Both the position numbers and the translations under genes were made by a program. This document shows positions 1-64,000 of a DNA stretch of 64,000 nt, in pieces (position 1 is the stretch's first letter; the number at the start of each line of letters is the position of its first letter). Source of the DNA: Vibrio vulnificus NBRC 15645 = ATCC 27562 (GTDB lineage Bacteria > Pseudomonadota > Gammaproteobacteria > Enterobacterales > Vibrionaceae); contig NZ_CP012882.1 in NCBI RefSeq assembly GCF_002224265.1, forward strand, positions 1,240,001-1,304,000. Direction: 5' to 3'. The notes beneath the pieces were generated by a model that was not told the DNA's origin, did not search any database, and was given only the letters and a program-made list of their open reading frames with translations.

Positions 1-1
1 C

Positions 2-691
2 CCGAAACAAGTGATTGCCACATTGACGTCTGCGCAATATGAACCGTATGTCGATCTCAAAGCGACCATTGCGCTGGTGGACCCACGCAACCTCAGCGAT
101 GAAAAGTACCTGAACAACCAGAACTTTAACGACCAACTCGACAGTGCAGATGTGGTGATTGGCAGTAAAGTGGACCTTTGTACTTCGCATGACATTGATG
201 TTTTCAATGATTGGGTGACAGACCAATCGCCTTCCAAAGTCTTTAGTAAGTTGATTCATGATGGTCAGTTGCCGGTAGAAGTGCTGGATATTGAACGTGT
301 TTACGGCAGTGCTTCAACGCATATTGAACCGCATCACCACCATCATGCGGAGATGGAGCCACAGTTTGAATTGCCACCTGGTCGTGCTTTTGTGCGCAAA
401 GAGAATAAAGGCCAAGGGTATTACAGTTGTGGTTGGCTAATTGGTGCTGAATATCGCTTTGAGTTTGAGGCGCTTTTTTCAATGTTCTCAGCATTAACTG
501 CAGAGCGAGTGAAAGCGGTAGTGAACACAGATCAAGGCTGTTACGCCTTTAACGTCGCCAATGGCGTTGTGTCGGTGAATCAAATGAGCTTGGAAGGATT
601 CGAGTCCAGAATCGAAGTTATCGATTCACAGCTAATGCCATGGGATGAGCTTGAAACGATCCTGCTGAAATTGGCGAATATTCACGGATAG
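2..691 (+). CDS. CobW/COG0523-family GTPase, C-terminal part (5' end outside window)
   Basis: The reading frame is already open at base 2, so the true start and the nucleotide-binding P-loop lie upstream of the window. The visible part has the G-domain specificity region (IGSKVDLC, resembling NKxD) and then the CobW C-terminal domain with the usual DIERVYGSAS-like segment. A cluster of five histidines (EPHHHHHAEM) lies just before the C-terminal domain. Such His-rich stretches are common in COG0523 metal chaperones and suggest handling of zinc or another transition metal. Proteins of this family use GTP hydrolysis to insert or traffic metals. The substrate cannot be told from this fragment. 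A strong hairpin follows the stop codon. Confidence 0.85.
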   Translation, partial: PKQVIATLTSAQYEPYVDLKATIALVDPRNLSDEKYLNNQNFNDQLDSADVVIGSKVDLCTSHDIDVFNDWVTDQSPSKVFSKLIHDGQLPVEVLDIERVYGSASTHIEPHHHHHAEMEPQFELPPGRAFVRKENKGQGYYSCGWLIGAEYRFEFEALFSMFSALTAERVKAVVNTDQGCYAFNVANGVVSVNQMSLEGFESRIEVIDSQLMPWDELETILLKLANIHG

Positions 692-712
692 AAAGTGAAT
701 GAATCGTGCGAA

Positions 713-740
713 AAGCCAGTGATTTTCATCACTGGCTTTT
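713..740. terminator. Bidirectional intrinsic terminator
   Basis: The inverted repeat AGCCAGTGAT/ATCACTGGCT is flanked by A-rich and T-rich tracts. It lies between the convergent CobW-type gene and the MshQ-like gene and can serve both. Confidence 0.85.
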
Positions 741-747
741 TTAATCG

Positions 748-3735
748 CTAGAGAACACCCGTCAAATTCGGCTCACCACGGAAGATGATTTTGTCGTGAC
801 CACGATGAATGCCGAAAGTGACAACGGTTGAAGGATCTTCTTCTCCGTCACTTGTTTTATCCCAATCGTATTGCAGCCAAGGTAGATTGTTTTGATTGGC
901 AGTCAAATCCAACCAAAAGCGAATCTGTTCGCGAGCAGGGACTTTTTGTGTTGCTTTGATGCCTTCAGTACTTCCGTACAGCATCTTGCCGATACCAGTG
1001 AGATAGGCGTTGTTCTCAAGGCTGTGTGACCAAATGGGTTGTTGGTAGTGTTTTGCGCCATCAGCGAGAGTGAAATGGTCATGTTTGTTGTTAACAAACT
1101 CACCCGATCGCCAATATTCCACATCCAAAGGTACGACGATGGTTTGTCCCTGATATCCACCCACATCTTCAAAATTGAGTCGGCCAAATCGTACATCGGG
1201 TTGAACGGGCAAAATATGCTTGTCGTCGTAAAAAGCCACAGGGTCCGCGTTTTCAAGATAGACGAGGCCAATTTTGCTTACTGCAGAGTCAGAGTAGGTG
1301 TTAAAAGGCCCATCAGGGTAATTTTGGCCAATCTCGTCCTTCAGCCAACAGGCGCTGTTGGCGCAATGATCCTGCTTCATGATGCGAATGCGGCCTACGC
1401 TGCTGCCTTGCTCTTCGCGCCATTGAGTAGGCGCAAGAGAAGGCGTGACAAACCGTTCTAGGTGATCGCCGAGTTCTGCCAGTTCAAAGTGCGCCGTGGA
1501 TGAGAAATAATGGTAGTTGGCGACGGGTTCTTTAAGGCTATTTAACGCGTCGATATCGACGATTACCTGATCAAATGGCTGATTCATATAAGCAAAGGTT
1601 TGGCTATTTGGATAATCCCACTGCTGGTTGTGTACCTTAAAAAACTTGGGATAGAAACGCCCAATGTGGCGATAACCTTGGTTTACCTGCATACCAAGAT
1701 AAGGATCAACGAGGTCGGATTGCACTCTGAGGCTGCCAACTTCTCGCCATTGCAATCCATCAAACCAATACGCACCATTGGTGACGTCATCATGCGCTCT
1801 CTCCATTCCAGAGTCACTTTCCAGCCGTTGAGTCTGCATTGTCGCCGTTTCGACTGGCGTTGCCTGCTGACTGCTTAGTTTTACCCTCGCCGCAGGGGCG
1901 CTGGACAGATAAAAGTTGTGCGTTACTGGTGTAGAGCAGAGCGCTTGCGTGTTGACTGCCTGAGTAATACTACCGTTAGCGACCCATTGAATAGGCATGA
2001 GATTGAGAGAAAAACGTTCGCCAGCGGCAAGAAAAGGCGAACCACCTAACGCATCGCCAGACTCTAGGGGGCGATCACCTTCGCAAATAGCGAGGGTCCA
2101 AGGGCGAACTTTGAGTGATAAACGGCCAGACACTTTGTTTTTTCCAGATGGCGGGCATTGGTCGAAGCCTGCACAGTCAAAAGTATCATGGATGTTTAAC
2201 GCAAATAGCCCAGACTCAGAAAGTGAAATCGTACTTTCACTTATGCCGCTGGTAAATATAGGTTTATAGACGCGTTCACCATCACGACCTCCTTGTTGTT
2301 TTGAAGGCGTAGTCACGGTGTGAGTGATGGTCGGGCTGCCGTGATAGCTGCTCGCAACAACAGGCTTCCCTTTGTCATTGCAGGCCAACAGTCGAACGCC
2401 TAAAGGCTCTGGTTTTGCCGCAACCAGAGCGAGCTCATTGATGGCTTGGCCAGAACTAGGATCATACGTTTCAAACATATAAGGCGTGAACAAGAAGCGC
2501 ACGGTCTTACGTTTTTGGGGCTCACCATTTGGGTACACGCTTAAGGTGTAATGCCGATCCAACTTGATGGCGCTGATGTTTTTAGGTCGCACGACAAGGC
2601 GAAGTTGCCCCTGACTGGAGGAAACAAAATTCGGGTAAGCGCCGGAACCGATGCCATTGGCGATCACGACATCAAATAATGCGGGATCAGAGACCTCTGC
2701 AAACATGCTGACGCTGGCTAACTCTCCATTATTGGAGGTTGTTATATTGAACTGAGGAAGGTTTTCTCCACACATCAGCGCCATGACGTTATCTGGGCTA
2801 ATGACAAACTCGTAATCGTGATCAACCGGGGGCTTGATCTCACACAAAGGGATGTTTTCTGGCACAGGGCACGCCGTGTTAGCCCCTTGGTTGGAATAAT
2901 CACAACCGAGATCGCCGATACCACAGTAGTTTTTTACGTTGTGAATCTTGGATTCGTGAGTCGTGATTTCACCACAAACAACGCCGTTTTTTACCGTGCC
3001 ATCTTGGTGCAATTTCAAGGCAACTTTTTGGGCATAAACTGCGCTGCCAGAAAGGTCGAGTCGGCCGCTGGCTCCCGGAGAGTGTATTTGACCATAAACA
3101 TCGACGTTTCTTAGATCAAGCTTGTTTAGCGACGTGATATTTCCGACAACGTAGTGGGTAGCTTTGTTCGACATGAGTTGAATTTCATGACCTTGAGACT
3201 CAACATTGCCGCAGACGTTGGTGTTTCTCAAAAACACTTTGTGGTGGCCAAAAACATTGCCATTGATGATGTTATGGTCACCTTCCGCCATAACCTCCAG
3301 ACCTTTTGTTGTGACATCACCATCCACCTCAGCGTTGTGCATGTGAATGAAGTTTTGTGAAGTTAGATCACCGAATATCTGGCTGCGATGATACGTCGAA
3401 GGTGGAAGTCCGCCATTGGGCTGCAAAATTGAAATGCCGGTCGACAACGCCTCTAACGAAATGCGCCTATCCGGACTTCCGACTTGGTTATTGCCATGAA
3501 GCTTGATGCCACTATGAGCAGAAAGCTTGACGCCTTGGTTAGGTGCGTTTGAAGCGACAAGTTTTGCGCCTGCTGGCAAAGAAAATGCACCATTACAGCG
3601 GAAGGTATCTCCGGTTTGTGAAGTACTTTGGTTACACAGTTGGTTAAAGTGTTCTGCATTATAAAGATCATACTCGAGCGCATCGCTGGTAAAAGGCAGT
3701 GAAATAGACAACGCAAGTAAATGCCATTTGGACAT
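748..3735 (-). CDS. Secreted MshQ-like protein with DUF6701 domain
   Basis: A 995-residue protein with an N-terminal signal peptide (MSKWHLLALSISLPFTSDA). Residues about 100-270 are a run of short, regularly spaced strands with motifs such as VDGDVTTKG, INGNVFGH, VCGNVESQG and VYGQIHSPG, resembling bactofilin or right-handed beta-helix rungs. The C-terminal half has features of DUF6701, the domain at the C terminus of the MSHA pilus protein MshQ (for example RFGRLNFEDVGG followed by VPLDVEYW and GEFVNN). Classical MshQ is encoded within the msh pilus cluster. Here the gene stands alone, flanked by terminators, with no pilin or prepilin genes nearby. It is likely a surface or secreted structural/adhesive protein; its function is unknown. 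Confidence 0.75.
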   Translation of the reverse strand: MSKWHLLALSISLPFTSDALEYDLYNAEHFNQLCNQSTSQTGDTFRCNGAFSLPAGAKLVASNAPNQGVKLSAHSGIKLHGNNQVGSPDRRISLEALSTGISILQPNGGLPPSTYHRSQIFGDLTSQNFIHMHNAEVDGDVTTKGLEVMAEGDHNIINGNVFGHHKVFLRNTNVCGNVESQGHEIQLMSNKATHYVVGNITSLNKLDLRNVDVYGQIHSPGASGRLDLSGSAVYAQKVALKLHQDGTVKNGVVCGEITTHESKIHNVKNYCGIGDLGCDYSNQGANTACPVPENIPLCEIKPPVDHDYEFVISPDNVMALMCGENLPQFNITTSNNGELASVSMFAEVSDPALFDVVIANGIGSGAYPNFVSSSQGQLRLVVRPKNISAIKLDRHYTLSVYPNGEPQKRKTVRFLFTPYMFETYDPSSGQAINELALVAAKPEPLGVRLLACNDKGKPVVASSYHGSPTITHTVTTPSKQQGGRDGERVYKPIFTSGISESTISLSESGLFALNIHDTFDCAGFDQCPPSGKNKVSGRLSLKVRPWTLAICEGDRPLESGDALGGSPFLAAGERFSLNLMPIQWVANGSITQAVNTQALCSTPVTHNFYLSSAPAARVKLSSQQATPVETATMQTQRLESDSGMERAHDDVTNGAYWFDGLQWREVGSLRVQSDLVDPYLGMQVNQGYRHIGRFYPKFFKVHNQQWDYPNSQTFAYMNQPFDQVIVDIDALNSLKEPVANYHYFSSTAHFELAELGDHLERFVTPSLAPTQWREEQGSSVGRIRIMKQDHCANSACWLKDEIGQNYPDGPFNTYSDSAVSKIGLVYLENADPVAFYDDKHILPVQPDVRFGRLNFEDVGGYQGQTIVVPLDVEYWRSGEFVNNKHDHFTLADGAKHYQQPIWSHSLENNAYLTGIGKMLYGSTEGIKATQKVPAREQIRFWLDLTANQNNLPWLQYDWDKTSDGEEDPSTVVTFGIHRGHDKIIFRGEPNLTGVL

Positions 3736-4092
3736 CTAAAATTTCCTACAAACTTAATGGAAACAATGGCAGTAAGCGAAAAAGAGTTTTTATATTTTGT
3801 GTTTTGTATTGTTTTTATGGGCCGAATTTAACCATGAGGTCAGACCAATAATCAATACCATACCGTTTGGTGTTCTGTACTTTTGCAGCGATTAATTGTT
3901 GAAGAATGTGTCTACGGTGCTGAATTGCGCTAAATTTGACCCATTTGCCGCGCAACCATTTAGAATCAGGGAAGAGTATTTTTCAAAATCCTAAAATATT
4001 TTCACTAGATTGAGATATATCACTCATTTTCATGTAGAATGTGCGGCCATTTGTATCGGCGAACCATTATTGTCTGTTTAAGGAAACGCTCA
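3736..4092. other. Intergenic region between divergent MshQ-like gene and DEAD-box helicase
   Basis: About 357 bases with no convincing gene. It must contain the promoters of both divergent genes. A possible helicase promoter is TTGAGA at 4010-4015 and TAGAAT at 4035-4040, but the 19-base spacing is long. The rest is AT-rich with no clear repeats. Confidence 0.5.
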
Positions 4093-5376
4093 ATGTCATT
4101 TGCATCTCAAGGTTTTGCTCCGGAAGTCGTGAAAGCGCTCGAAGAGTGCGGTTACGAAAAGCTAACCCCAATTCAGCAAAAAGCCATTCCTGTTGCACGT
4201 CGCGGGCACGATATTTTTGCTACCGCCCAAACAGGAACGGGTAAAACAGCGGCTTTTTCTCTTCCACTGATCCAACAATTGCTCGATAGCGGAAAGTCTG
4301 CTTCGCGTAAAACGGCGAGAGCACTGATTTTTGCGCCAACTCGAGAACTGGCAGAGCAGATAGCGGATAACATCAAAGCCTATACCAAGTACACGAGTCT
4401 CTCTGTAGCGGCGATCTTCGGAGGTCGAAAAATGTCGAGCCAAGAGCGTATGCTTGAGAATGGCGTCGATATCCTCGTTGCGACGCCTGGTCGTCTAGAA
4501 GAGCACATCGAGTCAGGCAATGTGTCAGTGGCGAACATCGAATTCCTTGTCTTTGATGAAGCTGACCGTATTCTCGATATGGGCTTCATCAACGCGGTGC
4601 GTAAGATCATGTTGGATGTTGAAACCAACCCACAAATCATGATGTTCTCAGCAACGACTTCAAGCCAATTGAACGAACTGTCCAAAGACATTCTGCGCAA
4701 GCCAAAACGTATTGCGGTCGAGCGCGAAAACACCACGGCGCATACGGTAGCGCACGTGTTGTATCCTGTTGATCAAGAACGTAAAACAGAACTGCTTTCT
4801 GAGTTGATCGGTCGTAAAAACTGGCAACAAGTGTTGGTCTTTGTTAACTACAAAGAAACGGCGAACGACATTGTCAAAGAGTTGAAGCTCGACGGCATCA
4901 AAGCAAATGTGTGTCATGGTGATAAAGCGCAGAGTGCGCGTCGCCGTGCGCTTGAAGAGTTCAAAGAAGGAAAAGTTCGTGTGATGGTTGCGACCGACGT
5001 GGCGGCACGCGGTTTGGATATTGAAGATCTACCACACGTGGTCAACTACGACATGCCGTTCTTGGCAGAAGACTACGTTCACCGCATTGGTCGTACTGGT
5101 CGTGCTGGAAAACAAGGTCATGCGGTCTCTTTTGTCAATCGTGAAGAAGAGCTAACGGTGGTTCAAGTTGAAAATCTGATTCAACAACGTATTCGCCGTA
5201 TTGAATTGGCGGGTTACGAGCCTAAGAGCCGTGAGGCTTACATTGATAAGCTCAACAGCAAGCCTTCATATAAGAATCGTCAAGGCCGTCGTAACAACGC
5301 GAATGAGCCAACGGATCAAGCGGCAGCGGAACGTCGCTTAGCGATGATGAAGCGAATCAAAGCTCGTCGTAACTGA
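4093..5376 (+). CDS. DEAD-box ATP-dependent RNA helicase, RhlE-like
   Basis: A 427-residue superfamily-2 helicase with all expected motifs in order: Q motif (GYEKLTPIQQKAIP), Walker A (AQTGTGKT, residues about 45-52), PTRELA, TPGR, DEAD box (VFDEADRILDMGF), SAT, ATDVAARGLDI and HRIGRTGRAG. The N terminus (MSFASQGFAP) closely resembles E. coli RhlE. The start at 4093 is preferred over an in-frame ATG at 4039 because it has AAGGAAA a suitable distance upstream and matches RhlE. The C-terminal tail is short and basic, as expected for RNA binding. Such enzymes remodel RNA in ribosome assembly or decay. Assignment to RhlE rather than another DEAD-box subtype is moderately certain. Confidence 0.93.
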   Translation: MSFASQGFAPEVVKALEECGYEKLTPIQQKAIPVARRGHDIFATAQTGTGKTAAFSLPLIQQLLDSGKSASRKTARALIFAPTRELAEQIADNIKAYTKYTSLSVAAIFGGRKMSSQERMLENGVDILVATPGRLEEHIESGNVSVANIEFLVFDEADRILDMGFINAVRKIMLDVETNPQIMMFSATTSSQLNELSKDILRKPKRIAVERENTTAHTVAHVLYPVDQERKTELLSELIGRKNWQQVLVFVNYKETANDIVKELKLDGIKANVCHGDKAQSARRRALEEFKEGKVRVMVATDVAARGLDIEDLPHVVNYDMPFLAEDYVHRIGRTGRAGKQGHAVSFVNREEELTVVQVENLIQQRIRRIELAGYEPKSREAYIDKLNSKPSYKNRQGRRNNANEPTDQAAAERRLAMMKRIKARRN

Positions 5377-5391
5377 CGAGAGAACAGAAAT

Positions 5392-5420
5392 AAAAAATCA
5401 CCCGCGAGGGTGATTTTTTT
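5392..5420. terminator. Bidirectional intrinsic terminator
   Basis: AAAAAATCACCC-GCGA-GGGTGATTTTTTT hairpin with A and T tracts, lying between the helicase gene and the convergent HutG-like gene. Confidence 0.9.
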
Positions 5421-6255
5421 AGGCTGCATGATGGGCAAACTCGGTAAGTTGCTCCAACTCTTCTAAGATCGCTTTGCACTCTCTTGAGAAAATCAAGCCA
5501 TCGCGAGAGCCAATCAACTGAATGAGTGACACTTTGCCAGATACAATACATTGGCGCAGCGTTCTCAGTACCATTTGAATATCAAGAGTATGGTGATTAT
5601 CGATGTTGGCTTTGGTGACAAGAGAAGCCAAATCGATAGAAAGAACGAGCTTGTCACAATGGTCGATAAAGTTACCAATTTGCTCTTTTACATCATAACG
5701 ATGACGGAACGAAAACTCTTTTTCCGTAAGCCAATTGGACCCAAGATCTTCCGCGTACTCAAACAGCTCGTTTGCGGTTGATTCTTGACTGACGCCAACA
5801 AAAAACGCCCGGCTGTTTGGATAGCGAGTGAGCGCAAAATGGTAGGCGGAACCTAACTTCACATTCAGCGTCGATTTCAGTCCCATATTGTGGTTGATGT
5901 TCATTAAACCAACTTCTTCATGTCCTGCCAGTACGACGGGTAGGGCAGAGAGCAGGGTTTCATGGCAATTGGTCAATACGACAGGGATCGCATGGCGTGA
6001 GACCATTTGGCTCAACGTTTCTTGATAATGACCGTTTTCAATATCGTGATGGCTAAAATGTGCGCACAACGCAATGTTGCGCTTTTGATGGCTCTGATAT
6101 AACCATTCGCTTGCGCTTTCTAAGCTCTGTTGGGCAGATTCAAACTCTACTACTGTCATCGGTTTGATGTACTCGCTGACGGTGATAAACGAGTACGGAT
6201 AGTGATGATGTTGAACAGTATGGTTCTTTTGATTGCGTTTGAAAAAGCCTAACAT
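5419..6255 (-). CDS. Formiminoglutamase (HutG)-like protein with degenerate metal site; probable pseudoenzyme
   Basis: A 278-residue protein whose sequence follows the ureohydrolase/HutG pattern: an HutG-like FFVGVSQESTANELFEYA segment at about 151-168, then a helix ending LGSNWLTEKE. At the metal-ligand positions, GGGHE-like is TNCHE (H98 kept), the DAHxD motif corresponds to N121-H-N-M-G125 (all three ligands changed), and IDLDVL is IDLASL (D208 kept, second Asp replaced by Ala210). Four of the six usual manganese ligands therefore appear lost and catalysis is unlikely. Start 6255 has AAAGG upstream. It follows the IclR-type gene by 7 bases, so the two are probably co-transcribed. The alignment is by eye from family motifs. 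Confidence 0.65.
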   Translation of the reverse strand: MLGFFKRNQKNHTVQHHHYPYSFITVSEYIKPMTVVEFESAQQSLESASEWLYQSHQKRNIALCAHFSHHDIENGHYQETLSQMVSRHAIPVVLTNCHETLLSALPVVLAGHEEVGLMNINHNMGLKSTLNVKLGSAYHFALTRYPNSRAFFVGVSQESTANELFEYAEDLGSNWLTEKEFSFRHRYDVKEQIGNFIDHCDKLVLSIDLASLVTKANIDNHHTLDIQMVLRTLRQCIVSGKVSLIQLIGSRDGLIFSRECKAILEELEQLTEFAHHAA

Positions 6256-6262
6256 GACTGCA

Positions 6263-7000
6263 TTACCTTTCTGGTGGAAGCGCTCTCGCTGCCTGCAAAA
6301 CATGTAAAATGATACGCTGCTTATCCGCTTCAACTCGATGAGCTGGAGCCATGACGGAAACCGCTCCGATCAATTTACTTCCTTTCATTACCGGGGCGCT
6401 GATGCCAGACACGCCGGGATCGATTTCTGATGTGCTGACGGCATAACCGTTTTTACGAATTATCTCTAATTCGGTTTGCCACTGATTTAAACGAGCTTCT
6501 TGACCGAAGTAGCGTAAAATCCTTTCACATCGTTCAGGTGGCATGAAGGCCAACATGACTTTCGATGAGGCGCCACGCAGTAGAGGTTGACTTTGACCCT
6601 GGACGTAGCTACAGCGTAGCGCCTGCATACTCTCTTTTTGACGAACGCACAAAGCGCGATAACCCACGGGCACCATGTACGCCGCCAACTCGCCGGTTTG
6701 ATGCTGCAAACGCGCCAAAATTGTCTCGACAGATTCAAGACTGTGCTGAGACGTTTGGTAACTACGCATCAAAAGTAACGCGGCGGGTCCCACGATAAAG
6801 GTTTTTTCATGGGCACTTTCTTCAATCAGGTTCCACTCTTTTAGGAGCTTTAAATGGCGATACAAGCTGCTGAGCGGAACAGCAAGCTGTTCACTTAAGG
6901 TCTTGGCTGAAACGGGCTCGTCGTTCACCGCGACCTGCATCAGCAGTTGTAGGGTTTTCTCATTAACCTGATTGGCGTTCATCTTGTTGTCTTTCATCAT
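6263..7000 (-). CDS. IclR-family transcriptional regulator
   Basis: A 245-residue regulator. An N-terminal winged helix-turn-helix (residues about 12-70, with SAKTLSEQLAVPLSSLYRHLKLL) is followed by the IclR effector-binding domain (ASSKVMLAFMPPER, then SEIDPGVSGISAPV and IGAVSVMAP). These proteins usually bind small carboxylic or aromatic metabolites and control nearby catabolic genes. Here the only partner is the downstream HutG-like gene 7 bases away. That suggests a link to an amide- or histidine-like metabolite, but this is inference. Several nearby ATG codons exist (7000, 6997, 6982); the upstream one is used. Confidence 0.9.
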   Translation of the reverse strand: MMKDNKMNANQVNEKTLQLLMQVAVNDEPVSAKTLSEQLAVPLSSLYRHLKLLKEWNLIEESAHEKTFIVGPAALLLMRSYQTSQHSLESVETILARLQHQTGELAAYMVPVGYRALCVRQKESMQALRCSYVQGQSQPLLRGASSKVMLAFMPPERCERILRYFGQEARLNQWQTELEIIRKNGYAVSTSEIDPGVSGISAPVMKGSKLIGAVSVMAPAHRVEADKQRIILHVLQAARALPPER

Positions 7001-7226
7001 TTTTTATCGTGTACAAATCTATAACACAAATATAATTCTTATTAGATAGGAAAAGGAATGAAATAAATCTATCTTTTTCTCGAATGGTGAGAATTTATTA
7101 TAAGGAAGTAAGTTAAGGCAAAAAGCGGGAGTGACCAGAGTTGCGATGGATAGACAAAGAAATGAGAAGAGAAAGAAGGGTAGAAAAGGGGCCGCAGCCC
7201 CTAATGTACACCGTTGAAAACGCGAG

Positions 7227-8243
7227 TTAGATCTGCTCGTACAACTCGTCAAACTGCGCTTCGGCAATGCGATTTCGGCCAGTACGTTTGGCGCGATATA
7301 ACGCTTCGTCGGCTTTTTTCAGAAGCAACCTTGGGTTGGTGTCTATTTCTGGCACGATGGAGCAAACGCCGAGACTCGCCGTTACGTATGGCAATGTTGC
7401 ATGATGGCTATGGGTGATACTTAACTCTTCTATCGTGGTGCGAATGCGGTTGGCAACGTGTTTTGCGCCTTCCATTTCTGTTTCAGGCAATATAACGGCA
7501 AACTCTTCACCACCAATACGCGCGATTTTGTCGAGGCAGCGAAGCTTCATGCTACGAATGGCTTCAGCAATCATACGTAAGCACTCATCGCCTTGTTGAT
7601 GACCAAAGGTGTCGTTGTATTTCTTAAAGTGGTCTATGTCAAAAATGATCATCGAAATAGGGACACTTGAACGTTGTGAGCGGTGCCATTCGTCTTGGAA
7701 TATTTCTTCAAAACGACGACGGTTATTCAGGCCGGTTAAACTGTCAGTGGTTGACAGCAACAATAGTTGTTCGTTGGTCTCTTCAAGTTGCTGCTGCAAC
7801 TCTTCCAATTCGGCCAATTTCTGATCGAACTCTAAGGTTTTTTTCTTAAGTGCATGTCGCTGCTCGTAAAGCTCGAGAAAAACCCGCACCTTACTTTGAA
7901 ACACCAGGGTATTCAGCGGCTTTAATAAGTAATCAACAGCGCCATGCTCATACCCTTTAAAAATGTGTTCATCGGCCTTGGATGCCGCAGTGACAAAGAT
8001 AATTGGGATATTGCGCGTCTTACGATTCCCACGCATTAACTCGGCGACTTCAAAGCCATTCATGTTTGGCATTTGTACATCAAGCAAGACCAGGGCAAAG
8101 TCGTGATCTAAGGTGTGGGCAAGCGCTTCTTCGCCTGACGTGGCACGCACCAAATTGACATCAAAGCATTCTAGTAAACCTTCTAAAGTCAGTAGGTTTT
8201 CGATTTTGTCATCAACGATGAGTAGGGTTGGTTTATCAGGCAT
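7227..8243 (-). CDS. Response regulator with GGDEF output (diguanylate cyclase)
   Basis: An N-terminal receiver domain (about residues 5-120; phospho-acceptor Asp in LVLLDVQMPNMNG; conserved Lys in YLLKPL) is joined by a coiled-coil linker (QKLAELEELQQQLEETNEQL) to a GGDEF domain with an intact active site GGEEF. An inhibitory RxxD site (RCLD) lies five residues before it, so product inhibition by c-di-GMP is expected. The enzyme makes c-di-GMP from two GTP, switched by phosphorylation. ATG 8243 is chosen over an in-frame TTG at 8252. It lies 2 bases after the CheB stop and is the last gene of the kinase-CheR-CheB-cyclase operon, so the hybrid kinase is its likely phosphodonor. Confidence 0.93.
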   Translation of the reverse strand: MPDKPTLLIVDDKIENLLTLEGLLECFDVNLVRATSGEEALAHTLDHDFALVLLDVQMPNMNGFEVAELMRGNRKTRNIPIIFVTAASKADEHIFKGYEHGAVDYLLKPLNTLVFQSKVRVFLELYEQRHALKKKTLEFDQKLAELEELQQQLEETNEQLLLLSTTDSLTGLNNRRRFEEIFQDEWHRSQRSSVPISMIIFDIDHFKKYNDTFGHQQGDECLRMIAEAIRSMKLRCLDKIARIGGEEFAVILPETEMEGAKHVANRIRTTIEELSITHSHHATLPYVTASLGVCSIVPEIDTNPRLLLKKADEALYRAKRTGRNRIAEAQFDELYEQI

Positions 8244-8245
8244 GT

Positions 8246-8827
8246 TCAGCAATCACATAAAGTATTTAAGTAATGACCAATCTCTTCCAAAGAAAGGACG
8301 TGGTCGACATCAACGGCAGCCATGGCCGCGGCAGGCATGGCTTTCGCTTCTGCACTATCAATGGATTGGACTAGGGTTAGTCCACCCAGTGTTTTGATTT
8401 TTTTGAGACCTAAGGCACCGTCGGAATTGGCCCCCGTCAGTACGATACCGATCAACGCGTTTCTATAGTAATCAGCCGCCGTTTCGAACAGCACGTCGAT
8501 GGAGGGTCGTGAAAAATTGACGGGCGGGTCGACCGACAGTGCGATACAACCATCGGTCTCAATCATCATATGGTAATTGGGTGGTGCGATGTACATATTG
8601 CCATTTTTGATTGGCTGCTTGTCTTCTGCTTCATGGACCGACAAATGGCTCTTGCTATCAAAGTGGGCGGCAATGTAACTCTCCGGAGAGGCACTGATAT
8701 GCTGAACCAACAAAATAGGGATACAAAATGAATCCTTAAGTTGCTGTAATACCGTTGCAACGGCTGCCAATCCTCCAGCGGATGCCCCGATTACAACAGC
8801 TTCATATTTGTGCCTGCAACAATCCAT
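8246..8827 (-). CDS. cheB: Stand-alone CheB-type protein-glutamate methylesterase
   Basis: A 193-residue protein consisting only of the CheB esterase domain, with no N-terminal receiver. The catalytic triad is visible: Ser16 in GASAGG, His43 in LVQHIS and Asp136 in LTGANSDGA. It would hydrolyse glutamyl methyl esters or deamidate glutamines on a partner protein. It directly follows cheR (2-base gap, with TAAGG before its ATG) in the kinase operon. Without a receiver it is probably not regulated by phosphorylation in cis. No chemoreceptor, CheA or CheW gene lies in the operon, so the methylated target may be the hybrid kinase itself or an unlinked receptor. Confidence 0.92.
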   Translation of the reverse strand: MDCCRHKYEAVVIGASAGGLAAVATVLQQLKDSFCIPILLVQHISASPESYIAAHFDSKSHLSVHEAEDKQPIKNGNMYIAPPNYHMMIETDGCIALSVDPPVNFSRPSIDVLFETAADYYRNALIGIVLTGANSDGALGLKKIKTLGGLTLVQSIDSAEAKAMPAAAMAAVDVDHVLSLEEIGHYLNTLCDC

Positions 8828-8829
8828 GC

Positions 8830-9669
8830 TTACCTTATCCGTTTCTTGCGATAGATCTTTTCTTTTTCGGAGACCAGATCAAACTTGTCCGCGATCGAAG
8901 AAAAACGCATCGATTCTTTAGAGCCAAGACATAAGAAGCCCCCCGGCATCAAACTGTCGTAAAACAGACGAAAAACGCGGTCTTGAAGCTCACGATTAAA
9001 GTAGATCAATACATTTCGGCAGAATATAACATTCATTTCCCCAAAAACGCCATCGGTCGCCAAATTGTGAGGGGTAAACAAAGTTTTCTCTCTCAGGGCT
9101 GTCTTCATGATTACGCTGTCGTAATCAGCCGTGTAGTAGTCGGAAAACGAAGCGCTTCCCCCTGCAGCTTGGTAGTTGGCCGTGTACTGACGAATCAGGT
9201 CCATCGGGTAAATGCCTTGCTTGGCTTTCTCTAAAATCGCTTCGTTGAAATCAGTCGCGTAGACTTGCGCGCGATCCTTCATGCCTTCTTCTTCCAACAA
9301 AATGCCCATGGAGTACACTTCTTGCCCAGCAGAGCAGCCGGCATGCCACACTTTGACAAAAGGGTAGGTTTGCAAGTGCGGGATGATCACCTCACGCACA
9401 CGTCGATAGAACCAAGGGTCTCGGAACATTTCGGTGACGTTGATGGATAAGTCCAACAGCATTTGGTCGAAGAAGCGCGGCTCATTGATCACTTTGTGCT
9501 GCATTTGCGAATAATTCGACATGCCCTCGATGGCGCGTCGATACTCTAATCGACGCTTGGTATGGGCCAGCGAATACTCACGGAAATCGTAGCCATATTT
9601 GCGGTATATCGCTTCAAGTAACAACTGAATTTCCAGTTGTTCGTTTGACAATTCAGTGACGCTTTCCAT
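8830..9669 (-). CDS. cheR: CheR-type protein-glutamate O-methyltransferase
   Basis: A 279-residue protein with the CheR N-terminal helical domain (FREYSLAHTKRRLEYRR) and the SAM-binding methyltransferase domain (VWHAGCSAGQEVYSMGILL, then VYATDFNEAIL, NVIFCRNVLIYF and GGFLCLGSKES). It would transfer methyl groups from S-adenosylmethionine to glutamates on a signalling partner. The stop of the upstream hybrid kinase ends 1 base before this start, so translation is probably coupled. Together with CheB it provides an adaptation-style methylation pair dedicated to this operon. Confidence 0.95.
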   Translation of the reverse strand: MESVTELSNEQLEIQLLLEAIYRKYGYDFREYSLAHTKRRLEYRRAIEGMSNYSQMQHKVINEPRFFDQMLLDLSINVTEMFRDPWFYRRVREVIIPHLQTYPFVKVWHAGCSAGQEVYSMGILLEEEGMKDRAQVYATDFNEAILEKAKQGIYPMDLIRQYTANYQAAGGSASFSDYYTADYDSVIMKTALREKTLFTPHNLATDGVFGEMNVIFCRNVLIYFNRELQDRVFRLFYDSLMPGGFLCLGSKESMRFSSIADKFDLVSEKEKIYRKKRIR

Positions 9670-9670
9670 A

Positions 9671-12600
9671 TCAGTACAACCAGACTCTTAACATTGAAAG
9701 TAACTTATCGGTATTTACCGGTTTCGCTAAATAATCACTTGCGCCCGCTTCGATGCACTTGCTTCTGTCGCCTTTCATGGCTTTCGCCGTTAAAGCAATG
9801 ACAGGCAGCTTTTCATACACTTTTTGTTTGCGGATCTCTTCCATTGCTTCGTAACCGTCCATCTTCGGCATCATGATGTCCATGAGCACCACATCGATGT
9901 CTGGGTTTTCTTTGAGCTTGTCTAGGCTCTCTACGCCATCGCGTGCAATGACGATGTCCATCCCTTTGTCTTCAAGAATGCTCGATAGCGCGAAGACGTT
10001 TCTCATATCATCGTCCACCAGCAAGACTTTCTTGCCCGTTAAGACGGACTCTTTGTTGTGCACGGCTCTTAAAATACCGCGTTGCTCACTAGGCAAGTTG
10101 GCTTCTACACGGTGCAGGAAGAGGGCTGACTCATCCAAAAGACGCTCTGGCGACTTCACTCCTTTGATAATAATGCTCTCTGCATAGCGATTGAGTTCGC
10201 GCTCTTCTTCTTTACTTAGTTCGCGTCCGGTGTAGACGATAATCGGTACTCGAGCCGCGGTTTCACTTCGACGAATACGTTCAAGTAGCTCAAATCCGGT
10301 CATGTCTTCCAAGCCCAGATCCAACACCATGCAGTCGTAGCGATTGGACTCCAATTCTTCGAGTGCTTTTTCCCCGGTTGGAACCGCCACGATATGAATG
10401 TCGTTTTCACCGATTAGCTGGCGAATAGACTCTTGTTGGATGGCGTCATCTTCAACCACCAACAAACGTTTTACGGGTTTAGAGAGAATATCTTCGATAT
10501 TACCAAACGCTTTTTCGAGCTTTTTCATATCGACTGGTTTGGTTAGGTAGCCAATTGCTCCCATGCGCAGCGCATCGAGGTTTGCGTCATTGGCAGACAT
10601 AAAATGAACCGGGATATGGCGCGTCTCAGGGTTTTCTTTGAGTCGCTCCATGACGGTCCAGCCATCGATGCCGGGGAGGCCAATATCAAGAATGATGGCG
10701 CTGGGCTTGTAGTACTGAGCAAAGTGCAGGCCTGTTTCTCCGGTTTCCGCCACAATGCATTTGAAGCCACGTTCGCGGCCAAAATCACGCATAACGCTGG
10801 CGAAGGCGCGATCATCTTCAATGATCAACAAAGTACGATCTTCTGGCACCACGGTTTGTCGGTCATCTTCGACATAGCTATCGTTGTCCTGTTTGATGCT
10901 GTCCACCTTTTTGAATCCATTCAATTGGGGAATGGGCTCTTTTTCAACAGAGGGAACATCTTGAGCGGGAGGCGTTGGCTCTTGACGTTCAACAACGTCC
11001 ATTGGCTCCATTGGGGCTAAGCTAATCGGTGATAGACTCGGTTGCGATTCAGGCTCTTTGACTTCATAACGCGTAGGGAAGATCACCGTAAAGATGCTGC
11101 CTTTTCCTTCTTCGCTCTTGAGGTGAATACGTCCGCCAAGTAAATGCGTCAACTCTTTCGAAATCGACAGACCTAGCCCTGTACCACCATATTTACGACT
11201 GGTACTGCCATCGGCTTGCTGGAAGGCTTGGAAGATAGCCAACTGCTGCTCTTTTTTAATGCCAATGCCGTCGTCTTTGACAGAGAACGCGATCAACGAT
11301 TCACGAGGTTTATCGAGCAGTTTCGCTTGTTCAGGAGAAGGCAAAGCCATATTCAATGTCACGGCACCTTCGTGTGTGAACTTGAAGGCGTTAGTCAGTA
11401 AGTTACGCAAGATTTGTTGTAAACGCTGGGCATCTGTTTCGAGCGTTTGGGGCAAGTTAGGTGCACAAATCACTTGGAAGTCCAAATCTTTATCATCGGC
11501 GATGTCTTGGTAAAGTCTCAGAAGATCTTGTTCCACCGTTTGTAGGGGCACATCTTCAATGTGCAGATCGATCTTGCCTGCCTCGACCTTTGATAAGTCT
11601 AGAATTTCATTGATTAGCGAGAGAAGGTCTGAGCCCGATGAGTTAATGGCTTTGGCCGATTCAATCTGCTTCGCTGTTAAGTTGCCGTCTTTGTTATTGG
11701 CAAACAACTGAGACAAAATAAGGATGCTGTTTAACGGAGTACGAAGTTCATGAGACATGTTGGCCAAAAACTCGGACTTATATTTGCTGGCAATTTCCAA
11801 CTCTTTGGCTTTCTCTTCGACAACAAGTTGCGCCTGATGCAGAGCCTCGTTTTTCTCCTTCATTTCTACTTGTTGTGATTCTAGCGCTTTAGTGCGCTCT
11901 TCCAACTCTTCGTTGGTCACGCGCAGTTCTTCTTGTTGCGCTTGCAGCTCTGCTTCAGAGGCACGCAGAACTTTGGTTTGCTCTTCTAGCTCTTCGTTGG
12001 TGACGCGAAGTTCTTCTTGCTGCGCTTGCAGTTCTTCTTCCGAGACGCGCAGTGCCTGTGTTTGCGCCTCGAGATCTTCATTCGCTTTGCTGAGATGTGC
12101 CTTTTGCTGCTGTGTCTCTTCAAGCAGGGATTTAATCACCAAACGCGCTTTTGTGGCGTTGAAAACGATAGCCAAATTGCCTACGACTTCATTAATAAAG
12201 CGTCTCTGAATAGGGGAGAATTCATGGAAAGCGCCGAGTAAGACTGTACCGATCAGTTGCTTATCCACACACAGTGGAATGGCCAAGAAATGCGTTGGCA
12301 CGCTATCGCCTGCTGCGAAGTTGTAAACGGGTGCCTCGTCTGTAACGTGGTTAAACGCAATCACTTGTTGCTCTAAGCTGGCTTGGCCAACCATTCCTTC
12401 GCCAATTTGAATGCGATTGAAGTTACCGGAGCGATCAGAAAACGCGTAAGAAGCATTCAACTCAAGCTGCCCGTTCTCGAAGAGATAGAAGGCACCCAAT
12501 TGTGCATTTAGATGACGTGTGAAAAAACGAATAAATCGGTTAGAAAGCTCGCTCAACTCAATATCGCCACGAAGTTCATTATCTAGCGTTTCTTTCCCTG

Positions 12601-13783
12601 ATTTTAGCCAATCAAGATCACGCAACTGTGAGGCCATGTTATTAAGTGAGCGACCTAACTCGCCGAGTTCATCTTTTCTATCAATGGTCAGCGAGGAGTC
12701 GAGCTTTCCTTTGGCAATATGCTGCGCGAAATCCATACTAGCCAACAAGGGTGAAGTCACGGAGTTGGAGAATTTGATCGCAACAAAGCAGATCAGTACA
12801 AAAATCATCGCAGTAATAATGGTCAGCGCTTGATAGATGCGAGTAATCGGCGTGGTGACTTCATCTTGGTTAATCTTTGAGATCAAATACCAATCGTAAC
12901 CAGGTACTTGAATGCGGTTAAATGTGACCAAAACAGGGCGGCCAGCACTGTCGATGTATGTGCCTTGGCCTCCAGTGTCACCTGCTGAACGCGCATCTGT
13001 CCAATAGTCGAGATCGTAGCCAAGTCTAAAGCCGACCACATAGCGGCCATTGCCCATGGTAACGATGTCAGAGCGCAGGGTAAATTGATTGCTGGTGGCG
13101 TCGAGACCCAAAAGGTACGATTCGCCCGTTTCACCCATACCGACTCGTGAGTCGACAATTTTCGTCACCAACTGTGGGGAAACCTGCATGGCTGCAATGG
13201 CAATCAAATTGCCGTCGTGATCGAGGATTGGGGCAGAAAAGTAGGCAACATATTGCCCTTGTGCCGCTTTGCTTTTTACAAAATCAGTAAAATACGTTGT
13301 GCTCTTTGCCACGGTTTTGGCCCACACTTTCGCCAGTGACGGATCGGTGTTTTCGTAGCTTAAGCTGTTTGCGTTGATGCGGCTCTTATCGTGCAGAGCG
13401 TAGAGGATCTTTCCTTTGTCTGGAGAGAGTACGAAAAATTCATTGTAATCGTAGGCGCTGGTGAAAGAGCTGATCACAGAGTCTTCGACTTCTTCAATCG
13501 AGTAGTTGACGCTAACGCCTGTTGTTAACCCCGTAGCGAAATCGCGCAGCTCGTCTGTGCCAGCCAACGTACCAATATCGAGTAATCGTTTTTCAAAAAA
13601 GGTATCAATCGAGGCGCTTCTTAGTGTCTGAATGGCAAGCAGCTCTTGGAAGGATTTTTTTATCAGGGCTTCCGATGCCATGCGGCCACTGAAAAGGGTG
13701 ACGCAAACCATGGGTAAAATGCCAAAAATTATTAAGAGGGTAATCAATTTAGGACGAATACGTAAGTCCGCAAAGCTAATCAT
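9671..13783 (-). CDS. Hybrid sensor histidine kinase with Cache, HAMP, GAF and three receiver domains
   Basis: Numbering is from ATG 13783 (an in-frame TTG at 13816 with AAGAGAAA before it is the alternative). Order: TM1 (about 10-30), periplasmic Cache-type sensor (to about 310), TM2 (about 320-338), HAMP (about 340-390), GAF (about 405-545), long coiled coil (about 550-668), HisKA with phospho-His678 in NMSHELRTPL, HATPase (DDGIGI and GGTGLGLSI), then three receivers with phospho-Asp near 1033, 1155 and 1302. It senses an extracytoplasmic ligand and relays phosphate through its receivers. It heads the operon with CheR, CheB and a REC-GGDEF cyclase, so c-di-GMP output and methylation-based adaptation are likely. 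Confidence 0.93.
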   Translation of the reverse strand: MISFADLRIRPKLITLLIIFGILPMVCVTLFSGRMASEALIKKSFQELLAIQTLRSASIDTFFEKRLLDIGTLAGTDELRDFATGLTTGVSVNYSIEEVEDSVISSFTSAYDYNEFFVLSPDKGKILYALHDKSRINANSLSYENTDPSLAKVWAKTVAKSTTYFTDFVKSKAAQGQYVAYFSAPILDHDGNLIAIAAMQVSPQLVTKIVDSRVGMGETGESYLLGLDATSNQFTLRSDIVTMGNGRYVVGFRLGYDLDYWTDARSAGDTGGQGTYIDSAGRPVLVTFNRIQVPGYDWYLISKINQDEVTTPITRIYQALTIITAMIFVLICFVAIKFSNSVTSPLLASMDFAQHIAKGKLDSSLTIDRKDELGELGRSLNNMASQLRDLDWLKSGKETLDNELRGDIELSELSNRFIRFFTRHLNAQLGAFYLFENGQLELNASYAFSDRSGNFNRIQIGEGMVGQASLEQQVIAFNHVTDEAPVYNFAAGDSVPTHFLAIPLCVDKQLIGTVLLGAFHEFSPIQRRFINEVVGNLAIVFNATKARLVIKSLLEETQQQKAHLSKANEDLEAQTQALRVSEEELQAQQEELRVTNEELEEQTKVLRASEAELQAQQEELRVTNEELEERTKALESQQVEMKEKNEALHQAQLVVEEKAKELEIASKYKSEFLANMSHELRTPLNSILILSQLFANNKDGNLTAKQIESAKAINSSGSDLLSLINEILDLSKVEAGKIDLHIEDVPLQTVEQDLLRLYQDIADDKDLDFQVICAPNLPQTLETDAQRLQQILRNLLTNAFKFTHEGAVTLNMALPSPEQAKLLDKPRESLIAFSVKDDGIGIKKEQQLAIFQAFQQADGSTSRKYGGTGLGLSISKELTHLLGGRIHLKSEEGKGSIFTVIFPTRYEVKEPESQPSLSPISLAPMEPMDVVERQEPTPPAQDVPSVEKEPIPQLNGFKKVDSIKQDNDSYVEDDRQTVVPEDRTLLIIEDDRAFASVMRDFGRERGFKCIVAETGETGLHFAQYYKPSAIILDIGLPGIDGWTVMERLKENPETRHIPVHFMSANDANLDALRMGAIGYLTKPVDMKKLEKAFGNIEDILSKPVKRLLVVEDDAIQQESIRQLIGENDIHIVAVPTGEKALEELESNRYDCMVLDLGLEDMTGFELLERIRRSETAARVPIIVYTGRELSKEEERELNRYAESIIIKGVKSPERLLDESALFLHRVEANLPSEQRGILRAVHNKESVLTGKKVLLVDDDMRNVFALSSILEDKGMDIVIARDGVESLDKLKENPDIDVVLMDIMMPKMDGYEAMEEIRKQKVYEKLPVIALTAKAMKGDRSKCIEAGASDYLAKPVNTDKLLSMLRVWLY
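11885..12052 (-). repeat. Tandem 84-bp (28-residue) duplication in the kinase coiled coil
   Basis: Two adjacent copies encode nearly the same 28 residues, beginning LRVSEEELQAQQ and LRASEAELQAQQ, each ending in TNEELEE(Q/R)TK. Twenty-eight residues equal four heptads, so the duplication lengthens the signalling helix without changing its phase. The DNA copies are also similar, pointing to a fairly recent duplication or ongoing homogenisation. Confidence 0.85.
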
Positions 13784-14279
13784 TTCAACATCACTATAAT
13801 TACTGTTATACAACAAGTTTCTCTTATCTTGGACATCCGTTCAATTACGCATGCAACGAGGCTTGATAAGGATCTGGTTTTCTGCATCTCAAATCAATAA
13901 CTACTTGATAAAATTCTCAATATATGAACTCGAATGTGCGAGTAATATTGGGTTAATCAAAGCGGTTTTTACCTTGTTTACAGGATGAAAGCAGCCCGCT
14001 CGCTGATTGGCACGTTATTTGAAGGCAATTATTTGGTGATGAAAGGGGCTTGGCATACTTGTGACCGCACAAAAATACGCAAAATAGTAAATAAAACTAG
14101 AGTTTTTACTCGTATTGTCTAATGACAATAAAATAGTGTTTTATTTGTATCGTTATGTTTTTAATAGGTTATTTGACTTTGAGATAACAGTTGTGCGCCC
14201 GAAAGTATTTGCAAGGTTATGTGAAGTAATTCAAAATTAACTGGTATAGCCAGTTTGAAGATTATGAACCAAGGTTTTT
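13784..14279. other. Divergent intergenic region between hybrid kinase and MaoC-fold gene
   Basis: About 496 bases, AT-rich, with no supported gene. It must carry both promoters. The only clear structure is an inverted repeat at 14113-14130, listed separately. Confidence 0.5.
14113..14130. promoter_or_regulatory. Inverted repeat, candidate operator upstream of MaoC-fold gene
   Basis: TATTGTC-TAAT-GACAATA: perfect 7-base arms around a 4-base centre, about 150 bases before the MaoC-fold start. The TATTG/CAATA ends recall LuxR/HapR-type Vibrio sites, but the spacing is shorter than that consensus. The binding protein is unknown. Confidence 0.4.
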
Positions 14280-14957
14280 ATGAAAGTCACAAATCTATTT
14301 AAAGACAAAGTCGACGCATTCTCTGCGCATCATTCTGAGTTTATTAATTGGATGTCTCCAACTCTACGTGAGTACTGGGGTGATTTTCTAGGAAAGGCGC
14401 AAGGAAGTTTTCTTTTCTCGAAAGTACGCGATCATCAGCAGCCTGCGGTGAATGAAGAAGTGTCATTGCCTGAGCCGATCGTACTCAAACCAGAAGCGCA
14501 GCTTGTTTACAACGAGTTAAGTGAAAAAATAGGTCAAGTGATTCATGTTGGTGATTGGATTCATGTTGATCAAGAGCGAATCAATCAATTTGGATTGGTG
14601 ACAGAAGACATGCAATGGATTCATACGGATCCTGAGCGTGCAGCAGTAGAGTCGCCATTCAAAACCACCATCGCTCATGGCTTTTTAACATTAGCTCTAT
14701 TGCCGAAGTTGACCGATTCAGTTAATCCTGACAATAACCTCTTCCCGACGGCGAAGATGGTTGTGAATATTGGCTTGAACCAAGTGCGTTTCCCATACCC
14801 GGTGAAATCGGGTAATAACTTACGCGCTTCAAGCACACTAACCAAAGTGACCCCAATTAAAAAAGGGTTAGAGATAGAGCGGGAAATCAAAGTGGAGATC
14901 GAGGGTGTTCGTCGTCCTGCTGCCGTTGTGGTTTCTGTTATTCAGCTCCATTTTTAA
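14280..14957 (+). CDS. MaoC-family (hot-dog fold) dehydratase/hydratase
   Basis: A 225-residue protein. Residues about 1-85 form a charged N-terminal extension (with WMSPTLREYWGDFLGKAQGS) not found in minimal MaoC hydratases. The rest is a single hot-dog domain with a hydratase-like signature: FGLVTEDMQWIHTDPERA followed by TIAHGFLTLAL. In the family the Asp and His of this region hydrate trans-2-enoyl-CoA to 3-hydroxyacyl-CoA; here Asp is in the TEDMQWIH segment and His in WIHTD. It is likely an enoyl-CoA hydratase or related acyl-thioester enzyme, substrate unknown. AAGG precedes the ATG, and a strong terminator follows, so it is monocistronic. Confidence 0.85.
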   Translation: MKVTNLFKDKVDAFSAHHSEFINWMSPTLREYWGDFLGKAQGSFLFSKVRDHQQPAVNEEVSLPEPIVLKPEAQLVYNELSEKIGQVIHVGDWIHVDQERINQFGLVTEDMQWIHTDPERAAVESPFKTTIAHGFLTLALLPKLTDSVNPDNNLFPTAKMVVNIGLNQVRFPYPVKSGNNLRASSTLTKVTPIKKGLEIEREIKVEIEGVRRPAAVVVSVIQLHF

Positions 14958-14982
14958 ATCTTTGGTTCTATCGATTCTATAA

Positions 14983-15006
14983 AGAGCGCTCAAAGCGCTC
15001 TTTTTT
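14983..15006 (+). terminator. Intrinsic terminator after MaoC-fold gene
   Basis: AGAGCGCT-CAA-AGCGCTCTTTTTT hairpin with a T tract, 25 bases after the stop codon. Confidence 0.9.
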
Positions 15007-15185
15007 GTTGTCGTTTTTCTCGGCTTCCGATTTCTCGTTACGTCAACCTGATGTCCCCATACTGAGAATGCATTAAATTAGTGCGTCTTTTACTCAGTCT
15101 TTGTTCGTAACTGCCTGCAAGTTACAAAATTTCCAAATTTCAAACTGATACGCTCCAAAGCAGTGACTTATATCAAGGAGTACAT

Positions 15186-15428
15186 ATGATTGGTTTGGAA
15201 CCCATGGCTATTTCGTCCCACCTGGGATGGTTGCTACTGTTGATCCTAAGTTACCCTTTCATACTTGTGGGCATACAATTGGCCGTATTCGATATACGGG
15301 TGAGAGCGAAAGTGAATCGCTATTTCAATTGGGGATTTCTGGTCGTGGTGGGCGCGTTGCTGTTTTTTCACATGCAAACGGAAGTGGTTTACGGAAAATA
15401 TTTTTTAGATCGTTGGCAATCGAAGTGA
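15186..15428 (+). CDS. Small two-helix membrane protein, hypothetical
   Basis: An 80-residue protein preceded by a very good ribosome binding site (CAAGGAGTACAT before ATG). Two hydrophobic segments are visible: about 11-35 (HLGWLLLLILSYPFILVGI) and about 47-62 (WGFLVVVGALLFFHM), separated by a basic loop (DIRVRAKVNRYF). I do not recognise the family. It lies alone between the MaoC-fold terminator and the heptamer repeat. The strong start signal and clean membrane topology argue that it is real; its function is unknown. Confidence 0.65.
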   Translation: MIGLEPMAISSHLGWLLLLILSYPFILVGIQLAVFDIRVRAKVNRYFNWGFLVVVGALLFFHMQTEVVYGKYFLDRWQSK

Positions 15429-15463
15429 TGAACTGCGTATGGAATGGAGGAAAATCATGATTG

Positions 15464-15512
15464 CTAGAGACTAGAGACTAGAGACTAGAGACTAGAGACT
15501 AGAGACTAGATA
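15464..15512. repeat. Tandem heptanucleotide repeat (CTAGAGA)6-7
   Basis: Six perfect tandem copies of CTAGAGA followed by one imperfect copy (CTAGATA), 49 bases in all. It lies 35 bases after the stop of the small membrane protein and about 160 bases before tRNA-Cys. CTAG is usually rare in enterobacterial-type genomes, which makes the array stand out. Copy number is probably variable by slippage. Confidence 0.95.
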
Positions 15513-15605
15513 AGAGAGAGCTGGCTGCTTAAAAACCACTTTGTATGACAAAGCAACAAATCGATCCGATATTGTCCAATCAACACAAAGAAACGAAATT
15601 ATTAG

Positions 15606-15633
15606 TTGATCTCTCATGAGAATACGTTAAAGT
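15606..15633 (+). promoter_or_regulatory. Probable tRNA-Cys promoter with GC-rich discriminator
   Basis: TTGATC at 15606-15611, 16 bases, then TAAAGT at 15628-15633, followed by the GC-rich GCACCCCGTTCCCG. This arrangement is typical of stringently controlled tRNA promoters. Confidence 0.45.
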
Positions 15634-15671
15634 GCACCCCGTTCCCGAGACAAGCACGGGCAACACAGTAA

Positions 15672-15745
15672 GGCGCGTTGGCAGAGGGGCTATGCAGCGG
15701 ATTGCAAATCCGTGGACCTCGGTTCGACTCCGGGACGCGCCTCCA
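15672..15745 (+). tRNA. tRNA-Cys (anticodon GCA)
   Basis: A 74-base cloverleaf with acceptor stem GGCGCG/CGCGCC, anticodon stem-loop GCGGATTGCAAATCCGT carrying GCA, T arm GGTTCGACTCC, and encoded CCA. It is very similar to E. coli cysT. A terminator follows directly, so it is transcribed singly. Confidence 0.97.
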
Positions 15746-15756
15746 TTATTTAGAAA

Positions 15757-15781
15757 AGCCGACACTGAGTGTCGGCTTTTT
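15757..15781 (+). terminator. Intrinsic terminator of tRNA-Cys
   Basis: AAGCCGACACT-GAGTGTCGGCTTTTT: a stable stem with a T tract, 11 bases after the tRNA 3' end. Confidence 0.92.
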
Positions 15782-15915
15782 GCATTTCAGCACTTTTCAT
15801 CTTTTTGATTGCTCTATACATTCCCATACAAATAGGGACGTGAATAATCAATAAAACAGTGTACATTAACTTGGTTCTATTCATTTTATCTATGTGCACT
15901 GATGGAAAATTATCT

Positions 15916-18750
15916 ATGAAATATACGCCGCTCGCACTTTCACTTGCCGCGCTATTCGCTTTTGGGGTAGGGACTCCTTCGCAAGCCTATGCTCAATCTG
16001 TCGCTTGGGATCAAGCAAACGAGACATGGTTAACTCAATCGACAGATCATTTTGTTATCCACTTTAGAAATGGTCATGAAAAGCAAGCCGCAAGAGCGCT
16101 TGATCTCGCCGAACAATCACATAAAGAGTTGGTGCCATACTTTGGTTACGAGCCGAAAGAAAAAACAGAATTGGTGTTGGTCGATGAGGTGGACTATTCA
16201 AACGGTTGGGCGACGGTGGTGCCATATCCACAAATTCGTTTGATTATGAGTCCACCAGATGAAGCAAATGGCTTGGAAAATAACGATGAGTGGATGCATC
16301 TACTTATTAAGCATGAGTACGCGCATATCATGCACATGGAAATGGGCGGCGGCGCGGTCAACGTTTTTCGTAAAATATTTGGTCGCAACCCATTTCTTTA
16401 TCCTCATCTCATGACGCCTTCTTTTATGCTGGAAGGGTTGGCGGTTTATCTGGAAACCAATGAACAAGCTGGCTATGGACGCTTGCAAGGCTCTGGTTAT
16501 GACATGGAAATGAGAATGGAAGTCGCCTCTGGTGACGTGAAAGATCTCAACCAAGTTGCCGTGGCGGCAAGAGAATGGCCGCTAGGCTATAACTATTTGT
16601 ACGGAGCCTATTTCGTACAATACCTAGCTGATACCTATGGTGATGCGAAGGTGCAAGAGTTTTTGCAGGGTTACAGCCGCAAGCTTATCCCGTTCTTTTT
16701 GCTCAACAGCACGGCGAGAAAAACCTTTGGGAAGGATTTTGAACAGCTTTGGTCTGATTTCCAAGCTCATATTTATGAGAAATACCAAGGCGATCTTGCC
16801 ACCATGATGGAGCAAGCCGTCATTGGTGAGGGGAAATACACCGCCCCATTTATGCAAGTGTTTACCGCAACGGACAATGGTGTTTTGGTTAACGTCGACA
16901 ATGGTGAGGATGCGAGTGAACTGAGGTTGTTGGACGATGGCAGTGATGAGCGCGTGGGAGCCTCTCTGACTAAAACGAAAAACATCAACTCGCTCGATTT
17001 CCATCCTCAAAGTGGGGTGCTGGCGACGCGTTCTATCGCTTATGCCGATGGCAGAGTGCTGAGCGATGTTTATCTTTATCAAGATGATCGTTGGCAAGCG
17101 TTGACAGAGAAGCAGCGTTTTCGCAGCGCTAAATGGCTCCCTGATGGCCAGCGTTACTTAGCTACACGTAAGGTGAATGGTCTCAGTGAACTGTGGTTAA
17201 TGACTGCGCGACAAGCAGAAAGCGGTCAGCAAATTTGGCAAGGCACGATTGGTGACGTATTGGGTGGATTTGCAGTGTCTCATGATGGTCGTTTTATCGT
17301 GGCGAGTGTTAAACGATCGAGTGAAGGTTGGAACCTTGAAAAATTTGACTTAACCGCGTTGCAATGGACTCCGCTAACGCAATCCCGTGCTGTCGAAAAT
17401 TCACCGGCGTTTACCCCAGAAGGTGAAGTGCTGTTTAGTGCCGATTATGATGGGGTGTTTAACATCTACTCGCTCGACATAGAATCTGGCGAAATAAAGC
17501 AGTTGACTCGTGAAGTGGGTGGCGCATTTACACCACAAACTCACCGTGATTCAGGTTTTGTTTATCAATCGTATGATGCCGACGGCTATACCTTGAAAGA
17601 AAAATCAGACAGGGTTGCAGTGACCACTTTCACGGTTGCCGACAAAGATGGTCAATATCAGTATGCCGATCCTGTTGAGCAGGTAGCGGAAAAAAGCGAG
17701 ATCAGTGACTACTCTCCTTGGTCCAGCTTGCGCCCAAGAACGTGGTTGCCGATTGCTGCACAAGATGAGAATCAAAAATTAGCCGGTTTCATCATTAATG
17801 GTGCTGATGCATTAAGTCGTCATCAATATCAATTGGGTTTGTCATGGGATTTTGAAAACGATCTTGCACAGTTCAATCTGGGCTATTTGTATGATTCGCG
17901 TTGGCTCGTTCAAGCATCGCGTACACACGATTTCACTACGTTCAAGCAAGGTACGACAGAGACCTATCGAATAGAACAAAGTGACAGTGCGTTGCTCCAA
18001 CGCAATCACATCTTTACGGCTTTTGAAGACCAACTCAGTGTTGCCGCAGGTATTTATTGGGATAAAGATTCAGAAGCAAAAGCGCCATCTTTTGGTGCGA
18101 TCACTCCGTATCGAGATCAAGAAGAAAGCTTGGTGGGTTTGGCCGTTACTTTTGATAATCGCGAAAGCTATCTTAATGTGCCAGGAGTAGGTTGGGGGCA
18201 TTACCTCGATGCGGTTGTGGAAACTAACGACTGGCTAAGCAGTGACTACCAAGGGGAGAAATTTCAGGCGCAGTGGCAGATGACATTCGATTTGCCGGGA
18301 AGAAGCACGCTGTCACTTCGCCTTGCGGGTGGCTATGCGGACGAAAAAGCCAAGCCTTTCCGTTTGGGTGGCTCTGATCAAAGTGACGAACATGCTCTGT
18401 TTGGCCGCGAGTCACAGTCTCTAAGAGGTTATGATGAAAACGTTCAACGAGGCGATCGTTATTTCACACAGCGACTCACAGCAACCACGTGGTTAGCGCG
18501 CGTTGAGCGCAACTGGGGGCTTTACCCAATTGGTTTGGGTGATATTTCAGCTTCGGTGTTCGCCGACTCAGGGACGGCTTGGAGTGAACAAACAAGTCGA
18601 AATCAGCTGAGTGGAGCGGGTTTGTCGGTCACGGTTGAAACGCGTCTGGGATACAATCTCGTGCTACCGATCACCTTAGGATATGCTCATGGCTTTGATT
18701 CGGAACTGGGTAAAGATCAGTTCTTCTTCTCGGTGGCGGGGCAGTTTTAA
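15916..18750 (+). CDS. Outer-membrane protein: metallopeptidase domain, TolB-like propeller and beta-barrel
   Basis: A 944-residue exported protein counted from ATG 15916, where a clean signal peptide begins (MKYTPLALSLAALFAFG, ending QAYAQ); the frame is open upstream. Residues about 35-270 resemble a gluzincin-type peptidase: HEYAH at 133-137 and a downstream glutamate in MLEGLAVYLE (Glu173). The middle (about 300-580) has repeated short blades with LSFHP/SHDGR-type motifs as in TolB/WD40-like propellers. The C terminus is rich in alternating strands, contains LGGSDQSDEHALFGRESQSLRGY (a surface-antigen/Omp85-like segment, split here as LGGSDQ ... LRGY), and ends in Phe like an outer-membrane barrel. 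Substrate and exact role are unknown. It is monocistronic. Confidence 0.8.
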   Translation: MKYTPLALSLAALFAFGVGTPSQAYAQSVAWDQANETWLTQSTDHFVIHFRNGHEKQAARALDLAEQSHKELVPYFGYEPKEKTELVLVDEVDYSNGWATVVPYPQIRLIMSPPDEANGLENNDEWMHLLIKHEYAHIMHMEMGGGAVNVFRKIFGRNPFLYPHLMTPSFMLEGLAVYLETNEQAGYGRLQGSGYDMEMRMEVASGDVKDLNQVAVAAREWPLGYNYLYGAYFVQYLADTYGDAKVQEFLQGYSRKLIPFFLLNSTARKTFGKDFEQLWSDFQAHIYEKYQGDLATMMEQAVIGEGKYTAPFMQVFTATDNGVLVNVDNGEDASELRLLDDGSDERVGASLTKTKNINSLDFHPQSGVLATRSIAYADGRVLSDVYLYQDDRWQALTEKQRFRSAKWLPDGQRYLATRKVNGLSELWLMTARQAESGQQIWQGTIGDVLGGFAVSHDGRFIVASVKRSSEGWNLEKFDLTALQWTPLTQSRAVENSPAFTPEGEVLFSADYDGVFNIYSLDIESGEIKQLTREVGGAFTPQTHRDSGFVYQSYDADGYTLKEKSDRVAVTTFTVADKDGQYQYADPVEQVAEKSEISDYSPWSSLRPRTWLPIAAQDENQKLAGFIINGADALSRHQYQLGLSWDFENDLAQFNLGYLYDSRWLVQASRTHDFTTFKQGTTETYRIEQSDSALLQRNHIFTAFEDQLSVAAGIYWDKDSEAKAPSFGAITPYRDQEESLVGLAVTFDNRESYLNVPGVGWGHYLDAVVETNDWLSSDYQGEKFQAQWQMTFDLPGRSTLSLRLAGGYADEKAKPFRLGGSDQSDEHALFGRESQSLRGYDENVQRGDRYFTQRLTATTWLARVERNWGLYPIGLGDISASVFADSGTAWSEQTSRNQLSGAGLSVTVETRLGYNLVLPITLGYAHGFDSELGKDQFFFSVAGQF

Positions 18751-18771
18751 ATCGCCACTAGAACCAATAAA

Positions 18772-18797
18772 CAAGGCAGCGTTACGCTGCCTTGTTT
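18772..18797. terminator. Bidirectional intrinsic terminator
   Basis: CAAGGCAGC-GTTAC-GCTGCCTTGTTT hairpin between the convergent peptidase/barrel gene and the Aer-like receptor gene. Confidence 0.85.
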
Positions 18798-18815
18798 GCT
18801 GTTTCACCAAAGAGG

Positions 18816-20360
18816 TTAGACAAATTGTTTCATTAAACGCTGTAAGTCTTCAATGCTGTCCACTAAGTGGCTAGTGCGTTGCACAGAGCTGTGGGACGAC
18901 TGAGACGTATCGTCGGCGAGCTGCTTAATGTTGACGATGTTGCGATTGATCTCTTGCGTTACGCTGGCTTGTTGCTCTACCGCAGTGGCGATTTGATGGC
19001 TGCTGTCTGTTACCGCGTCCAACTTATCGCGAATAACGGAAAGAACATCGCCTGTTGCATCGGCTTGTTTCTTACAATCCTGAGATAAATCAAACCCTGT
19101 ATTCATCGCTTCCACCGCCTGTTTGGCCGTTGTTTGAAGCTGATTGATCATTGCATGGATCTCATTGGCACTGCTGCCCGTTTTAGAGGCCAAATTCCGG
19201 ACTTCATCGGCGACTACGGCAAAGCCACGGCCAGCCTCTCCAGCGCGTGCGGCTTCAATCGCAGCATTTAACGCCAGCAAATTAGTCTGTTCAGAGATGG
19301 TGGTGATCACTTCTAAAATACTGTCGATTTTCTGAGTATGGTTCGATAACTGCTCAATCACGGCTTTAGAGTGTTCCAGCTCTTTGGCCATGGCATCCAC
19401 CACTCGTATGGTGGTTCCAATACTCTCCAAGCCTGTTTGAGACGCCTCATTGGCTTCTTCCGTAAGCATGGACGCAGCAGACGCCGCATTCGCCACCTCA
19501 TTGATCGAGTGAGTCAGCTCCTCAACGGCGGCGGCCACTTGCTGCGTTTCGTGGCATTGTTGATCCAAGCTGGCACCTATGGACTGAATGGTGGCAAATT
19601 CCTCTTCTGCTGAGATCAGAATTCCGCCAGAAGTTTCAGTGGCACGAGCCGTCACCGCGCGCAATTCCGCCTTTTTCATCATTAACGCCAACTCGATTTG
19701 TGAGTAATCGTCAAAATGATTGGTATAAGGCTTCTCCATGAGGGGATTATGATAGGCATCGTGAGCTAGGGTTCGAAGATTGCCAAATCGTTTCGCTTGG
19801 TAGAGAGCATTAACACCTAGTAGCAAAGCGCAACCACCGCTTAGAGTGAGCAAAGCGCTAGAAGCGGTGAGTGTGCCAGCCAAAATTAAGCCCGCAGTGG
19901 CAAAAGAACCAAGAGTAGAAAGGTGGTGGAAAGTGAGCCTTGGTTTTGCACGATGTTTATTTGCTCGCAGCTGATCGTAAAGCATCTGTGCTCGTTCTAC
20001 TTGCTCTGCGCTTGGTTTAGAACGGACGGATTGAAATTCAATGATGTCGCCATCCGCACTTTTGATCGGCGTAACGAATGCTGAAACCCAGTAATGCTTG
20101 TCATCGCTGCATTGGTTTTTTACTAACCCCATCCAGCTTTTTCCTGAGCGTAAGTATTGCCACAGCTGAGCAAACGCTTGTTTTGGCATATCAGGGTGAC
20201 GAACCATGTTATGAGGATTGCCAACTAACTCCTGCTGTGAGAACCCGGCAATATCACAAAACTCGTTGTTAGCGTAAGTAATGATGCTGTCTGGGTTGGT
20301 GGTTGAGATCAAATTGGCACGTTCTGAATAGTGTTTGTTGAGCGTAGATTGGGTGGTCAT
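18816..20360 (-). CDS. Aer-like methyl-accepting chemotaxis protein with PAS sensor
   Basis: A 514-residue receptor. The N-terminal PAS domain (about 15-115; [21 protein letters not shown] and [13 protein letters not shown]) is of the Aer redox/energy-taxis type. It is followed by a hydrophobic membrane anchor (about 150-185) and a cytoplasmic signalling domain with the conserved hairpin tip ([19 protein letters not shown]). There is no periplasmic domain, so it senses internally, probably through a flavin or haem in the PAS domain. It would signal to an unlinked CheA/CheW. It stands alone, ending at a shared bidirectional terminator. Confidence 0.93.
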
Positions 20361-20761
20361 TTTGATTATTATTTCTCTTAGAATGTGTGATAGAGCAAGT
20401 CGTGAAAAGGTGCTTATGAATACACCAGTGCATATGATACAGCTCGAATAATCGTTGCATTTATGACCTGAATCAAAGCTTTAGAAATATTAACAAAATG
20501 ATTATTAAAAGGTGATTCGCTTCAACTTGGTGTGAAAAATAGAACACTTGAAACAAATTGTTACATTGGTATCGTGATGTCGATCGTATCAATTGTTCGT
20601 TTTTGATCACTGACGGCCAATAAGTTGGGGTAAATTGTGAAAAAATATTACACAAAGTTTGCTTTAAAACGATCTTCTTTTCTAAATATCGTTGTACATC
20701 TTGGTATAAAAAGTGTCCAACCCCACATTTTCAAGGGTTTATTCATCTAACCCTAAAGTAT

Positions 20762-20778
20762 CTACCCCTTTAGGGTAG
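20762..20778. promoter_or_regulatory. Inverted repeat, possible NarP-type site before nirB
   Basis: CTACCC-CTTTA-GGGTAG. The left side contains TACCCCT, which fits the NarL/NarP heptamer TACYNMT; the right heptamer has one mismatch and the spacing is not the standard 7-2-7. Nitrate/nitrite control through NarP is plausible for this operon but unproven. Confidence 0.4.
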
Positions 20779-20791
20779 TTTAATTTCGTAA

Positions 20792-20805
20792 TTGATTTAC
20801 ATCAT
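20792..20805. promoter_or_regulatory. FNR-type site before nirB
   Basis: TTGAT-TTAC-ATCAT differs by one base from TTGATNNNNATCAA. It lies 64 bases before the nirB start, close to where an activating site would be expected for anaerobic induction. Confidence 0.65.
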
Positions 20806-20868
20806 ATTTTCATTTTCTTTCATAATTAACAATGCGCTCAGATAAGAACCTAACCCTTAGGAAGTATT

Positions 20869-23430
20869 ATGAGCAAGTTGAAGCTAGTGATTGTCGGTAA
20901 CGGGATGGTCGGCCACCGTTATATCGAAGATCTGGTTGATAAAACGGATGTTTCTCAATACGACATTACCGTATTTTGTGAAGAGCCACGCGTCGCGTAC
21001 GATCGCGTCCATCTCTCTTCTTATTTCTCACATCACACTGCAGATGAACTCTCATTGGTGAAAACGGGCTTTTATGAAAAGCACGCGATCAAAGTGTTGT
21101 TAGGTGAGCGCGCGATCAATATTAACCGTGAAAAACAAACGGTGTATTCGAGTTCGGGCCGTGAAATTCAATACGATAAGCTGATTCTTGCAACAGGTTC
21201 TTACCCATTTGTACCACCAATCAAAGGTAATGAGAGCAAAGATTGCTTTGTTTACCGTACCATCGAAGATCTTAAAGCCATCGAAGCATGTGCGAAGAAG
21301 AGCAAAAGCGGTGTGGTGATTGGCGGCGGTTTGCTTGGTTTGGAAGCGGCTGGTGCGCTGAAAGCACTCGGTATGGAAACACACGTTGTCGAGTTTGCCC
21401 CTAAACTGATGGCTGAACAGCTTGATCAAGCGGGTGGTGATCAACTTCGTCAAAAAATCGAACGTATGGGCGTGAAAGTTCATACCAGCAAAAACACCTT
21501 GGAAATCGCAGCAGAAGGCGAACAAGCACGCAATGTGATGCGCTTTGCTGATGGCACTGAGCTTGAGACTGACTTCATCGTGTTCTCTGCGGGTATCCGT
21601 CCTCAAGACAAATTGGCTCGCCAAATGGGCCTGGGTATCGCACCTCGTGGCGGTATTGAAATTAACGATCACTGTCAAACCACAGACAGCAATATCTACG
21701 CCATTGGTGAATGTGCGTCATGGAATAAGATGTTCTACGGGCTGGTTGCGCCGGGCTATAAAATGGCCACCGTTGCCGTGGATCACCTGCTAGGCAACGT
21801 TGACAGCAAGTTTGAAGGGGCGGATATGTCTGCCAAGCTCAAACTGCTGGGTGTCAAAGTAGGGTCGATTGGCGATGCGAATGGTCGTACACCTGGTTGT
21901 AAGAGCTACGTTTATCAAAACGAAGAGCTTGAAGTCTACAAGCGTTTGATCGTTTCAGCAGACAACAAGAAATTACTCGGCGCAGTAATGGTAGGTGACA
22001 CGTCGGATTACGGTGACTTACTGCAACTGATGTTGAATGAAATTGAGCTACCACAGCATCCAGATACTTTGATCCTGCCAGCGCACGCTGATGCTGAGAA
22101 GCCAAAACTCGGTGCGGATTCACTGCCAGATTCTGCGGTGATCTGTTCGTGTTTCGATGTGACTAAAGGCAAAATCGCGCAAGCGGTGGCTGACGGCCAT
22201 CACACCATCGGCGACATCAAAGCAGTGACCGGTGCAGGCACTGGCTGTGGCGGTTGTATTCCGCTGGTCACGTCAGTACTAAACGCTGAGCTTGCAAAAG
22301 CGGGCGTTGAAGTGAAAAGCGATATCTGTGAGCACTTCGCATACTCTCGCCAAGAGCTGTTCCACCTCATTCGCATCGAAGAGATCAAAACCTTTGATGA
22401 ACTGTTGGCAAAACATGGCAAAGGCTATGGCTGTGAAGTGTGTAAGCCAGCGGTGGGGTCAATTTTGGCGTCATGCTGGGGTGAGCACATCCTGAAGCCT
22501 CAGTTAGTGAAGCTGCACGACACCAACGATAACTTCCTTGGCAACATGCAAAAAGACGGCACTTATTCGGTGATCCCACGTATGGCGGGTGGTGAAGTGA
22601 CGCCACAGGCACTAAAAGTGTTGGCTGAAGTGGCGGCGGAATACAATCTCTACACCAAAGTAACGGGTGCACAACGTATTGGTCTGTTTGGTGCGCAAAA
22701 AGATGACCTTCCAGCTATCTGGAAAAAACTGATTGCCGCTGGCTATGAAACTGGTCAAGCGTATGCCAAAGCACTGCGTATGGCGAAGACCTGTGTTGGT
22801 TCAACCTGGTGTCGTTACGGTGTTCAAGATTCAGTCGGTCTTGGCGTGTTTATTGAGAACCGTTACAAAGGCATCCGCACTCCGCACAAGATGAAATTTG
22901 GCGTATCAGGCTGTACGCGTGAATGTGCTGAAGCACAGGGTAAAGACCTCGGTATTATCGCCACAGATGCAGGCTGGAACATGTACGTGTGTGGCAATGG
23001 CGGTATGAAGCCTCGCCACGCCGATTTGCTGGCTAGCGACCTAGACCAAGAAACGCTGATCAAATACATCGACCGTTTCATGATGTTCTACATCCGTACT
23101 TCTGGGCCACTGCAACGCACCTCTGTGTGGCTAGGCAACATGGAAGGTGGTGTGGACTACCTACGCCAAGTGATTGTTGAAGACAAATTAGGCATCAATG
23201 AACAGTTGGAAGCGGACATCGCGAAATTGGTGGAAGCGTATCGCTGTGAATGGAATGAAACCATTAACGACGAAGCTCAGCTAACACGCTTTGCGCACTT
23301 TATTAACTCAGACAAGCGTGATGAAAACGTCGTGTTTGTTTCAGAGCGTCAACAACATCGCCCAGCAACGTTTGCAGAGAAACACCCAGAGTTGAAAGGT
23401 GACATCTTGCACGTAGCGGTAACGGAATAA
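20869..23430 (+). CDS. nirB: Nitrite reductase (NADH), large subunit
   Basis: An 853-residue cytoplasmic enzyme that reduces nitrite to ammonium with NADH. Order: FAD/NADH oxidoreductase domain (VIVGNGMVGHRY at the N terminus; VVIGGGLLGLEAAG), two Cys-rich BFD-like [2Fe-2S] segments (ICSCFDVTKG with GTGCGGC, and YGCEVCKP), then the sulfite/nitrite reductase half with the sirohaem-[4Fe-4S] cysteines (TCVGSTWC near 640 and SGCTREC near 680). Length matches the family. TAGGAAG precedes the ATG. It heads the nirB-nirD-nirC-cobA group, and cobA supplies the sirohaem precursor. FNR- and possible NarP-type sites upstream suggest anaerobic, nitrite-responsive expression. Confidence 0.98.
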   Translation: MSKLKLVIVGNGMVGHRYIEDLVDKTDVSQYDITVFCEEPRVAYDRVHLSSYFSHHTADELSLVKTGFYEKHAIKVLLGERAININREKQTVYSSSGREIQYDKLILATGSYPFVPPIKGNESKDCFVYRTIEDLKAIEACAKKSKSGVVIGGGLLGLEAAGALKALGMETHVVEFAPKLMAEQLDQAGGDQLRQKIERMGVKVHTSKNTLEIAAEGEQARNVMRFADGTELETDFIVFSAGIRPQDKLARQMGLGIAPRGGIEINDHCQTTDSNIYAIGECASWNKMFYGLVAPGYKMATVAVDHLLGNVDSKFEGADMSAKLKLLGVKVGSIGDANGRTPGCKSYVYQNEELEVYKRLIVSADNKKLLGAVMVGDTSDYGDLLQLMLNEIELPQHPDTLILPAHADAEKPKLGADSLPDSAVICSCFDVTKGKIAQAVADGHHTIGDIKAVTGAGTGCGGCIPLVTSVLNAELAKAGVEVKSDICEHFAYSRQELFHLIRIEEIKTFDELLAKHGKGYGCEVCKPAVGSILASCWGEHILKPQLVKLHDTNDNFLGNMQKDGTYSVIPRMAGGEVTPQALKVLAEVAAEYNLYTKVTGAQRIGLFGAQKDDLPAIWKKLIAAGYETGQAYAKALRMAKTCVGSTWCRYGVQDSVGLGVFIENRYKGIRTPHKMKFGVSGCTRECAEAQGKDLGIIATDAGWNMYVCGNGGMKPRHADLLASDLDQETLIKYIDRFMMFYIRTSGPLQRTSVWLGNMEGGVDYLRQVIVEDKLGINEQLEADIAKLVEAYRCEWNETINDEAQLTRFAHFINSDKRDENVVFVSERQQHRPATFAEKHPELKGDILHVAVTE

Positions 23431-23444
23431 TAGGAGAAGCAAAC

Positions 23445-23768
23445 ATGGCTTTTGAACAAGTATGCGACATTAACGACATTATTCCTGGTACCGGTGTTTG
23501 TGCCTTGGTCAATGGGCAGCAAATTGCGCTGTTCAGACCAAGTGAAGAAGAGCAGGTGTTTGCGATCAGTAACATGGATCCATTCGCACGCTCAAACGTG
23601 CTGTCTCGTGGTTTGATTGCTGAGCACAAAGGTGAACTTTGGGTAGCGAGTCCACTGAAAAAGCAGCGTTTTAACTTGGCAACCGGTGCGTGTATGGAAG
23701 ATGAACGCTTTAACATCAAAGCGTATCAAGCACGCGTCAATAACGGCATTGTCGAAATCTCTGCTTAG
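23445..23768 (+). CDS. nirD: Nitrite reductase (NADH), small subunit
   Basis: A 107-residue Rieske-fold protein that pairs with NirB. Like other NirD proteins it keeps the fold but lacks the Rieske Cys-His cluster ligands; for example ISNMDPFARSNVLSRG stands where the first ligand loop would be. AGGAGAAGC precedes the ATG, 14 bases after nirB stops, so the two are co-transcribed. Confidence 0.96.
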   Translation: MAFEQVCDINDIIPGTGVCALVNGQQIALFRPSEEEQVFAISNMDPFARSNVLSRGLIAEHKGELWVASPLKKQRFNLATGACMEDERFNIKAYQARVNNGIVEISA

Positions 23769-23920
23769 CTAGGCGTTAGGTAAGCTGATACGAGATTCAA
23801 TAGTACAAAGGTTTCTTGTTCCCTTAACGGATTTTTGTAGGGAAAAGACGATATAGAACAGGAAGCCTTTCTCTATTCAATCTTTCACTTTTAATTTTAA
23901 CTTTTATAAAGGGACGCATT

Positions 23921-24778
23921 ATGTCTGACTTAAGACCTGCAGAATTCGTACAAACCATGATTGATGTTGGTGAAGCGAAAGTAAAAACCTCGACCCGCGA
24001 TTTGGTTTTACGCGGTATGATGGCAGGCATCATTCTGTCGTTGGCGGTTGTGGTGGCGATTACAGCCATTACGCAAACAGGCATCGGCATTGTGGGCGCG
24101 TTAGTGTTCCCTGTGGGTTTCTGTATCCTGAGCTTGATGGGTTACGACTTGGTGACAGGTGTTTTTGGCCTTGCACCGTTAGCGAAATTTGAAAACCGTC
24201 CGGGTATTACATGGGGCCGTATTTTACGTTGTTGGGGCCTTGTTGGTCTGGGTAACTTGCTTGGTTCACTACTTGTGGCGTTTTTGATTGCGCTGTCGCT
24301 AACCATGAACTTCAGTGTTGAACCAAATGCTGTCGGTCAAACCTTTATCAAGGCAGCGACTGCTCGTACAGTCGGTTTTGAAAACCTTGGTGCTGATGGT
24401 TGGATCACCTGTTTTGTACGCGGTATTCTATGTAACTTGATGGTGTGTCTAGGTGTGATTGGCAACCTTTCTGCACGTACCGTTGCAGGTAAAATTGCGG
24501 CAATGTGGCTACCTATCTTTATCTTCTTTGCGTTGGTTTTCGAGCACGCGGTGGTGAACATGTTCCTGTTCCCGCTAGGTATGATGCTGGGTGCGGATTT
24601 TGGTATCGCGACTTGGTTGAACTTCAACCTGATCCCAACCATTCTTGGTAACATCGTAGGTGGCTTGCTGTTCACTTGTATTCCTCTGTACCTGACTCAT
24701 GCGAAAACAGCCCCAGCAATTGATGTGACTGAAAAGCAAACTGAAATCAATGCAGAACCTGCACTGAGCATCAAATAA
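23921..24778 (+). CDS. nirC: Formate/nitrite transporter family channel, probable nitrite transporter NirC
   Basis: A 285-residue inner-membrane protein of the FNT family, with about six hydrophobic helices and family motifs ([11 protein letters not shown], then [23 protein letters not shown] and [17 protein letters not shown]). The homopentameric family moves formate or nitrite across the membrane. Position after nirBD points to nitrite import or export. It is separated from nirD by about 150 bases with no clear terminator, so it may be read from the nirB promoter or have its own. A GC-rich hairpin follows the stop codon. Confidence 0.9.
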
Positions 24779-24785
24779 TCAATTT

Positions 24786-24810
24786 CGCCCTGAGGTGTTC
24801 CCTCAGGGCG
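24786..24810 (+). terminator. Hairpin after nirC, weak terminator or processing site
   Basis: CGCCCTGAG-GTGTTCC-CTCAGGGCG forms a strong stem but lacks a T tract, so it may be an attenuator or RNA-stabilising structure that lets some transcription reach cobA. Confidence 0.5.
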
Positions 24811-24953
24811 ACGATTCACCTGATTCAGTACTGAGAAAATCTCGAAACAGCAACCATCATTCACTCGTTTTGCTGATAAAAAGTAAACATTTCCCTCACA
24901 GAGAGGCGCTGAGTGGTACTCTTTATCATCAAATTTATTCAATAGGCTCAACC

Positions 24954-25712
24954 ATGACGCTAACTTCTTTATCCTCATTGCAAAATCAAGGTTTTGTTTC
25001 TCTTGTCGGCGCGGGCCCCGGTGATCCGGATTTGCTCACGGTCAAGGGCTACCGAGTGATTCAACAAGCGGAAGTGGTGGTATACGACCGTTTGGTTTCA
25101 CCGGAAATTCTCGCGTTAGCCAACGAAAAGGCGGAAATGATCTACGTAGGCAAAAAACTCGATTTTCATTGTGTTCCGCAAGAAGAGATCAACCAAATTC
25201 TGGTGACAAAAGCATTGGAAGGAAAACGCGTGGTTCGCTTGAAAGGGGGCGACTCGTTCATCTTCGGCCGTGGTGGGGAAGAGCTTGAAGAGTTAGCGGA
25301 ACATGGCGTGCGTTTTGAAGTGGTACCGGGCATCACCGCAGCAGCGGGGGCAACGGCTTATGCTGGCATTCCGCTTACCCACAGAGATCACGCGCAAAGT
25401 GTGCAGTTTATTACTGGGCACATCCAAAAAGATGGCAAAGAGATAGAGTGGCCATCATTGGCGCAAGCCAACAACACTTTGGTGTTTTATATGGGGTTAA
25501 AGCAGTGCCGTTATATCGCGGAGAAACTGCTTGAAAACGGGTTGGATGCGTCAACGTCGTGCGCGATTATTGAAAATGGCACCCGTCGCGAACAGCGTGT
25601 ATTGACGGGCAGCCTAACACAACTCCCTGAATTGGCAACTCAAGCAATCAGTCCCGCTTTGATCGTGGTTGGCAGCGTGACTTCGCTGCACGACAAACTC
25701 AAGTGGTTTTAA
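24954..25712 (+). CDS. cobA: Uroporphyrinogen-III C-methyltransferase (sirohaem synthesis)
   Basis: A 252-residue SUMT enzyme that uses two S-adenosylmethionines to convert uroporphyrinogen III to precorrin-2, the first committed step to sirohaem and cobalamin. Family motifs are clear: [18 protein letters not shown] at the N terminus, [29 protein letters not shown], and [22 protein letters not shown]. There is no CysG-type dehydrogenase/chelatase domain, so those steps must be encoded elsewhere. ATG 24954 starts the protein just before the conserved motif; the upstream frame extension is unlike the family. Its place after nirBDC fits supply of sirohaem to NirB. Confidence 0.95.
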
Positions 25713-25718
25713 ACCCAT

Positions 25719-26150
25719 TTATATTGCACAGCGGCTTGGGTTCCGCTGCATTTCTTGCTGGCGAAGAGGCATTTGGTCAATCACCTTTTTCAACAAGGTC
25801 CAATCTGTCTTTTCGCCCCAACGCAACTTCTCCCGTCCATCTTTGCCGACCAATACCCCCGTGTGTTGACCTTTCGGGATATCATAAAACGCATTGAGTA
25901 CACTGAAATCAAAGGCGTCTTGTGCCCAAGTGGGGACGGTGCTGCCATCTTCTTTGATGACCAAGGTAACGATGTCGCGCTCTTGCAAGGTGCACTCCTC
26001 CATCAGTGTTTCCAGCAAAAATTGTTGAACATACTGATCATGAGACGGTGCGAAAAACAGAATGCTCCTGTGCTGCCATTTTTCGGAATCAGCCGGATAC
26101 GAATGAGCCAGAGCACTGAATAAAATGAAGACGATCGACCAATAACGCAT
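25719..26150 (-). CDS. Periplasmic DUF4174 domain protein
   Basis: A 143-residue exported protein with a signal peptide (MRYWSIVFILFSALAHS) and a single DUF4174-like domain: WQHRSILFFAPSHDQYVQQF, LQERDIVTLVI and TGVLVGKDGREKLRWGE, resembling a thioredoxin-like fold without a CxxC. GAGGGAG precedes the ATG. It lies convergent to cobA with only 6 bases between the stops. Function unknown. Confidence 0.8.
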   Translation of the reverse strand: MRYWSIVFILFSALAHSYPADSEKWQHRSILFFAPSHDQYVQQFLLETLMEECTLQERDIVTLVIKEDGSTVPTWAQDAFDFSVLNAFYDIPKGQHTGVLVGKDGREKLRWGEKTDWTLLKKVIDQMPLRQQEMQRNPSRCAI

Positions 26151-26275
26151 ACCGCTCCCTCGTAAGATGTTTTACTTACTATACGTAAGCATAGCTAAAT
26201 GGATTAATTTCGTTTTTCGCCTCGCTTTTTCACCGGCTATCGAATAGGGTTAGGGCTACATTTTTTAGAGAGTAA

Positions 26276-26764
26276 ATGCGTGTTATGACCAGTAAAGTGG
26301 CGATTTTTGTCGACGTTCAAAATATTTATTACACCTGCAAAGAAAAGTACCGCAAACATTTCGATTACAACCGTTTTTGGCAGTCGGCTACTCAGGATAA
26401 ACAAGTGGTGGTCGCTCATGCTTATGCGATTTCAAGTAAGGATCCGGGTCAACGTCAGTTTCACCATATTTTGCGGGGTATTGGTTTCGACGTAAAACTG
26501 AAGCCTTTTATTCAACGCTGGGATGGCAGTGCAAAAGGGGATTGGGATGTGGGTCTCGCGTTGGACGCTTTTGAGCATGCGCCAATGGTGGATGAGGTCA
26601 TTTTATTATCTGGCGACGGCGATTTTGAAATCCTTGTTGAGCGCATTCAGCAAAAGTTTGGTAAAAAGGTCACGGTTTATGGCGTGCCGGGCTTAACAGC
26701 GCAAAACCTCCAAGCGGTCGTAGACAGATATATCCCAATCGAAGATGAGTTACTTTTGCCTTAA
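26276..26764 (+). CDS. NYN-domain (PIN-like) protein, putative ribonuclease
   Basis: A 162-residue LabA/DUF88-type NYN protein. Acidic residues expected for a PIN-like Mg-dependent nuclease are present: FVDVQNIYY at the N terminus, KGDWDVGLALDA in the middle and LLSGDGDFEILV afterward. Such proteins are thought to cleave RNA; no substrate can be proposed here. GAGAG lies just before ATG 26276, though ATG 26285 (MTSKVAIFVDV) is also possible. It is transcribed alone, ahead of the TonB2 operon. Confidence 0.88.
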   Translation: MRVMTSKVAIFVDVQNIYYTCKEKYRKHFDYNRFWQSATQDKQVVVAHAYAISSKDPGQRQFHHILRGIGFDVKLKPFIQRWDGSAKGDWDVGLALDAFEHAPMVDEVILLSGDGDFEILVERIQQKFGKKVTVYGVPGLTAQNLQAVVDRYIPIEDELLLP

Positions 26765-26974
26765 AATAGGGACAAGCCACTTTTAGGTCAGGTTTGTAGC
26801 GGCTGTTTTTTGATACTGCTTCTCCAGGATTAGCGCGGCACTGTTTTCGCGTCACTCACGCTTCTAAAGCCGATCAGCCGACCATGCTCAGGAGATGGCA
26901 AAATAAACACAGATTTACTATTCATACGATTTGGTATTGCGAGAAAATTCCGTTACAATGCGGCGCACTGATAA

Positions 26975-26993
26975 TGCGAATAAATATCATTTA
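26975..26993. promoter_or_regulatory. Fur box before the TonB2 operon
   Basis: AATGCGAATAAATATCATT matches the Vibrio-type Fur consensus AATGANAATNATTNTCATT at all but two informative positions. It lies 37 bases before the first gene of the TonB2 operon. Iron repression is well known for this operon in Vibrio. Confidence 0.75.
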
Positions 26994-27029
26994 TTGTTTT
27001 GGTAGTCACTTTAGGTAACAAAAACGTCT

Positions 27030-27797
27030 ATGTCTGGATATAAAGCAGGTGCTGCGTTACTTCTTTGGGTCGTAAGTTCTGGCGCGATGAGTAACGACCT
27101 TGAACAAGCACAGAAAATTCAAAATCGTACTCATACCGCGGCCAGTAAGAGCCAAAGCGTCATTAACGCGAGCGCCGATAAAAGTCAGTTACTGCAAGCA
27201 GAGATTGAAATCCTAAAGGAAGAAGTTCGTAACCTAGAGCTCTATCAGCGTCACTTGACCAGCATGATTGCCAATCAAGAACAAGAAAAGAGCAGCCTAG
27301 CAAAACAGATTCAAGACATTCAAGTGACTCGTCAGGGCATTGTACCGCTAATGTATGACATGCTGGACACGCTCAAAACAGCCATCAATCAAGACATGCC
27401 GATCAAATGGCAGCAACGCCAAGAGCGTATTGAAAAACTGGAACAGGTGATGGTCCGCGCTGATGTGGCGGATGCAGAGAAGTTTCGCCGCATTCTAGAG
27501 GCGTATCAAATTGAACTGGATTACGGCAACAAGTTGTCTGCCTACCAAGCTCCTATTACGCTCGCCGATGGTAAGCAGATAGAGGTGGAGCAACTGCATC
27601 TGGGCCGCCTGTCGCTTATTGCTCGCACTCTCAATGCCAATCAGTTCTGGTATTGGGATCAAACCCAACGTCACTGGTTATCGCTAACGACCATTCCTAG
27701 CACAGATATCAATCGTGCGTTTAACATTGCCGCTCAAAAAGTCGCGCCCGCGATGTTGAATATGCCCGTTGCTTTAGCGACAGCGGAGGCTAAGTAA
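27030..27797 (+). CDS. DUF3450 protein of the TonB2 operon
   Basis: A 255-residue exported protein with an N-terminal signal sequence (ending near GAMS) and a long coiled coil (about 25-110: ASADKSQLLQAEIEILKEEV) followed by an alpha/beta C-terminal region (NQFWYWDQTQRHWLSL). This is the DUF3450 family that habitually precedes ttpC in TonB2 loci. It stops immediately before ttpC starts. It presumably acts in the periplasm with the TtpC coiled coil, but no function is established. A Fur box 37 bases upstream marks this as the operon's first gene. Confidence 0.88.
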   Translation: MSGYKAGAALLLWVVSSGAMSNDLEQAQKIQNRTHTAASKSQSVINASADKSQLLQAEIEILKEEVRNLELYQRHLTSMIANQEQEKSSLAKQIQDIQVTRQGIVPLMYDMLDTLKTAINQDMPIKWQQRQERIEKLEQVMVRADVADAEKFRRILEAYQIELDYGNKLSAYQAPITLADGKQIEVEQLHLGRLSLIARTLNANQFWYWDQTQRHWLSLTTIPSTDINRAFNIAAQKVAPAMLNMPVALATAEAK

Positions 27798-29165
27798 ATG
27801 AACAAATGTCGATTACTCTCACTCGCTTTACTCGTTTCGTTGAGCCTCCCATCATTTGCTCAAACACAACTAGTGCCAAAAGCAACGCAAGAAAGCCGCC
27901 AACAACAGGCAGAAAACCAACAACGTGAAAATGCGTTTCTCAGCCAAGAGCAGCAATTGGCTGAGTTAAAGCGCCAACTCGAACAACAAAAATCGACGTT
28001 GGAAGAGAAAAACGCGCAGCTTTCTAGCCAGTTTAGTGATAACGAAGTGACCTTGTCACACTTAGAGGAAGAGCTTCGTGTCGAAACGGGTTCTCTTGGC
28101 GAGTTATTTGGTGTTGTTCGACAGCATACGAAAGAACTAAAAGCCGATCTCAATGACGCAGTCACCGCGATTGGACAAACAGAGCAAGTTGAAACGGTCA
28201 ATCAAATTGTCGCGGCACAATCGCTGCCCGATATCGCACAACTTAAAACGCTTTGGCATGTGATGCAGCAACAAATTGTGGCAAGCGGTGAAATGCGAGC
28301 GCTTCAAGTTAACCTTATCAATACTGAAGGTGCGGTTGAACCCACTGACGTTATAGCGTTAGGGAATTTCGCTTTGCTTGCACCGCAAGGTTACGTCAAC
28401 TGGAAGAGCGACAAAGGTTTCGCGATTCCTTATGCCAAACTGCCTGAAGGCACGCCGACACTCGACACGCTTCGTTCACAGCACGCGATTTCAATGGTAC
28501 CTGTGTTGATTGATCCCACTCGCGGGGTGCTGCTCGAGCAATACGCACATTCGCCAAGCCTTGCCGATCGCTTCGCTGCGGGTGGCGTGGTTGGCAAAGT
28601 GATCTTTGCCTTGCTTGCGGTGGGGCTCATTATTGCCTTGTATCGTGGTATTTTGCTGCTGACCACAAAGAGCAAAATTCGTCTTCAACTCAAACAGCCG
28701 AACCAGTTAGGTAATAATCCGCTAGGCCGTGTGCTGGCGGTGTATGACAAAGACAAGCCACGCAGTGTCGAAGCTCTAGAGCTGCGCTTGTTAGAGACCA
28801 TAGTGGATGAGCAAACCGGGCTGGAAAAAGGGCTTTCGATGCTCAAACTGTTGGCGGCGTTGGCACCGATGTTGGGGCTGCTTGGTACGGTGATTGGTAT
28901 GATCGAAACCTTTCAAGTCATCACCCAATTTGGTAACGGGGATCCTAAAGTCATGGCCAGCGGCATCTCGATGGCTTTGGTCACCACCGTGCTCGGCTTG
29001 GTGGCGGCGATGCCGTTATTGCTAGCACATAACGTGCTCAGCGGTTGGGCGGAAGAAATTCGCAGCATCCTCGAAAAGCAAGGCATTGGTTTGGTGGCAC
29101 AACAAGCAGAGCAGCAGCTACCTTCCGTCACGCCCGTGATGGATAAAGTCGGCAACGCGGCGTGA
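27798..29165 (+). CDS. ttpC: TtpC, MotA/TolQ/ExbB-family protein of the TonB2 system
   Basis: A 455-residue protein unique to TonB2-type systems of vibrios and relatives. A signal peptide (MNKCRLLSLALLVSLSLPSFA) leads into a periplasmic coiled coil (about 30-110, rich in Gln/Glu). A TM helix lies near 265-285 (GKVIFALLAVGLIIALY), followed by a C-terminal MotA/TolQ/ExbB proton-channel domain (LLAALAPMLGLLGTVIGMIETF, then ALVTTVLGLVAAMPLLLAHN). It is required with ExbB2/ExbD2 for TonB2 energy transduction to siderophore receptors in Vibrio. It starts directly after the DUF3450 stop, and overlaps the next frame. Confidence 0.95.
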   Translation: MNKCRLLSLALLVSLSLPSFAQTQLVPKATQESRQQQAENQQRENAFLSQEQQLAELKRQLEQQKSTLEEKNAQLSSQFSDNEVTLSHLEEELRVETGSLGELFGVVRQHTKELKADLNDAVTAIGQTEQVETVNQIVAAQSLPDIAQLKTLWHVMQQQIVASGEMRALQVNLINTEGAVEPTDVIALGNFALLAPQGYVNWKSDKGFAIPYAKLPEGTPTLDTLRSQHAISMVPVLIDPTRGVLLEQYAHSPSLADRFAAGGVVGKVIFALLAVGLIIALYRGILLLTTKSKIRLQLKQPNQLGNNPLGRVLAVYDKDKPRSVEALELRLLETIVDEQTGLEKGLSMLKLLAALAPMLGLLGTVIGMIETFQVITQFGNGDPKVMASGISMALVTTVLGLVAAMPLLLAHNVLSGWAEEIRSILEKQGIGLVAQQAEQQLPSVTPVMDKVGNAA

Positions 29166-29170
29166 TCATT

Positions 29171-29728
29171 ATGGACCTTCATTCCGATATTTGGCCAGAG
29201 CTACTGACTTCATCCTCGTGGTGGAATGCGCTCTATTCCTTTATGCAACAAGGCGGAGAAGTGCTCTGGTGGTTAGCGGCGGTCGCGGTGATCTTTTGGC
29301 TGCTGACCATCGAAAAATTGCTGTTTATCTACTGTGCGTACCCTCGTTTACGTGCAGAAACATTGCAAAAATGGCAAATGCGGCACGATCACCTTTCATG
29401 GTTTGCGCGTTCGCAAAGAGAAGCCTGGTTAGATGATGCGCATCAACAGTTATTCAAACACTTGGCCTTTATCAAAGTATTGGTGGCCATTTGCCCGATG
29501 CTTGGCTTACTTGGCACCGTGACAGGCATGATCTCCGTGTTTGATGTGATGGCCACACAAGGCAGCAGCAACCCGAAGCTCATGGCTTCTGGTATTTCAT
29601 TGGCCACCTTGCCAACGATGGCGGGCATGGTGGCAGCGTTAGTAGGTATGTTTGTTCACGCTCGCTTGGTAAAACTGTGCCAAAACCGAGAAGTGAAACT
29701 AGAGCAGTCTTTGAGGAGTGACGCATGA
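29171..29728 (+). CDS. exbB2: ExbB2 proton-channel protein
   Basis: A 185-residue MotA/TolQ/ExbB protein with three membrane helices (about 30-50, 95-115 and 140-165) and the family motif VAICPMLGLLGTVTGMISVFD. It forms the proton channel with ExbD2 that energises TonB2. ATG 29171 is preferred; an in-frame GTG at 29162 would overlap the ttpC stop. The stop overlaps the exbD2 start by an ATGA junction. Confidence 0.95.
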   Translation: MDLHSDIWPELLTSSSWWNALYSFMQQGGEVLWWLAAVAVIFWLLTIEKLLFIYCAYPRLRAETLQKWQMRHDHLSWFARSQREAWLDDAHQQLFKHLAFIKVLVAICPMLGLLGTVTGMISVFDVMATQGSSNPKLMASGISLATLPTMAGMVAALVGMFVHARLVKLCQNREVKLEQSLRSDA

Positions 29729-30129
29729 GATTAGGCAGACGTCAAAGTAAAAGCGACGAAGCACAAATTGACCTAACTTCAATGCTCGATATTGTGTTTA
29801 TCATGCTGATTTTCTTTATTGTCACGAGTTCATTTGTGCGTGAGTCTGGTGTTGAAGTGAATCGCCCTCAAGCGTCTAATGTTTCGGCGCAGAAAGATGC
29901 GGGTATTTTCGTTGCGATCACCGCCGCCAACGATATCTATATCGATAAACGTATGGTGGACGTCGAGCGCGTACAAGCGAGCATTGAGCGCCTGTTGCTC
30001 GAACAGCCTGACGCTTCTCTAGTGATTCAAGCGGATGAATACGCCTACAATGGCGTCGTCGTGAAAGTGATGGACGCAGCCAAAGCGGCTGGGGTGAAAA
30101 ACATCGCGTTAGCGGCGGAGAAATCGTAA
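29725..30129 (+). CDS. exbD2: ExbD2 biopolymer-transport protein
   Basis: A 134-residue protein with the ExbD/TolR pattern: cytoplasmic N terminus, one TM helix (IDLTSMLDIVFIMLIFFIVTSSF) holding the essential Asp of the proton path, and a periplasmic domain ending with the RADxxxxYG-like region (IQADEYAYNGVVVKVMD). It overlaps exbB2 by four bases and tonB2 by one, so translation is coupled. Confidence 0.96.
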   Translation: MRLGRRQSKSDEAQIDLTSMLDIVFIMLIFFIVTSSFVRESGVEVNRPQASNVSAQKDAGIFVAITAANDIYIDKRMVDVERVQASIERLLLEQPDASLVIQADEYAYNGVVVKVMDAAKAAGVKNIALAAEKS

Positions 30130-30767
30130 TGATGCGTCTTGCGATCGCATTTCCCGTGGCGTTAGCGCTGGTCTTTGCCTTGTTTTCCGCCATGGCGTTG
30201 CTCGTTAATAGCGGCAAAAAGCAAGCGATTGATCAGACGCCGTCACTGAGTTTCAACATGGTGATGGTAGAGCAGGATACCGAAGTCACGAGACGGCAGC
30301 GTAGTGTACCGCCGCCGCCCGAGATCCCTGAGCCGCCACAACCGGAAACACCGAAAATGGCGCAAACGCCGATGCAAGTGACGTCGACACAAGTTGCGAC
30401 GCCTAATATTGACATGCGCTTTAATGTTAGTGGTTTGGCCGTTTCTATCCCTGCGACGGTCAGTGCACCGACGCAAAATGCCACCAATACCACCAAACAG
30501 TTGATGCCATTGAGTCGGGTAGAGGCGGTGTATCCGGCTAAGGCGAAAAAACGCCGTATTGAAGGCTATGTCATACTCAAATTTGATATTGATGAAACAG
30601 GGCGAACCAAAAACATAGAAGTGGTGGAAGCGCAGCCTGCGCGTTTTTTTGAGAGAAATGCGATGGATGCAATTAAGCGTTGGCGCTACCAGCCACAGAT
30701 TGTGGATGGACAAGCTCAAACCATTTACGGCTATACCACTAAGATAGAATTTAAGATGGCACAGTGA
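30129..30767 (+). CDS. tonB2: TonB2 energy transducer
   Basis: A 212-residue protein with an N-terminal membrane anchor (LAIAFPVALALVFALFSAMA), a short proline-rich spacer (VPPPPEIPEPPQPETPK) and the C-terminal TonB fold (YPAKAKKRRIEGYVILKFDI, ending MDAIKRWRYQP). The spacer is shorter than in TonB1-type proteins, as is usual for TonB2. It transmits the ExbB2/ExbD2 proton-motive energy to outer-membrane siderophore and haem receptors. No receptor gene is in this window. Confidence 0.96.
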   Translation: MMRLAIAFPVALALVFALFSAMALLVNSGKKQAIDQTPSLSFNMVMVEQDTEVTRRQRSVPPPPEIPEPPQPETPKMAQTPMQVTSTQVATPNIDMRFNVSGLAVSIPATVSAPTQNATNTTKQLMPLSRVEAVYPAKAKKRRIEGYVILKFDIDETGRTKNIEVVEAQPARFFERNAMDAIKRWRYQPQIVDGQAQTIYGYTTKIEFKMAQ

Positions 30768-32044
30768 TGAAAAAACGGATACTGACATTACTGCTCACCC
30801 AATGGTTATGGCAACCCGCTGCTCTGGCGGCCTCTGGTACCAATGTCAGCCAGTACACCGCTCGCGTGATGCAAAATGCACAACAGCTTGCAGACAATGA
30901 TGCGCTCGCGGATGCCATCGCTAAGCTCAATAGTGCAGAGGTCTCTCGACCGGATGATGTCGCAGCGCTGTCAAAATTGTTGGGGATCTACTATTGGCAA
31001 GCGGAGCAATTCACGCGTTCGATTGCTTCGTTAGAGAAAGCGCTATCGTTCGAATTATTCACGTTTGAAGAAGAGTGGGTCACGCGACGCATGTTGACGC
31101 AACTCTATCTGACGCAAGGTGATTATAAAAAGGCGATTCCTCAGCTCAACAAACTGCTCAAACAGGTGCCTGAAAACGAGAGTGCTGCGGAAATTTGGCG
31201 TTATCTCGCGCAAGCTCAATACAGTGTTGAAAACTGGCGTGAGACCATTGCTGCGACAAAAGGGTTTCAGCGGGTTGAGAACAAACCAGATACAACGATT
31301 CTCTCGCTAGCGCTTGCCGCTCATGTTCAGTTAGAGCAATGGAAGTCCGTGATTCCGTTGGCCAAGCAGCTCATCGCTCTTGAGCCGTCGAATAAAAACT
31401 GGTGGCTACAAGCCTACAACGCTTACTTAAACCTAGGGCAGGAGAAATCCGCGCTCGATATGCTGACACTCATCGAGTTACAAGGGCTTGAACTCAACGA
31501 GGCGGAAACGAAATCATTGGCCTATTTGTATGCAGCGCAAGGTATCTATCAAAAAGCAGCACAAACCTTGGCCAGAATCGAGAACTCACAACAAGATCCT
31601 AAGCTCATTAAGTTGCAAGCCCAGTATTGGCAAGCGGCAAAAGAGTGGCAGCAAGCGCTCAAATTTTGGCAACGGCTAGCAAAACAAGAGAGTCAGTACC
31701 AGTGGGAAGTGGCGCTATTGGAAAATCAGCTGCAGCGCTATCAACAAGTGCTGATTTCTTTGGCTGAAATGGACAATCCAAAGCGTCAGTTCGACGCGCA
31801 GTTGCTAAAGATAAATGCGCTCTATCGACTCGAAAGAGTTGATCAGGCGTACGCTCAAGCAAAAAAAGCGGATGCTTTACGTTCCACAAAGCAGACGCAA
31901 ACTTGGTTGAAGTTTTTGAGTCACAAACTGAAAAGCACTGAATCTAAACTCGATAAGGCGAAGAGAGAGCACGTAAGCGAAAGCGAGCATCTTACTCAAC
32001 AAACTAATGCGGTCGCCGACAAAAGCGCCGATTCACGTTCCTAG
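30767..32044 (+). CDS. Tetratricopeptide-repeat protein of the TonB2 operon
   Basis: A 425-residue exported protein (signal MKKRILTLLLTQWLWQPAALA) composed of TPR-like helical pairs from about 30 to 400 (for example LSKLLGIYYWQAEQFTRSIA and YLTQGDYKKAIPQLNKLLKQ). The C-terminal tail is charged. It overlaps the tonB2 stop (ATGA) and is the last gene of the operon; a TPR gene at this position is a conserved part of Vibrio TonB2 loci. It is probably a periplasmic scaffold for the TonB2 complex, which is inference. Confidence 0.9.
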   Translation: MKKRILTLLLTQWLWQPAALAASGTNVSQYTARVMQNAQQLADNDALADAIAKLNSAEVSRPDDVAALSKLLGIYYWQAEQFTRSIASLEKALSFELFTFEEEWVTRRMLTQLYLTQGDYKKAIPQLNKLLKQVPENESAAEIWRYLAQAQYSVENWRETIAATKGFQRVENKPDTTILSLALAAHVQLEQWKSVIPLAKQLIALEPSNKNWWLQAYNAYLNLGQEKSALDMLTLIELQGLELNEAETKSLAYLYAAQGIYQKAAQTLARIENSQQDPKLIKLQAQYWQAAKEWQQALKFWQRLAKQESQYQWEVALLENQLQRYQQVLISLAEMDNPKRQFDAQLLKINALYRLERVDQAYAQAKKADALRSTKQTQTWLKFLSHKLKSTESKLDKAKREHVSESEHLTQQTNAVADKSADSRS

Positions 32045-32073
32045 CTGACGTCTCACTGTTTAGCTGAAATAAA

Positions 32074-32114
32074 AAAAGAGCGGTATCATTTCAGGCTTGA
32101 TATCCGCTCTTTGT
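32074..32114. terminator. Bidirectional terminator after TonB2 operon
   Basis: AAAGAGCGG-TATCA ... TGATAT-CCGCTCTTT: a long stem with a short internal bulge, flanked by an A7 tract, shared with the convergent dicarboxylate transporter gene. Confidence 0.85.
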
Positions 32115-32144
32115 CGTTATGGGTTATAGGTTACAACACGGTGG

Positions 32145-33473
32145 TTAACCGATGATCATCTGTCCTAGCAGATAGCCTAAACAGCACGCGCCAATCACGC
32201 CAATCAAACCAACCGACATAAAGGAGTGGTTGAAATACCACTTACCAATTTTGGTGGTGCCCGTGTTATCAAAGTTCACAGTCGCGATATCTGACGGGTA
32301 GTTTGGAATAAAGAAGTAGCCGTATAGGGCAGGCATTAAGCCAACCAGCAAGGCTGGTTCCAAACCCAGACCAAGACCGACAGGAAGCATCATGCGCGCT
32401 ACAGCGGCTTGAGAGTTCACCACGACCGATACAATGAACAGCGCCAGTGCGAATGTCCATGGGTAGTTGTTTACCATCTCCACAATGCCAGATTTGAATT
32501 GCGGCATCGCGTATTGGAAGTAGGTGTCAGACATCCAGGCAATACCGAAGATGGCAATTGCCGCAACCATGCCCGATTTGAATACAACGCCATTTGGCAC
32601 GCTGCGCGGGTCAGTCTTGGTTGCCAACAAAATGATACCGCCGAAACAGAGCATCATCATTTGAATGACCACGGCCATGCTGATGGGTTTCGTGCCTTCG
32701 CCGATGATACGAACTTCAGGAATCATCGCGATAACCACAATGGTCAAAATCGACAAAATGAACAGTAGAACCGAGTTACGTGCTGCTGCAGGTAGATGTT
32801 CATCCAACGACGTCGCGGTGGTGTTGAGGATCTTCTCGCGCCAAACAGGATCTTTCAAACGTGCTTGATATTCAGGATCATCTTCCAACTCCTTGCCGCG
32901 TTTCATGCTGTAGAGTGACATCAACAAAGTACCAAACAGTGTTGCTGGCACAGTCACAAGCAGAATAGAAAGGAGCGTAATCTCATGATTGATATCAGAA
33001 AGCTGTGCAAGGTAGTAAACCACAGCCGCTGAGATTGGCGAGGCCGTAATCGCGATTTGTGATGCAACGGATGCGGCTGCCATCGGGCGCTCAGGTCGAA
33101 TACCATTTTTCAGTGCAACGTCACCGATGATTGGCATGATTGAGTAAACCGCGTGGCCAGTACCCAACATGAATGTCATGGTGTAGGTGACAAAAGGGGC
33201 AATGAGGGTAACGCGTTTCGGGTTTTTGCGCAGCATTCTTTCAGCCACTTGCAGCATGTACTTCAAGCCGCCCGCCGCTTCCAAAATAGACGCACAGGTC
33301 ACGACCGCCAAAATGATCAGCATTACCGTGACAGGCGGGGACGTTGGAGGCATTTTGAAAACAAAAACTTCAATCACCAAACCGATGCCGGAAACGACCC
33401 CGAGACCGATACCGCCGTATCGAGAGCCGATGTATAGCATCAGCAAAAGGAACAGGAATTCCAAATACAACAT
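32145..33473 (-). CDS. Anaerobic C4-dicarboxylate transporter, DcuA/DcuB family
   Basis: A 442-residue inner-membrane protein, essentially the length of E. coli DcuB. The N terminus (MLYLEFLFLLLMLYIGSRYGG) and motifs FMLGTGHAVYSIMPIIGDVA, SVASQIAITASPISAA and LYGYFFIPNYPSDIATV are characteristic of DcuA/DcuB carriers. These exchange fumarate, malate or aspartate for succinate during anaerobic fumarate respiration. ATG 33473 is chosen for its match to the family start and for AAGGATAA upstream; the frame continues further. I cannot tell DcuA from DcuB by eye. Monocistronic. Confidence 0.93.
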   Translation of the reverse strand: MLYLEFLFLLLMLYIGSRYGGIGLGVVSGIGLVIEVFVFKMPPTSPPVTVMLIILAVVTCASILEAAGGLKYMLQVAERMLRKNPKRVTLIAPFVTYTMTFMLGTGHAVYSIMPIIGDVALKNGIRPERPMAAASVASQIAITASPISAAVVYYLAQLSDINHEITLLSILLVTVPATLFGTLLMSLYSMKRGKELEDDPEYQARLKDPVWREKILNTTATSLDEHLPAAARNSVLLFILSILTIVVIAMIPEVRIIGEGTKPISMAVVIQMMMLCFGGIILLATKTDPRSVPNGVVFKSGMVAAIAIFGIAWMSDTYFQYAMPQFKSGIVEMVNNYPWTFALALFIVSVVVNSQAAVARMMLPVGLGLGLEPALLVGLMPALYGYFFIPNYPSDIATVNFDNTGTTKIGKWYFNHSFMSVGLIGVIGACCLGYLLGQMIIG

Positions 33474-33978
33474 ATTGTTTATCCTTAACGAAATATTGGT
33501 GATGTCATTCTCGCGCGTTATACAAAAAAAATAGTAAACGCGGTTCACATAACACTTTTATGCAAATTTGGAATGCAATTTCTCGGTGTTAACTCACGGA
33601 AAATCGGGCGTTCGTAAAGGTCAGGTAAGGAAGCTGTTAATGGATAATTGAGAGATTAAACAGATAGAGTTAACAATGGTGAATTTGTGTTCGCGCGATG
33701 TTTTATACAATCACTGAGTTGCGTGTTTACTTATTGTAACATGTGGCCCGTATTTTTCTTTTTGTTTAGTGATTTGTGCTCCAAATTGCCATTAAAGCTA
33801 ACGGTTTTGATTACTAATTTGCATAAGAACGTGATTGAAACTGACTTTATGAAACCCATAGATAACATGTGGTTAAAATCGTGATATGCATCCTTTGTCT
33901 ATTCAATTAAACAGGTAAAAATCAGCGTTTCAGAAAAACATGACTCAGTTGGCTTTATTTATAAAAATGGATGCTTAA
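33474..33978. other. Divergent intergenic region between Dcu transporter and Cache chemoreceptor
   Basis: About 505 AT-rich bases with no supported gene. It must hold both promoters. I found no good FNR consensus despite the anaerobic role of the Dcu family. Confidence 0.5.
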
Positions 33979-35595
33979 ATGAAATTAAGTAATTTGTCTG
34001 TTAAGTACAAACTTCTATCGCTTGTCTTACTCGCGGCGTTGTTAATCGCGGTCACTTCACTCTATAACCTCAATGAACAGCGAAAAACATCCCTCGCTGA
34101 ACGGGAAAGCAAACTCAGTGCTCAAGTTGAAACGGTAGCGAGTCTGATAGAGCATTATCGCACTTTATCCAAAGAAATTGGTTTGGATGAAGCGCAGGCG
34201 CAAGCGAAAGAGGCGGTGAATCAGTTGCGCTACGATGGCGATAATTATTTTTGGATCACCACGCCGCAACTTCAGGTTGTTGTGCATCCTGTTAAGCCAG
34301 AACTCAATGGGAAGAGTGCACGGGATTTTAAAGATGGCGCGGGTAAATTTCATTGGCGAGAGATGGCAAGCGTCACATCCACGCAAGGGCGAGGTTTTCT
34401 CGACTATCAATGGAAAAGTCCTCAAGGTGAGCTAAAAGAAAAAATCTCTTATGTCACGCTGGTGCCTGAATGGAACTGGATCATTGGCTCGGGCATTTTG
34501 GTTGCCGATATTCACGAAGCGTTTTACCTACAAATGGCTAAGGCGGCACTGGTGGCGGGGTTGATGGCGGCTGTTCTACTCGCGATGGGGTATGTAATTT
34601 CTTCCAACATCGTCCTGCCTCTTAATCGATTGATTGAGAACACCAATAAAATTGCTGATGGCGATCTTCGTGTTCGTTTGAATGCAAAACGCAAAGACGA
34701 ACTTGGTGTGATGAGTAATGAAATCGATCGAATGCTGGAGAAACTGCAGTACACCTTAATCGCCGCTCATGAAGCTTCCGCACAATCGGCGTCGATGGCA
34801 CAAAATATTGCTCAGGCAAGTGAAGAAGCGGCAACCAGTGTCGGCAGTCAGCATGCTCAGTTGGAACTGCTTTCCGCGGCGATGACAGAGATGAGCACCA
34901 CGATATCTGATGTCGCCAACAACGCGGAAAACACCGCGCATACGACGGGTGTGGTGACGACGCATGCAGAACAGAGTGGGGAATCGATGAGCAAAACGGC
35001 AGAGACGATCTCGCACGTCTCTCAGGAAATTTCTGCCGCCGATCAACTGGTGACGGAGCTGAAACTTGGCGTACAAGAGATCAGTGCCGTTGTTAGCGTA
35101 ATTCGTGAGGTCTCTGAGCAGACAAATTTGCTCGCGCTCAACGCAGCGATTGAAGCGGCGCGTGCTGGTGAGCAAGGGCGCGGGTTTGCAGTGGTGGCGG
35201 ATGAAGTGCGTAACTTAGCTTCACGGACTCAGCAATCCACCACGGAAGTACAGCAAACCATCGATCAGTTGACCGAACGTACCGCACGCACTGTCAAAGC
35301 AATGGAGCGCAGTAACAGCAAAGTTGAGCAAAGTGTGACAATTACGATTGAAACACAAAAGCAGTTGTCTCTAATGGTTGAAGAGTTGGTGAAATCCAAT
35401 GATATGGTGGCGCAAATTGCAGCAGCCTCTGAGCAACAAGGCTTGGTCGCGAATGAAATGACGGAAAATGTCACCAGTATTCACTTAGCTGCCAATGAAG
35501 TGATGCAATCATCTCAGTTGCTTGCTCAAGAAAGCCAGTCGATGGCCGCCGCAGCTGAAATTTTAAATGACCAACTGCGTTACTTTAAGGTGTAA
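33979..35595 (+). CDS. Methyl-accepting chemotaxis protein with periplasmic single Cache domain
   Basis: A 538-residue transmembrane receptor. TM1 (about 11-28), a periplasmic sCache_2-type domain (about 35-185; [20 protein letters not shown] and [18 protein letters not shown]), TM2 (about 188-210), HAMP ([19 protein letters not shown]), then the signalling domain with hairpin tip [20 protein letters not shown]. sCache_2 domains often bind small organic acids. The divergent Dcu transporter makes a C4-dicarboxylate or related ligand an attractive but unproven guess. A terminator follows. Confidence 0.95.
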
Positions 35596-35649
35596 ACCTG
35601 TTCAAAGTTACTCAGAAATGAAAGGACGAACGAAAAAGAGAACGAAAGA

Positions 35650-35674
35650 AAAACCGCTCAATTTGAGCGGTTTT
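35650..35674. terminator. Bidirectional intrinsic terminator
   Basis: AAAACCGCTCAA-ATT-TGAGCGGTTTT hairpin (arms share the central ATTT) between the Cache receptor and the convergent DUF2986 gene. Confidence 0.88.
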
Positions 35675-35675
35675 G

Positions 35676-35879
35676 CTATTCTGTTGCGTTAAGCGTTTCA
35701 GCCTCGGCTGAGTTCTCTGCATCAGCGCTATTTTCCATTGCGTCTAACTTTTCGCTCTCGTCTAGCTTGGCGCGCTCTGCTTTGGAAATATAGCGAGGCT
35801 TGTTGCTTTTGTGCAGTTTGGCGTTTTGCTTTTTCTGCTTAGATTTTAAGATTTGATTGATTTTCTTTTTGCGGTTCAT
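35676..35879 (-). CDS. DUF2986 small basic protein
   Basis: A 67-residue protein with a very basic N-terminal half (MNRKKKINQILKSKQKKQNA, then KPRYISKAERAKL) typical of DUF2986, and an acidic Ala/Glu-rich tail (ENSADAENSAEAETLNATE). GGGGG precedes ATG 35879; the longer open frame upstream is unlike the family. Function unknown; charge suggests nucleic-acid or ribosome contact. Confidence 0.8.
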   Translation of the reverse strand: MNRKKKINQILKSKQKKQNAKLHKSNKPRYISKAERAKLDESEKLDAMENSADAENSAEAETLNATE

Positions 35880-36013
35880 GTTTGCCCCCGTTAAAGGTGG
35901 CAGAGAATAATCATTTGTGCTGAAAAGTACAAGCGAGTTTGATTTAGATAAATGAAAACAATTCTCGGATAGACCTAAAATTAACAATGTTATTGATAAG
36001 AATTGGAAGTACG

Positions 36014-36412
36014 ATGACTTCAAACATGCTGATGGGCGCACTGGCGACAGAATTTAAAACAGTCTCTGCGATGATCAAGATTTATTGCAAAGATCATCAC
36101 CAAAGCGAAGGGCTGTGCGATGAATGCCACGCGTTGATGGAGTACGCTGAGGTGCGCTTGGATAGATGCCCCTATGCTGAAAATAAGCCAACCTGCAATA
36201 AGTGTCCCATTCACTGTTATAAGAAAGCGCAAAAAGAACAGATGCGTTTGGTGATGCGTTACGCAGGCCCACGTATGTTACTCGTTCACCCCATACTGGC
36301 CCTGAGGCACTTACTGCATGAAAAAAAGGCGGTGCCAGAGAAGCCGGCACCGGAGAGTTCAAATCGACATAAACGGTTGGCTAGCAAGTCGTCACCACAG
36401 TCAGGTTCTTGA
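36014..36412 (+). CDS. YgbA-family protein (nitrous oxide-stimulated promoter family)
   Basis: A 132-residue cytoplasmic protein with paired cysteines (GLCDECHALMEYA, then RCPYAENKPTCNKCPIHCY) and the conserved VMRYAGPRMLLVHPILALRHL segment, clearly related to E. coli YgbA. In E. coli ygbA is de-repressed by nitric oxide through NsrR; the Cys motifs suggest metal or nitrosative-stress chemistry. ATG 36014 has GGAAG upstream. Its 3' end overlaps the convergent MATE gene by 32 bases. It fits with the nitrite-reduction genes elsewhere in the window. Confidence 0.88.
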   Translation: MTSNMLMGALATEFKTVSAMIKIYCKDHHQSEGLCDECHALMEYAEVRLDRCPYAENKPTCNKCPIHCYKKAQKEQMRLVMRYAGPRMLLVHPILALRHLLHEKKAVPEKPAPESSNRHKRLASKSSPQSGS

Positions 36413-37766
36413 TCCAGAATTTCTGTGTGTAGCGACGATAACAAAGCGCCAGCTTGACCACTTCTTCCGCTAACATCAGTGAGTAAACCACTTTAAACTC
36501 CATGCCTGCGATGAACGCAGCAAAAGCGCATAGGGGAATACCTGTCATCCACATGGCGATAAAGTCCATTCTCAAACAGAAGACGTTGTCGCCGCCCGCG
36601 CGGATGATGCCGTTGATGATGGTCATGTTCAGCATACGAATCCAAATGCCGCAGCAGAGGACAATTACAGCCGGTGCAGCAAGTGGGCGTAACTCCTCAG
36701 TATTCAAATTGAGGCCAGCAAGAATCCATTCGCGATTTAACAGCATGAACGCACCAACGGATAAACCAACAATAAACACCACTTTGATAAAGTACGCCGC
36801 CATGGCTTGAGCGCGTTCGAACTCATTTCGCCCTAAGGATTGGCCAATCAGCACAGAGCAGGCAACGGACAATCCGAAGAAAATCGCATAGCAAAGAGAT
36901 TCAAACGGCCCTAACATGCTAAACACGGCCAGTTCAGTCGTTCCCATGTGGCCAAAGATAATTTGGTAGGCCATGGTACCAATGCCCCACAACACTGCGC
37001 CTAACGTGACAGGAAGGGCTAATCGTCGATAGGAAAGCCATAAAGAAGGTCTTTCCGAGGAGGCTTCGGTTGTTAACAACCAATGTTGCTTTGATTTCAT
37101 CAAAGTCAGCATCAAAAAGACTTGGATTGCACGTGAAATCGAGGTCGCCAATGCTGCACCTGCTACGCCCATCGCGGGTACACCAAACCCACCCTTAATC
37201 AACCAATAGTTCAACGCAATGTTAACCACAATAGTCAATGAACCGATGATAAGTGGGGTGACGGTGTCGCCGGATGAGCGCATGCTTGATTCAATCACAA
37301 TCACGATGTGGGTTAACAACAGCACTGGGAACGCATACCACAGATACACGGATCCAAGACCAATAACAGTTTGGTCATTGGTTTGCAGCATCATAATGAA
37401 CTGCGAACCTAATGTGATCAGCAGTGTCACCGGGATCAGGACTTTTAAGCCAAAGTTTAGCGCAATGAGAGACACCGCTTTTGCACTTCGTGCATCATCT
37501 TTGCCCCAATACTGAGCCACTAGCGTGCCATTGGCTGACGCTAAACCCGCCATAATCATGATGGCGATAAAGTGCCATTTTGAGGCAATTCCCACAGCGG
37601 CAGTTGCTTCTTTACCAAAGTCGCTTACCATAAGCACATCGGCTAAAGCCAAGATAGCCACCAATGCACTTTGAATGGCAACGGGGAAACCCAGCTTGGT
37701 AATGGTTTTCAATAGACCTTCTGGTAAGGTTTTTGGATTATTTGTCTCTGAGTGAAGTGCGTTCAT
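36381..37766 (-). CDS. MATE-family efflux transporter
   Basis: A 461-residue inner-membrane protein with about twelve helices in two homologous halves, as in MATE multidrug/sodium antiporters (LGFPVAIQSALVAILALADV, GLASANGTLVAQYWG, IESSMRSSGDTVTPLIIG; second half ALPVTLGAVLWGIGTMAYQI and NGIIRAGGDNVF). It exports cationic drugs or metabolites in exchange for Na+ or H+. GAGGAG precedes the ATG. It is divergent from an AraC regulator only 51 bases away, which probably controls it. Confidence 0.93.
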   Translation of the reverse strand: MNALHSETNNPKTLPEGLLKTITKLGFPVAIQSALVAILALADVLMVSDFGKEATAAVGIASKWHFIAIMIMAGLASANGTLVAQYWGKDDARSAKAVSLIALNFGLKVLIPVTLLITLGSQFIMMLQTNDQTVIGLGSVYLWYAFPVLLLTHIVIVIESSMRSSGDTVTPLIIGSLTIVVNIALNYWLIKGGFGVPAMGVAGAALATSISRAIQVFLMLTLMKSKQHWLLTTEASSERPSLWLSYRRLALPVTLGAVLWGIGTMAYQIIFGHMGTTELAVFSMLGPFESLCYAIFFGLSVACSVLIGQSLGRNEFERAQAMAAYFIKVVFIVGLSVGAFMLLNREWILAGLNLNTEELRPLAAPAVIVLCCGIWIRMLNMTIINGIIRAGGDNVFCLRMDFIAMWMTGIPLCAFAAFIAGMEFKVVYSLMLAEEVVKLALCYRRYTQKFWIKNLTVVTTC

Positions 37767-37817
37767 TTTCTCTCCTCTGTTGCGGTGGGAATATATCGGG
37801 ATTGCTGAGGAGTTAAC

Positions 37818-38702
37818 ATGTTTGAAAAATCACAAAACCTGTGCGAATCCGTCATTGATGGCTATTTGCCCAAGCAAGAGTGGATTGATGAGGTTTATCT
37901 GGCCGATCGATGCAAAGAGCGCTTTCTGACACAGACCGAAATTCCTGAATGGCAAAGCGCCGAGATTTTTATGGCGGGTATCGCAGAGCTAAGAGATGGC
38001 TACTACGTTGAGCGTTATGGCGTTGGCGTGCATACCTTGCTTTTTACCTTGAAAGGGGGCGGCGTGCTGATCACCAAAGATCGAGTGTGGGAAATCGCCC
38101 CTTACAGCTTAACGATTCTGCCTGCCCATACACCGTTTCGTTTTGAAATGAACCCCCGTTTAGGCCATTGGGATATGATTTGGCTGCTACCTAAACCAAC
38201 GGAAAAGTGGCAACACATAGAGCGTATGGGACAAACGGTGGTCAGTTTTCATGAAACGGAGTTAATCTGGTCGTTAATGTGTTTGTTGTACGGCGAGATA
38301 GGTGGAAGGCCGAGCTATCGCAGAATGTTGGTTAGTGAAGCTGCACGGATGTTGCTGGTCATTGAACCTACGATTTCAACCTCTCTCTCACGAGTGCAAA
38401 CATTATTCAATGAGGTGGAGAGTCAGCTGCATTTGCCATGGAGCGTTGCGGATATGGCGTCACGCTGTTTTATCAGCGAGGAGCAGTTTAATCGCCTGAC
38501 TAAGCAATTATTTGGTGTTTCTCCGCGCACGCGGCTTATACAACTGAGAATGGAAAAGGCAGCCGATCTCTTACGTTACAAAGAGTGGACGATAACCATG
38601 ATTTCTCATCGTTTGGGATATAAAGACCCTTACAACTTCACCCACAGGTTTAAGAAATACTTTGGTATATCGCCAACTCACTTTCGTAAAAATCAGCAGT
38701 AA
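37818..38702 (+). CDS. AraC-family transcriptional regulator
   Basis: A 294-residue regulator. The N-terminal half is a cupin-like sensing domain (YGVGVHTLLFTLKGGGVLI and LTILPAHTPFRFEM). The C-terminal two helix-turn-helix motifs (WSVADMASRCFISEEQFNRL, then MISHRLGYKDPYNFTHRFKK) bind DNA. GGAGTT precedes the ATG. Divergent from the MATE gene with a 51-base gap, so it most likely regulates that pump and itself. The inducer is unknown. Confidence 0.93.
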   Translation: MFEKSQNLCESVIDGYLPKQEWIDEVYLADRCKERFLTQTEIPEWQSAEIFMAGIAELRDGYYVERYGVGVHTLLFTLKGGGVLITKDRVWEIAPYSLTILPAHTPFRFEMNPRLGHWDMIWLLPKPTEKWQHIERMGQTVVSFHETELIWSLMCLLYGEIGGRPSYRRMLVSEAARMLLVIEPTISTSLSRVQTLFNEVESQLHLPWSVADMASRCFISEEQFNRLTKQLFGVSPRTRLIQLRMEKAADLLRYKEWTITMISHRLGYKDPYNFTHRFKKYFGISPTHFRKNQQ

Positions 38703-38707
38703 ACGCG

Positions 38708-39862
38708 TTATTCGCCGAGAGACACCACTTTGCGTGTTTTCAGTGCGGCAAACAGCATGTAGATCGTTGTGGGCACTAGAATGGCAAAAAGGTAGCCAAG
38801 CAAGCCATGAGGCTGAGTCATGAATCTACCCGCCAGAGCAGGGCCAACCACTGAACCAACGCTGTAACTGAACAGCATCACTTGAGTGGCGGAAACAATG
38901 AACTTGTTGTCCAACTGTTGGCAGCCAAGCGTAATCGCAACAGGATACAAAGCAAACACCGCCATGCCCAAAATAAACAGTGACACCGCGAGGACAATCG
39001 TTGAGTTGGTAAGCAAAGTCATACCGATGGCAAAGACACCCACTAAGCAATAAAACGCCATCAGCAGCGTTTTACCCGTCCACTTGCTGAGTAATGTCAC
39101 CGTAGGTTGAACCACCATTCCCCCGAGGATAACCAGCGCCATTAGGCTGCCGATCTCGCTATGAGAGATATGACGATTTGCCAGCTCTAGCGGCATCAAA
39201 CCGTAAATAGCGCCCAAAGTGAGGCCGGAAACAATACAACCAATCACCGCAGCATGGTTAAGGTTGATGATCTGTTTAAACGACAGGCTTTCCGACTCGG
39301 CGCTATTTGGTTGAGTGGTTCTAAAACAGATCAACGTAATGACGGCCAGTGACAATGTCACGCAAACAGTAGCAAAAGGCAGTAAACCTTGGGTACCAAG
39401 GAAGGTGATACCGATTTGCCCAAACGCCGTACCACCGTAGAGAGAGATCATATAAAAGCTCAAGCGTTTGGCACGCGAGCGCTCGTCACCATCGAGCAGC
39501 CATGATTCCACGACAACGAAGATACCCGCTACGGCAATGCCTGCGATAAAGCGGGCCGCCAGCCAAACAGGGCTAGAAGCAAAGAAAGGCAAAACAACGA
39601 TCGTGGCAATAAAGATAACTAGGCAGCTCACAAAGGCAAACTTGTGGCCGATGCGTTGAACCAAAGGCTCAAAAAACACAGAACCTAATAATAGGCCAGC
39701 GTAAAACGCACTAGCGAGCCAACTGGCTAATGAAACAGGAAGCTGATATTCACTCGTGACCAGTGGGATCAAACTCATCAAATACCCAGACGCAATAGAG
39801 TAGAGCGTTAAAGCAATGATTGGTATAGCAATACCGAATGATTTGTCACTGTGTTGGTTCAC
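38708..39862 (-). CDS. Major facilitator superfamily transporter, YcaD-like
   Basis: A 384-residue protein with twelve predicted helices and MFS signatures (LASAFYAGLLLGSVFFEPLV, RFIAGIAVAGIFVVVESWLL). The ESWLL segment after helix 4 is characteristic of the YcaD/YfkF group. Start is GTG 39862 with GGAGATG upstream. Substrate unknown. It converges on the AraC gene with 5 bases between stops. Confidence 0.88.
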   Translation of the reverse strand: MNQHSDKSFGIAIPIIALTLYSIASGYLMSLIPLVTSEYQLPVSLASWLASAFYAGLLLGSVFFEPLVQRIGHKFAFVSCLVIFIATIVVLPFFASSPVWLAARFIAGIAVAGIFVVVESWLLDGDERSRAKRLSFYMISLYGGTAFGQIGITFLGTQGLLPFATVCVTLSLAVITLICFRTTQPNSAESESLSFKQIINLNHAAVIGCIVSGLTLGAIYGLMPLELANRHISHSEIGSLMALVILGGMVVQPTVTLLSKWTGKTLLMAFYCLVGVFAIGMTLLTNSTIVLAVSLFILGMAVFALYPVAITLGCQQLDNKFIVSATQVMLFSYSVGSVVGPALAGRFMTQPHGLLGYLFAILVPTTIYMLFAALKTRKVVSLGE

Positions 39863-40024
39863 GCGTTGTCATCTCCAAATTTCACATGATTGTTAATGAA
39901 AGTGGCGCGACTATGCGACTAAAAAACAGACATGTAAAATCAGAGATATTTGTCGTCAGGGATGTGAAATTTTATTGATGTACTGGCTGGATGTTTAGGT
40001 TGAAAATATCGACAGCTTGAATGC

Positions 40025-40055
40025 ATGCCAGACGAAAACAGCGCTCGCCTGGCAT
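40025..40055. terminator. Hairpin after trxC, possible terminator
   Basis: ATGCCAG-A-CGA ... TCG-C-CTGGCAT stem just after the trxC stop. No T tract follows on either strand, so efficiency is doubtful. Confidence 0.4.
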
Positions 40056-40060
40056 TGCGA

Positions 40061-40495
40061 TTACTTAATTAACGCTTGATTTAGCCATTGGTCGAACTGG
40101 CTTTTAGGGAGGGCACCGTTAATCACATCCACACGTTGACCGTTTTTAAAAACCATCACGGTTGGAATGCTGCGAATTTGGAATTGTGCTGCGAGTTGTG
40201 GTTCGATTTCGGTGTTGATCTTAATGAAACGGACTTTGCCTTTGCGCTCTGCAGCGACATCTTGGAAAACAGGAGCGAAACCCACACAAGGATTGCACCA
40301 AGGTGCCCAGAAATCGACCACGACAGGTTGATCGCTTTGAAGCAAATGGGTGAAATTGTCGTTGGTCCCTTCGATAGGCGCGCCGTCGAGGAGATCGGCT
40401 TTGCATTTACCACAGTTCGGGTTATCTGATACACGCTCGACGGGTAAACGGTTCATACCACCACATGATGGGCAACGTGAATGAAAGGTGGACAT
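40061..40495 (-). CDS. trxC: Thioredoxin 2 (TrxC) with WCNPC active site
   Basis: A 144-residue cytoplasmic oxidoreductase. An N-terminal zinc-finger with Cys8, Cys11, Cys28 and Cys31 is followed by a thioredoxin fold. The active site is WCNPC (Cys67, Asn68, Cys70) instead of the usual WCGPC; the cis-proline region (IRSIPTVMVF) and other fold residues are normal. TrxC proteins reduce disulfides under oxidative stress and are often OxyR-controlled; no OxyR site is obvious here. An Asn in this position should alter redox potential or pKa slightly. Monocistronic. Confidence 0.95.
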   Translation of the reverse strand: MSTFHSRCPSCGGMNRLPVERVSDNPNCGKCKADLLDGAPIEGTNDNFTHLLQSDQPVVVDFWAPWCNPCVGFAPVFQDVAAERKGKVRFIKINTEIEPQLAAQFQIRSIPTVMVFKNGQRVDVINGALPKSQFDQWLNQALIK

Positions 40496-40719
40496 ACTTT
40501 ACTTCCTTTACTGATTTAACTTTTTATATCCTGCTGACTTGAAGTGAAGGCAGTATTGGTCGCTATGGCTCGTTTCAGAGCAAGGCGTTTCACCATGCAC
40601 ATAGCGCCATTTTTGCCACTGACTGGCCACAGCAAGTTGTTTAGGTATATATATGGGTGACAAGTGCCAAGTTCAATGAGGGAATCAAAACTGGACTTAC
40701 CAGCTCCTTCGATAAAGCG

Positions 40720-40754
40720 TATACTTGCCGATACCACATGACCTGATGTCAGGT
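40720..40754 (+). promoter_or_regulatory. Promoter and palindromic operator candidate before fabH-like gene
   Basis: TTACCA (40697-40702), 17 bases, then TATACT (40720-40725). The palindrome ACCTGA-TG-TCAGGT at 40741-40754 falls just past the expected start point, where a repressor would block transcription. The regulator is unknown. Confidence 0.45.
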
Positions 40755-40789
40755 TATTAAATTCCAAAACAACAATAAATAGGTCTAAG

Positions 40790-41878
40790 ATGACAAATTA
40801 TTACGCGGAAATTACCGGTTGGGGGAAATGTTTGCCACCAGCTGTCTTGTCAAATGACGATCTGAGTACCTTCCTTGATACGTCGGACGAGTGGATCCGA
40901 ACTCGTACTGGTATTGAAAATCGCCGTATCAGTCATGTAAATACTTCTGACTTAGCCACCGTAGCAGCAAAACAGGCGTTAGCGCGTGCAGGCATTACGG
41001 CTCAAGATATCGATTTAATTATTGTTGCGACTTGCTCGCCAGATTCTCTGATCCCTAACATTGCATCAATGGTGCAAAAGAACCTTGAAATTGAAGCGGC
41101 CGCGGCGTTTGATCTTAACGCGGCATGTACAGGCTTCGTGTACGGTTTGGAAACAGGCACGCGTTTAATCCAATCTGGCGCATACCGTCATGCATTGATT
41201 ATTGGTGCAGAAAGACTGTCGTTTTACATTGACTGGGCAATGCGCGATACCGCGGTATTGTTTGGCGATGGTGCTGGTGCCGTGGTGCTGTCTCGCACTG
41301 AAGAAGCGGTTGGCTTGCAAAACGCCAAAATTGGTTGTGATGCACAAGGCCGTGACATTCTTTCTGTGCCTAAGTTTGGTACTTCTATGGATCGTTTTGC
41401 TGCAGACAACGGTTACTGGGATTTCAACTTTGTCGGTAAGGAAATCTTCAAACGTGCGGTAAAAGGCATGGGAAGCGCAGCGGCTCATGTTCTTGCACAC
41501 GCAGGGATGAGCAAAGATGACATTAATGTGGTGATCCCACACCAAGCGAACATCCGTATTATTCAAACCTTGTGTGACCTTTCTGGTATTGATCAAAGCA
41601 AAGCGTTTGTGAACATTCAGAAATATGGCAACACCTCTGCGGCCACTGTGCCTATCGCATTGTGTGAAGCGGTAGAACAAGGTTACATCAAAGCGGGTGA
41701 CAACATTTTGTTAGCAGCATTTGGTGCGGGTTTGACGTGGGGTGCTGGCTTAGTGAAATGGGGCCAACGCGTCGAGGCAATCAGTGAAAGTGATGCTGTC
41801 TTGCCTGAGTGCGACAAGAGTGCACTAGAGCTATTGAAAAACGCGATTGAGCTATGTAACGCTCGCAGAGATAAGTAA
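40790..41878 (+). CDS. Beta-ketoacyl-ACP synthase III, FabH-type
   Basis: A 362-residue thiolase-fold enzyme with the KAS III catalytic triad Cys113 (NAACTGF), His251 (PHQANIRI) and Asn281 (YGNTSAAT), in the same spacing as E. coli FabH. It condenses an acyl-CoA primer with malonyl-ACP to begin fatty-acid synthesis. It is about 45 residues longer than E. coli FabH, with a C-terminal tail ([18 protein letters not shown]). It is not in a fab/plsX cluster, so it is probably a second FabH with different primer preference. A terminator follows; monocistronic. Confidence 0.92.
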
Positions 41879-41894
41879 CTCTCTGATTAAAAAA

Positions 41895-41925
41895 CAAATA
41901 GGGAACCATTTTGGTTCCCTATTTT
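41895..41925. terminator. Bidirectional intrinsic terminator
   Basis: AAATAGGGAACCA-TTT-TGGTTCCCTATTTTT hairpin between fabH-like gene and the convergent DUF1501 gene. Confidence 0.92.
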
Positions 41926-41948
41926 TATTCTCTATAAATAGTCGTGCT

Positions 41949-43265
41949 TTATAAAAAACCGAGATCACCGTCTGGAAAATTAGCGAGATTAGGAAGGACA
42001 TAACGCATCAGTTGCTCATCGTGAACCCCCATCCATTTTGCCAACGTCCCATGCACCTGATCGGCAGCGATGCGCGGAATTAAGCGACCTTTCGAATAAT
42101 CATCCTCGCCATCAATTTTCAACGTTGGCCAGTGGCCAATGGCATTTTCACTGAGTACACCTTTCCCCATAATGATTTGGTGTCCTCCCCAACCATGATC
42201 GGTTCCGTTACCATTGCTCGCCATGCGACGCCCAAAATCTGACATAGTAAATGTGGTGACGCTGTCACTCATTTGATGTTCCCCCAATGCCTGGTGCAGA
42301 GCGTACATATTGTCGCTAAGGTCTTCCAATAGAGCTGGGTGCTGAGTCAACTGAGTGTCGTGCACATCGTAGCCAGTTTGTTTTACAAAGTAGATTTGGC
42401 GACTTTGTCCTAATGCTTGATGTTGGCTGATAAGCTTAAACACAGTATTGAGCTGCTTACCGAGATCAGACGAAGTAAACATCGGGTTATCGGGCACTGA
42501 GTCGAGCGTTTGGCTTAAAGTATGGCTCACCGCTCGTGAGTGATTGACCATACGGCGGAACTGACGTTGGAACGGTGACTCACTCTCAAAAGCCAGCATC
42601 TCGTCATAAAGATCGCTAAGCCCAGAATCGGCGAGGCCATTTAACTCTACAGCACGATCTTTACGAAGCACCACTTGCTGATATTCAGAGGCGCGTAGCC
42701 ACAACGAGTCCCCGTGTACACTGTAGAGCGGTGTCACACTGCTTTGGCAAGACAGCGCGTCCAATAATCGGCCTGCCCAACCCAGGTTTATGCCTGAGTT
42801 GGCGGCACCTCGCATCCACTCATCAGATTGCGAATTGTGGGAAAACAGTTGCTCTGGCAGCATGGCGGTGCCATCGAGAATTTGCTGCTTTGTTGTGGGT
42901 TGACACAAGATCCCGGAATTAAGCACCACATTGGCGTCACCTTGGTTAAACACGCTAGCAAGCTTACTCATCGCAGGATGCAATCCCAATGTGACGGGTT
43001 TGCCTTGGTTGTCTTGCGCTTTGAGCGACAGAGGAATGATCTGTGATTGGCTTAGCGCAAGGTTGCCACGAACATTTTTATATTGCAGGTAGTGCTCGTT
43101 GTCTTTCGCTAATACGGTATTAATCGCATCATTGCCACCAGCAAGGTAGATACAAACCAATGCTTTGAAATCCGACCCAGCATGAGCCGGGAGTGAAAAG
43201 CCAAAAGTGCCAGCAAAACTAAGCGTTGCTGAAGCGTGTAAAAAATGTCTGCGTGAAAGTTTCAT
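41949..43265 (-). CDS. DUF1501 protein, exported by the Tat pathway
   Basis: A 438-residue protein with a Tat-type signal (SRRHFL followed by a hydrophobic stretch and AHA) and the DUF1501 domain, which has an alkaline-phosphatase/sulfatase-like fold: LVCIYLAGGNDAINTVL at the start, and DFGRRMASNGNGTDHGWGGH in the later part. Tat export implies folding, probably with metal, in the cytoplasm. ATG 43265 has GAGGATAAG upstream. It is 10 bases after the DUF1800 gene. The DUF1800-DUF1501 pair is widely conserved but has no defined role. Confidence 0.9.
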   Translation of the reverse strand: MKLSRRHFLHASATLSFAGTFGFSLPAHAGSDFKALVCIYLAGGNDAINTVLAKDNEHYLQYKNVRGNLALSQSQIIPLSLKAQDNQGKPVTLGLHPAMSKLASVFNQGDANVVLNSGILCQPTTKQQILDGTAMLPEQLFSHNSQSDEWMRGAANSGINLGWAGRLLDALSCQSSVTPLYSVHGDSLWLRASEYQQVVLRKDRAVELNGLADSGLSDLYDEMLAFESESPFQRQFRRMVNHSRAVSHTLSQTLDSVPDNPMFTSSDLGKQLNTVFKLISQHQALGQSRQIYFVKQTGYDVHDTQLTQHPALLEDLSDNMYALHQALGEHQMSDSVTTFTMSDFGRRMASNGNGTDHGWGGHQIIMGKGVLSENAIGHWPTLKIDGEDDYSKGRLIPRIAADQVHGTLAKWMGVHDEQLMRYVLPNLANFPDGDLGFL

Positions 43266-43275
43266 TTTCTTATCC

Positions 43276-44823
43276 TCACTTTTGGATAAAGAATTCTTCG
43301 CTCGATAGGGCGAGGAATAGAATCTGTGAAAGTTTGGTCTTGGCGACATAGCTTTCTGGATAGTCATTTAGCGTGTTCAGCAATAGGCTTTCTAGGGCAT
43401 CTGACATTGCATCACCAAATAAACGCTCATTAATAAGATCGACTAAAGCTTGATGCTGATCCAAACGCTCGTAATAAGGAGCTAGGTTCATGTTCATGGT
43501 TGGATCGTTGTTACTCTTAATGGCGTAGTACATGTAGTTCACGACTTGGGTGTAGACGTTCCAATCTAGAAGCTCAAACTCTGGCGCGACTAAACCATTT
43601 TGCTCAAACTCTCCTTGAGGTGCGAAGTCTGGCGAATAAAAGTTAAATACGGAAGGCGCACGTAAGCCACCTTGATTGGCTACATTCAAAAAGGTTACCG
43701 CATTAATAAGCCTGTCGCTGGTGGGGGTGAGCTCAAAGGCACGGTGAAATTGTGTTAACACTAAAATCGGCTCTTTGATTTTGCTCGCACCGGCTTGGGC
43801 TTGCGGATCGGTCAGGATGGCGGAAAGCACCGCTTTGAGATCCCCACGAACCCCAGCACCATTATTGGCAAACACATTGGCAACGCGCTCGATGTACTCG
43901 GGACTCGGGTTTGAAGTGGTAAACCGCTGAATCAAAAGTCTCGATATAAAGGGAGCTACGTTAGGGTGCTGAAAGATAATATCCAGCACTAAATCAAGTT
44001 CAGCTTCTGGTTGCATGCCTGAAGGAATGGTGTGACCTAAAAACAACTTTTCACCACTATCGTGCGTACGTGCATTGGCCTTCATTGGCAGCAGGTAACT
44101 GTAGTCCGATCTCGACCAGCCAGTTAGCGAGCGCGCCAACTCCTGAATATCGTGCTGATGATAGGTGGCGAGTCGCTTACTGTTGGTGGTTTTGAATGAA
44201 CCGTCCATATTGATCTGATGCAAGCCAAGAGTGAACAATTGCATGAGTTCACGAGCGAAATTTTCGTCGGGCAGAGCACCGGTAGAGGCATTTTCTTTTT
44301 TACTGCCCATCATTGATAGATAGCTACCCATGACTGGACTAATGGCGATCTCTTTTAATAACTCTCGATAATTACCAAATGCATGCTCACCCAGTTGGTC
44401 ATAATACTGGCTAAGTGCTTGAGCTCTTGAACCAAATTGCCCGCCATAACGGGATACCACAACAATTTGGCTTAAAGCAAAAGCCATGCGTTGACGTAAT
44501 TGATCTTCCGCTTGTATCGAAATTTGATACCAAGCGTTTTCACGATTGGCCTGTTCTCCTTTCGGGAATGGCGTTAAGTACAGGGTTTGATGTGAGGTAA
44601 ATGGCAGTGAAAATTGATATTCAAGCCATGCTGTAATGCCCAAAGAATCTAGCTGTTGCTGAGTTTGTGGTGTTGGTCCAAAGGTGGTTTGATATAAAAA
44701 TTGATATTGTTGTTGCTTGGTAAGATTATTGTTCTCACCGGCTATTACGACAGGTATAGAAATTAAAAATAAAATACCTAACAGCAGAGCATTTCTAATA
44801 TTAATGTTCTGACGTTGTCTCAT
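43276..44823 (-). CDS. DUF1800 exported protein
   Basis: A 515-residue protein with an N-terminal signal sequence (ALLLGILFLISIPVVIAG) and DUF1800 features: QYQFLYQTTFGPTPQ, LRQRMAFALSQIVVVS, PDENFARELMQLFTLGLHQ and AVLSAILTDPQA, and VFNFYSPDFAP. ATG 44823 follows AAGAGAGT; another ATG lies 18 bases upstream. It is the first gene of the pair with DUF1501. Function unknown, though the two are thought to act together at the envelope. Confidence 0.9.
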   Translation of the reverse strand: MRQRQNINIRNALLLGILFLISIPVVIAGENNNLTKQQQYQFLYQTTFGPTPQTQQQLDSLGITAWLEYQFSLPFTSHQTLYLTPFPKGEQANRENAWYQISIQAEDQLRQRMAFALSQIVVVSRYGGQFGSRAQALSQYYDQLGEHAFGNYRELLKEIAISPVMGSYLSMMGSKKENASTGALPDENFARELMQLFTLGLHQINMDGSFKTTNSKRLATYHQHDIQELARSLTGWSRSDYSYLLPMKANARTHDSGEKLFLGHTIPSGMQPEAELDLVLDIIFQHPNVAPFISRLLIQRFTTSNPSPEYIERVANVFANNGAGVRGDLKAVLSAILTDPQAQAGASKIKEPILVLTQFHRAFELTPTSDRLINAVTFLNVANQGGLRAPSVFNFYSPDFAPQGEFEQNGLVAPEFELLDWNVYTQVVNYMYYAIKSNNDPTMNMNLAPYYERLDQHQALVDLINERLFGDAMSDALESLLLNTLNDYPESYVAKTKLSQILFLALSSEEFFIQK

Positions 44824-45167
44824 AATTGACTCTCTTACCATCCAAAAATGATAGCGTGGTTTTTAGCTCTATGAGCTGTAAAATAAACTACTAATCATTG
44901 GAAGCGCTTCTCCAAAATTATAGAGCGATAAACAGAACGCAGTGCAATTTTTTGTAAAAAATAAAGTGATGATATCTATCTTGTTGTTTTTTATGGAGTG
45001 TTAAATCTTCGATTAAATGCTGGTGGCTATTGATGGTATTAGAGTCGACATAAGTAGTGATAGCAATCGTACGAAAGTACCAAATTTCGTTATATTTTTT
45101 GAGCTTACTAAGAATGTAATAAAAAATAAGGGAAGCGATGCTTCCCTTATTTAATGCACTAATGAAA
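44824..45167. other. Intergenic region upstream of DUF1800 gene
   Basis: About 344 AT-rich bases containing the terminator of the flavoprotein gene at 45123-45151. I see no gene and no clear operator in the rest, which must contain the DUF1800 promoter. Confidence 0.5.
45123..45151 (-). terminator. Intrinsic terminator of the flavoprotein gene
   Basis: Read on the minus strand: AAATAAGGGAAGC-ATC-GCTTCCCTTATTTTTT, a strong stem with a T6 tract, 17 bases after the stop. Confidence 0.92.
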
Positions 45168-46871
45168 TTAACATTTAGCGAACATATAAGTTCGATAACC
45201 ACCCAGTAAATTGCGGGCTTTATAGCCGTTATTCACCAGTTGTCGATAGGCGACGTTACCGCGCAAGCCAACTTGGCAGTAGATGATGATCTCTTTGTCT
45301 TTTGGTAATTCATCCATTCGTTGGCGAAGTTGGTCCACCGGAATATTCATTGCGCCAGGCAAATAACCGCCTGCTTGCAGCTCACTAGGATTGCGCACAT
45401 CGAGCAGTAGTTGGTCGTCGTTCAGGTGTTCAATCTCATCAAAATGAATCGCTTTTGCGTCGCCTTTGATTAAGTTGTTGGCGACAAATGCCGCTTGGTT
45501 GATGACATCTTTTGCACTGCCGTAAGGAGGCGCATAGGTCAGTTCAAGATGTTGAAGTTGCTCAACCGTCATACCCGCACGTTGAGCGACGGCCATGACA
45601 TCGATACGTTTGTCGACACCGTCTTTTCCGACGGCTTGCGCACCAAAAATTTTGCCAGTTTTCGGATCAAACAACATTTTAAATGACACGATTTCAGCGC
45701 CTGGATAGTAACTCGCATGGCTTGCGGTATGGACGTAGACTTTTTCGTACTCGACACCATCTCGTTTGAGTTGTTTTTCGTTTTTACCTGTGGACGCAAC
45801 GGCCAAATCGAAGATCTTACAAATCGCGGTGCCTTGAGTACCTTGGTAGCGCTCACTGCGGCCAAGCATGTTGTCAGCTGCCATTCGACCTTGACGGTTT
45901 GCCGGGCCAGCTAGGGGAACAAGTGTTTGTTTTCCTGTCACAAAGTCTTTTTCTTCTACTGCATCGCCAACGGCATAGATCGAAGGATCACTGGTTTGCA
46001 TCATGTCGTTGGTGTAGATGCCGCCGAGCTCACCAATTTGTAGGCCTGCTTGCTGAGCCAGTTTGGTTTCTGGACGGACACCAATTGCCATAATCAGAAC
46101 ATCAGTGTTTAACGTATCCCCTGTACTCAGGCTCAGCGCTAAATGGCCAGAAATATGCTGATGTTGGATATCTTCACCCGCATTTTCGCTCGCAACATGA
46201 TCATTGGCGATGTATTCAACGCTGGTTAAAGCAGTACCTAAACGTAAATCGATGCCTTTGGCGCGAATTTCAGCATGCGCAAAACCGGCCATCTCGCGAT
46301 CAACCGGTGTCATCACTTGATCTGCCAATTCGAGTAACGTGGTCTTAATGCCTAATTGATGGAAGGCCTCCATCATTTCTAAGCCGATAAATCCACCCCC
46401 AACCACAGTGGCATGCTCGACGTTATTGGTTTGAATCGTTTGAATGATGCGATCCATATCTGGGATGTTACGCAAAGAATGGGTAAGAGGGTTATCGATA
46501 CCAGGAATCGGTGGCACAACAGGCCCTGCTCCGGGGCTCAATAATAGGAAATCATAACTTTCAGCGTATTCGCTACCATCGATTAAGTTTTTGACGGTGA
46601 CCGTTTTTTCGTGACGATTGATCGCAGTAATCTCGTTCATGACACGTACGTCAACATTAAATCGTGCGAGAAAGCTCTCTGGTGTTTGCAGAAGTAGCTT
46701 GCTGCGTTCTTTGATATCGCCACCAATGTGGTAAGGCAAGCCGCAATTCGCAAAAGAGACAAAAGGACCACGTTCAAACATGATTATCTGTGCATCTTCA
46801 CTCAAACGACGTGCTCTAGCTGCTGCTGAAGCACCACCTGCGACGCCACCAACGATCACGATTTTAGTCAT
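45168..46871 (-). CDS. CoA-disulfide/persulfide reductase with C-terminal rhodanese domain
   Basis: A 567-residue flavoprotein. The FAD domain (IVGGVAGGASAAARARR) carries the active-site Cys43 in SFANCGLPYHIGG, followed by an NAD domain (VVGGGFIGLEMMEAF) and a dimerisation domain. Residues about 470-567 form a rhodanese with catalytic Cys532 (IIYCQVGLRG). This CoADR-Rhd arrangement is known to reduce persulfides and polysulfides, including CoA-persulfide, with NADH. ATG 46871 is used; an in-frame TTG at 46880 is the alternative. Its neighbour is a DUF2892 gene and, divergently, a BigR/YgaV-type repressor, supporting a role in sulfane-sulfur detoxification. Confidence 0.93.
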   Translation of the reverse strand: MTKIVIVGGVAGGASAAARARRLSEDAQIIMFERGPFVSFANCGLPYHIGGDIKERSKLLLQTPESFLARFNVDVRVMNEITAINRHEKTVTVKNLIDGSEYAESYDFLLLSPGAGPVVPPIPGIDNPLTHSLRNIPDMDRIIQTIQTNNVEHATVVGGGFIGLEMMEAFHQLGIKTTLLELADQVMTPVDREMAGFAHAEIRAKGIDLRLGTALTSVEYIANDHVASENAGEDIQHQHISGHLALSLSTGDTLNTDVLIMAIGVRPETKLAQQAGLQIGELGGIYTNDMMQTSDPSIYAVGDAVEEKDFVTGKQTLVPLAGPANRQGRMAADNMLGRSERYQGTQGTAICKIFDLAVASTGKNEKQLKRDGVEYEKVYVHTASHASYYPGAEIVSFKMLFDPKTGKIFGAQAVGKDGVDKRIDVMAVAQRAGMTVEQLQHLELTYAPPYGSAKDVINQAAFVANNLIKGDAKAIHFDEIEHLNDDQLLLDVRNPSELQAGGYLPGAMNIPVDQLRQRMDELPKDKEIIIYCQVGLRGNVAYRQLVNNGYKARNLLGGYRTYMFAKC

Positions 46872-46956
46872 AATATTCAACCTCTGATTTTAGGATTGGA
46901 CCGAATTGTAGAGCGAAAAGGCAAACAACTCTGACAACTCGGTCAAATAAAACGAA

Positions 46957-47142
46957 TTACTTAAGGCCGAGCTTTTTAAGGAAAAAGACGGCTGGGCAAA
47001 AGCCCGTAAAGGCACTTTGAATCAAATTCAGGCCTACAAATACGGTCAACCAAACAAAATTTTCGTGAACGTATTGGGTAAGAACTAGAGATAGCAACAC
47101 CATGCTACCGGCCAAAATGCGAACTCCGTTTTCAATCGTCAT
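46957..47142 (-). CDS. DUF2892 small membrane protein (YgaP transmembrane-domain type)
   Basis: A 61-residue protein with two hydrophobic helices (VRILAGSMVLLSLVLTQYVH and FVWLTVFVGLNLIQSAFTGF) and the conserved C-terminal GFCPAVFFLKKLG. In E. coli YgaP, this domain is fused to a rhodanese; here it is separate and the rhodanese is fused to the adjacent flavoprotein. ATG 47142 with AAGAG upstream is chosen over GTG 47151. It is first in the leftward transcript, followed after about 85 bases by the flavoprotein gene. Confidence 0.9.
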   Translation of the reverse strand: MTIENGVRILAGSMVLLSLVLTQYVHENFVWLTVFVGLNLIQSAFTGFCPAVFFLKKLGLK

Positions 47143-47186
47143 AACAAGCACTCTTCGTTGTTGATAGGCATACCATACATAAGTAA

Positions 47187-47202
47187 ATTAGAAATGTCTA
47201 AT
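47187..47202. promoter_or_regulatory. Operator half of the divergent sulfur locus (inverted repeat 1)
   Basis: ATTAGA-AATG-TCTAAT: perfect 6-base arms. It lies within a possible leftward promoter (on the minus strand TTAGAC, 18 bases, TATGGT). The same TCTAA/TTAGA half-sites recur at 47212-47216 and 47227-47237. Confidence 0.65.
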
Positions 47203-47226
47203 AAAAATAAATCTAAATACAATAAA

Positions 47227-47237
47227 TCTAAATTAGA
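47227..47237. promoter_or_regulatory. Operator of the divergent sulfur locus (inverted repeat 2)
   Basis: TCTAA-A-TTAGA, immediately before the -35 element of the rightward promoter. Part of an ATAAATCTAAAT direct repeat (47207-47218 approximately, and 47223-47233). Likely bound by the adjacent ArsR-type repressor. Confidence 0.65.
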
Positions 47238-47238
47238 G

Positions 47239-47266
47239 TTGACTAATGTTTGTGTTTGCGTAAGAT
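47239..47266 (+). promoter_or_regulatory. Rightward promoter of the repressor-transporter-RND operon
   Basis: TTGACT (47239-47244), 16 bases, TAAGAT (47261-47266), 29 bases before the repressor ATG. Inverted repeat 2 abuts its -35 box. Confidence 0.6.
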
Positions 47267-47294
47267 TTAAACCAACGCAGGGGAGGTGGTTGTG

Positions 47295-47606
47295 ATGAGC
47301 AATGACAAAGTAATTGATTTAGAGCAGATGAGAGAGAGCGCGGAAAGCGTTTCTGAGCTGTTAAAAATAGTCGCGCATCCTGAGCGATTGATGGTGTTGT
47401 GCCAGCTAACAAAAGGTGAAATCGGTGTTGGTGAGCTTCAACAAAGCTCAACCTTGAGCCAATCCGCGTTTTCACAGCATCTCACCGTCTTACGGAAACA
47501 TGGTTTAGTTAAAGCGCGCAAAGCGTCTCAGCAAGTTTTTTATTCTTTAGCTGATCCCCGAATTGAAAAGCTGATCGGCAGTTTACAGTTTATTTTTTGT
47601 TCCTAA
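47295..47606 (+). CDS. ArsR-family repressor of the BigR/SqrR/YgaV persulfide-sensing type
   Basis: A 103-residue winged-helix protein. The recognition helix region is TLSQSAFSQHLTVLRKHGLV. Two cysteines, Cys36 (RLMVLCQLTKGE) and Cys102 (FIFCS at the extreme C terminus), sit where BigR, SqrR and YgaV carry their redox pair; oxidation by persulfide links them and releases DNA. ATG 47295 has GGGGAGG upstream. It faces a leftward sulfane-sulfur reductase unit and leads a rightward unit of two transporters and an RND pump, with TCTAA/TTAGA repeats between. It probably represses both units and itself. Confidence 0.88.
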   Translation: MSNDKVIDLEQMRESAESVSELLKIVAHPERLMVLCQLTKGEIGVGELQQSSTLSQSAFSQHLTVLRKHGLVKARKASQQVFYSLADPRIEKLIGSLQFIFCS

Positions 47607-47621
47607 TTTTGCGAGGAAGAT

Positions 47622-48044
47622 ATGACGTTTGTAGTACCTTGGGAGTCGTTGGCAGGAGGCATTTTACTTGGCATTTCTGCCTTAACCATGTTGTTGGTCA
47701 ACGGCAAAGTGGCAGGGATTAGCGGTATTTTGACGGGATTACTCACCCCTAAATCGAGAGATTTTGCGTGGCGTTTGATGTTCGTTATCGGCATGGTGAG
47801 TGGTGGTGTTTTGGCCGTGACTTTCGGTGCGGCGAGCGCATCGGTCGCGTTACCCACATCAGGCGTATTAATCGCTGCAGCTGGGTTGTTAGTGGGCATC
47901 GGCACACGTTTAGGAAATGGATGCACTAGTGGTCACGGGATCTGTGGCATTGGCCGTTTATCAAAACGCTCTATCGTCGCAACGGCGATTTTTATGGCGG
48001 TAGCTGCCATGACGGTTTTTGTTCGACTTCACTGGATTTCTTAA
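47622..48044 (+). CDS. YeeE/YedE-family membrane protein, first half (PmpA-like)
   Basis: A 140-residue membrane protein with about four helices and the sulfur-transport signature GTRLGNGCTSGHGICGIGRL, containing the conserved cysteine in GNGCTSGHG. Full-length TsuA/YeeE transports thiosulfate; short paired versions like this one and the next gene are common in BigR-controlled operons. It begins 15 bases after the repressor gene. Confidence 0.9.
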   Translation: MTFVVPWESLAGGILLGISALTMLLVNGKVAGISGILTGLLTPKSRDFAWRLMFVIGMVSGGVLAVTFGAASASVALPTSGVLIAAAGLLVGIGTRLGNGCTSGHGICGIGRLSKRSIVATAIFMAVAAMTVFVRLHWIS

Positions 48045-48052
48045 GCTAGGGC

Positions 48053-48520
48053 ATGAATAAAATGAATAATTTTGTCTTTCGATTGACGTCATTGATGGCG
48101 GGTATTTTGTTTGGTTTGGGGATGGCGATTTCAGGCATGACGGACCCCAATAAAGTGATTGGTTTTCTCGATATCGCAGGTCAATGGGACCCAAGCCTCA
48201 TGTTTGTGATGGGCGGTGCATTGGCGGTGTTCATGCCAGGTTACTTCTTGCTAATACGCAAACAACAGAAACCGCTCAATGCCGAGGCATTTTGCTTAGC
48301 CAGTCAGCAAACTATCGATAAACGTTTGGTCGCGGGCGCAACGATCTTTGGTATTGGTTGGGGCTTGGCTGGAATTTGCCCTGGCCCTGCTGTGGCAAGT
48401 TTGGGGCTTGGTAACATTCAAATTGTGCTTTTCTTTGCCGCCATGATGGTCGGATTAGGTGTTACCAACTTACTGATTTGTTTAAAAAATGCGCGAGAAG
48501 TCAAAACAGAACTTGCATAA
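48053..48520 (+). CDS. YeeE/YedE-family membrane protein, second half (PmpB-like)
   Basis: A 155-residue membrane protein with helices near 8-25, 42-60, 90-112 and 118-140 and the signature GWGLAGICPGPAVASLGLG, with conserved Cys. It starts 8 bases after the PmpA-like gene and probably forms a two-subunit sulfur-compound transporter with it. The RND adaptor gene follows after about 38 bases, with no terminator between. Confidence 0.9.
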   Translation: MNKMNNFVFRLTSLMAGILFGLGMAISGMTDPNKVIGFLDIAGQWDPSLMFVMGGALAVFMPGYFLLIRKQQKPLNAEAFCLASQQTIDKRLVAGATIFGIGWGLAGICPGPAVASLGLGNIQIVLFFAAMMVGLGVTNLLICLKNAREVKTELA

Positions 48521-48558
48521 CAAGACTATGCTGGAGTAAAGATCAAGGGAGATTATCT

Positions 48559-49563
48559 ATGCAATGGTTTAAACACTCAGCACTCGCAATGGGATTGCTT
48601 TCTGCTGTGCCTGCGATGGCGCACGCCGAAACCTACATCACTGAACTGAAGACTGTCGAGCAATTCGTTGTCTTTGATGGCGTTGTCCAGCCCGTCAATC
48701 AAGGTACTGTCGCAGCGCAAACGTCGGGTACAGTCGTGGCGTTAAATGTGGATGTAAACGACTTCGTCAAGCAAGGTACGGTGTTGCTGGAAATCAGTGC
48801 GGTGCAGCAGTCGGCGGCGCTTGATTCTGCTTTAGCTCAGTTGGCGAGTGCCAAAGCGCAAAATACGGAAGCTCAAGCTCAAGTAAAGCGCTTTCGCCAG
48901 TTGATGCCAAAAGGCGCCATCTCCCAAGATCAAATGGATGCAGCGGAATCTCGTGCCAGAAGTAGTGCGGCTGCGGTCAAATCTGCAGAAGCCGCCGTTG
49001 CGCAAGCGAAAGAATCTCTCGGTTACACAAGTGTCACTGCTCCTTATGATGGCGTCGTGACTAAGCGCTTTGTTGAGTTAGGTGAAACGGTGGCTCCGGG
49101 CATGCCTTTACTCAGTGGGTTCTCGTTACAACAACTGCGTGTCGAAACGCAGATCCCGCAGAATTATCGCGCTTATGTTAAAGAACCGACTCAGTTTGTG
49201 ATTGATAACGGGGCTGGTGAACAGGTTTCACCGCGCTCTTTCAATCTTTTCCAATACGCAGACTCGGCTTCTCATAGCTTTCCAATTCGCTTAAACCTAC
49301 CGGAAAATCAGGCAAATTTCGTTCCTGGCTCTTGGGTTAAAACTCGTTTTACTTATGGGCAAAGAGCCCTCTTGTTAGTGCCTAAGCAAGCGGTGATCCG
49401 TCGCGCAGAACTGAGTGTGGTCTATCGGCTTGATGACAACAATAAACCCATCTTGAATCCGATTCGTTTAGGACAAGAGTTTGAGGATAGCTATGAAGTG
49501 CTTTCCGGCCTAGAAATCGGTGATCGAATTACCACGGATCTCATCAACGTCAAAGGTGAATAG
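48559..49563 (+). CDS. RND efflux periplasmic adaptor (membrane fusion protein)
   Basis: A 334-residue exported adaptor. Signal peptide (MQWFKHSALAMGLLSAVPAMAHA), barrel-sandwich lipoyl half-motifs (GTVAAQTSGTVVALNVDVND and YTSVTAPYDGVVTKRFVELGE) either side of an alpha-hairpin coiled coil (about 95-165), then beta-barrel and membrane-proximal domains. There is no lipobox, unlike AcrA. ATG 48559 has AAGGGAG upstream; the open frame further upstream overlaps the PmpB-like gene and is not used. It ends 1 base before the pump gene. Confidence 0.92.
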   Translation: MQWFKHSALAMGLLSAVPAMAHAETYITELKTVEQFVVFDGVVQPVNQGTVAAQTSGTVVALNVDVNDFVKQGTVLLEISAVQQSAALDSALAQLASAKAQNTEAQAQVKRFRQLMPKGAISQDQMDAAESRARSSAAAVKSAEAAVAQAKESLGYTSVTAPYDGVVTKRFVELGETVAPGMPLLSGFSLQQLRVETQIPQNYRAYVKEPTQFVIDNGAGEQVSPRSFNLFQYADSASHSFPIRLNLPENQANFVPGSWVKTRFTYGQRALLLVPKQAVIRRAELSVVYRLDDNNKPILNPIRLGQEFEDSYEVLSGLEIGDRITTDLINVKGE

Positions 49564-49564
49564 T

Positions 49565-52500
49565 ATGGATACACGACTCGGAATTTCGGGTCGCATTGCC
49601 GCGGCCTTTCAACATTCAGCCATGACACCTTTGCTCGCTTTGGTGGGGCTATTGATGGGGTTATTTGCTGTAATCGTTACACCCAAAGAGGAAGAACCAC
49701 AAATAGATGTGACTTTTGCTGACGTGTATATCCCGTTTCCGGGCGCATCTCCTCAAGAAGTGGCCAGTTTGGTGACGACGCCTGTAGAGCAGGTGATCTC
49801 TGAAATTCAAGGCATCGATAAGATCTACTCCTTTTCTCAGCCTGATGGTGCGATGATCGTGGCGATCTTTGATGTTGGGGTCACGCGTAATGATGCCGTT
49901 GTGCGCATCTACAACAAACTCTATTCAAACAAAGACTGGATGCCACAAGGTGTTGGTGTCGGCGAGCCCGTGATAAAACCTCGCGGCATCGAGGATGTGC
50001 CCATTGTCACTGTGACCTTGTCTGATAAATCAGGGCATTATACTGGCCAACAACTCACGCAAATTGCTCACGGGCTTGAAACAGAGTTGAAAAGAATTGA
50101 CGGAACTCGCGATATCTACACTGTGGGCGCGCATTCCACTATTGTGGATGTGCGTCTAGACCCTGTAAAAATGAACGCTTACGGCATTAGTATTAGTCAA
50201 CTAAACCAAGTGTTGCCATCAGCGAATCGCCGCTCATCGATGTTGAGTTTAACTCATGATAATCAGCAAGTACCGTTACAGATTGGTGAGTTTCTCACTC
50301 ATGTTGACCAGATCAAGCAACTGGTGGTGGGTGTGGCGAATGGTGCGCCAGTCTATTTCTCGGATATTGCTGATGTTGAACTTGGGGTAAACACGCCAAC
50401 GCAAAATGTGTGGGCCAGTGATAAGCAGGGCCTTTACCCAGCCGTGACTTTGGCGATCGCGAAAAAGGGCGGTGAGAATGCGGTTGATGTCGCGCAAACG
50501 ATAGAAGATCGCCTAGAGGTCTTAAAAAATCAGTTGATTCCGCATGACGTTGATATCGCCATCACACGTGATTACGGAAAAACCGCAGCGGATAAAAGCA
50601 ACACGCTGATAGGCAAACTCGCTTTTGCAACTACGGCCGTGGTGTTGTTGGTGCTGCTGACGATGGGGTGGCGTGAGGCTCTGGTTGTGGGTATTGCCAT
50701 CGTTGTGACCTTAATGATCACTCTCTTTGCCTCTTGGGCTTGGGGATTTACACTCAATCGCGTCTCTTTATTTGCCCTGATCTTCTCCATCGGCATTCTT
50801 GTGGATGACGCCATTGTGGTGGTTGAAAATATTCACCGTCATATGTCGATGGGTAAGAAAAAACTGGCAGAGCTAATCCCTGTAGCAGTGGACGAAGTGG
50901 GTGGGCCAACGATACTGGCAACACTAACAGTTATCGCTGCGTTGCTGCCGATGGCGTTCGTTTCTGGCCTAATGGGGCCCTACATGAGCCCAATTCCGAT
51001 TAATGCTTCAATGGGGATGCTCATTTCGTTAGCCGTGGCTTTTGTGGTTTCTCCTTGGCTGTCGGGTAAGTTGCTAAAGTCAGGACAACACGAAGAGTCA
51101 CACAAAGCCGATTCTATCTTCCATAAAATCATGTCGCCGTTTATTACCGCCAGATCGCAAGGGCGCAATCGCTTCTTGTTATTACTCGGTATTGTTGGGC
51201 TAATTGCTGCATCGGTGGCGTTGCCAGTGATGCAGGCGGTGGTGTTGAAAATGCTGCCTTTTGACAATAAGTCTGAGTTCCAAGTGGTGCTCGACATGCC
51301 AGAAGGGAGTTCACTTGAAAAGACTCAGAGAGTGCTTTTTGAAATGGCACAATCGCTTAACGAAGTGCCAGAGGTGAGTGACTATCAGATTTACGTCGGT
51401 AGCGCTGCGCCAATCAACTTTAACGGTTTGGTTCGCCACTACTTCTTACGCAATCAAGCTCATCAGGGGGATATCCAAGTGAATTTGTTGGATCGTCGTG
51501 AGCGAGAGAGAGACAGCCACGAGATTGCCAGTTCGGTACGCCCGATGCTTAACCAGATTGCCAGCCAGTTTGGCGGCAAAGTCAAAGTAGTGGAAGTACC
51601 GCCGGGGCCACCCGTTTGGTCGCCAATTTTGGCTGAGGTGTATGCGCCTACCGCCGAATTGCGCGCCGAGGCAGCGCGCCAAGTCAGAGACATTTTCAGA
51701 GAAACGCAAGATATCGTCGATGTCGATATGTACTTGCCTGAGATTCACCAAAAATGGCAAGTGGTGATCGACCGAAGTAAATCAGCCAATCTAATGGTGC
51801 CCTACAGTGACATCGTTGATGCTTTGGCGACGGCAGTGGGTGGTAAGCCAGTCACTTATTTGCACGCTGAACACAGCAAGTATCCAATCCCCGTGATGAT
51901 TCAAGCAAATGAAAGTGCGAAAGTGCGCCTGGAGCAAGTGTTAAACATGCAGGTCGTCAGTCAAACGGGCAACCGATACCCATTGTCTGAGCTCGTGAGC
52001 ATTCGTCAAACTAAGATGGAAGACTATATTGTGCACAAAAACCTTGTGCCTATGGTCATGGTGGTGGCGGATATGACTGGGGAAACGGACAGTCCGCTCT
52101 ACGGTATGGCGGCTTTATCAGGAACCTTGTCTGAGCGTATGCCGCTAGAGCAATACTTCATTCATCAGCCAGATGGCCTTCAGGGGATTTCCATCATGTG
52201 GGATGGCGAGTGGACCATCACTTATGAAACGTTCCGTGATATGGGGATCGCTTACGCTGTGGGCATGGTGCTTATCTACTTGCTGGTGGTGGCGCAGTTT
52301 AAATCCTATTTAGTGCCATTGATCATCATGGCACCCATTCCACTGACCATTATTGGTGTGATGCCAGGGCATGCTTTGTTGGGCGCGCAATTTACCGCAA
52401 CCTCGATGATCGGCATGATTGCGCTTGCAGGGATTATCGTGCGAAATTCCATTTTGCTGGTGGATTTTATTAACCAGCAAGTGGAAGAAGGGGTTGAGTT

Positions 52501-52714
52501 TGCGGAAGCGGTAATGCAATCAGCAGCGGTTAGGGCAAAACCGATTATGCTTACCGCGTTGGCTGCGATGATTGGAGCAGTGTTTATCCTTGATGATCCC
52601 ATTTTTAATGGTCTGGCAATCAGCTTAATCTTTGGTATCTTCGTCTCGACGATTCTTACCTTGATAGTGATTCCTGTGCTCTATTACGCGGCAATGAAAA
52701 AGCGCTTTGTCTAG
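49565..52714 (+). CDS. RND-family inner-membrane efflux pump
   Basis: A 1049-residue AcrB/MexB-type permease with the twelve-helix, two-large-loop layout. Motifs: N-terminal VGLLMGLFAVIVTPKEEEP, porter region FPGASPQEVASLVTTPVEQ, TM4 GILVDDAIVVVENIHRHM (Asp pair of the proton relay), and the second-half TM motif IALAGIIVRNSILLVDF. Substrate class cannot be read reliably, but the PKEEEPQI segment occurs in non-AcrB hydrophobic-and-amphiphilic groups. No outer-membrane channel gene follows, so it likely uses an unlinked TolC. Transcriptional linkage with a persulfide repressor is unusual. Confidence 0.93.
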   Translation: MDTRLGISGRIAAAFQHSAMTPLLALVGLLMGLFAVIVTPKEEEPQIDVTFADVYIPFPGASPQEVASLVTTPVEQVISEIQGIDKIYSFSQPDGAMIVAIFDVGVTRNDAVVRIYNKLYSNKDWMPQGVGVGEPVIKPRGIEDVPIVTVTLSDKSGHYTGQQLTQIAHGLETELKRIDGTRDIYTVGAHSTIVDVRLDPVKMNAYGISISQLNQVLPSANRRSSMLSLTHDNQQVPLQIGEFLTHVDQIKQLVVGVANGAPVYFSDIADVELGVNTPTQNVWASDKQGLYPAVTLAIAKKGGENAVDVAQTIEDRLEVLKNQLIPHDVDIAITRDYGKTAADKSNTLIGKLAFATTAVVLLVLLTMGWREALVVGIAIVVTLMITLFASWAWGFTLNRVSLFALIFSIGILVDDAIVVVENIHRHMSMGKKKLAELIPVAVDEVGGPTILATLTVIAALLPMAFVSGLMGPYMSPIPINASMGMLISLAVAFVVSPWLSGKLLKSGQHEESHKADSIFHKIMSPFITARSQGRNRFLLLLGIVGLIAASVALPVMQAVVLKMLPFDNKSEFQVVLDMPEGSSLEKTQRVLFEMAQSLNEVPEVSDYQIYVGSAAPINFNGLVRHYFLRNQAHQGDIQVNLLDRRERERDSHEIASSVRPMLNQIASQFGGKVKVVEVPPGPPVWSPILAEVYAPTAELRAEAARQVRDIFRETQDIVDVDMYLPEIHQKWQVVIDRSKSANLMVPYSDIVDALATAVGGKPVTYLHAEHSKYPIPVMIQANESAKVRLEQVLNMQVVSQTGNRYPLSELVSIRQTKMEDYIVHKNLVPMVMVVADMTGETDSPLYGMAALSGTLSERMPLEQYFIHQPDGLQGISIMWDGEWTITYETFRDMGIAYAVGMVLIYLLVVAQFKSYLVPLIIMAPIPLTIIGVMPGHALLGAQFTATSMIGMIALAGIIVRNSILLVDFINQQVEEGVEFAEAVMQSAAVRAKPIMLTALAAMIGAVFILDDPIFNGLAISLIFGIFVSTILTLIVIPVLYYAAMKKRFV

Positions 52715-52775
52715 GCATTGGCGTGCGAACAAATCTCACCATTGAAGTGCAACAGACCTAAGTAACCAATTAACA

Positions 52776-52795
52776 AGAGCCCCGACGTAGGGGCT
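52776..52795 (+). terminator. Hairpin after the RND operon
   Basis: GAGCCCC-GACGTA-GGGGCTC (arms 7 bases), 60 bases after the stop; the T tract is interrupted, so it is a moderate terminator. Confidence 0.6.
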
Positions 52796-52805
52796 CGTAT
52801 CTATA

Positions 52806-52868
52806 TTTTAAATTTCTTTATTTCTAATTTCTTTAACTCTAAATTTTTCTCTATTTCTTTCTCTTGCT
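52806..52868. repeat. Pyrimidine-rich low-complexity tract with short imperfect repeats
   Basis: On the plus strand almost entirely T, C and A, with ATTTCTTT recurring three times (minus strand AAAGAAAT). It lies just downstream of the secreted nuclease gene and does not encode anything recognisable. Confidence 0.7.
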
Positions 52869-52883
52869 TATCATGACGATGCG

Positions 52884-53777
52884 TTAAGGTAAGGTCACTG
52901 TGGTTGAGACCGGGCAGTGATCGCTCAATTGATACTCCAACACATCGTTGCTGGTAAACAACCTCTGCTCTCCTTGTGAGGCACTTAAACCTTCGCTGAT
53001 GATGATGTGGTCAATAAGTGAACGAAAAGAATGAACCTTATTGGGGTGTTTTTTGGAGCGAACCTTACAGTTTGCTTTGGTGTCTTCCGTCAACAAATGA
53101 ATTTTGCCGGCACTGGTGAGTTCATTCATCAGCCAGTCATTACGATAAGCAAGGTTATGGTTGAAGTCTCCAAGCACAAGATAGGTTTGCTTGTTGTTAT
53201 GCCTTTGGCTAATCCATTGGCCAAGTGCTTGGCTTTCAAGTCGGAGTGTTCGACAAGCATCATTGCCTTTATACGCTCCGCTACACCCCGCCTTGAGGTG
53301 AACGTTTAACACATGCACCTCATTTGAAGCGTTACCAATAATGACGTATGAGGCAAAGCGCAGCTTACTGTTGCCTTTGTTGAGTTGGATGTCACCGACG
53401 TCGCGAAAAGGAATGCCTTTCTTGATGGCAAATCCTGTGTATTGATTGATGTCATCGAATTGAAAACGCTGATAGCGCGGATTAGAGCGATCCGAAAACA
53501 GGATCTGATAGTTGGTTCCGACGACTTTTTTAATCGCGGCCAAGTCATTGACCTCCTGAAAGGCCAAAACATCGCTGTTGGTTTTTTGGAAGTACATTGC
53601 CAATTTGGCAAAATCCTCGTCATTACGGTGACTTTCTTTGACTCGTGCTGAAGCTGTGGACGAAAGCCATTCCATGTTCCAACTGGTGAACGTGATTGGT
53701 TGAGCGGCCAAAAGGGGCGTTGGCAAGAGTAAATAAACCAAGCCGGTGAAAAAGAGACCAAGCGCGTGCTTCAGCAT
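52884..53777 (-). CDS. Secreted endonuclease/exonuclease/phosphatase-family protein
   Basis: A 297-residue exported protein (signal LGLFFTGLVYLLLPTPLLA). The EEP-fold motifs are all present: FTSWNMEWL, VLAFQEV (metal-binding Glu), LNVHLKAGC, LVLGDFNHN, SLIDHIIIS and QLSDHCPVSTTV (catalytic His). This fold includes DNases, phosphodiesterases and sphingomyelinases. The general EEP motifs do not identify the substrate; an extracellular nuclease or phosphatase is most likely. Monocistronic. Confidence 0.9.
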   Translation of the reverse strand: MLKHALGLFFTGLVYLLLPTPLLAAQPITFTSWNMEWLSSTASARVKESHRNDEDFAKLAMYFQKTNSDVLAFQEVNDLAAIKKVVGTNYQILFSDRSNPRYQRFQFDDINQYTGFAIKKGIPFRDVGDIQLNKGNSKLRFASYVIIGNASNEVHVLNVHLKAGCSGAYKGNDACRTLRLESQALGQWISQRHNNKQTYLVLGDFNHNLAYRNDWLMNELTSAGKIHLLTEDTKANCKVRSKKHPNKVHSFRSLIDHIIISEGLSASQGEQRLFTSNDVLEYQLSDHCPVSTTVTLP

Positions 53778-53909
53778 AAGTAAATATTCCCTGTGTTTTT
53801 AGGCAGCCTTTATCATACAAGACCTTCAAAAATTTCAAGTAGAAATCGCCACATTTTTGCAATTTTCATGGTTTTCTTTATATCTGAGATCTCAGCCAAT
53901 AAGATCGAT

Positions 53910-53923
53910 TTGATCTTAATCCA
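53910..53923. promoter_or_regulatory. Second, weaker FNR-type site before nrdD
   Basis: TTGAT-CTTA-ATCCA, one mismatch from consensus, 27 bases upstream of the perfect site. Confidence 0.45.
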
Positions 53924-53936
53924 TCATCTTATTTTG

Positions 53937-53950
53937 TTGATCGAAATCAA
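53937..53950. promoter_or_regulatory. Perfect FNR site before nrdD
   Basis: TTGAT-CGAA-ATCAA matches TTGATNNNNATCAA exactly. It lies 124 bases before the nrdD start and should activate the operon without oxygen. Confidence 0.85.
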
Positions 53951-53981
53951 TACTTTTGCCTAGTGCTTTTCGTTTAATACG

Positions 53982-53997
53982 CCACAATATATAGTGC
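53982..53997. promoter_or_regulatory. NrdR box 1
   Basis: CCACAATATATAGTGC resembles the NrdR consensus ACACWATATWTTGTGT in its ACA-ATATAT-GTG core. Confidence 0.7.
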
Positions 53998-54014
53998 CAG
54001 TCGGATAAAAAATA

Positions 54015-54030
54015 ACCCTATATAGTGTGT
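54015..54030. promoter_or_regulatory. NrdR box 2
   Basis: ACCCTATATAGTGTGT, also close to the NrdR consensus. The two boxes start 33 bases apart, about three helical turns, the arrangement NrdR needs for cooperative binding. Confidence 0.75.
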
Positions 54031-54073
54031 TTGTGGATAACTCTGTGAGTATGCTTAGGGTAAGGAGAATAAA

Positions 54074-56194
54074 GTGAAACCAATCGTAATCAAGCGTGAT
54101 GGCTCAAGGGCTCCGTTTAGCAGGGATCGCATTCAGGCAGCAGTTGAAGCCGCCGCGGAAAACGTTGATAAAGAAATTGCTATTTATGCGCTCAATGTGG
54201 CGCTGGCAGTTGAGCTACAGCTAAAAGATCACGATGAAGTTCATATCCACGAAATCCAAACCCGCGTTGAAAACGAGTTGATGCAAGGTCCATACAAGTC
54301 TTTAGCTCGTGCGTACATTGAATATCGTCATGACCGCGATATTGCACGTGAGAAACAAAGCACCTTAACACGCGAAATTGAAGGCTTAATCGAAGAAAGC
54401 AACGTTGACTTAATCAACGAAAATGCCAATAAAGATGGCAAAGTGATCCCAACTCAACGTGATTTGCTTGCTGGCATTGTGGCTAAACACTACGCGAAAA
54501 CGCACATTTTGCCACGTGATGTGGTTCAAGCGCATGATGAAGGTGATATTCACTATCACGATCTCGATTACGCGCCGTTTTTCCCAATGTTTAACTGCAT
54601 GCTGATTGACCTGAAAGGCATGCTGACTCACGGCTTTAAAATGGGTAATGCGGAAATTGACACGCCTAAGTCAATTTCAACCGCAACTGCGGTGACTGCG
54701 CAAATTATCGCGCAAGTGGCGAGCCACATTTATGGTGGTACCACCATCAATCGCATTGATGAGATCCTTGAGCCGTATGTTAACGCGAGTTACGAAAAGC
54801 ACTTAAAAATTGCCCAAGAGTGGGATATCCATAATCCAGAAGGTTTTGCCATCGCACGAACTGAGAAAGAGTGTTACGACGCATTCCAATCTTTGGAGTA
54901 TGAAGTGAATACGCTGCACACTGCAAATGGGCAAACACCATTTGTGACGTTTGGTTTTGGTTTGGGTACAAGTTGGGCATCGAAATTGATTCAACAATCC
55001 ATTTTGAAAAACCGTATTGCGGGTCTAGGCAAAAACCGCAAAACAGCGGTGTTCCCGAAACTGGTATTCGCCATTAAAGATGGTCTGAATCATAAACCAA
55101 CCGATCCAAACTACGACATCAAACAACTGGCGTTAGAGTGTGCTTCTAAGCGTATGTACCCAGATATCTTGAACTACGACAAAGTGGTTGAGATCACCGG
55201 ATCATTCAAAACGCCAATGGGCTGCCGTAGCTTCCTAGGCACCTACGAGGAGAATGGGGAACTGATTCACGAAGGTCGTAACAACCTTGGTGTGGTAAGC
55301 CTGAACTTGCCAAGAATTGCACTAAAAGCAGATGGCGATGAAGAGAAGTTCTATGCGCTATTGGATGAAAAACTGAAGCTAGCTCGTCGAGCGCTCGAAA
55401 CGCGCATTAGCCGTTTAGAGAATGTTAAAGCTCGCGTAGCACCAATTCTATACATGGAAGGGGCTTGTGGTGTGCGTCTGAAAGCCGATCAACCTATCGC
55501 AGATATCTTCAAGCATGGGCGTTCGTCTATTTCGTTAGGTTACATCGGTATCCATGAAACCATTAACGCGCTGTTTGGTAATCAAACTCATGTTTACGAT
55601 GACAATGAACTGCGTGAAAAAGCGTTGAACATTGTTAAACGCATGAAGAGCGCTGTCGAAGCGTGGACGGAAGAAACGGGTTATGGCTTTAGCTTGTACG
55701 GCACGCCAAGTGAGAACCTCTGTAGCCGCTTCTGCCGAATCGACACCAAAGAATTTGGTGTGATTGAAGGCGTGACAGACAAAGGTTACTACACCAACAG
55801 CTTCCATTTGGATGTTGAAAAGAAAGTAAACCCATACGACAAGATCGACTTTGAGATGCCGTACCCTGAAATTTCGAGTGGTGGTTTTATCTGTTATGGT
55901 GAATTCCCTAACATGCAAAAGAACGTCGAAGCGTTAGAAAATGTGTGGGATTACAGTTACAGCAAAGTGCCTTACTACGGTACCAATACACCGATTGATG
56001 AATGCTATGAGTGTGGTTATACCGGAGAGTTTGATTGTACGAGCAAAGGGTTTACCTGTCCGAAATGTGGCAATCATGACTCATCCAAGGTATCGGTCAC
56101 TCGTCGCGTTTGCGGTTACTTAGGCAGTCCAGATGCGCGCCCATTTAACTTTGGTAAACAAGAAGAAGTGAAACGTCGCGTAAAACACCTGTAA
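54074..56194 (+). CDS. nrdD: Anaerobic ribonucleoside-triphosphate reductase
   Basis: A 706-residue class III ribonucleotide reductase that makes deoxynucleotides without oxygen. N-terminal ATP-cone (MKPIVIKRDGSRAPFSRDRI), ten-stranded barrel core, C-terminal zinc site (CYECGYTGEF with CPKCGN) and glycyl-radical loop RRVCGYLG with radical Gly681, the same number as in E. coli. Start is GTG 54074 with a strong TAAGGAG upstream. It is followed by its activase nrdG. A perfect FNR site and paired NrdR boxes upstream predict induction by anoxia and repression when dNTPs are ample. Confidence 0.98.
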   Translation: MKPIVIKRDGSRAPFSRDRIQAAVEAAAENVDKEIAIYALNVALAVELQLKDHDEVHIHEIQTRVENELMQGPYKSLARAYIEYRHDRDIAREKQSTLTREIEGLIEESNVDLINENANKDGKVIPTQRDLLAGIVAKHYAKTHILPRDVVQAHDEGDIHYHDLDYAPFFPMFNCMLIDLKGMLTHGFKMGNAEIDTPKSISTATAVTAQIIAQVASHIYGGTTINRIDEILEPYVNASYEKHLKIAQEWDIHNPEGFAIARTEKECYDAFQSLEYEVNTLHTANGQTPFVTFGFGLGTSWASKLIQQSILKNRIAGLGKNRKTAVFPKLVFAIKDGLNHKPTDPNYDIKQLALECASKRMYPDILNYDKVVEITGSFKTPMGCRSFLGTYEENGELIHEGRNNLGVVSLNLPRIALKADGDEEKFYALLDEKLKLARRALETRISRLENVKARVAPILYMEGACGVRLKADQPIADIFKHGRSSISLGYIGIHETINALFGNQTHVYDDNELREKALNIVKRMKSAVEAWTEETGYGFSLYGTPSENLCSRFCRIDTKEFGVIEGVTDKGYYTNSFHLDVEKKVNPYDKIDFEMPYPEISSGGFICYGEFPNMQKNVEALENVWDYSYSKVPYYGTNTPIDECYECGYTGEFDCTSKGFTCPKCGNHDSSKVSVTRRVCGYLGSPDARPFNFGKQEEVKRRVKHL

Positions 56195-56268
56195 ATAACG
56201 CATTAGGTTTCATCCGTTATTCAATGAGCCAACCCCATCCGGTTGGTTCATTTTTTCCAGAGGTCAAT

Positions 56269-56736
56269 ATGAATTATCACCAGTATTATCCCGTCGATGT
56301 GGTTAATGGACCAGGTACGCGATGCACGCTGTTTGTTTCAGGCTGTGTTCATCAATGTCGTGGTTGCTACAATCAATCGACGCAGCGTTTAGATTCTGGT
56401 GTGCCGTTTACGCAAGAAGCGGAAGATAAAATCATTGCGGATCTTAATGACACTCGTATCAAACGCCGTGGTTTATCGCTCTCTGGCGGGGATCCATTGC
56501 ATCCAGCAAATGTGGCCGATATTTTGCGTTTGGTAAAGCGCGTCAAACAGGAATGCCCGGAGAAAGACATCTGGGTTTGGACGGGATACACGCTTGATGA
56601 GCTTGACGAAGCTCAACGACAAATACTGCCATACATCGACACATTGATAGACGGTAAGTTTGAGCAAGACAAAGCGGACCCAAGCTTGGAATGGCGGGGA
56701 AGCGCGAATCAAATCATTCATTGCTTTAAGCTCTAG
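56269..56736 (+). CDS. nrdG: Anaerobic ribonucleotide-reductase activating protein
   Basis: A 155-residue radical-SAM enzyme with the CX3CX2C cluster motif at Cys26, Cys30 and Cys33 (SGCVHQCRGCYNQ), matching E. coli numbering. It uses S-adenosylmethionine and a [4Fe-4S] cluster to form the glycyl radical on NrdD. ATG 56269 has AGAGG upstream; the longer frame is not used. Co-transcribed with nrdD. Confidence 0.97.
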   Translation: MNYHQYYPVDVVNGPGTRCTLFVSGCVHQCRGCYNQSTQRLDSGVPFTQEAEDKIIADLNDTRIKRRGLSLSGGDPLHPANVADILRLVKRVKQECPEKDIWVWTGYTLDELDEAQRQILPYIDTLIDGKFEQDKADPSLEWRGSANQIIHCFKL

Positions 56737-57046
56737 TTTCTAAATCGTGTATGAAGCGCAGAATCAGCGCTTAAGTTCTGCAATGCAGTCTATGTTAGTT
56801 GGTTTGAGCCAGGAAATGTCGAAATTCCGTTTTTAGAGACGCCTTCTGCAGGGAGAGAGTTCGACACGGAATAAAACGCTACCGGTGAGTGCCTAGATGA
56901 CAAAGGTGCGCTTGCTGATAGCGTTTTATTCTTTAATTACCGTCGTCAGAAAAAATATGTTTCGAAGTTAGACGCTTTGATGTTAAGTTTTATCGCACTA
57001 TCTGGAGATAACTCCGTAACTTGAATTTCAAAGGGTTGTGACTTTC
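56737..57046. other. Intergenic region between nrdG and aminotransferase
   Basis: About 310 bases with no gene. It holds a perfect 13-base inverted repeat (56869-56931) described separately, and otherwise must carry the aminotransferase promoter. Confidence 0.5.
56869..56931. repeat. Perfect 13-base inverted repeat with 37-base loop
   Basis: GAATAAAACGCTA at 56869-56881 pairs exactly with TAGCGTTTTATTC at 56919-56931. A smaller competing pair, ATTCCGT (56824-56830) with ACGGAAT (56866-56872), overlaps the left arm, so two alternative RNA folds are possible. It may be an nrdG terminator, a leader structure of the aminotransferase or an unknown RNA. Confidence 0.75.
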
Positions 57047-58234
57047 ATGTTCTCTCAATTACCAACACCAGCTTTAGATCCTATTCTTTCTCTTACCGTT
57101 GCTTTTCGTAACGATCCCCGTGACCAAAAAGTAGACCTTGGCATTGGCGTATACAAAAACAACAAAGGCGAAACGCCAATCATGCGTGCGGTGTCCCAAG
57201 CGCAAAAAATCGTTGCTGATACACAGACAACCAAGTCGTACGTCGGCCTTGCAGGATGTGAAGAGTTTAACCAATCGATGGTGAATTTATTGCTTGCGGG
57301 CACTTCCGTACTTGACCGAGTGAGTGCGATTCAAACACCGGGAGCCAGTGGCGCACTGCGTATGCTTGGAGATTTGATGAAAGTAGCGCAACCAGACACC
57401 ACCGTTTGGATCTCTAACCCTAGTTATGTGAACCATAAGCCTGTGATGGAAGCTGCAGGGTTGAAAGTGCGTTATTACCGCTACTTCAGCCCAGAAACCA
57501 AGCAAGTCGACATCGGCCAGATGTTAGATGATCTTGCTACTGCCGGTCCAAAGGATGTCGTACTGCTTCATGGTTGTTGTCACAACCCAACGGGTGCAGA
57601 CATCGATTTTTCTGCTTGGCAAGCCATCACCGATTTAGCAGTGAAGAATGGTTTCACTCCATTTGTTGATATTGCCTACCAAGGCTTTGGTGATGGCCTG
57701 GAAGAAGATGCAAAAGGTCTGCAGTTCATGGCTGACCGTGTTGAAGAAATGCTGATTACCACTTCATGTTCGAAGAATTTTGGCCTTTATCGTGAACGTA
57801 CTGGCGCGGCAATTGTGATTGGCAAAAACGCAAAAGAGTCATCTAACGCGAAAGGTAAGTTGCTGACACTAGCGCGCTCAACGTACACCATGCCGCCTGA
57901 CCACGGTGCTGCATTGGTCAAAACAATCCTACAAAATGTCGAACTTACAACCACTTGGAAGCAAGAGTTGTGTGAAATGCAGCAACGTTTGTTAAACCTG
58001 CGTCAAACTTTATGTAATGAATTGAGAAATCAACACAATACGTCACAATTCGACTTCATTGAAAGCCACAAGGGTATGTTTACTGTGCTAGGCTTTACAC
58101 CTGAGCAAATGGGAACGCTACGAGATGAATATGGAATTTATGGTGTAGGTGACGGGCGAATTAACATCGCTGGTCTTACAGAAGCTCACATTCCATACGT
58201 GGCAGACGCGATAGTCAAAGTCTCACAACGTTAA
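57047..58234 (+). CDS. Aromatic/aspartate aminotransferase (class I, TyrB/AspC type)
   Basis: A 395-residue PLP enzyme. The pyridoxal Lys243 is in TTSCSKNFGLYRERTG; other family marks are GHCCHNPTG-like GCCHNPTGAD, PFVDIAYQGFG and the C-terminal GRINIAGL. It transfers amino groups between aspartate, phenylalanine or tyrosine and 2-oxoglutarate. The N terminus (MFSQLPTPALDPILSL) matches TyrB/AspC, so ATG 57047 is preferred to GTG 57038. AspC versus TyrB specificity is not decided. A putative lipoprotein gene follows 13 bases on. Confidence 0.93.
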   Translation: MFSQLPTPALDPILSLTVAFRNDPRDQKVDLGIGVYKNNKGETPIMRAVSQAQKIVADTQTTKSYVGLAGCEEFNQSMVNLLLAGTSVLDRVSAIQTPGASGALRMLGDLMKVAQPDTTVWISNPSYVNHKPVMEAAGLKVRYYRYFSPETKQVDIGQMLDDLATAGPKDVVLLHGCCHNPTGADIDFSAWQAITDLAVKNGFTPFVDIAYQGFGDGLEEDAKGLQFMADRVEEMLITTSCSKNFGLYRERTGAAIVIGKNAKESSNAKGKLLTLARSTYTMPPDHGAALVKTILQNVELTTTWKQELCEMQQRLLNLRQTLCNELRNQHNTSQFDFIESHKGMFTVLGFTPEQMGTLRDEYGIYGVGDGRINIAGLTEAHIPYVADAIVKVSQR

Positions 58235-58247
58235 TGCAGGTGATTGG

Positions 58248-58865
58248 ATGAAGAATTTGAAACTTATTTTGCCATTACTACTTAGCGGCGGCTTAACTGC
58301 TTGTGCAGTGACACCCGCAACGGTAGATTCTTCAGCAGAAAATAAGTCGGAAATTAAAGAAGAACCAGTAAAGCAGACAAAACCTCAACCCAAGCCAGAT
58401 CGACCAGTGCTCGAGCTTAAAGCCCACAAAACATCCGATGGAAAGTTGATCCTTGGTGAAGAAGAGTGGGTATATGTTCCGGGGTTAAATGAGGTGTTTA
58501 AGTCTCGAATTGATACTGGAGCAACAACTTCATCCATTAGTGCGGTTGATTTGGTTGAGTTTGAACGTGATGGCAAAGATTGGGTTAAGTTCAAAATCGA
58601 GCATGATGGCATCAACAGTAACGAAATAGCGTTACCTGTTGAGCGTTGGGTTCACATTCGCCAATCCAGTGCGGAAGGAACGCAAAAGCGCGCTGTCGTT
58701 CTAGCTTGGATTCAAATTGGCGATCTCAAAGAAAAAACCGAGTTCACGCTAACTGACAGAACGCATTTAACTTTCCCTGTATTGTTAGGGCGTAGCTTCT
58801 TCAAAGACGTTGCAATTGTCGATGTTTCACAGAAATACGTGCAAGATAAGCCGACAACGAAGTAA
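58248..58865 (+). CDS. Lipoprotein with retropepsin-like/ATP-dependent zinc protease (RimB) domain
   Basis: A 205-residue lipoprotein: signal with lipobox LTAC (Cys19), a charged linker, and a domain with the aspartic-protease-like motif SRIDTGATTSSISA and the later LGRSFFKDVAIVDV. The single DTGA motif suggests a homodimeric retropepsin fold. Family members are named ATP-dependent zinc protease by an old annotation, and some function with RimK. Co-transcribed with the aminotransferase; ends at a strong terminator. Substrate unknown. Confidence 0.82.
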   Translation: MKNLKLILPLLLSGGLTACAVTPATVDSSAENKSEIKEEPVKQTKPQPKPDRPVLELKAHKTSDGKLILGEEEWVYVPGLNEVFKSRIDTGATTSSISAVDLVEFERDGKDWVKFKIEHDGINSNEIALPVERWVHIRQSSAEGTQKRAVVLAWIQIGDLKEKTEFTLTDRTHLTFPVLLGRSFFKDVAIVDVSQKYVQDKPTTK

Positions 58866-58893
58866 CGAAAAGCGAACACGATAACTACTACGA

Positions 58894-58922
58894 ACAAAGG
58901 GCCAATTTGGCCCTTTGTTTTT
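58894..58922 (+). terminator. Intrinsic terminator after the retropepsin-like gene
   Basis: ACAAAGGGCCAA-ATTTGG-like stem ACAAAGGGCC/GGCCCTTTGT followed by T5. Confidence 0.92.
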
Positions 58923-58983
58923 GTTCAACGCTTGTTGTGTGTGGCTTCTAAAAAGAGACTAGAAGAAACAAGAAGCTAGGGAG

Positions 58984-59520
58984 TTAGAACATAAAGTTGA
59001 CCGACATTAGGATCTGATGTCCATAAGTGCCGTTATTACGAAGGTCTGCCCCGATAGAAAGTTGTTGAGTTGAATGGAATCGGGCGCCGATACCTACAAT
59101 AGAGTTGCTGCTGTCATTGGAGATCAATTGCCCCAATCGTCCATGAACTTCGACATTTTGCATCAACCAAACACGAGCACCAATATTGACTTCGGTTTTC
59201 CATTCATCACCAATTTTATCGCTCGATTTGTTTTTAATGTTGTGAATCAGCATTTGGCCGTAAATATCGGCAAACTGCCCCATAGGACCATTAAAACCAA
59301 TACCACCAGCAAGATCCCAGTCCCCACTAAATTCACTGTCGAAGCGTCCGATAAAGTGTGTATTTTCCGTGAAGTAAGTGTTGAACTCCGCACCGAAAGT
59401 GCCTGGGCTTGACCCCATTCGCACCTCAAACATGTTGTAGTTGAAGTTGTTTGCACTTGCTGTTATTGGGAGCAAAGTACATACACCCAACAAGGTTGTT
59501 TTGAGAGCTTTACCTAGCAT
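58984..59520 (-). CDS. Small outer-membrane beta-barrel protein
   Basis: A 178-residue exported protein: signal peptide (TTLLGVCTLLPITASA), then alternating amphipathic strands throughout and a C-terminal aromatic residue (LMSVNFMF), as in eight-stranded OmpA/OmpW-like barrels. No specific family is recognised. It may be a small porin or adhesin-like protein. Transcribed alone. Confidence 0.8.
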   Translation of the reverse strand: MLGKALKTTLLGVCTLLPITASANNFNYNMFEVRMGSSPGTFGAEFNTYFTENTHFIGRFDSEFSGDWDLAGGIGFNGPMGQFADIYGQMLIHNIKNKSSDKIGDEWKTEVNIGARVWLMQNVEVHGRLGQLISNDSSNSIVGIGARFHSTQQLSIGADLRNNGTYGHQILMSVNFMF

Positions 59521-59605
59521 GAGATCTCCAAAGCCAAAAAATTAACGCCCGTATTTTACAAAAAAAGCCTGCAAATAGCAGGCCAAACTTAAAAATAATA
59601 TGACG

Positions 59606-59733
59606 TATACCCAAACTACTTGGAGTTGCAGGTAGGCGGCAAGTGAGGTCATCCCCGTGAACATAGACAGACTATGTGATTGGGGTGAACGTGCGTAGCC
59701 AACACCGCTGCAGCTTCAAGTAGGAAGGGTATA
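59606..59733. repeat. ERIC (intergenic repeat unit) element
   Basis: A 128-base imperfect palindrome running from TATACCC to GGGTATA. It contains the conserved ERIC core GTGATTGGGGTGAACG and ends like AGCTTCAAGTAGGAAGGGTA. ERIC elements are present in enterobacteria and vibrios, always between genes, and form a stable RNA hairpin. It lies between the barrel gene and the YgiW-like gene. Confidence 0.9.
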
Positions 59734-59790
59734 AATGAGTGTATTAAGCGAAAAGCGATCGTACTCGTACCACTCTGGCTATTTCGTATG

Positions 59791-60159
59791 TTAAAGCAGC
59801 GTCAAACTATCGACTTCAATTTCTGGGGTATTGCCGCCTTCAAACTCACCAAATAAGCGCAGGCGCGTATTGCTGTTAATGGTTTGCGTAAAACGAATAT
59901 CGTCATCGAGCTCTACTTGAATCTCGGCGCTGCCATCGGTGAAAATATAGGTATCTTTATTGAGCTGGCGGACCAAAGTGCCTTCAACGACGACATCTTT
60001 CTCCGTAAACATATTTGAATCTTTCAGTAGTTCGGATACGACCGATACATTCACCGGACCATCAAAACTGATACCTTGTGCTGTTGAAGAGTTGTTGGCG
60101 AGCGCGATGGCTGGTGTGGTTGTCAAAGCAGCGATTGCGATAATAAGTGTTTTGTTCAT
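59791..60159 (-). CDS. YgiW/YdeI-family periplasmic stress protein
   Basis: A 122-residue exported protein (signal LIIAIAALTTTPAIALA) with a bacterial OB-fold (BOF) domain: FTEKDVVVEGTLVRQLNKDT, FTDGSAEIQVELDDDI and LFGEFEGGNTPEIEVDSL. Homologues protect against cationic peptides, peroxide or metal stress. Ligand unknown. Confidence 0.92.
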   Translation of the reverse strand: MNKTLIIAIAALTTTPAIALANNSSTAQGISFDGPVNVSVVSELLKDSNMFTEKDVVVEGTLVRQLNKDTYIFTDGSAEIQVELDDDIRFTQTINSNTRLRLFGEFEGGNTPEIEVDSLTLL

Positions 60160-60313
60160 GTTCTTTTCCTATGTTTAACCGAGGTTGTTTCGATAGGGGT
60201 ATTAGAACAAAACGGATTTGAATGGTTGCTTAGCGCTTGATTCATATTGGATTCATTTTCTAAAGTGTCAAAAAAGGCTAAAATAGGCCTCCCTTGAATA
60301 GCGACGATAAAAA

Positions 60314-61765
60314 ATGGAAGCAAAAGTAACCACGCTCATGGTGCAAGGCACTACCTCTGATGCGGGAAAAAGCGTATTGGTGGCAGGTCTCTGCCGCGTA
60401 TTGGCTCGTAAAGGCGTAAACGTTGCTCCTTTCAAACCACAAAATATGGCCCTCAATAGTGCGGTGACGAAAGAAGGTGGTGAAATAGGTCGAGCTCAGG
60501 CGGTTCAAGCGCAAGCATGTCGCATTGAACCGAGTGTCCACATGAATCCTGTTTTGATCAAACCCAACAGCGATACTGGTGCTCAGATCATTTTGCAAGG
60601 TAAGGCATTAACCAATATGGATGCCTATGGCTTCCACAATTACAAAAAAGTGGCGATGGATACGGTAATGGACTCCTTCGCTCGTTTAAAAGATGAATAT
60701 CAAGCCATCATGATCGAAGGAGCCGGCAGCCCTGCCGAAATCAATTTGCGTCAGAATGATATTGCCAACATGGGTTTTGCAGAAGAAGCCGATGTCCCAG
60801 TGATTATCGTCGCTGATATCGATCGTGGAGGCGTTTTCGCCCACCTTTATGGCACATTGGCATTGCTCTCGCCATCTGAACAAGCGCGAGTGAAGGGATT
60901 CGTTATAAACCGTTTTCGCGGTGACATTAAGTTGCTTGAATCGGGCCTTGATTGGCTCGAAGAGAAAACAGGTAAGCCCGTCATTGGCGTTCTACCATTT
61001 CTTCATGGGTTGAACCTCGAGGCCGAAGATGCGATTACCTCACAACAAGAGTTGTCGGGAGAGGTTAAGCTAAAAGTCGTGGTTCCGGTGCTGACGAGGA
61101 TTAGTAATCATACGGATTTCGATGTGCTCAGACTGCATCCCCAAATTGACTTGCGTTACGTAGGTAAAGGAGAGCGATTAGAGCGCGCAGATTTGATCAT
61201 TTTGCCTGGTTCCAAATCAGTGCGCGATGACCTTAAATACCTTCGAGAACAAGGATGGGACAAGGATATTCTGAGACATTTGCGCTTCGGTGGTAAAGTG
61301 CTAGGGATCTGTGGTGGCTACCAAATGTTAGGGGAGTCGATTAGCGATCCGTTTGGCGTTGAAGGTGAACCCGGTGAAAGTGTCGGGCTAGGCCTCTTAA
61401 AAACACGCACAGAACTAACCCAAGATAAGTGTTTGATTAACACTAAAGGGCAGTTATCACTAAACGGAAAACACGTTAACGTGTCAGGCTATGAGATTCA
61501 CGTTGGGCGCTCGCAAGTGAATGAACATCAACCGATCACCAAAGATGATGGCCAACTTGAAGGCGCCCTAAGCGAATGCGGGCAGATCATGGGCAGTTAT
61601 TTACATGGTTTCTTAGACTCTGAAGCCGCATTAGAGCTGATTTGTGAGTGGGTCAATGGTGTGCAAATCAAGGCACAGAATCACGAACAACTAAAGGAGC
61701 AGGCGATAGACCGGATCGCTGATGCCATTGAAGAACATTTGGATCTGAGTCTATTGGGCATATAG
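60314..61765 (+). CDS. cobQ: Cobyric acid synthase
   Basis: A 483-residue amidotransferase. N-terminal dethiobiotin-synthetase-like ATP domain with P-loop GTTSDAGKS (about residues 12-19), C-terminal type-1 glutamine amidotransferase with catalytic Cys in [11 protein letters not shown] and His in SYLHG. It amidates four carboxylates of adenosylcobyrinic acid a,c-diamide in cobalamin synthesis. No other cob gene accompanies it. It is followed 10 bases later by modA, so it may share that transcript. Confidence 0.96.
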
Positions 61766-61775
61766 AGAGCGAAGT

Positions 61776-62531
61776 ATGATGAAAAAATGGCTGAGTTTAC
61801 TGCTGCTACTGCTAGCGCCTGTGGTAAGTGCTCAACAAACAACGCGCGTTTATGCCGCATCGTCACTGACGAATGCCATCAATGATGTCATTGAGAGTTA
61901 CGAACGTCAGAGTCATCAAAAAGTACAGGCAATTTACGGTGGCTCCTCATCCCTCTCAAGGCAGTTGCTCAGCGGTGCACCGGGCGACATTTTTATCTCT
62001 GCCAATAGCCAATGGATGGACTATCTAGTTCAACATGGGGTTATCAAAAGCGACAGTGTCACTAATTTGCTGTCCAATAATTTGGTTGTTATTACCAATA
62101 AAAACAACAGTATAACTCTTGATGTTTCATCCAAAGCACAGTGGCAGAGACTACTCACAGGCAATTGGCTCGCCCTAGGAGATACCAACTCCGTACCTGC
62201 TGGTATGTACGCCAAGCAAATGTTGCAAAATGCCGATGTGTGGAATGTAGTGTCGAGCCATGTGGCGCCGAGTAAAAACGTTCGTTTGGCCCTGGCGTTA
62301 GTAGAGCGAGATGAAGCAAAGCTTGGCGTCGTTTACCAAACCGATGCGCGAATGTCGCAGAAAGTGAAGATACTAGTGACACCTGAGCAAGCGCTTTATG
62401 ATCCCATTACTTATCCTGCTGGATTGATCAGTCAATCCGAATCCGCTAAGGCATTTTTCAATTATCTTATGGGCCAAGAAGCCACTGCCATATTTCAAAA
62501 GCATGGCTTTACAACGTTGGAGAAACCGTGA
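61776..62531 (+). CDS. modA: Molybdate ABC transporter, periplasmic binding protein
   Basis: A 251-residue exported protein (signal WLSLLLLLLAPVVSA) with the type-II periplasmic-binding fold: VYAASSLTNAINDVI, YGGSSSLSRQLLSGAPGDIFISA (split here after residue 20 of the motif), and LGVVYQTDARMSQKV. The SSL and SSS serines are the molybdate contacts of ModA. Molybdate is needed for molybdopterin enzymes such as nitrate reductase. Starts 10 bases after cobQ; overlaps modB. Confidence 0.95.
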   Translation: MMKKWLSLLLLLLAPVVSAQQTTRVYAASSLTNAINDVIESYERQSHQKVQAIYGGSSSLSRQLLSGAPGDIFISANSQWMDYLVQHGVIKSDSVTNLLSNNLVVITNKNNSITLDVSSKAQWQRLLTGNWLALGDTNSVPAGMYAKQMLQNADVWNVVSSHVAPSKNVRLALALVERDEAKLGVVYQTDARMSQKVKILVTPEQALYDPITYPAGLISQSESAKAFFNYLMGQEATAIFQKHGFTTLEKP

Positions 62532-63214
62532 GCGAACTCGAACACCAAGCGCTAATACTTAGCCTAAAAGTGGGTTTTTATACGGTGATCTGGTTACTGC
62601 CATTTGGCGTGTTTTTCGCTTGGCTATTGGCGCGAAAATGCTTTCCGGGCAAAACCCTACTTGATAGCGCAATACATCTTCCTTTGGTTCTTCCTCCGGT
62701 TGTGATTGGTTATTTGTTGCTTATCGCTATGGGGCGCCAAGGCGTGCTGGGGCGCTGGTTATATGAGATGTTTGGGATTTCTTTTGCCTTTAACTGGAAA
62801 GGGGCGGTATTGGCTTGTTGGGTCGTTGCGCTACCTTTGATGGTGCGTTCTATTCGAATCAGTTTAGAAAGTGTCGACAGCAAACTAGAACAAGCAGCGG
62901 CGACGCTTGGTGCATCACCAACAAAAGTCTTTCTCACCATCACATTACCTCTGATGCTGCCCGGGATCATTTCGGGATCGATGTTGGCGTTTGCGCGCAG
63001 TCTCGGAGAGTTTGGCGCGACCATCAGCTTTGTTTCCAATATTCCCGGCGCAACACAAACTTTGCCTCTTGCCATGTTCAATTTTATTGAGACACCGGGT
63101 GCAGAAGCGCAAGCGGCAAGGCTGTGTGCCATTTCAATTGCTATCGCGCTGTCGACTTTACTGGTGTCAGAATGGCTGAACAGAAAAGCCAAACAACGAT
63201 TGGGAGCGAAGTGA
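62528..63214 (+). CDS. modB: Molybdate ABC transporter, permease
   Basis: A 228-residue inner-membrane protein with about five helices and the ABC-permease EAA loop ([20 protein letters not shown]), plus [17 protein letters not shown] typical of ModB. Overlaps modA by four bases (GTGA junction) and modC by one. Confidence 0.95.
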
Positions 63215-64000
63215 TGAAGGGGCTTCAAGTTGCGTTCAAACAAACGTTGGGCCACGTTGTTTTCGACATCGAATTACAACTTCCGGCTAAAGGTGTTAGT
63301 GCGATTTTTGGTCGTTCTGGTGCAGGTAAGACGTCAATTATCAATGTGATCAGCGGACTAACTCAGCCCGAACAAGGGCGTATAGCGCTTAACTCGGAAG
63401 TACTGTTTGATTCTGCTTTAGGCATTAATGTCCCCGTACACCAAAGGAATATTGGTTATGTATTCCAAGATTCGCGCTTATTTCCTCACTATCATGTTGA
63501 AGGTAATTTGAAGTATGGCATCAAACAGTACGACGCAGAGATGTTTGGCAAAGTGGTGACACTCCTCGCGCTACAACCGTTGCTAAAACGCTATCCTGCG
63601 TCTTTGTCTGGCGGTGAAAAACAACGCGTTGCGATTGGCCGTGCGCTGTTATCATCACCTAAGATTCTGTTGATGGATGAGCCGCTGGCCTCGCTTGATA
63701 TGCCGCGGAAAAAAGAGGTGCTTCCTTTTCTTGAGAAGCTCTCAGAAAGTTTCGAAATTCCCATTGTGTATGTCACCCATAGTCTGCAAGAGATTTTGCA
63801 ATTAGCGGATCACCTCACGGTGTTGGATCGAGGTCGGATTGTCGCTTCCGGTTTGTTGTCTGAAGTGTGGTCTTCGCAAGCAATGCGCCCGTGGCAATCG
63901 TTCTCCGAACAAAGCACTTTGTTTAATGCCAACATTGCAGAGCAGCACCCTCAATACGCTTTGACACGTGTCATGCTTTCATCATCATCGTCGCTGTGGG
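63214..64000 (+). CDS. modC: Molybdate ABC transporter, ATP-binding protein (3' end outside window)
   Basis: The ATG at 63214 overlaps the modB stop, and the frame stays open to the end of the window (about 262 codons). Walker [11 protein letters not shown]-loop [14 protein letters not shown], signature [16 protein letters not shown], Walker [14 protein letters not shown] and the His switch (VTHSLQE) are all present. The C-terminal molybdate-binding (MOP) domain is cut off. It powers molybdate uptake through ModAB. Confidence 0.95.

Follow-up and report, generated by a model that had tools for sequence, protein, structure and literature searches.

Gene content and organisation of the locus

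Within the window, that is, the whole 64-kb stretch of Vibrio vulnificus DNA analysed here, positions 45168–52714 hold a divergent gene cluster whose reading frames are all present and whose protein families are confirmed by profile matches. Its features, and a repeat just beyond it, are the following:

45168..46871, minus strand: flavoprotein of 567 aa resembling NADH-dependent persulfide reductases, with a rhodanese domain at its C terminus (Pfam matches to Pyr_redox_2, dimerisation and Rhodanese; 3nta)
46957..47142, minus strand: DUF2892/YgaP-like transmembrane hairpin protein, 61 aa (PF11127, 50.7 bits; 2mpn; alignment)
47143..47294, unstranded: divergent regulatory region separating DUF2892 from BigR (sequence; arrangement conserved)
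47188..47201, unstranded: probable BigR operator TTAGAAATGTCTAA (exact TTAGA-N4-TCTAA; upstream conservation in related loci)
47227..47237, unstranded: second palindrome TCTAAATTAGA, candidate for a possible second operator (read from the sequence of this locus only)
47295..47606, plus strand: BigR/YgaV-type ArsR repressor, 103 aa (NF040642; 3pqj; cysteine pair)
47622..48044, plus strand: YeeE/YedE half-transporter, C-terminal half, PmpA-like (PF04143 model positions 173–306)
48053..48520, plus strand: YeeE/YedE half-transporter, N-terminal half, PmpB-like, DUF6691 (PF20398, 149.1 bits; PF04143 positions 10–104)
48559..49563, plus strand: RND periplasmic adaptor, 334 aa (TIGR01730, 200 bits; 6vej_P, 152 bits)
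49565..52714, plus strand: RND permease, type A, 1049 aa (PF00873, 534.8 bits; tree)
52777..52796, unstranded: G+C-rich inverted repeat 3' of the pump (terminator-like match, listed on the minus strand only)

The gene positions given in a preliminary description of this DNA, and the cysteines it assigned to the repressor, agree with the frames, the family matches and a check of the cysteines. Its reading as a divergent BigR-type persulfide-response locus is supported by the families and by the arrangement, which is not a chance one because it is conserved across species. The G+C content of the pump genes, 0.491, is close to that of the window (0.465). On the plus strand the genes from BigR through the permease are separated by 15, 8, 38 and 1 nt, and no terminator was detected on that strand between 48240 and 49854, in line with the earlier remark that none is visible before the RND pair. 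Four terminator-like sites lie within the YeeE-half genes (two in 47973–48012, the others at 48087–48100 and 48221–48239); such matches are of little weight, since the scan gave 19 sites against 9.7 in shuffled sequences. The inverted repeat 3' of the pump separates it from a convergent endonuclease gene and is a possible end of the transcription unit. A profile scan of the nine proteins of 43276–53777 revealed no outer-membrane channel gene, so the locus is not a complete tripartite operon; the relatives L176, L183 and L186 do encode a channel.

Repressor, reductase and YeeE/YedE halves

The repressor has cysteines exactly at positions 36 and 102, which correspond to the dithiol of BigR, and each of the two is conserved in 90% or more of the 25 rows aligned. 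It aligns with the BigR structure 3pqj (77.4 bits) and scores 94.5 bits against the NF040642 equivalog, below its cut-off of 155, and is thus BigR-like but outside that equivalog. In BigR, SqrR, YgaV and HlyU, sulfane sulfur bridges the cysteine pair and the repressor is released.

The flavoprotein had been described as a CoA-disulfide reductase with a rhodanese domain. The fold and the rhodanese domain (Cys532) stand, but by its score against TIGR03385 (486.7 bits, cut-off 578.8) it is not a plain CoA-disulfide reductase. Its closest match is 3nta (1025 bits, residues 1–566 on 1–565 of 3nta), which we take to be the NADH-dependent persulfide reductase of Shewanella loihica; the likeness is one at the protein level, between full-length homologues that share the fold, and Cys43 lies in the motif SFANCGLPYH.

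The two YeeE/YedE halves match the C-terminal and N-terminal parts of PF04143, the PmpB-like half with 26.4 bits, just below the cut-off of 27. They thus correspond to the PmpA and PmpB halves of a split YeeE/YedE transporter described in the available text of PMC11582611. Candidates for the conserved cysteine of each half are found at 101 and 108 of the PmpA-like protein and at 81, 109 and 143 of the PmpB-like one.

Two RND lineages in one slot

Apart from the window itself, the survey of Vibrionaceae yielded 73 BigR matches with E values up to 4.4e-25, and 60 loci were mapped, three of them from one genome, G011. A pump is present in 30 of the 60, always in the same place, and the other 30 are pump-free. 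Of the 13 matches left out, those in G028 and G048 come from genomes with a pump, and the other eleven genomes (G031, G036, G046, G051, G055, G059, G063, G071, G075, G122 and G128) are pump-free at the threshold of the pump search. The comparison of neighbourhoods rules out a random insertion, one of the outcomes that the preliminary description had named as fatal to its proposal. Its view that an RND pump lies outside the usual module does not hold either, given the frequency of the pump in this slot, its recurrence outside Vibrio, and a published precedent: in the available text of PMC12423496 one sentence, with a supplementary table and figure, presents RND pumps in the vicinity of sulfane-sulfur ArsR repressors as likely targets, the regulator and transporter classes being those of the V. 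vulnificus locus.

The slot beside BigR and the reductase is occupied by two separate RND lineages, types A and B, which form two clades, each on one side of a starred branch in a quick tree without bootstrap, in which L182 and two other rows are long-branched and 12 rows have an unusual letter make-up. A single ancestral pump lost in some lineages is insufficient as an explanation, the two types being separate clades. On the reductase tree the labels A, B and none need 17 changes, where the minimum is 2; this tree holds 74 rows, 66 of them different, after five short fragments (L065, L075, L113, L117 and L118) were dropped, and its backbone is weak and its bootstrap not settled. The apparent exchange of pumps at the slot looks new; section 2.1 of PMC12423496, in its available text, contains neither such an exchange nor an operator.

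Candidate operators and probable control of the pump

The candidate operator of BigR is the palindrome TTAGA-N4-TCTAA. Its exact form occurs once in the window, at 47188..47201 (mean 0.05 in shuffles), and with at most one mismatch it lies upstream of BigR in 84 of 90 loci against 1.9 in shuffles; the palindrome counts, like the cysteine counts, pool two samplings in which some species are counted twice. On these sequence comparisons, regulation of the locus by BigR appears well supported. The second palindrome directly precedes a promoter-like -35 (47239) within a match at 47239–47266, although promoter-like matches are no commoner in the window than in shuffles. In the genome of origin the exact operator was matched four times, against three for the reversed control, and hence no wider BigR regulon is visible there.

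The preliminary description had placed the pump behind the promoter of the BigR arm, and the pump very probably does belong to the BigR regulon. A promoter of its own, unrelated and outside BigR control, is very unlikely: in the window the gap before the adaptor is only 38 nt and has no terminator-like site, and the sites within the YeeE-half genes argue weakly for such a promoter. In some Vibrio loci the gap between YeeB and the adaptor, counted to the first possible start codon, reaches 180–505 bp, another point on the side of a separate promoter; V. hangzhouensis (L108) is one such long-gap species. Yet of the 13 type A loci whose gap measures at least 180 bp, 10 have a second copy of the palindrome that starts 48–71 bp 5' of the pump, and between 0 and 6 of 100 shuffled gaps do as well. 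The pump palindrome is retained in L187 and L188, both of which have lost BigR from the slot. Among all 23 loci with a gap of at least 60 bp it is found, with at most one mismatch, in 11, all of type A; it is missing from the three type A loci with gaps of 114–126 bp and from the seven type B loci with gaps of 64–338 bp (338 bp in L085), the latter being a point in favour of separate promoters. The loci whose pump seems to have an operator to itself come from a single clade of related Vibrio species, so the ten cases are not independent; this operator is apparently new.

DUF2892 accompanies the pump

The DUF2892 protein matches the transmembrane domain of YgaP (2mpn, E 4.7e-7), and its Cys49-Pro50 is invariant in 22 aligned rows. 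It stands alone, with no rhodanese fusion. As the preliminary description had pointed out, domains fused in E. coli YgaP are split here, the rhodanese domain residing on the reductase. That description missed a closer tie, that of DUF2892 with the pump.

Among 159 Vibrionaceae genomes DUF2892 is present in all 35 that have the pump and in 2 of the 124 others, neither being found in 122. Each of the 35 has one pump of this kind, four candidates having been scored per genome. In 31 of them the two genes are at most 3 kb apart on a single contig; in G028 and G048 they lie on separate contigs, near the ends, and in G014 and G084 DUF2892 is located away from the pump. At the BigR loci DUF2892 occurs in 28 of 30 with the pump and in 2 of 30 without it (L042 and L053), and in L088, L089 and nine loci of the named sampling it has been relocated to directly behind the pump. 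Vibrio sp. HDW18 carries, on a plasmid, the minimal unit DUF2892-adaptor-permease with no BigR. In a class-wide sample both DUF2892 and a pump relative are found in 147 genomes; they adjoin in the source genome and 11 others among the matches listed, and linkage is thus not established for most of this genome-level co-occurrence.

These distributions suggest that DUF2892 and the pump are probably a functional pair, which may extend to physical contact. The partnership is apparently new, no account of it having been found in the open-licence literature searched; the word DUF2892 is absent from the main text of PMC12423496 in its available form. It seems rather improbable that the two merely belong to a common sulfide-response island without working together. 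The distant DUF2892 genes of G014 and G084 would fit such an arrangement, as would a second DUF2892 adjoining YeeE genes in Paracoccus and, in the available text of PMC5358917, the Azospira suillum DUF2892 gene Dsui_0042, which is induced about 10-fold by sulfide and lies outside the Dsui_3440-3443 pump operon. On the other hand, DUF2892 tracks the pump and not BigR or the reductase, and HDW18 keeps the pair without the rest.

Relatives outside Vibrionaceae and published systems

Units of DUF2892, adaptor and pump with an ArsR gene recur in Aeromonas, Paracoccus, Azospirillum and others; Paracoccus denitrificans PD1222, a laboratory strain, carries the unit on plasmid 1. Of 11 non-Vibrionaceae loci chosen blind to ArsR, 6 encode an ArsR protein with the cysteine pair no more than about 3.4 kb upstream of the permease; of 20 RND relatives picked by score for comparison, 1 does. 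The palindrome, at up to one mismatch, is missing from 14 of the 19 non-Vibrio loci scanned, and the copy in L183 is at an unrelated place; in Azospirillum, at a G+C content of 71%, both plasmids read carry a site with a single mismatch between the DUF2892 and adaptor genes (0.0 in shuffles).

Several known systems likewise join a BigR-type repressor to a sulfane-sulfur enzyme, namely the BigR operons of Xylella, Agrobacterium and Acinetobacter baumannii and the PigS-PmpAB system of Serratia. The A. baumannii (yeeE-yedE-pdo2) and Serratia systems also resemble the V. vulnificus locus in their split YeeE/YedE genes; the A. baumannii enzyme is PDO2 instead of a persulfide reductase, and the word RND is absent from the paper on that operon. 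E. coli ygaVP shares the BigR-type YgaV, the YgaP-like membrane domain and the rhodanese domain, the last two in one protein, unlike V. vulnificus, where different genes encode them and the hairpin accompanies the pump. The Azospira operon Dsui_3440-3443, likened by gene content, unites an RND pump, an adaptor and SQR, in contrast to the reductase and other gene content here. According to the available text of PMC5358917, in which the word ArsR is absent, it is induced by sulfide and has a fitness signal; deletion of the whole operon left the rate of H2S oxidation unchanged, and when the DUF2892 gene was deleted this oxidation set in only a little later.

Proposed function

The permease belongs to the ACR_tran family, and D414 and D415, presumably the equivalents of the proton-relay aspartates D407 and D408 of AcrB, are invariant in 26 pumps, as expected of exporters of drugs or hydrophobic compounds; the presumed relay-lysine position reads Arg960. 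Neither the adaptor nor the type A permease of V. vulnificus contains cysteine. Avoidance of cysteine as an adaptation was considered and rejected: 16 of 21 type A and 14 of 16 type B pumps are cysteine-free, but so are 11 of 20 control relatives, and this feature was not used as substrate evidence.

The reading we lean towards, by a modest degree, is that of a BigR-controlled defence locus against persulfide and polysulfide, in which the pump removes a by-product that is hydrophobic or contains sulfane sulfur. Reduced BigR on the palindrome of the divergent region would shut both arms; by analogy with its homologues, sulfane sulfur would bridge Cys36 and Cys102 and release it. One arm would supply the membrane hairpin DUF2892 and the rhodanese-bearing reductase, an enzyme that would use NADH to convert persulfide to H2S. 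The other arm, presumably co-transcribed, would supply the YeeE/YedE transporter in its two halves and a tripartite RND pump whose outer-membrane channel would come from elsewhere. DUF2892 would be the working partner of the pump, probably as an inner-membrane accessory subunit, and its invariant cysteine may carry sulfane sulfur. The pump would most likely expel a hydrophobic or sulfane-sulfur by-product such as polysulfide, S0 or an organic polysulfane; sulfane sulfur itself is a tentative candidate for the substrate.

Instead of sulfur compounds, the pump might export metals or the metal-sulfide complexes formed when sulfide meets metals, as the Azospira authors propose for sulfide-induced pumps in the available text of PMC5358917. 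ArsR proteins are often metal sensors, and on a Shinella plasmid a relative shares its stretch with genes for a cation P-type ATPase and a VIT family protein. Metal export is nonetheless unlikely, the permease reaching 267 bits on the CusA/CzcA model TIGR00914 (cut-off 701) and the neighbours (DUF2892, rhodanese, YeeE, SQR-like) being sulfur genes. Export of hydrophobic xenobiotics that react with thiols (organotins, organosulfur compounds, quinones) and happen to trip BigR, with sulfur metabolism as the sensing route only, is rather unlikely as well. The best solved relative of the adaptor is that of 6vej, which we take to be part of the triclosan pump TriABC; the permease itself, however, is far below the cut-offs of multidrug permease models (NF033617, 477.5 of 1250 bits), and sulfide enzymes neighbour several distant relatives. 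Xenobiotic export would also accord with the derepression of E. coli ygaVP by tributyltin (PMC9774250, available text) and with the need for YgaV in H2S-linked antibiotic tolerance of E. coli, as far as the accessible part of the source goes.

The locus, with a pump of its own, suggests that some bacteria may expel sulfur toxins and not only destroy them; persulfide stress is mainly described in terms of sulfur oxidation and reduction, and tripartite RND export is barely mentioned in the literature examined. A broader and more doubtful extension is that DUF2892/YgaP-like hairpins that stand alone serve a sulfane-sulfur-exporting RND family as its dedicated small subunits, the BigR-controlled pump having been put together two or more times in Vibrionaceae, from different RND lineages, and recurring in Gammaproteobacteria, Alphaproteobacteria and a cyanobacterium; export would then be a third route of persulfide clearance beside oxidation and reduction. 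Through its linkage with the pump the widespread DUF2892 gains a concrete candidate partner. Should BigR-type sensors induce RND pumps, sulfide could alter tolerance to pump substrates, which ties in with the protection of bacteria from antibiotics by H2S. It is also worth noting that the linkage offers a possible reason for the RND pumps in the sulfide-response data set of Azospira.

Genes of the locus

The window (G000:C2:1240001-1304000) belongs to a genome of 5.0 Mb in two contigs, and the named relatives of its locus are Vibrio, the permease of Vibrio sp. 05-20-BW147 being 92% identical to the window's. All genes listed in the preliminary description were found on checking frames and family matches. 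The BigR-like protein has cysteines only at 36 and 102 and scores 94.5 bits with the NCBIfam BigR equivalog, below the cut-off of 155. The flavoprotein, previously named a CoA-disulfide reductase, matches that model, but below the equivalog cut-off, and is a full-length relative (1025 bits) of 3nta, which we take to be the NADH-dependent persulfide reductase of Shewanella loihica. One YeeE/YedE piece matches the C-terminal half of the family and the other the N-terminal half, as do PmpA and PmpB, respectively, in the accessible part of PMC11582611. A second ArsR of the same genome, 40% identical to the window's BigR, adjoins genes read as rpsT and nhaR-like. From this context we take it to be HlyU. 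Directly 3' of the reductase gene, at 45124-45152 on the minus strand, lies a terminator-like hairpin of 13 pairs that has a T run, and two frames just past the locus, at 54074-56736, are presumably an anaerobic ribonucleotide reductase and its activase.

Two pump lineages at BigR loci

Searches of 159 Vibrionaceae genomes with BigR and with the adaptor revealed a close adaptor (57-65% identical) in 11 other genomes, each time downstream of the best BigR match and on the same strand. Besides the window, the BigR search gave 73 matches to E 4.4e-25, of which 60 were mapped; the 13 omitted comprise G028 and G048, which have a pump, and G031, G036, G046, G051, G055, G059, G063, G071, G075, G122, and G128, pumpless at the search threshold. 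Eleven mapped loci carry the window's type of pump, adaptor then permease (type A; permease 71-82% identical to the window's), 19 carry another, permease then adaptor (type B; 32-47% identical by fragment, mostly 35-37%), and 30 have none. The slot is constant, behind BigR or behind the YeeE halves. In a tree of 73 permeases the two types form separate clades: type A adjoins pumps of other families that neighbour DUF2892 (L182, L185, L186; SH-aLRT 96), and type B clusters with pumps of permease-first order. Since separate clades occupy the same position, the sequences indicate that two distinct RND lineages fill one slot at BigR loci. Among named genomes, the adaptor search yielded 32 loci, every one from Vibrio (V. 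mimicus, V. metoecus, V. furnissii, V. anguillarum, V. tubiashii, and V. mediterranei among them), with BigR in 30, DUF2892 in 31, and the reductase in 29; one, L110, stops at a contig end.

Thus the neighbourhood comparison proposed earlier places the pump at the same position in half of the mapped loci, and its association with the locus is real and conserved. The description of the pump as an added export arm was not borne out, as it recurs at BigR loci and elsewhere; it should rather be regarded as a sulfur-response pump that recurs and has a small membrane protein as its partner. G011 has three separate BigR-YeeE-reductase loci (L056, L059, L082), all pumpless, and the BigR homologue of L074 (G157), which lacks both cysteines and has no reductase, YeeE, or pump in the mapped stretch, likely has a different function.

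DUF2892 as probable partner of the pump

The small membrane protein DUF2892, with a single invariant Cys-Pro in the alignment and a match to the YgaP membrane domain (2mpn, E 4.7e-7), is present in 28 of the 30 mapped BigR loci with a pump versus 2 of the 30 without. By genome-wide profiles, with four pump candidates scored per genome, a type A or B pump is encoded in 35 of the 159 genomes and DUF2892 in 37; the two occur together in 35, and 122 genomes lack both (Fisher p 3.5e-33, genomes being treated regardless of relatedness). In 31 of the 35 genomes the two genes share a contig and are no more than 3 kb apart; in G028 and G048 they are on separate contigs, near the ends, and in G014 and G084 DUF2892 is located away from the pump. 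In 11 loci DUF2892 has shifted from its divergent position and now immediately follows the permease, on the strand of the pump:

Loci with DUF2892 behind the permease: L088, L089, L107, L108, L110, L113, L115, L116, L118, L119, L121

A plasmid of Vibrio sp. HDW18 carries DUF2892 together with the adaptor and the permease; the stretch read contains no BigR, reductase, or YeeE. In L116 (Vibrio gelatinilyticus) BigR follows the permease and DUF2892, so that pump, DUF2892, and regulator form one row. L042 (G112) and L053 (G104) have DUF2892 beside BigR and the reductase and no pump, the sole such genomes among the 159, perhaps reflecting recent pump loss.

Candidate BigR operator

The window holds a single copy of the palindrome TTAGA-N4-TCTAA, at 47188-47201. 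In the 150 bp upstream of BigR, 45 of 90 loci have an exact copy (0.1 in shuffles) and 84 have a copy with at most one mismatch (1.9 in shuffles). Of the 48 exact copies in the fetched loci (~1.3 Mb), 46 lie within 150 bp before BigR, and the other two start 62 bp upstream of the adaptor gene of the pump. The YeeB-adaptor gap is at least 180 bp in 13 type A loci, ten of which have the palindrome (at most one mismatch) starting 48-71 bp before the adaptor; the three exceptions are L096, L118, and L120, whose gap lengths are unsure because neighbouring frames are broken, and L118 has the palindrome 278 bp away. No such site precedes the pump in the three type A loci whose gaps measure 114-126 bp, or in the seven of type B, where they measure 64-338 bp. 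In L116 the palindrome precedes the pump and not BigR. In L187 and L188 BigR is gone from its slot; because the palindrome, between DUF2892 and YeeA, and the other genes persist, control by a paralogue encoded elsewhere is suggested. By eye, the V. cholerae HlyU operator oligonucleotide (PMC10509353) and the E. coli ygaV upstream primer (PMC9774250), as printed in the accessible parts of these papers, contain CTAA/TTAG or TCTAA halves compatible with the window's half-site. The whole genome has four exact copies of the palindrome versus three for the control, the further three copies lying at G000:C1:694014, 740985, and 1276418.

Relatives outside Vibrio

Of 369 genomes sampled across the class, a pump relative is present in 188 and DUF2892 in 169 (both 147, pump only 41, DUF2892 only 22, neither 159), counts in which lineage is a confounder. 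Among the matches listed, the two were seen by eye to be side by side in the window's own genome and in at least 11 others. All 11 loci were read, the place of DUF2892 in L178, L179, L180, and L186 coming from the profile search. L176, L178, L179, L180, and L181 encode, close to the pump, a BigR-like ArsR that has the cysteine pair, and L184 encodes one ~3 kb off; the ArsR of L185 lacks the pair, and none was seen in the stretches read of L177, L182, L183, and L186. As a control, 20 pump relatives picked by score only gave one BigR-like neighbour (L174). Among the neighbours are a protein with four rhodanese domains (L179), a thioredoxin (L178), and, in L180 and L185, flavoproteins that are SQR-like, meaning that their best match is to an SQR model but below its cut-off; unrelated genes also occur. 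Other pump relatives (L161, L162, L169, L170, L172) are followed by a similar row of ~302-340, 114-128, and 356-359 aa; in L161 the three are a LysR regulator, a protein of unknown kind, and a transporter of the AI-2E family.

Of 25 named plasmid records listed, 12 were read; in this set, not neutral because it was ranked by similarity to a DUF2892-linked pump, DUF2892 is present in 10 of 12 stretches, ArsR in 9, and ArsR with a clear cysteine pair in 7. The Aeromonas caviae plasmid has DUF2892, BigR, YeeA, YeeB, adaptor, and permease in the window's order, minus the reductase. In Paracoccus denitrificans a dioxygenase of the Blh type (570.6 of 625 bits) is present in addition, along with a sulfur transferase and an SQR-like enzyme, and P. 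pantotrophus is alike by annotation. SQR-like neighbours also occur in Rhizobium rhizogenes, Asticcacaulis, and the cyanobacterium Pseudanabaena, and rhodanese neighbours in two Azospirillum plasmids (the second by annotation), Asticcacaulis, and Pseudanabaena, whose two ArsR proteins both lack the cysteine pair. The stretches read from Alloyangia and Shinella contain neither DUF2892 nor ArsR. Among 19 non-Vibrio loci scanned, the palindrome lies upstream of the pump in both Azospirillum plasmids and upstream of BigR in L178 and L179, and is missing before either in the other 15.

Proposed mechanism

On the basis of a survey of gene neighbourhoods, RND pumps have been listed as probably controlled by sulfane-sulfur ArsR regulators (PMC12423496, accessible part). 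The word RND is missing from the accessible part of the A. baumannii BigR paper (PMC7315123), and a 2022 review (PMC9774590) lacks the words RND, efflux, export, DUF2892, and YgaP. In the open-licence literature searched, no description was found of DUF2892 and an RND pump as partners, of one pump replacing another at a BigR locus, or of a pump with a BigR-type operator of its own.

The gene set, its conservation, the operator candidate, and the DUF2892-pump linkage, established here by sequence comparison, accord with the following scheme. By analogy with characterised relatives, BigR would repress both arms and be released by sulfane sulfur; the reductase would clear persulfide using NADH, the YeeE halves would transport a sulfur ion, and the pump, assisted by DUF2892 and by an outer-membrane channel encoded elsewhere, would expel a product that the enzymes leave uncleared. 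The strongest outside support, again by analogy, may be drawn from the accessible part of a study of Azospira suillum (PMC5358917), in which H2S strongly raises expression of an operon that encodes an unknown protein, an RND permease, SQR, and an adaptor. This operon is also prominent in a fitness screen of transposon mutants, and a DUF2892 gene located elsewhere is up ~10-fold in the H2S response. Its deletion strain oxidised H2S at an unaltered rate, and deletion of the DUF2892 gene only slightly delayed the onset of oxidation, results that are not decisive because oxidation rate differs from tolerance. The same authors favour metal-sulfide efflux, and the Vibrio pump might correspondingly export a metal or metal-sulfide; thiol-reactive xenobiotics are another candidate substrate. 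The expelled product would most likely be a hydrophobic polysulfide or S0.
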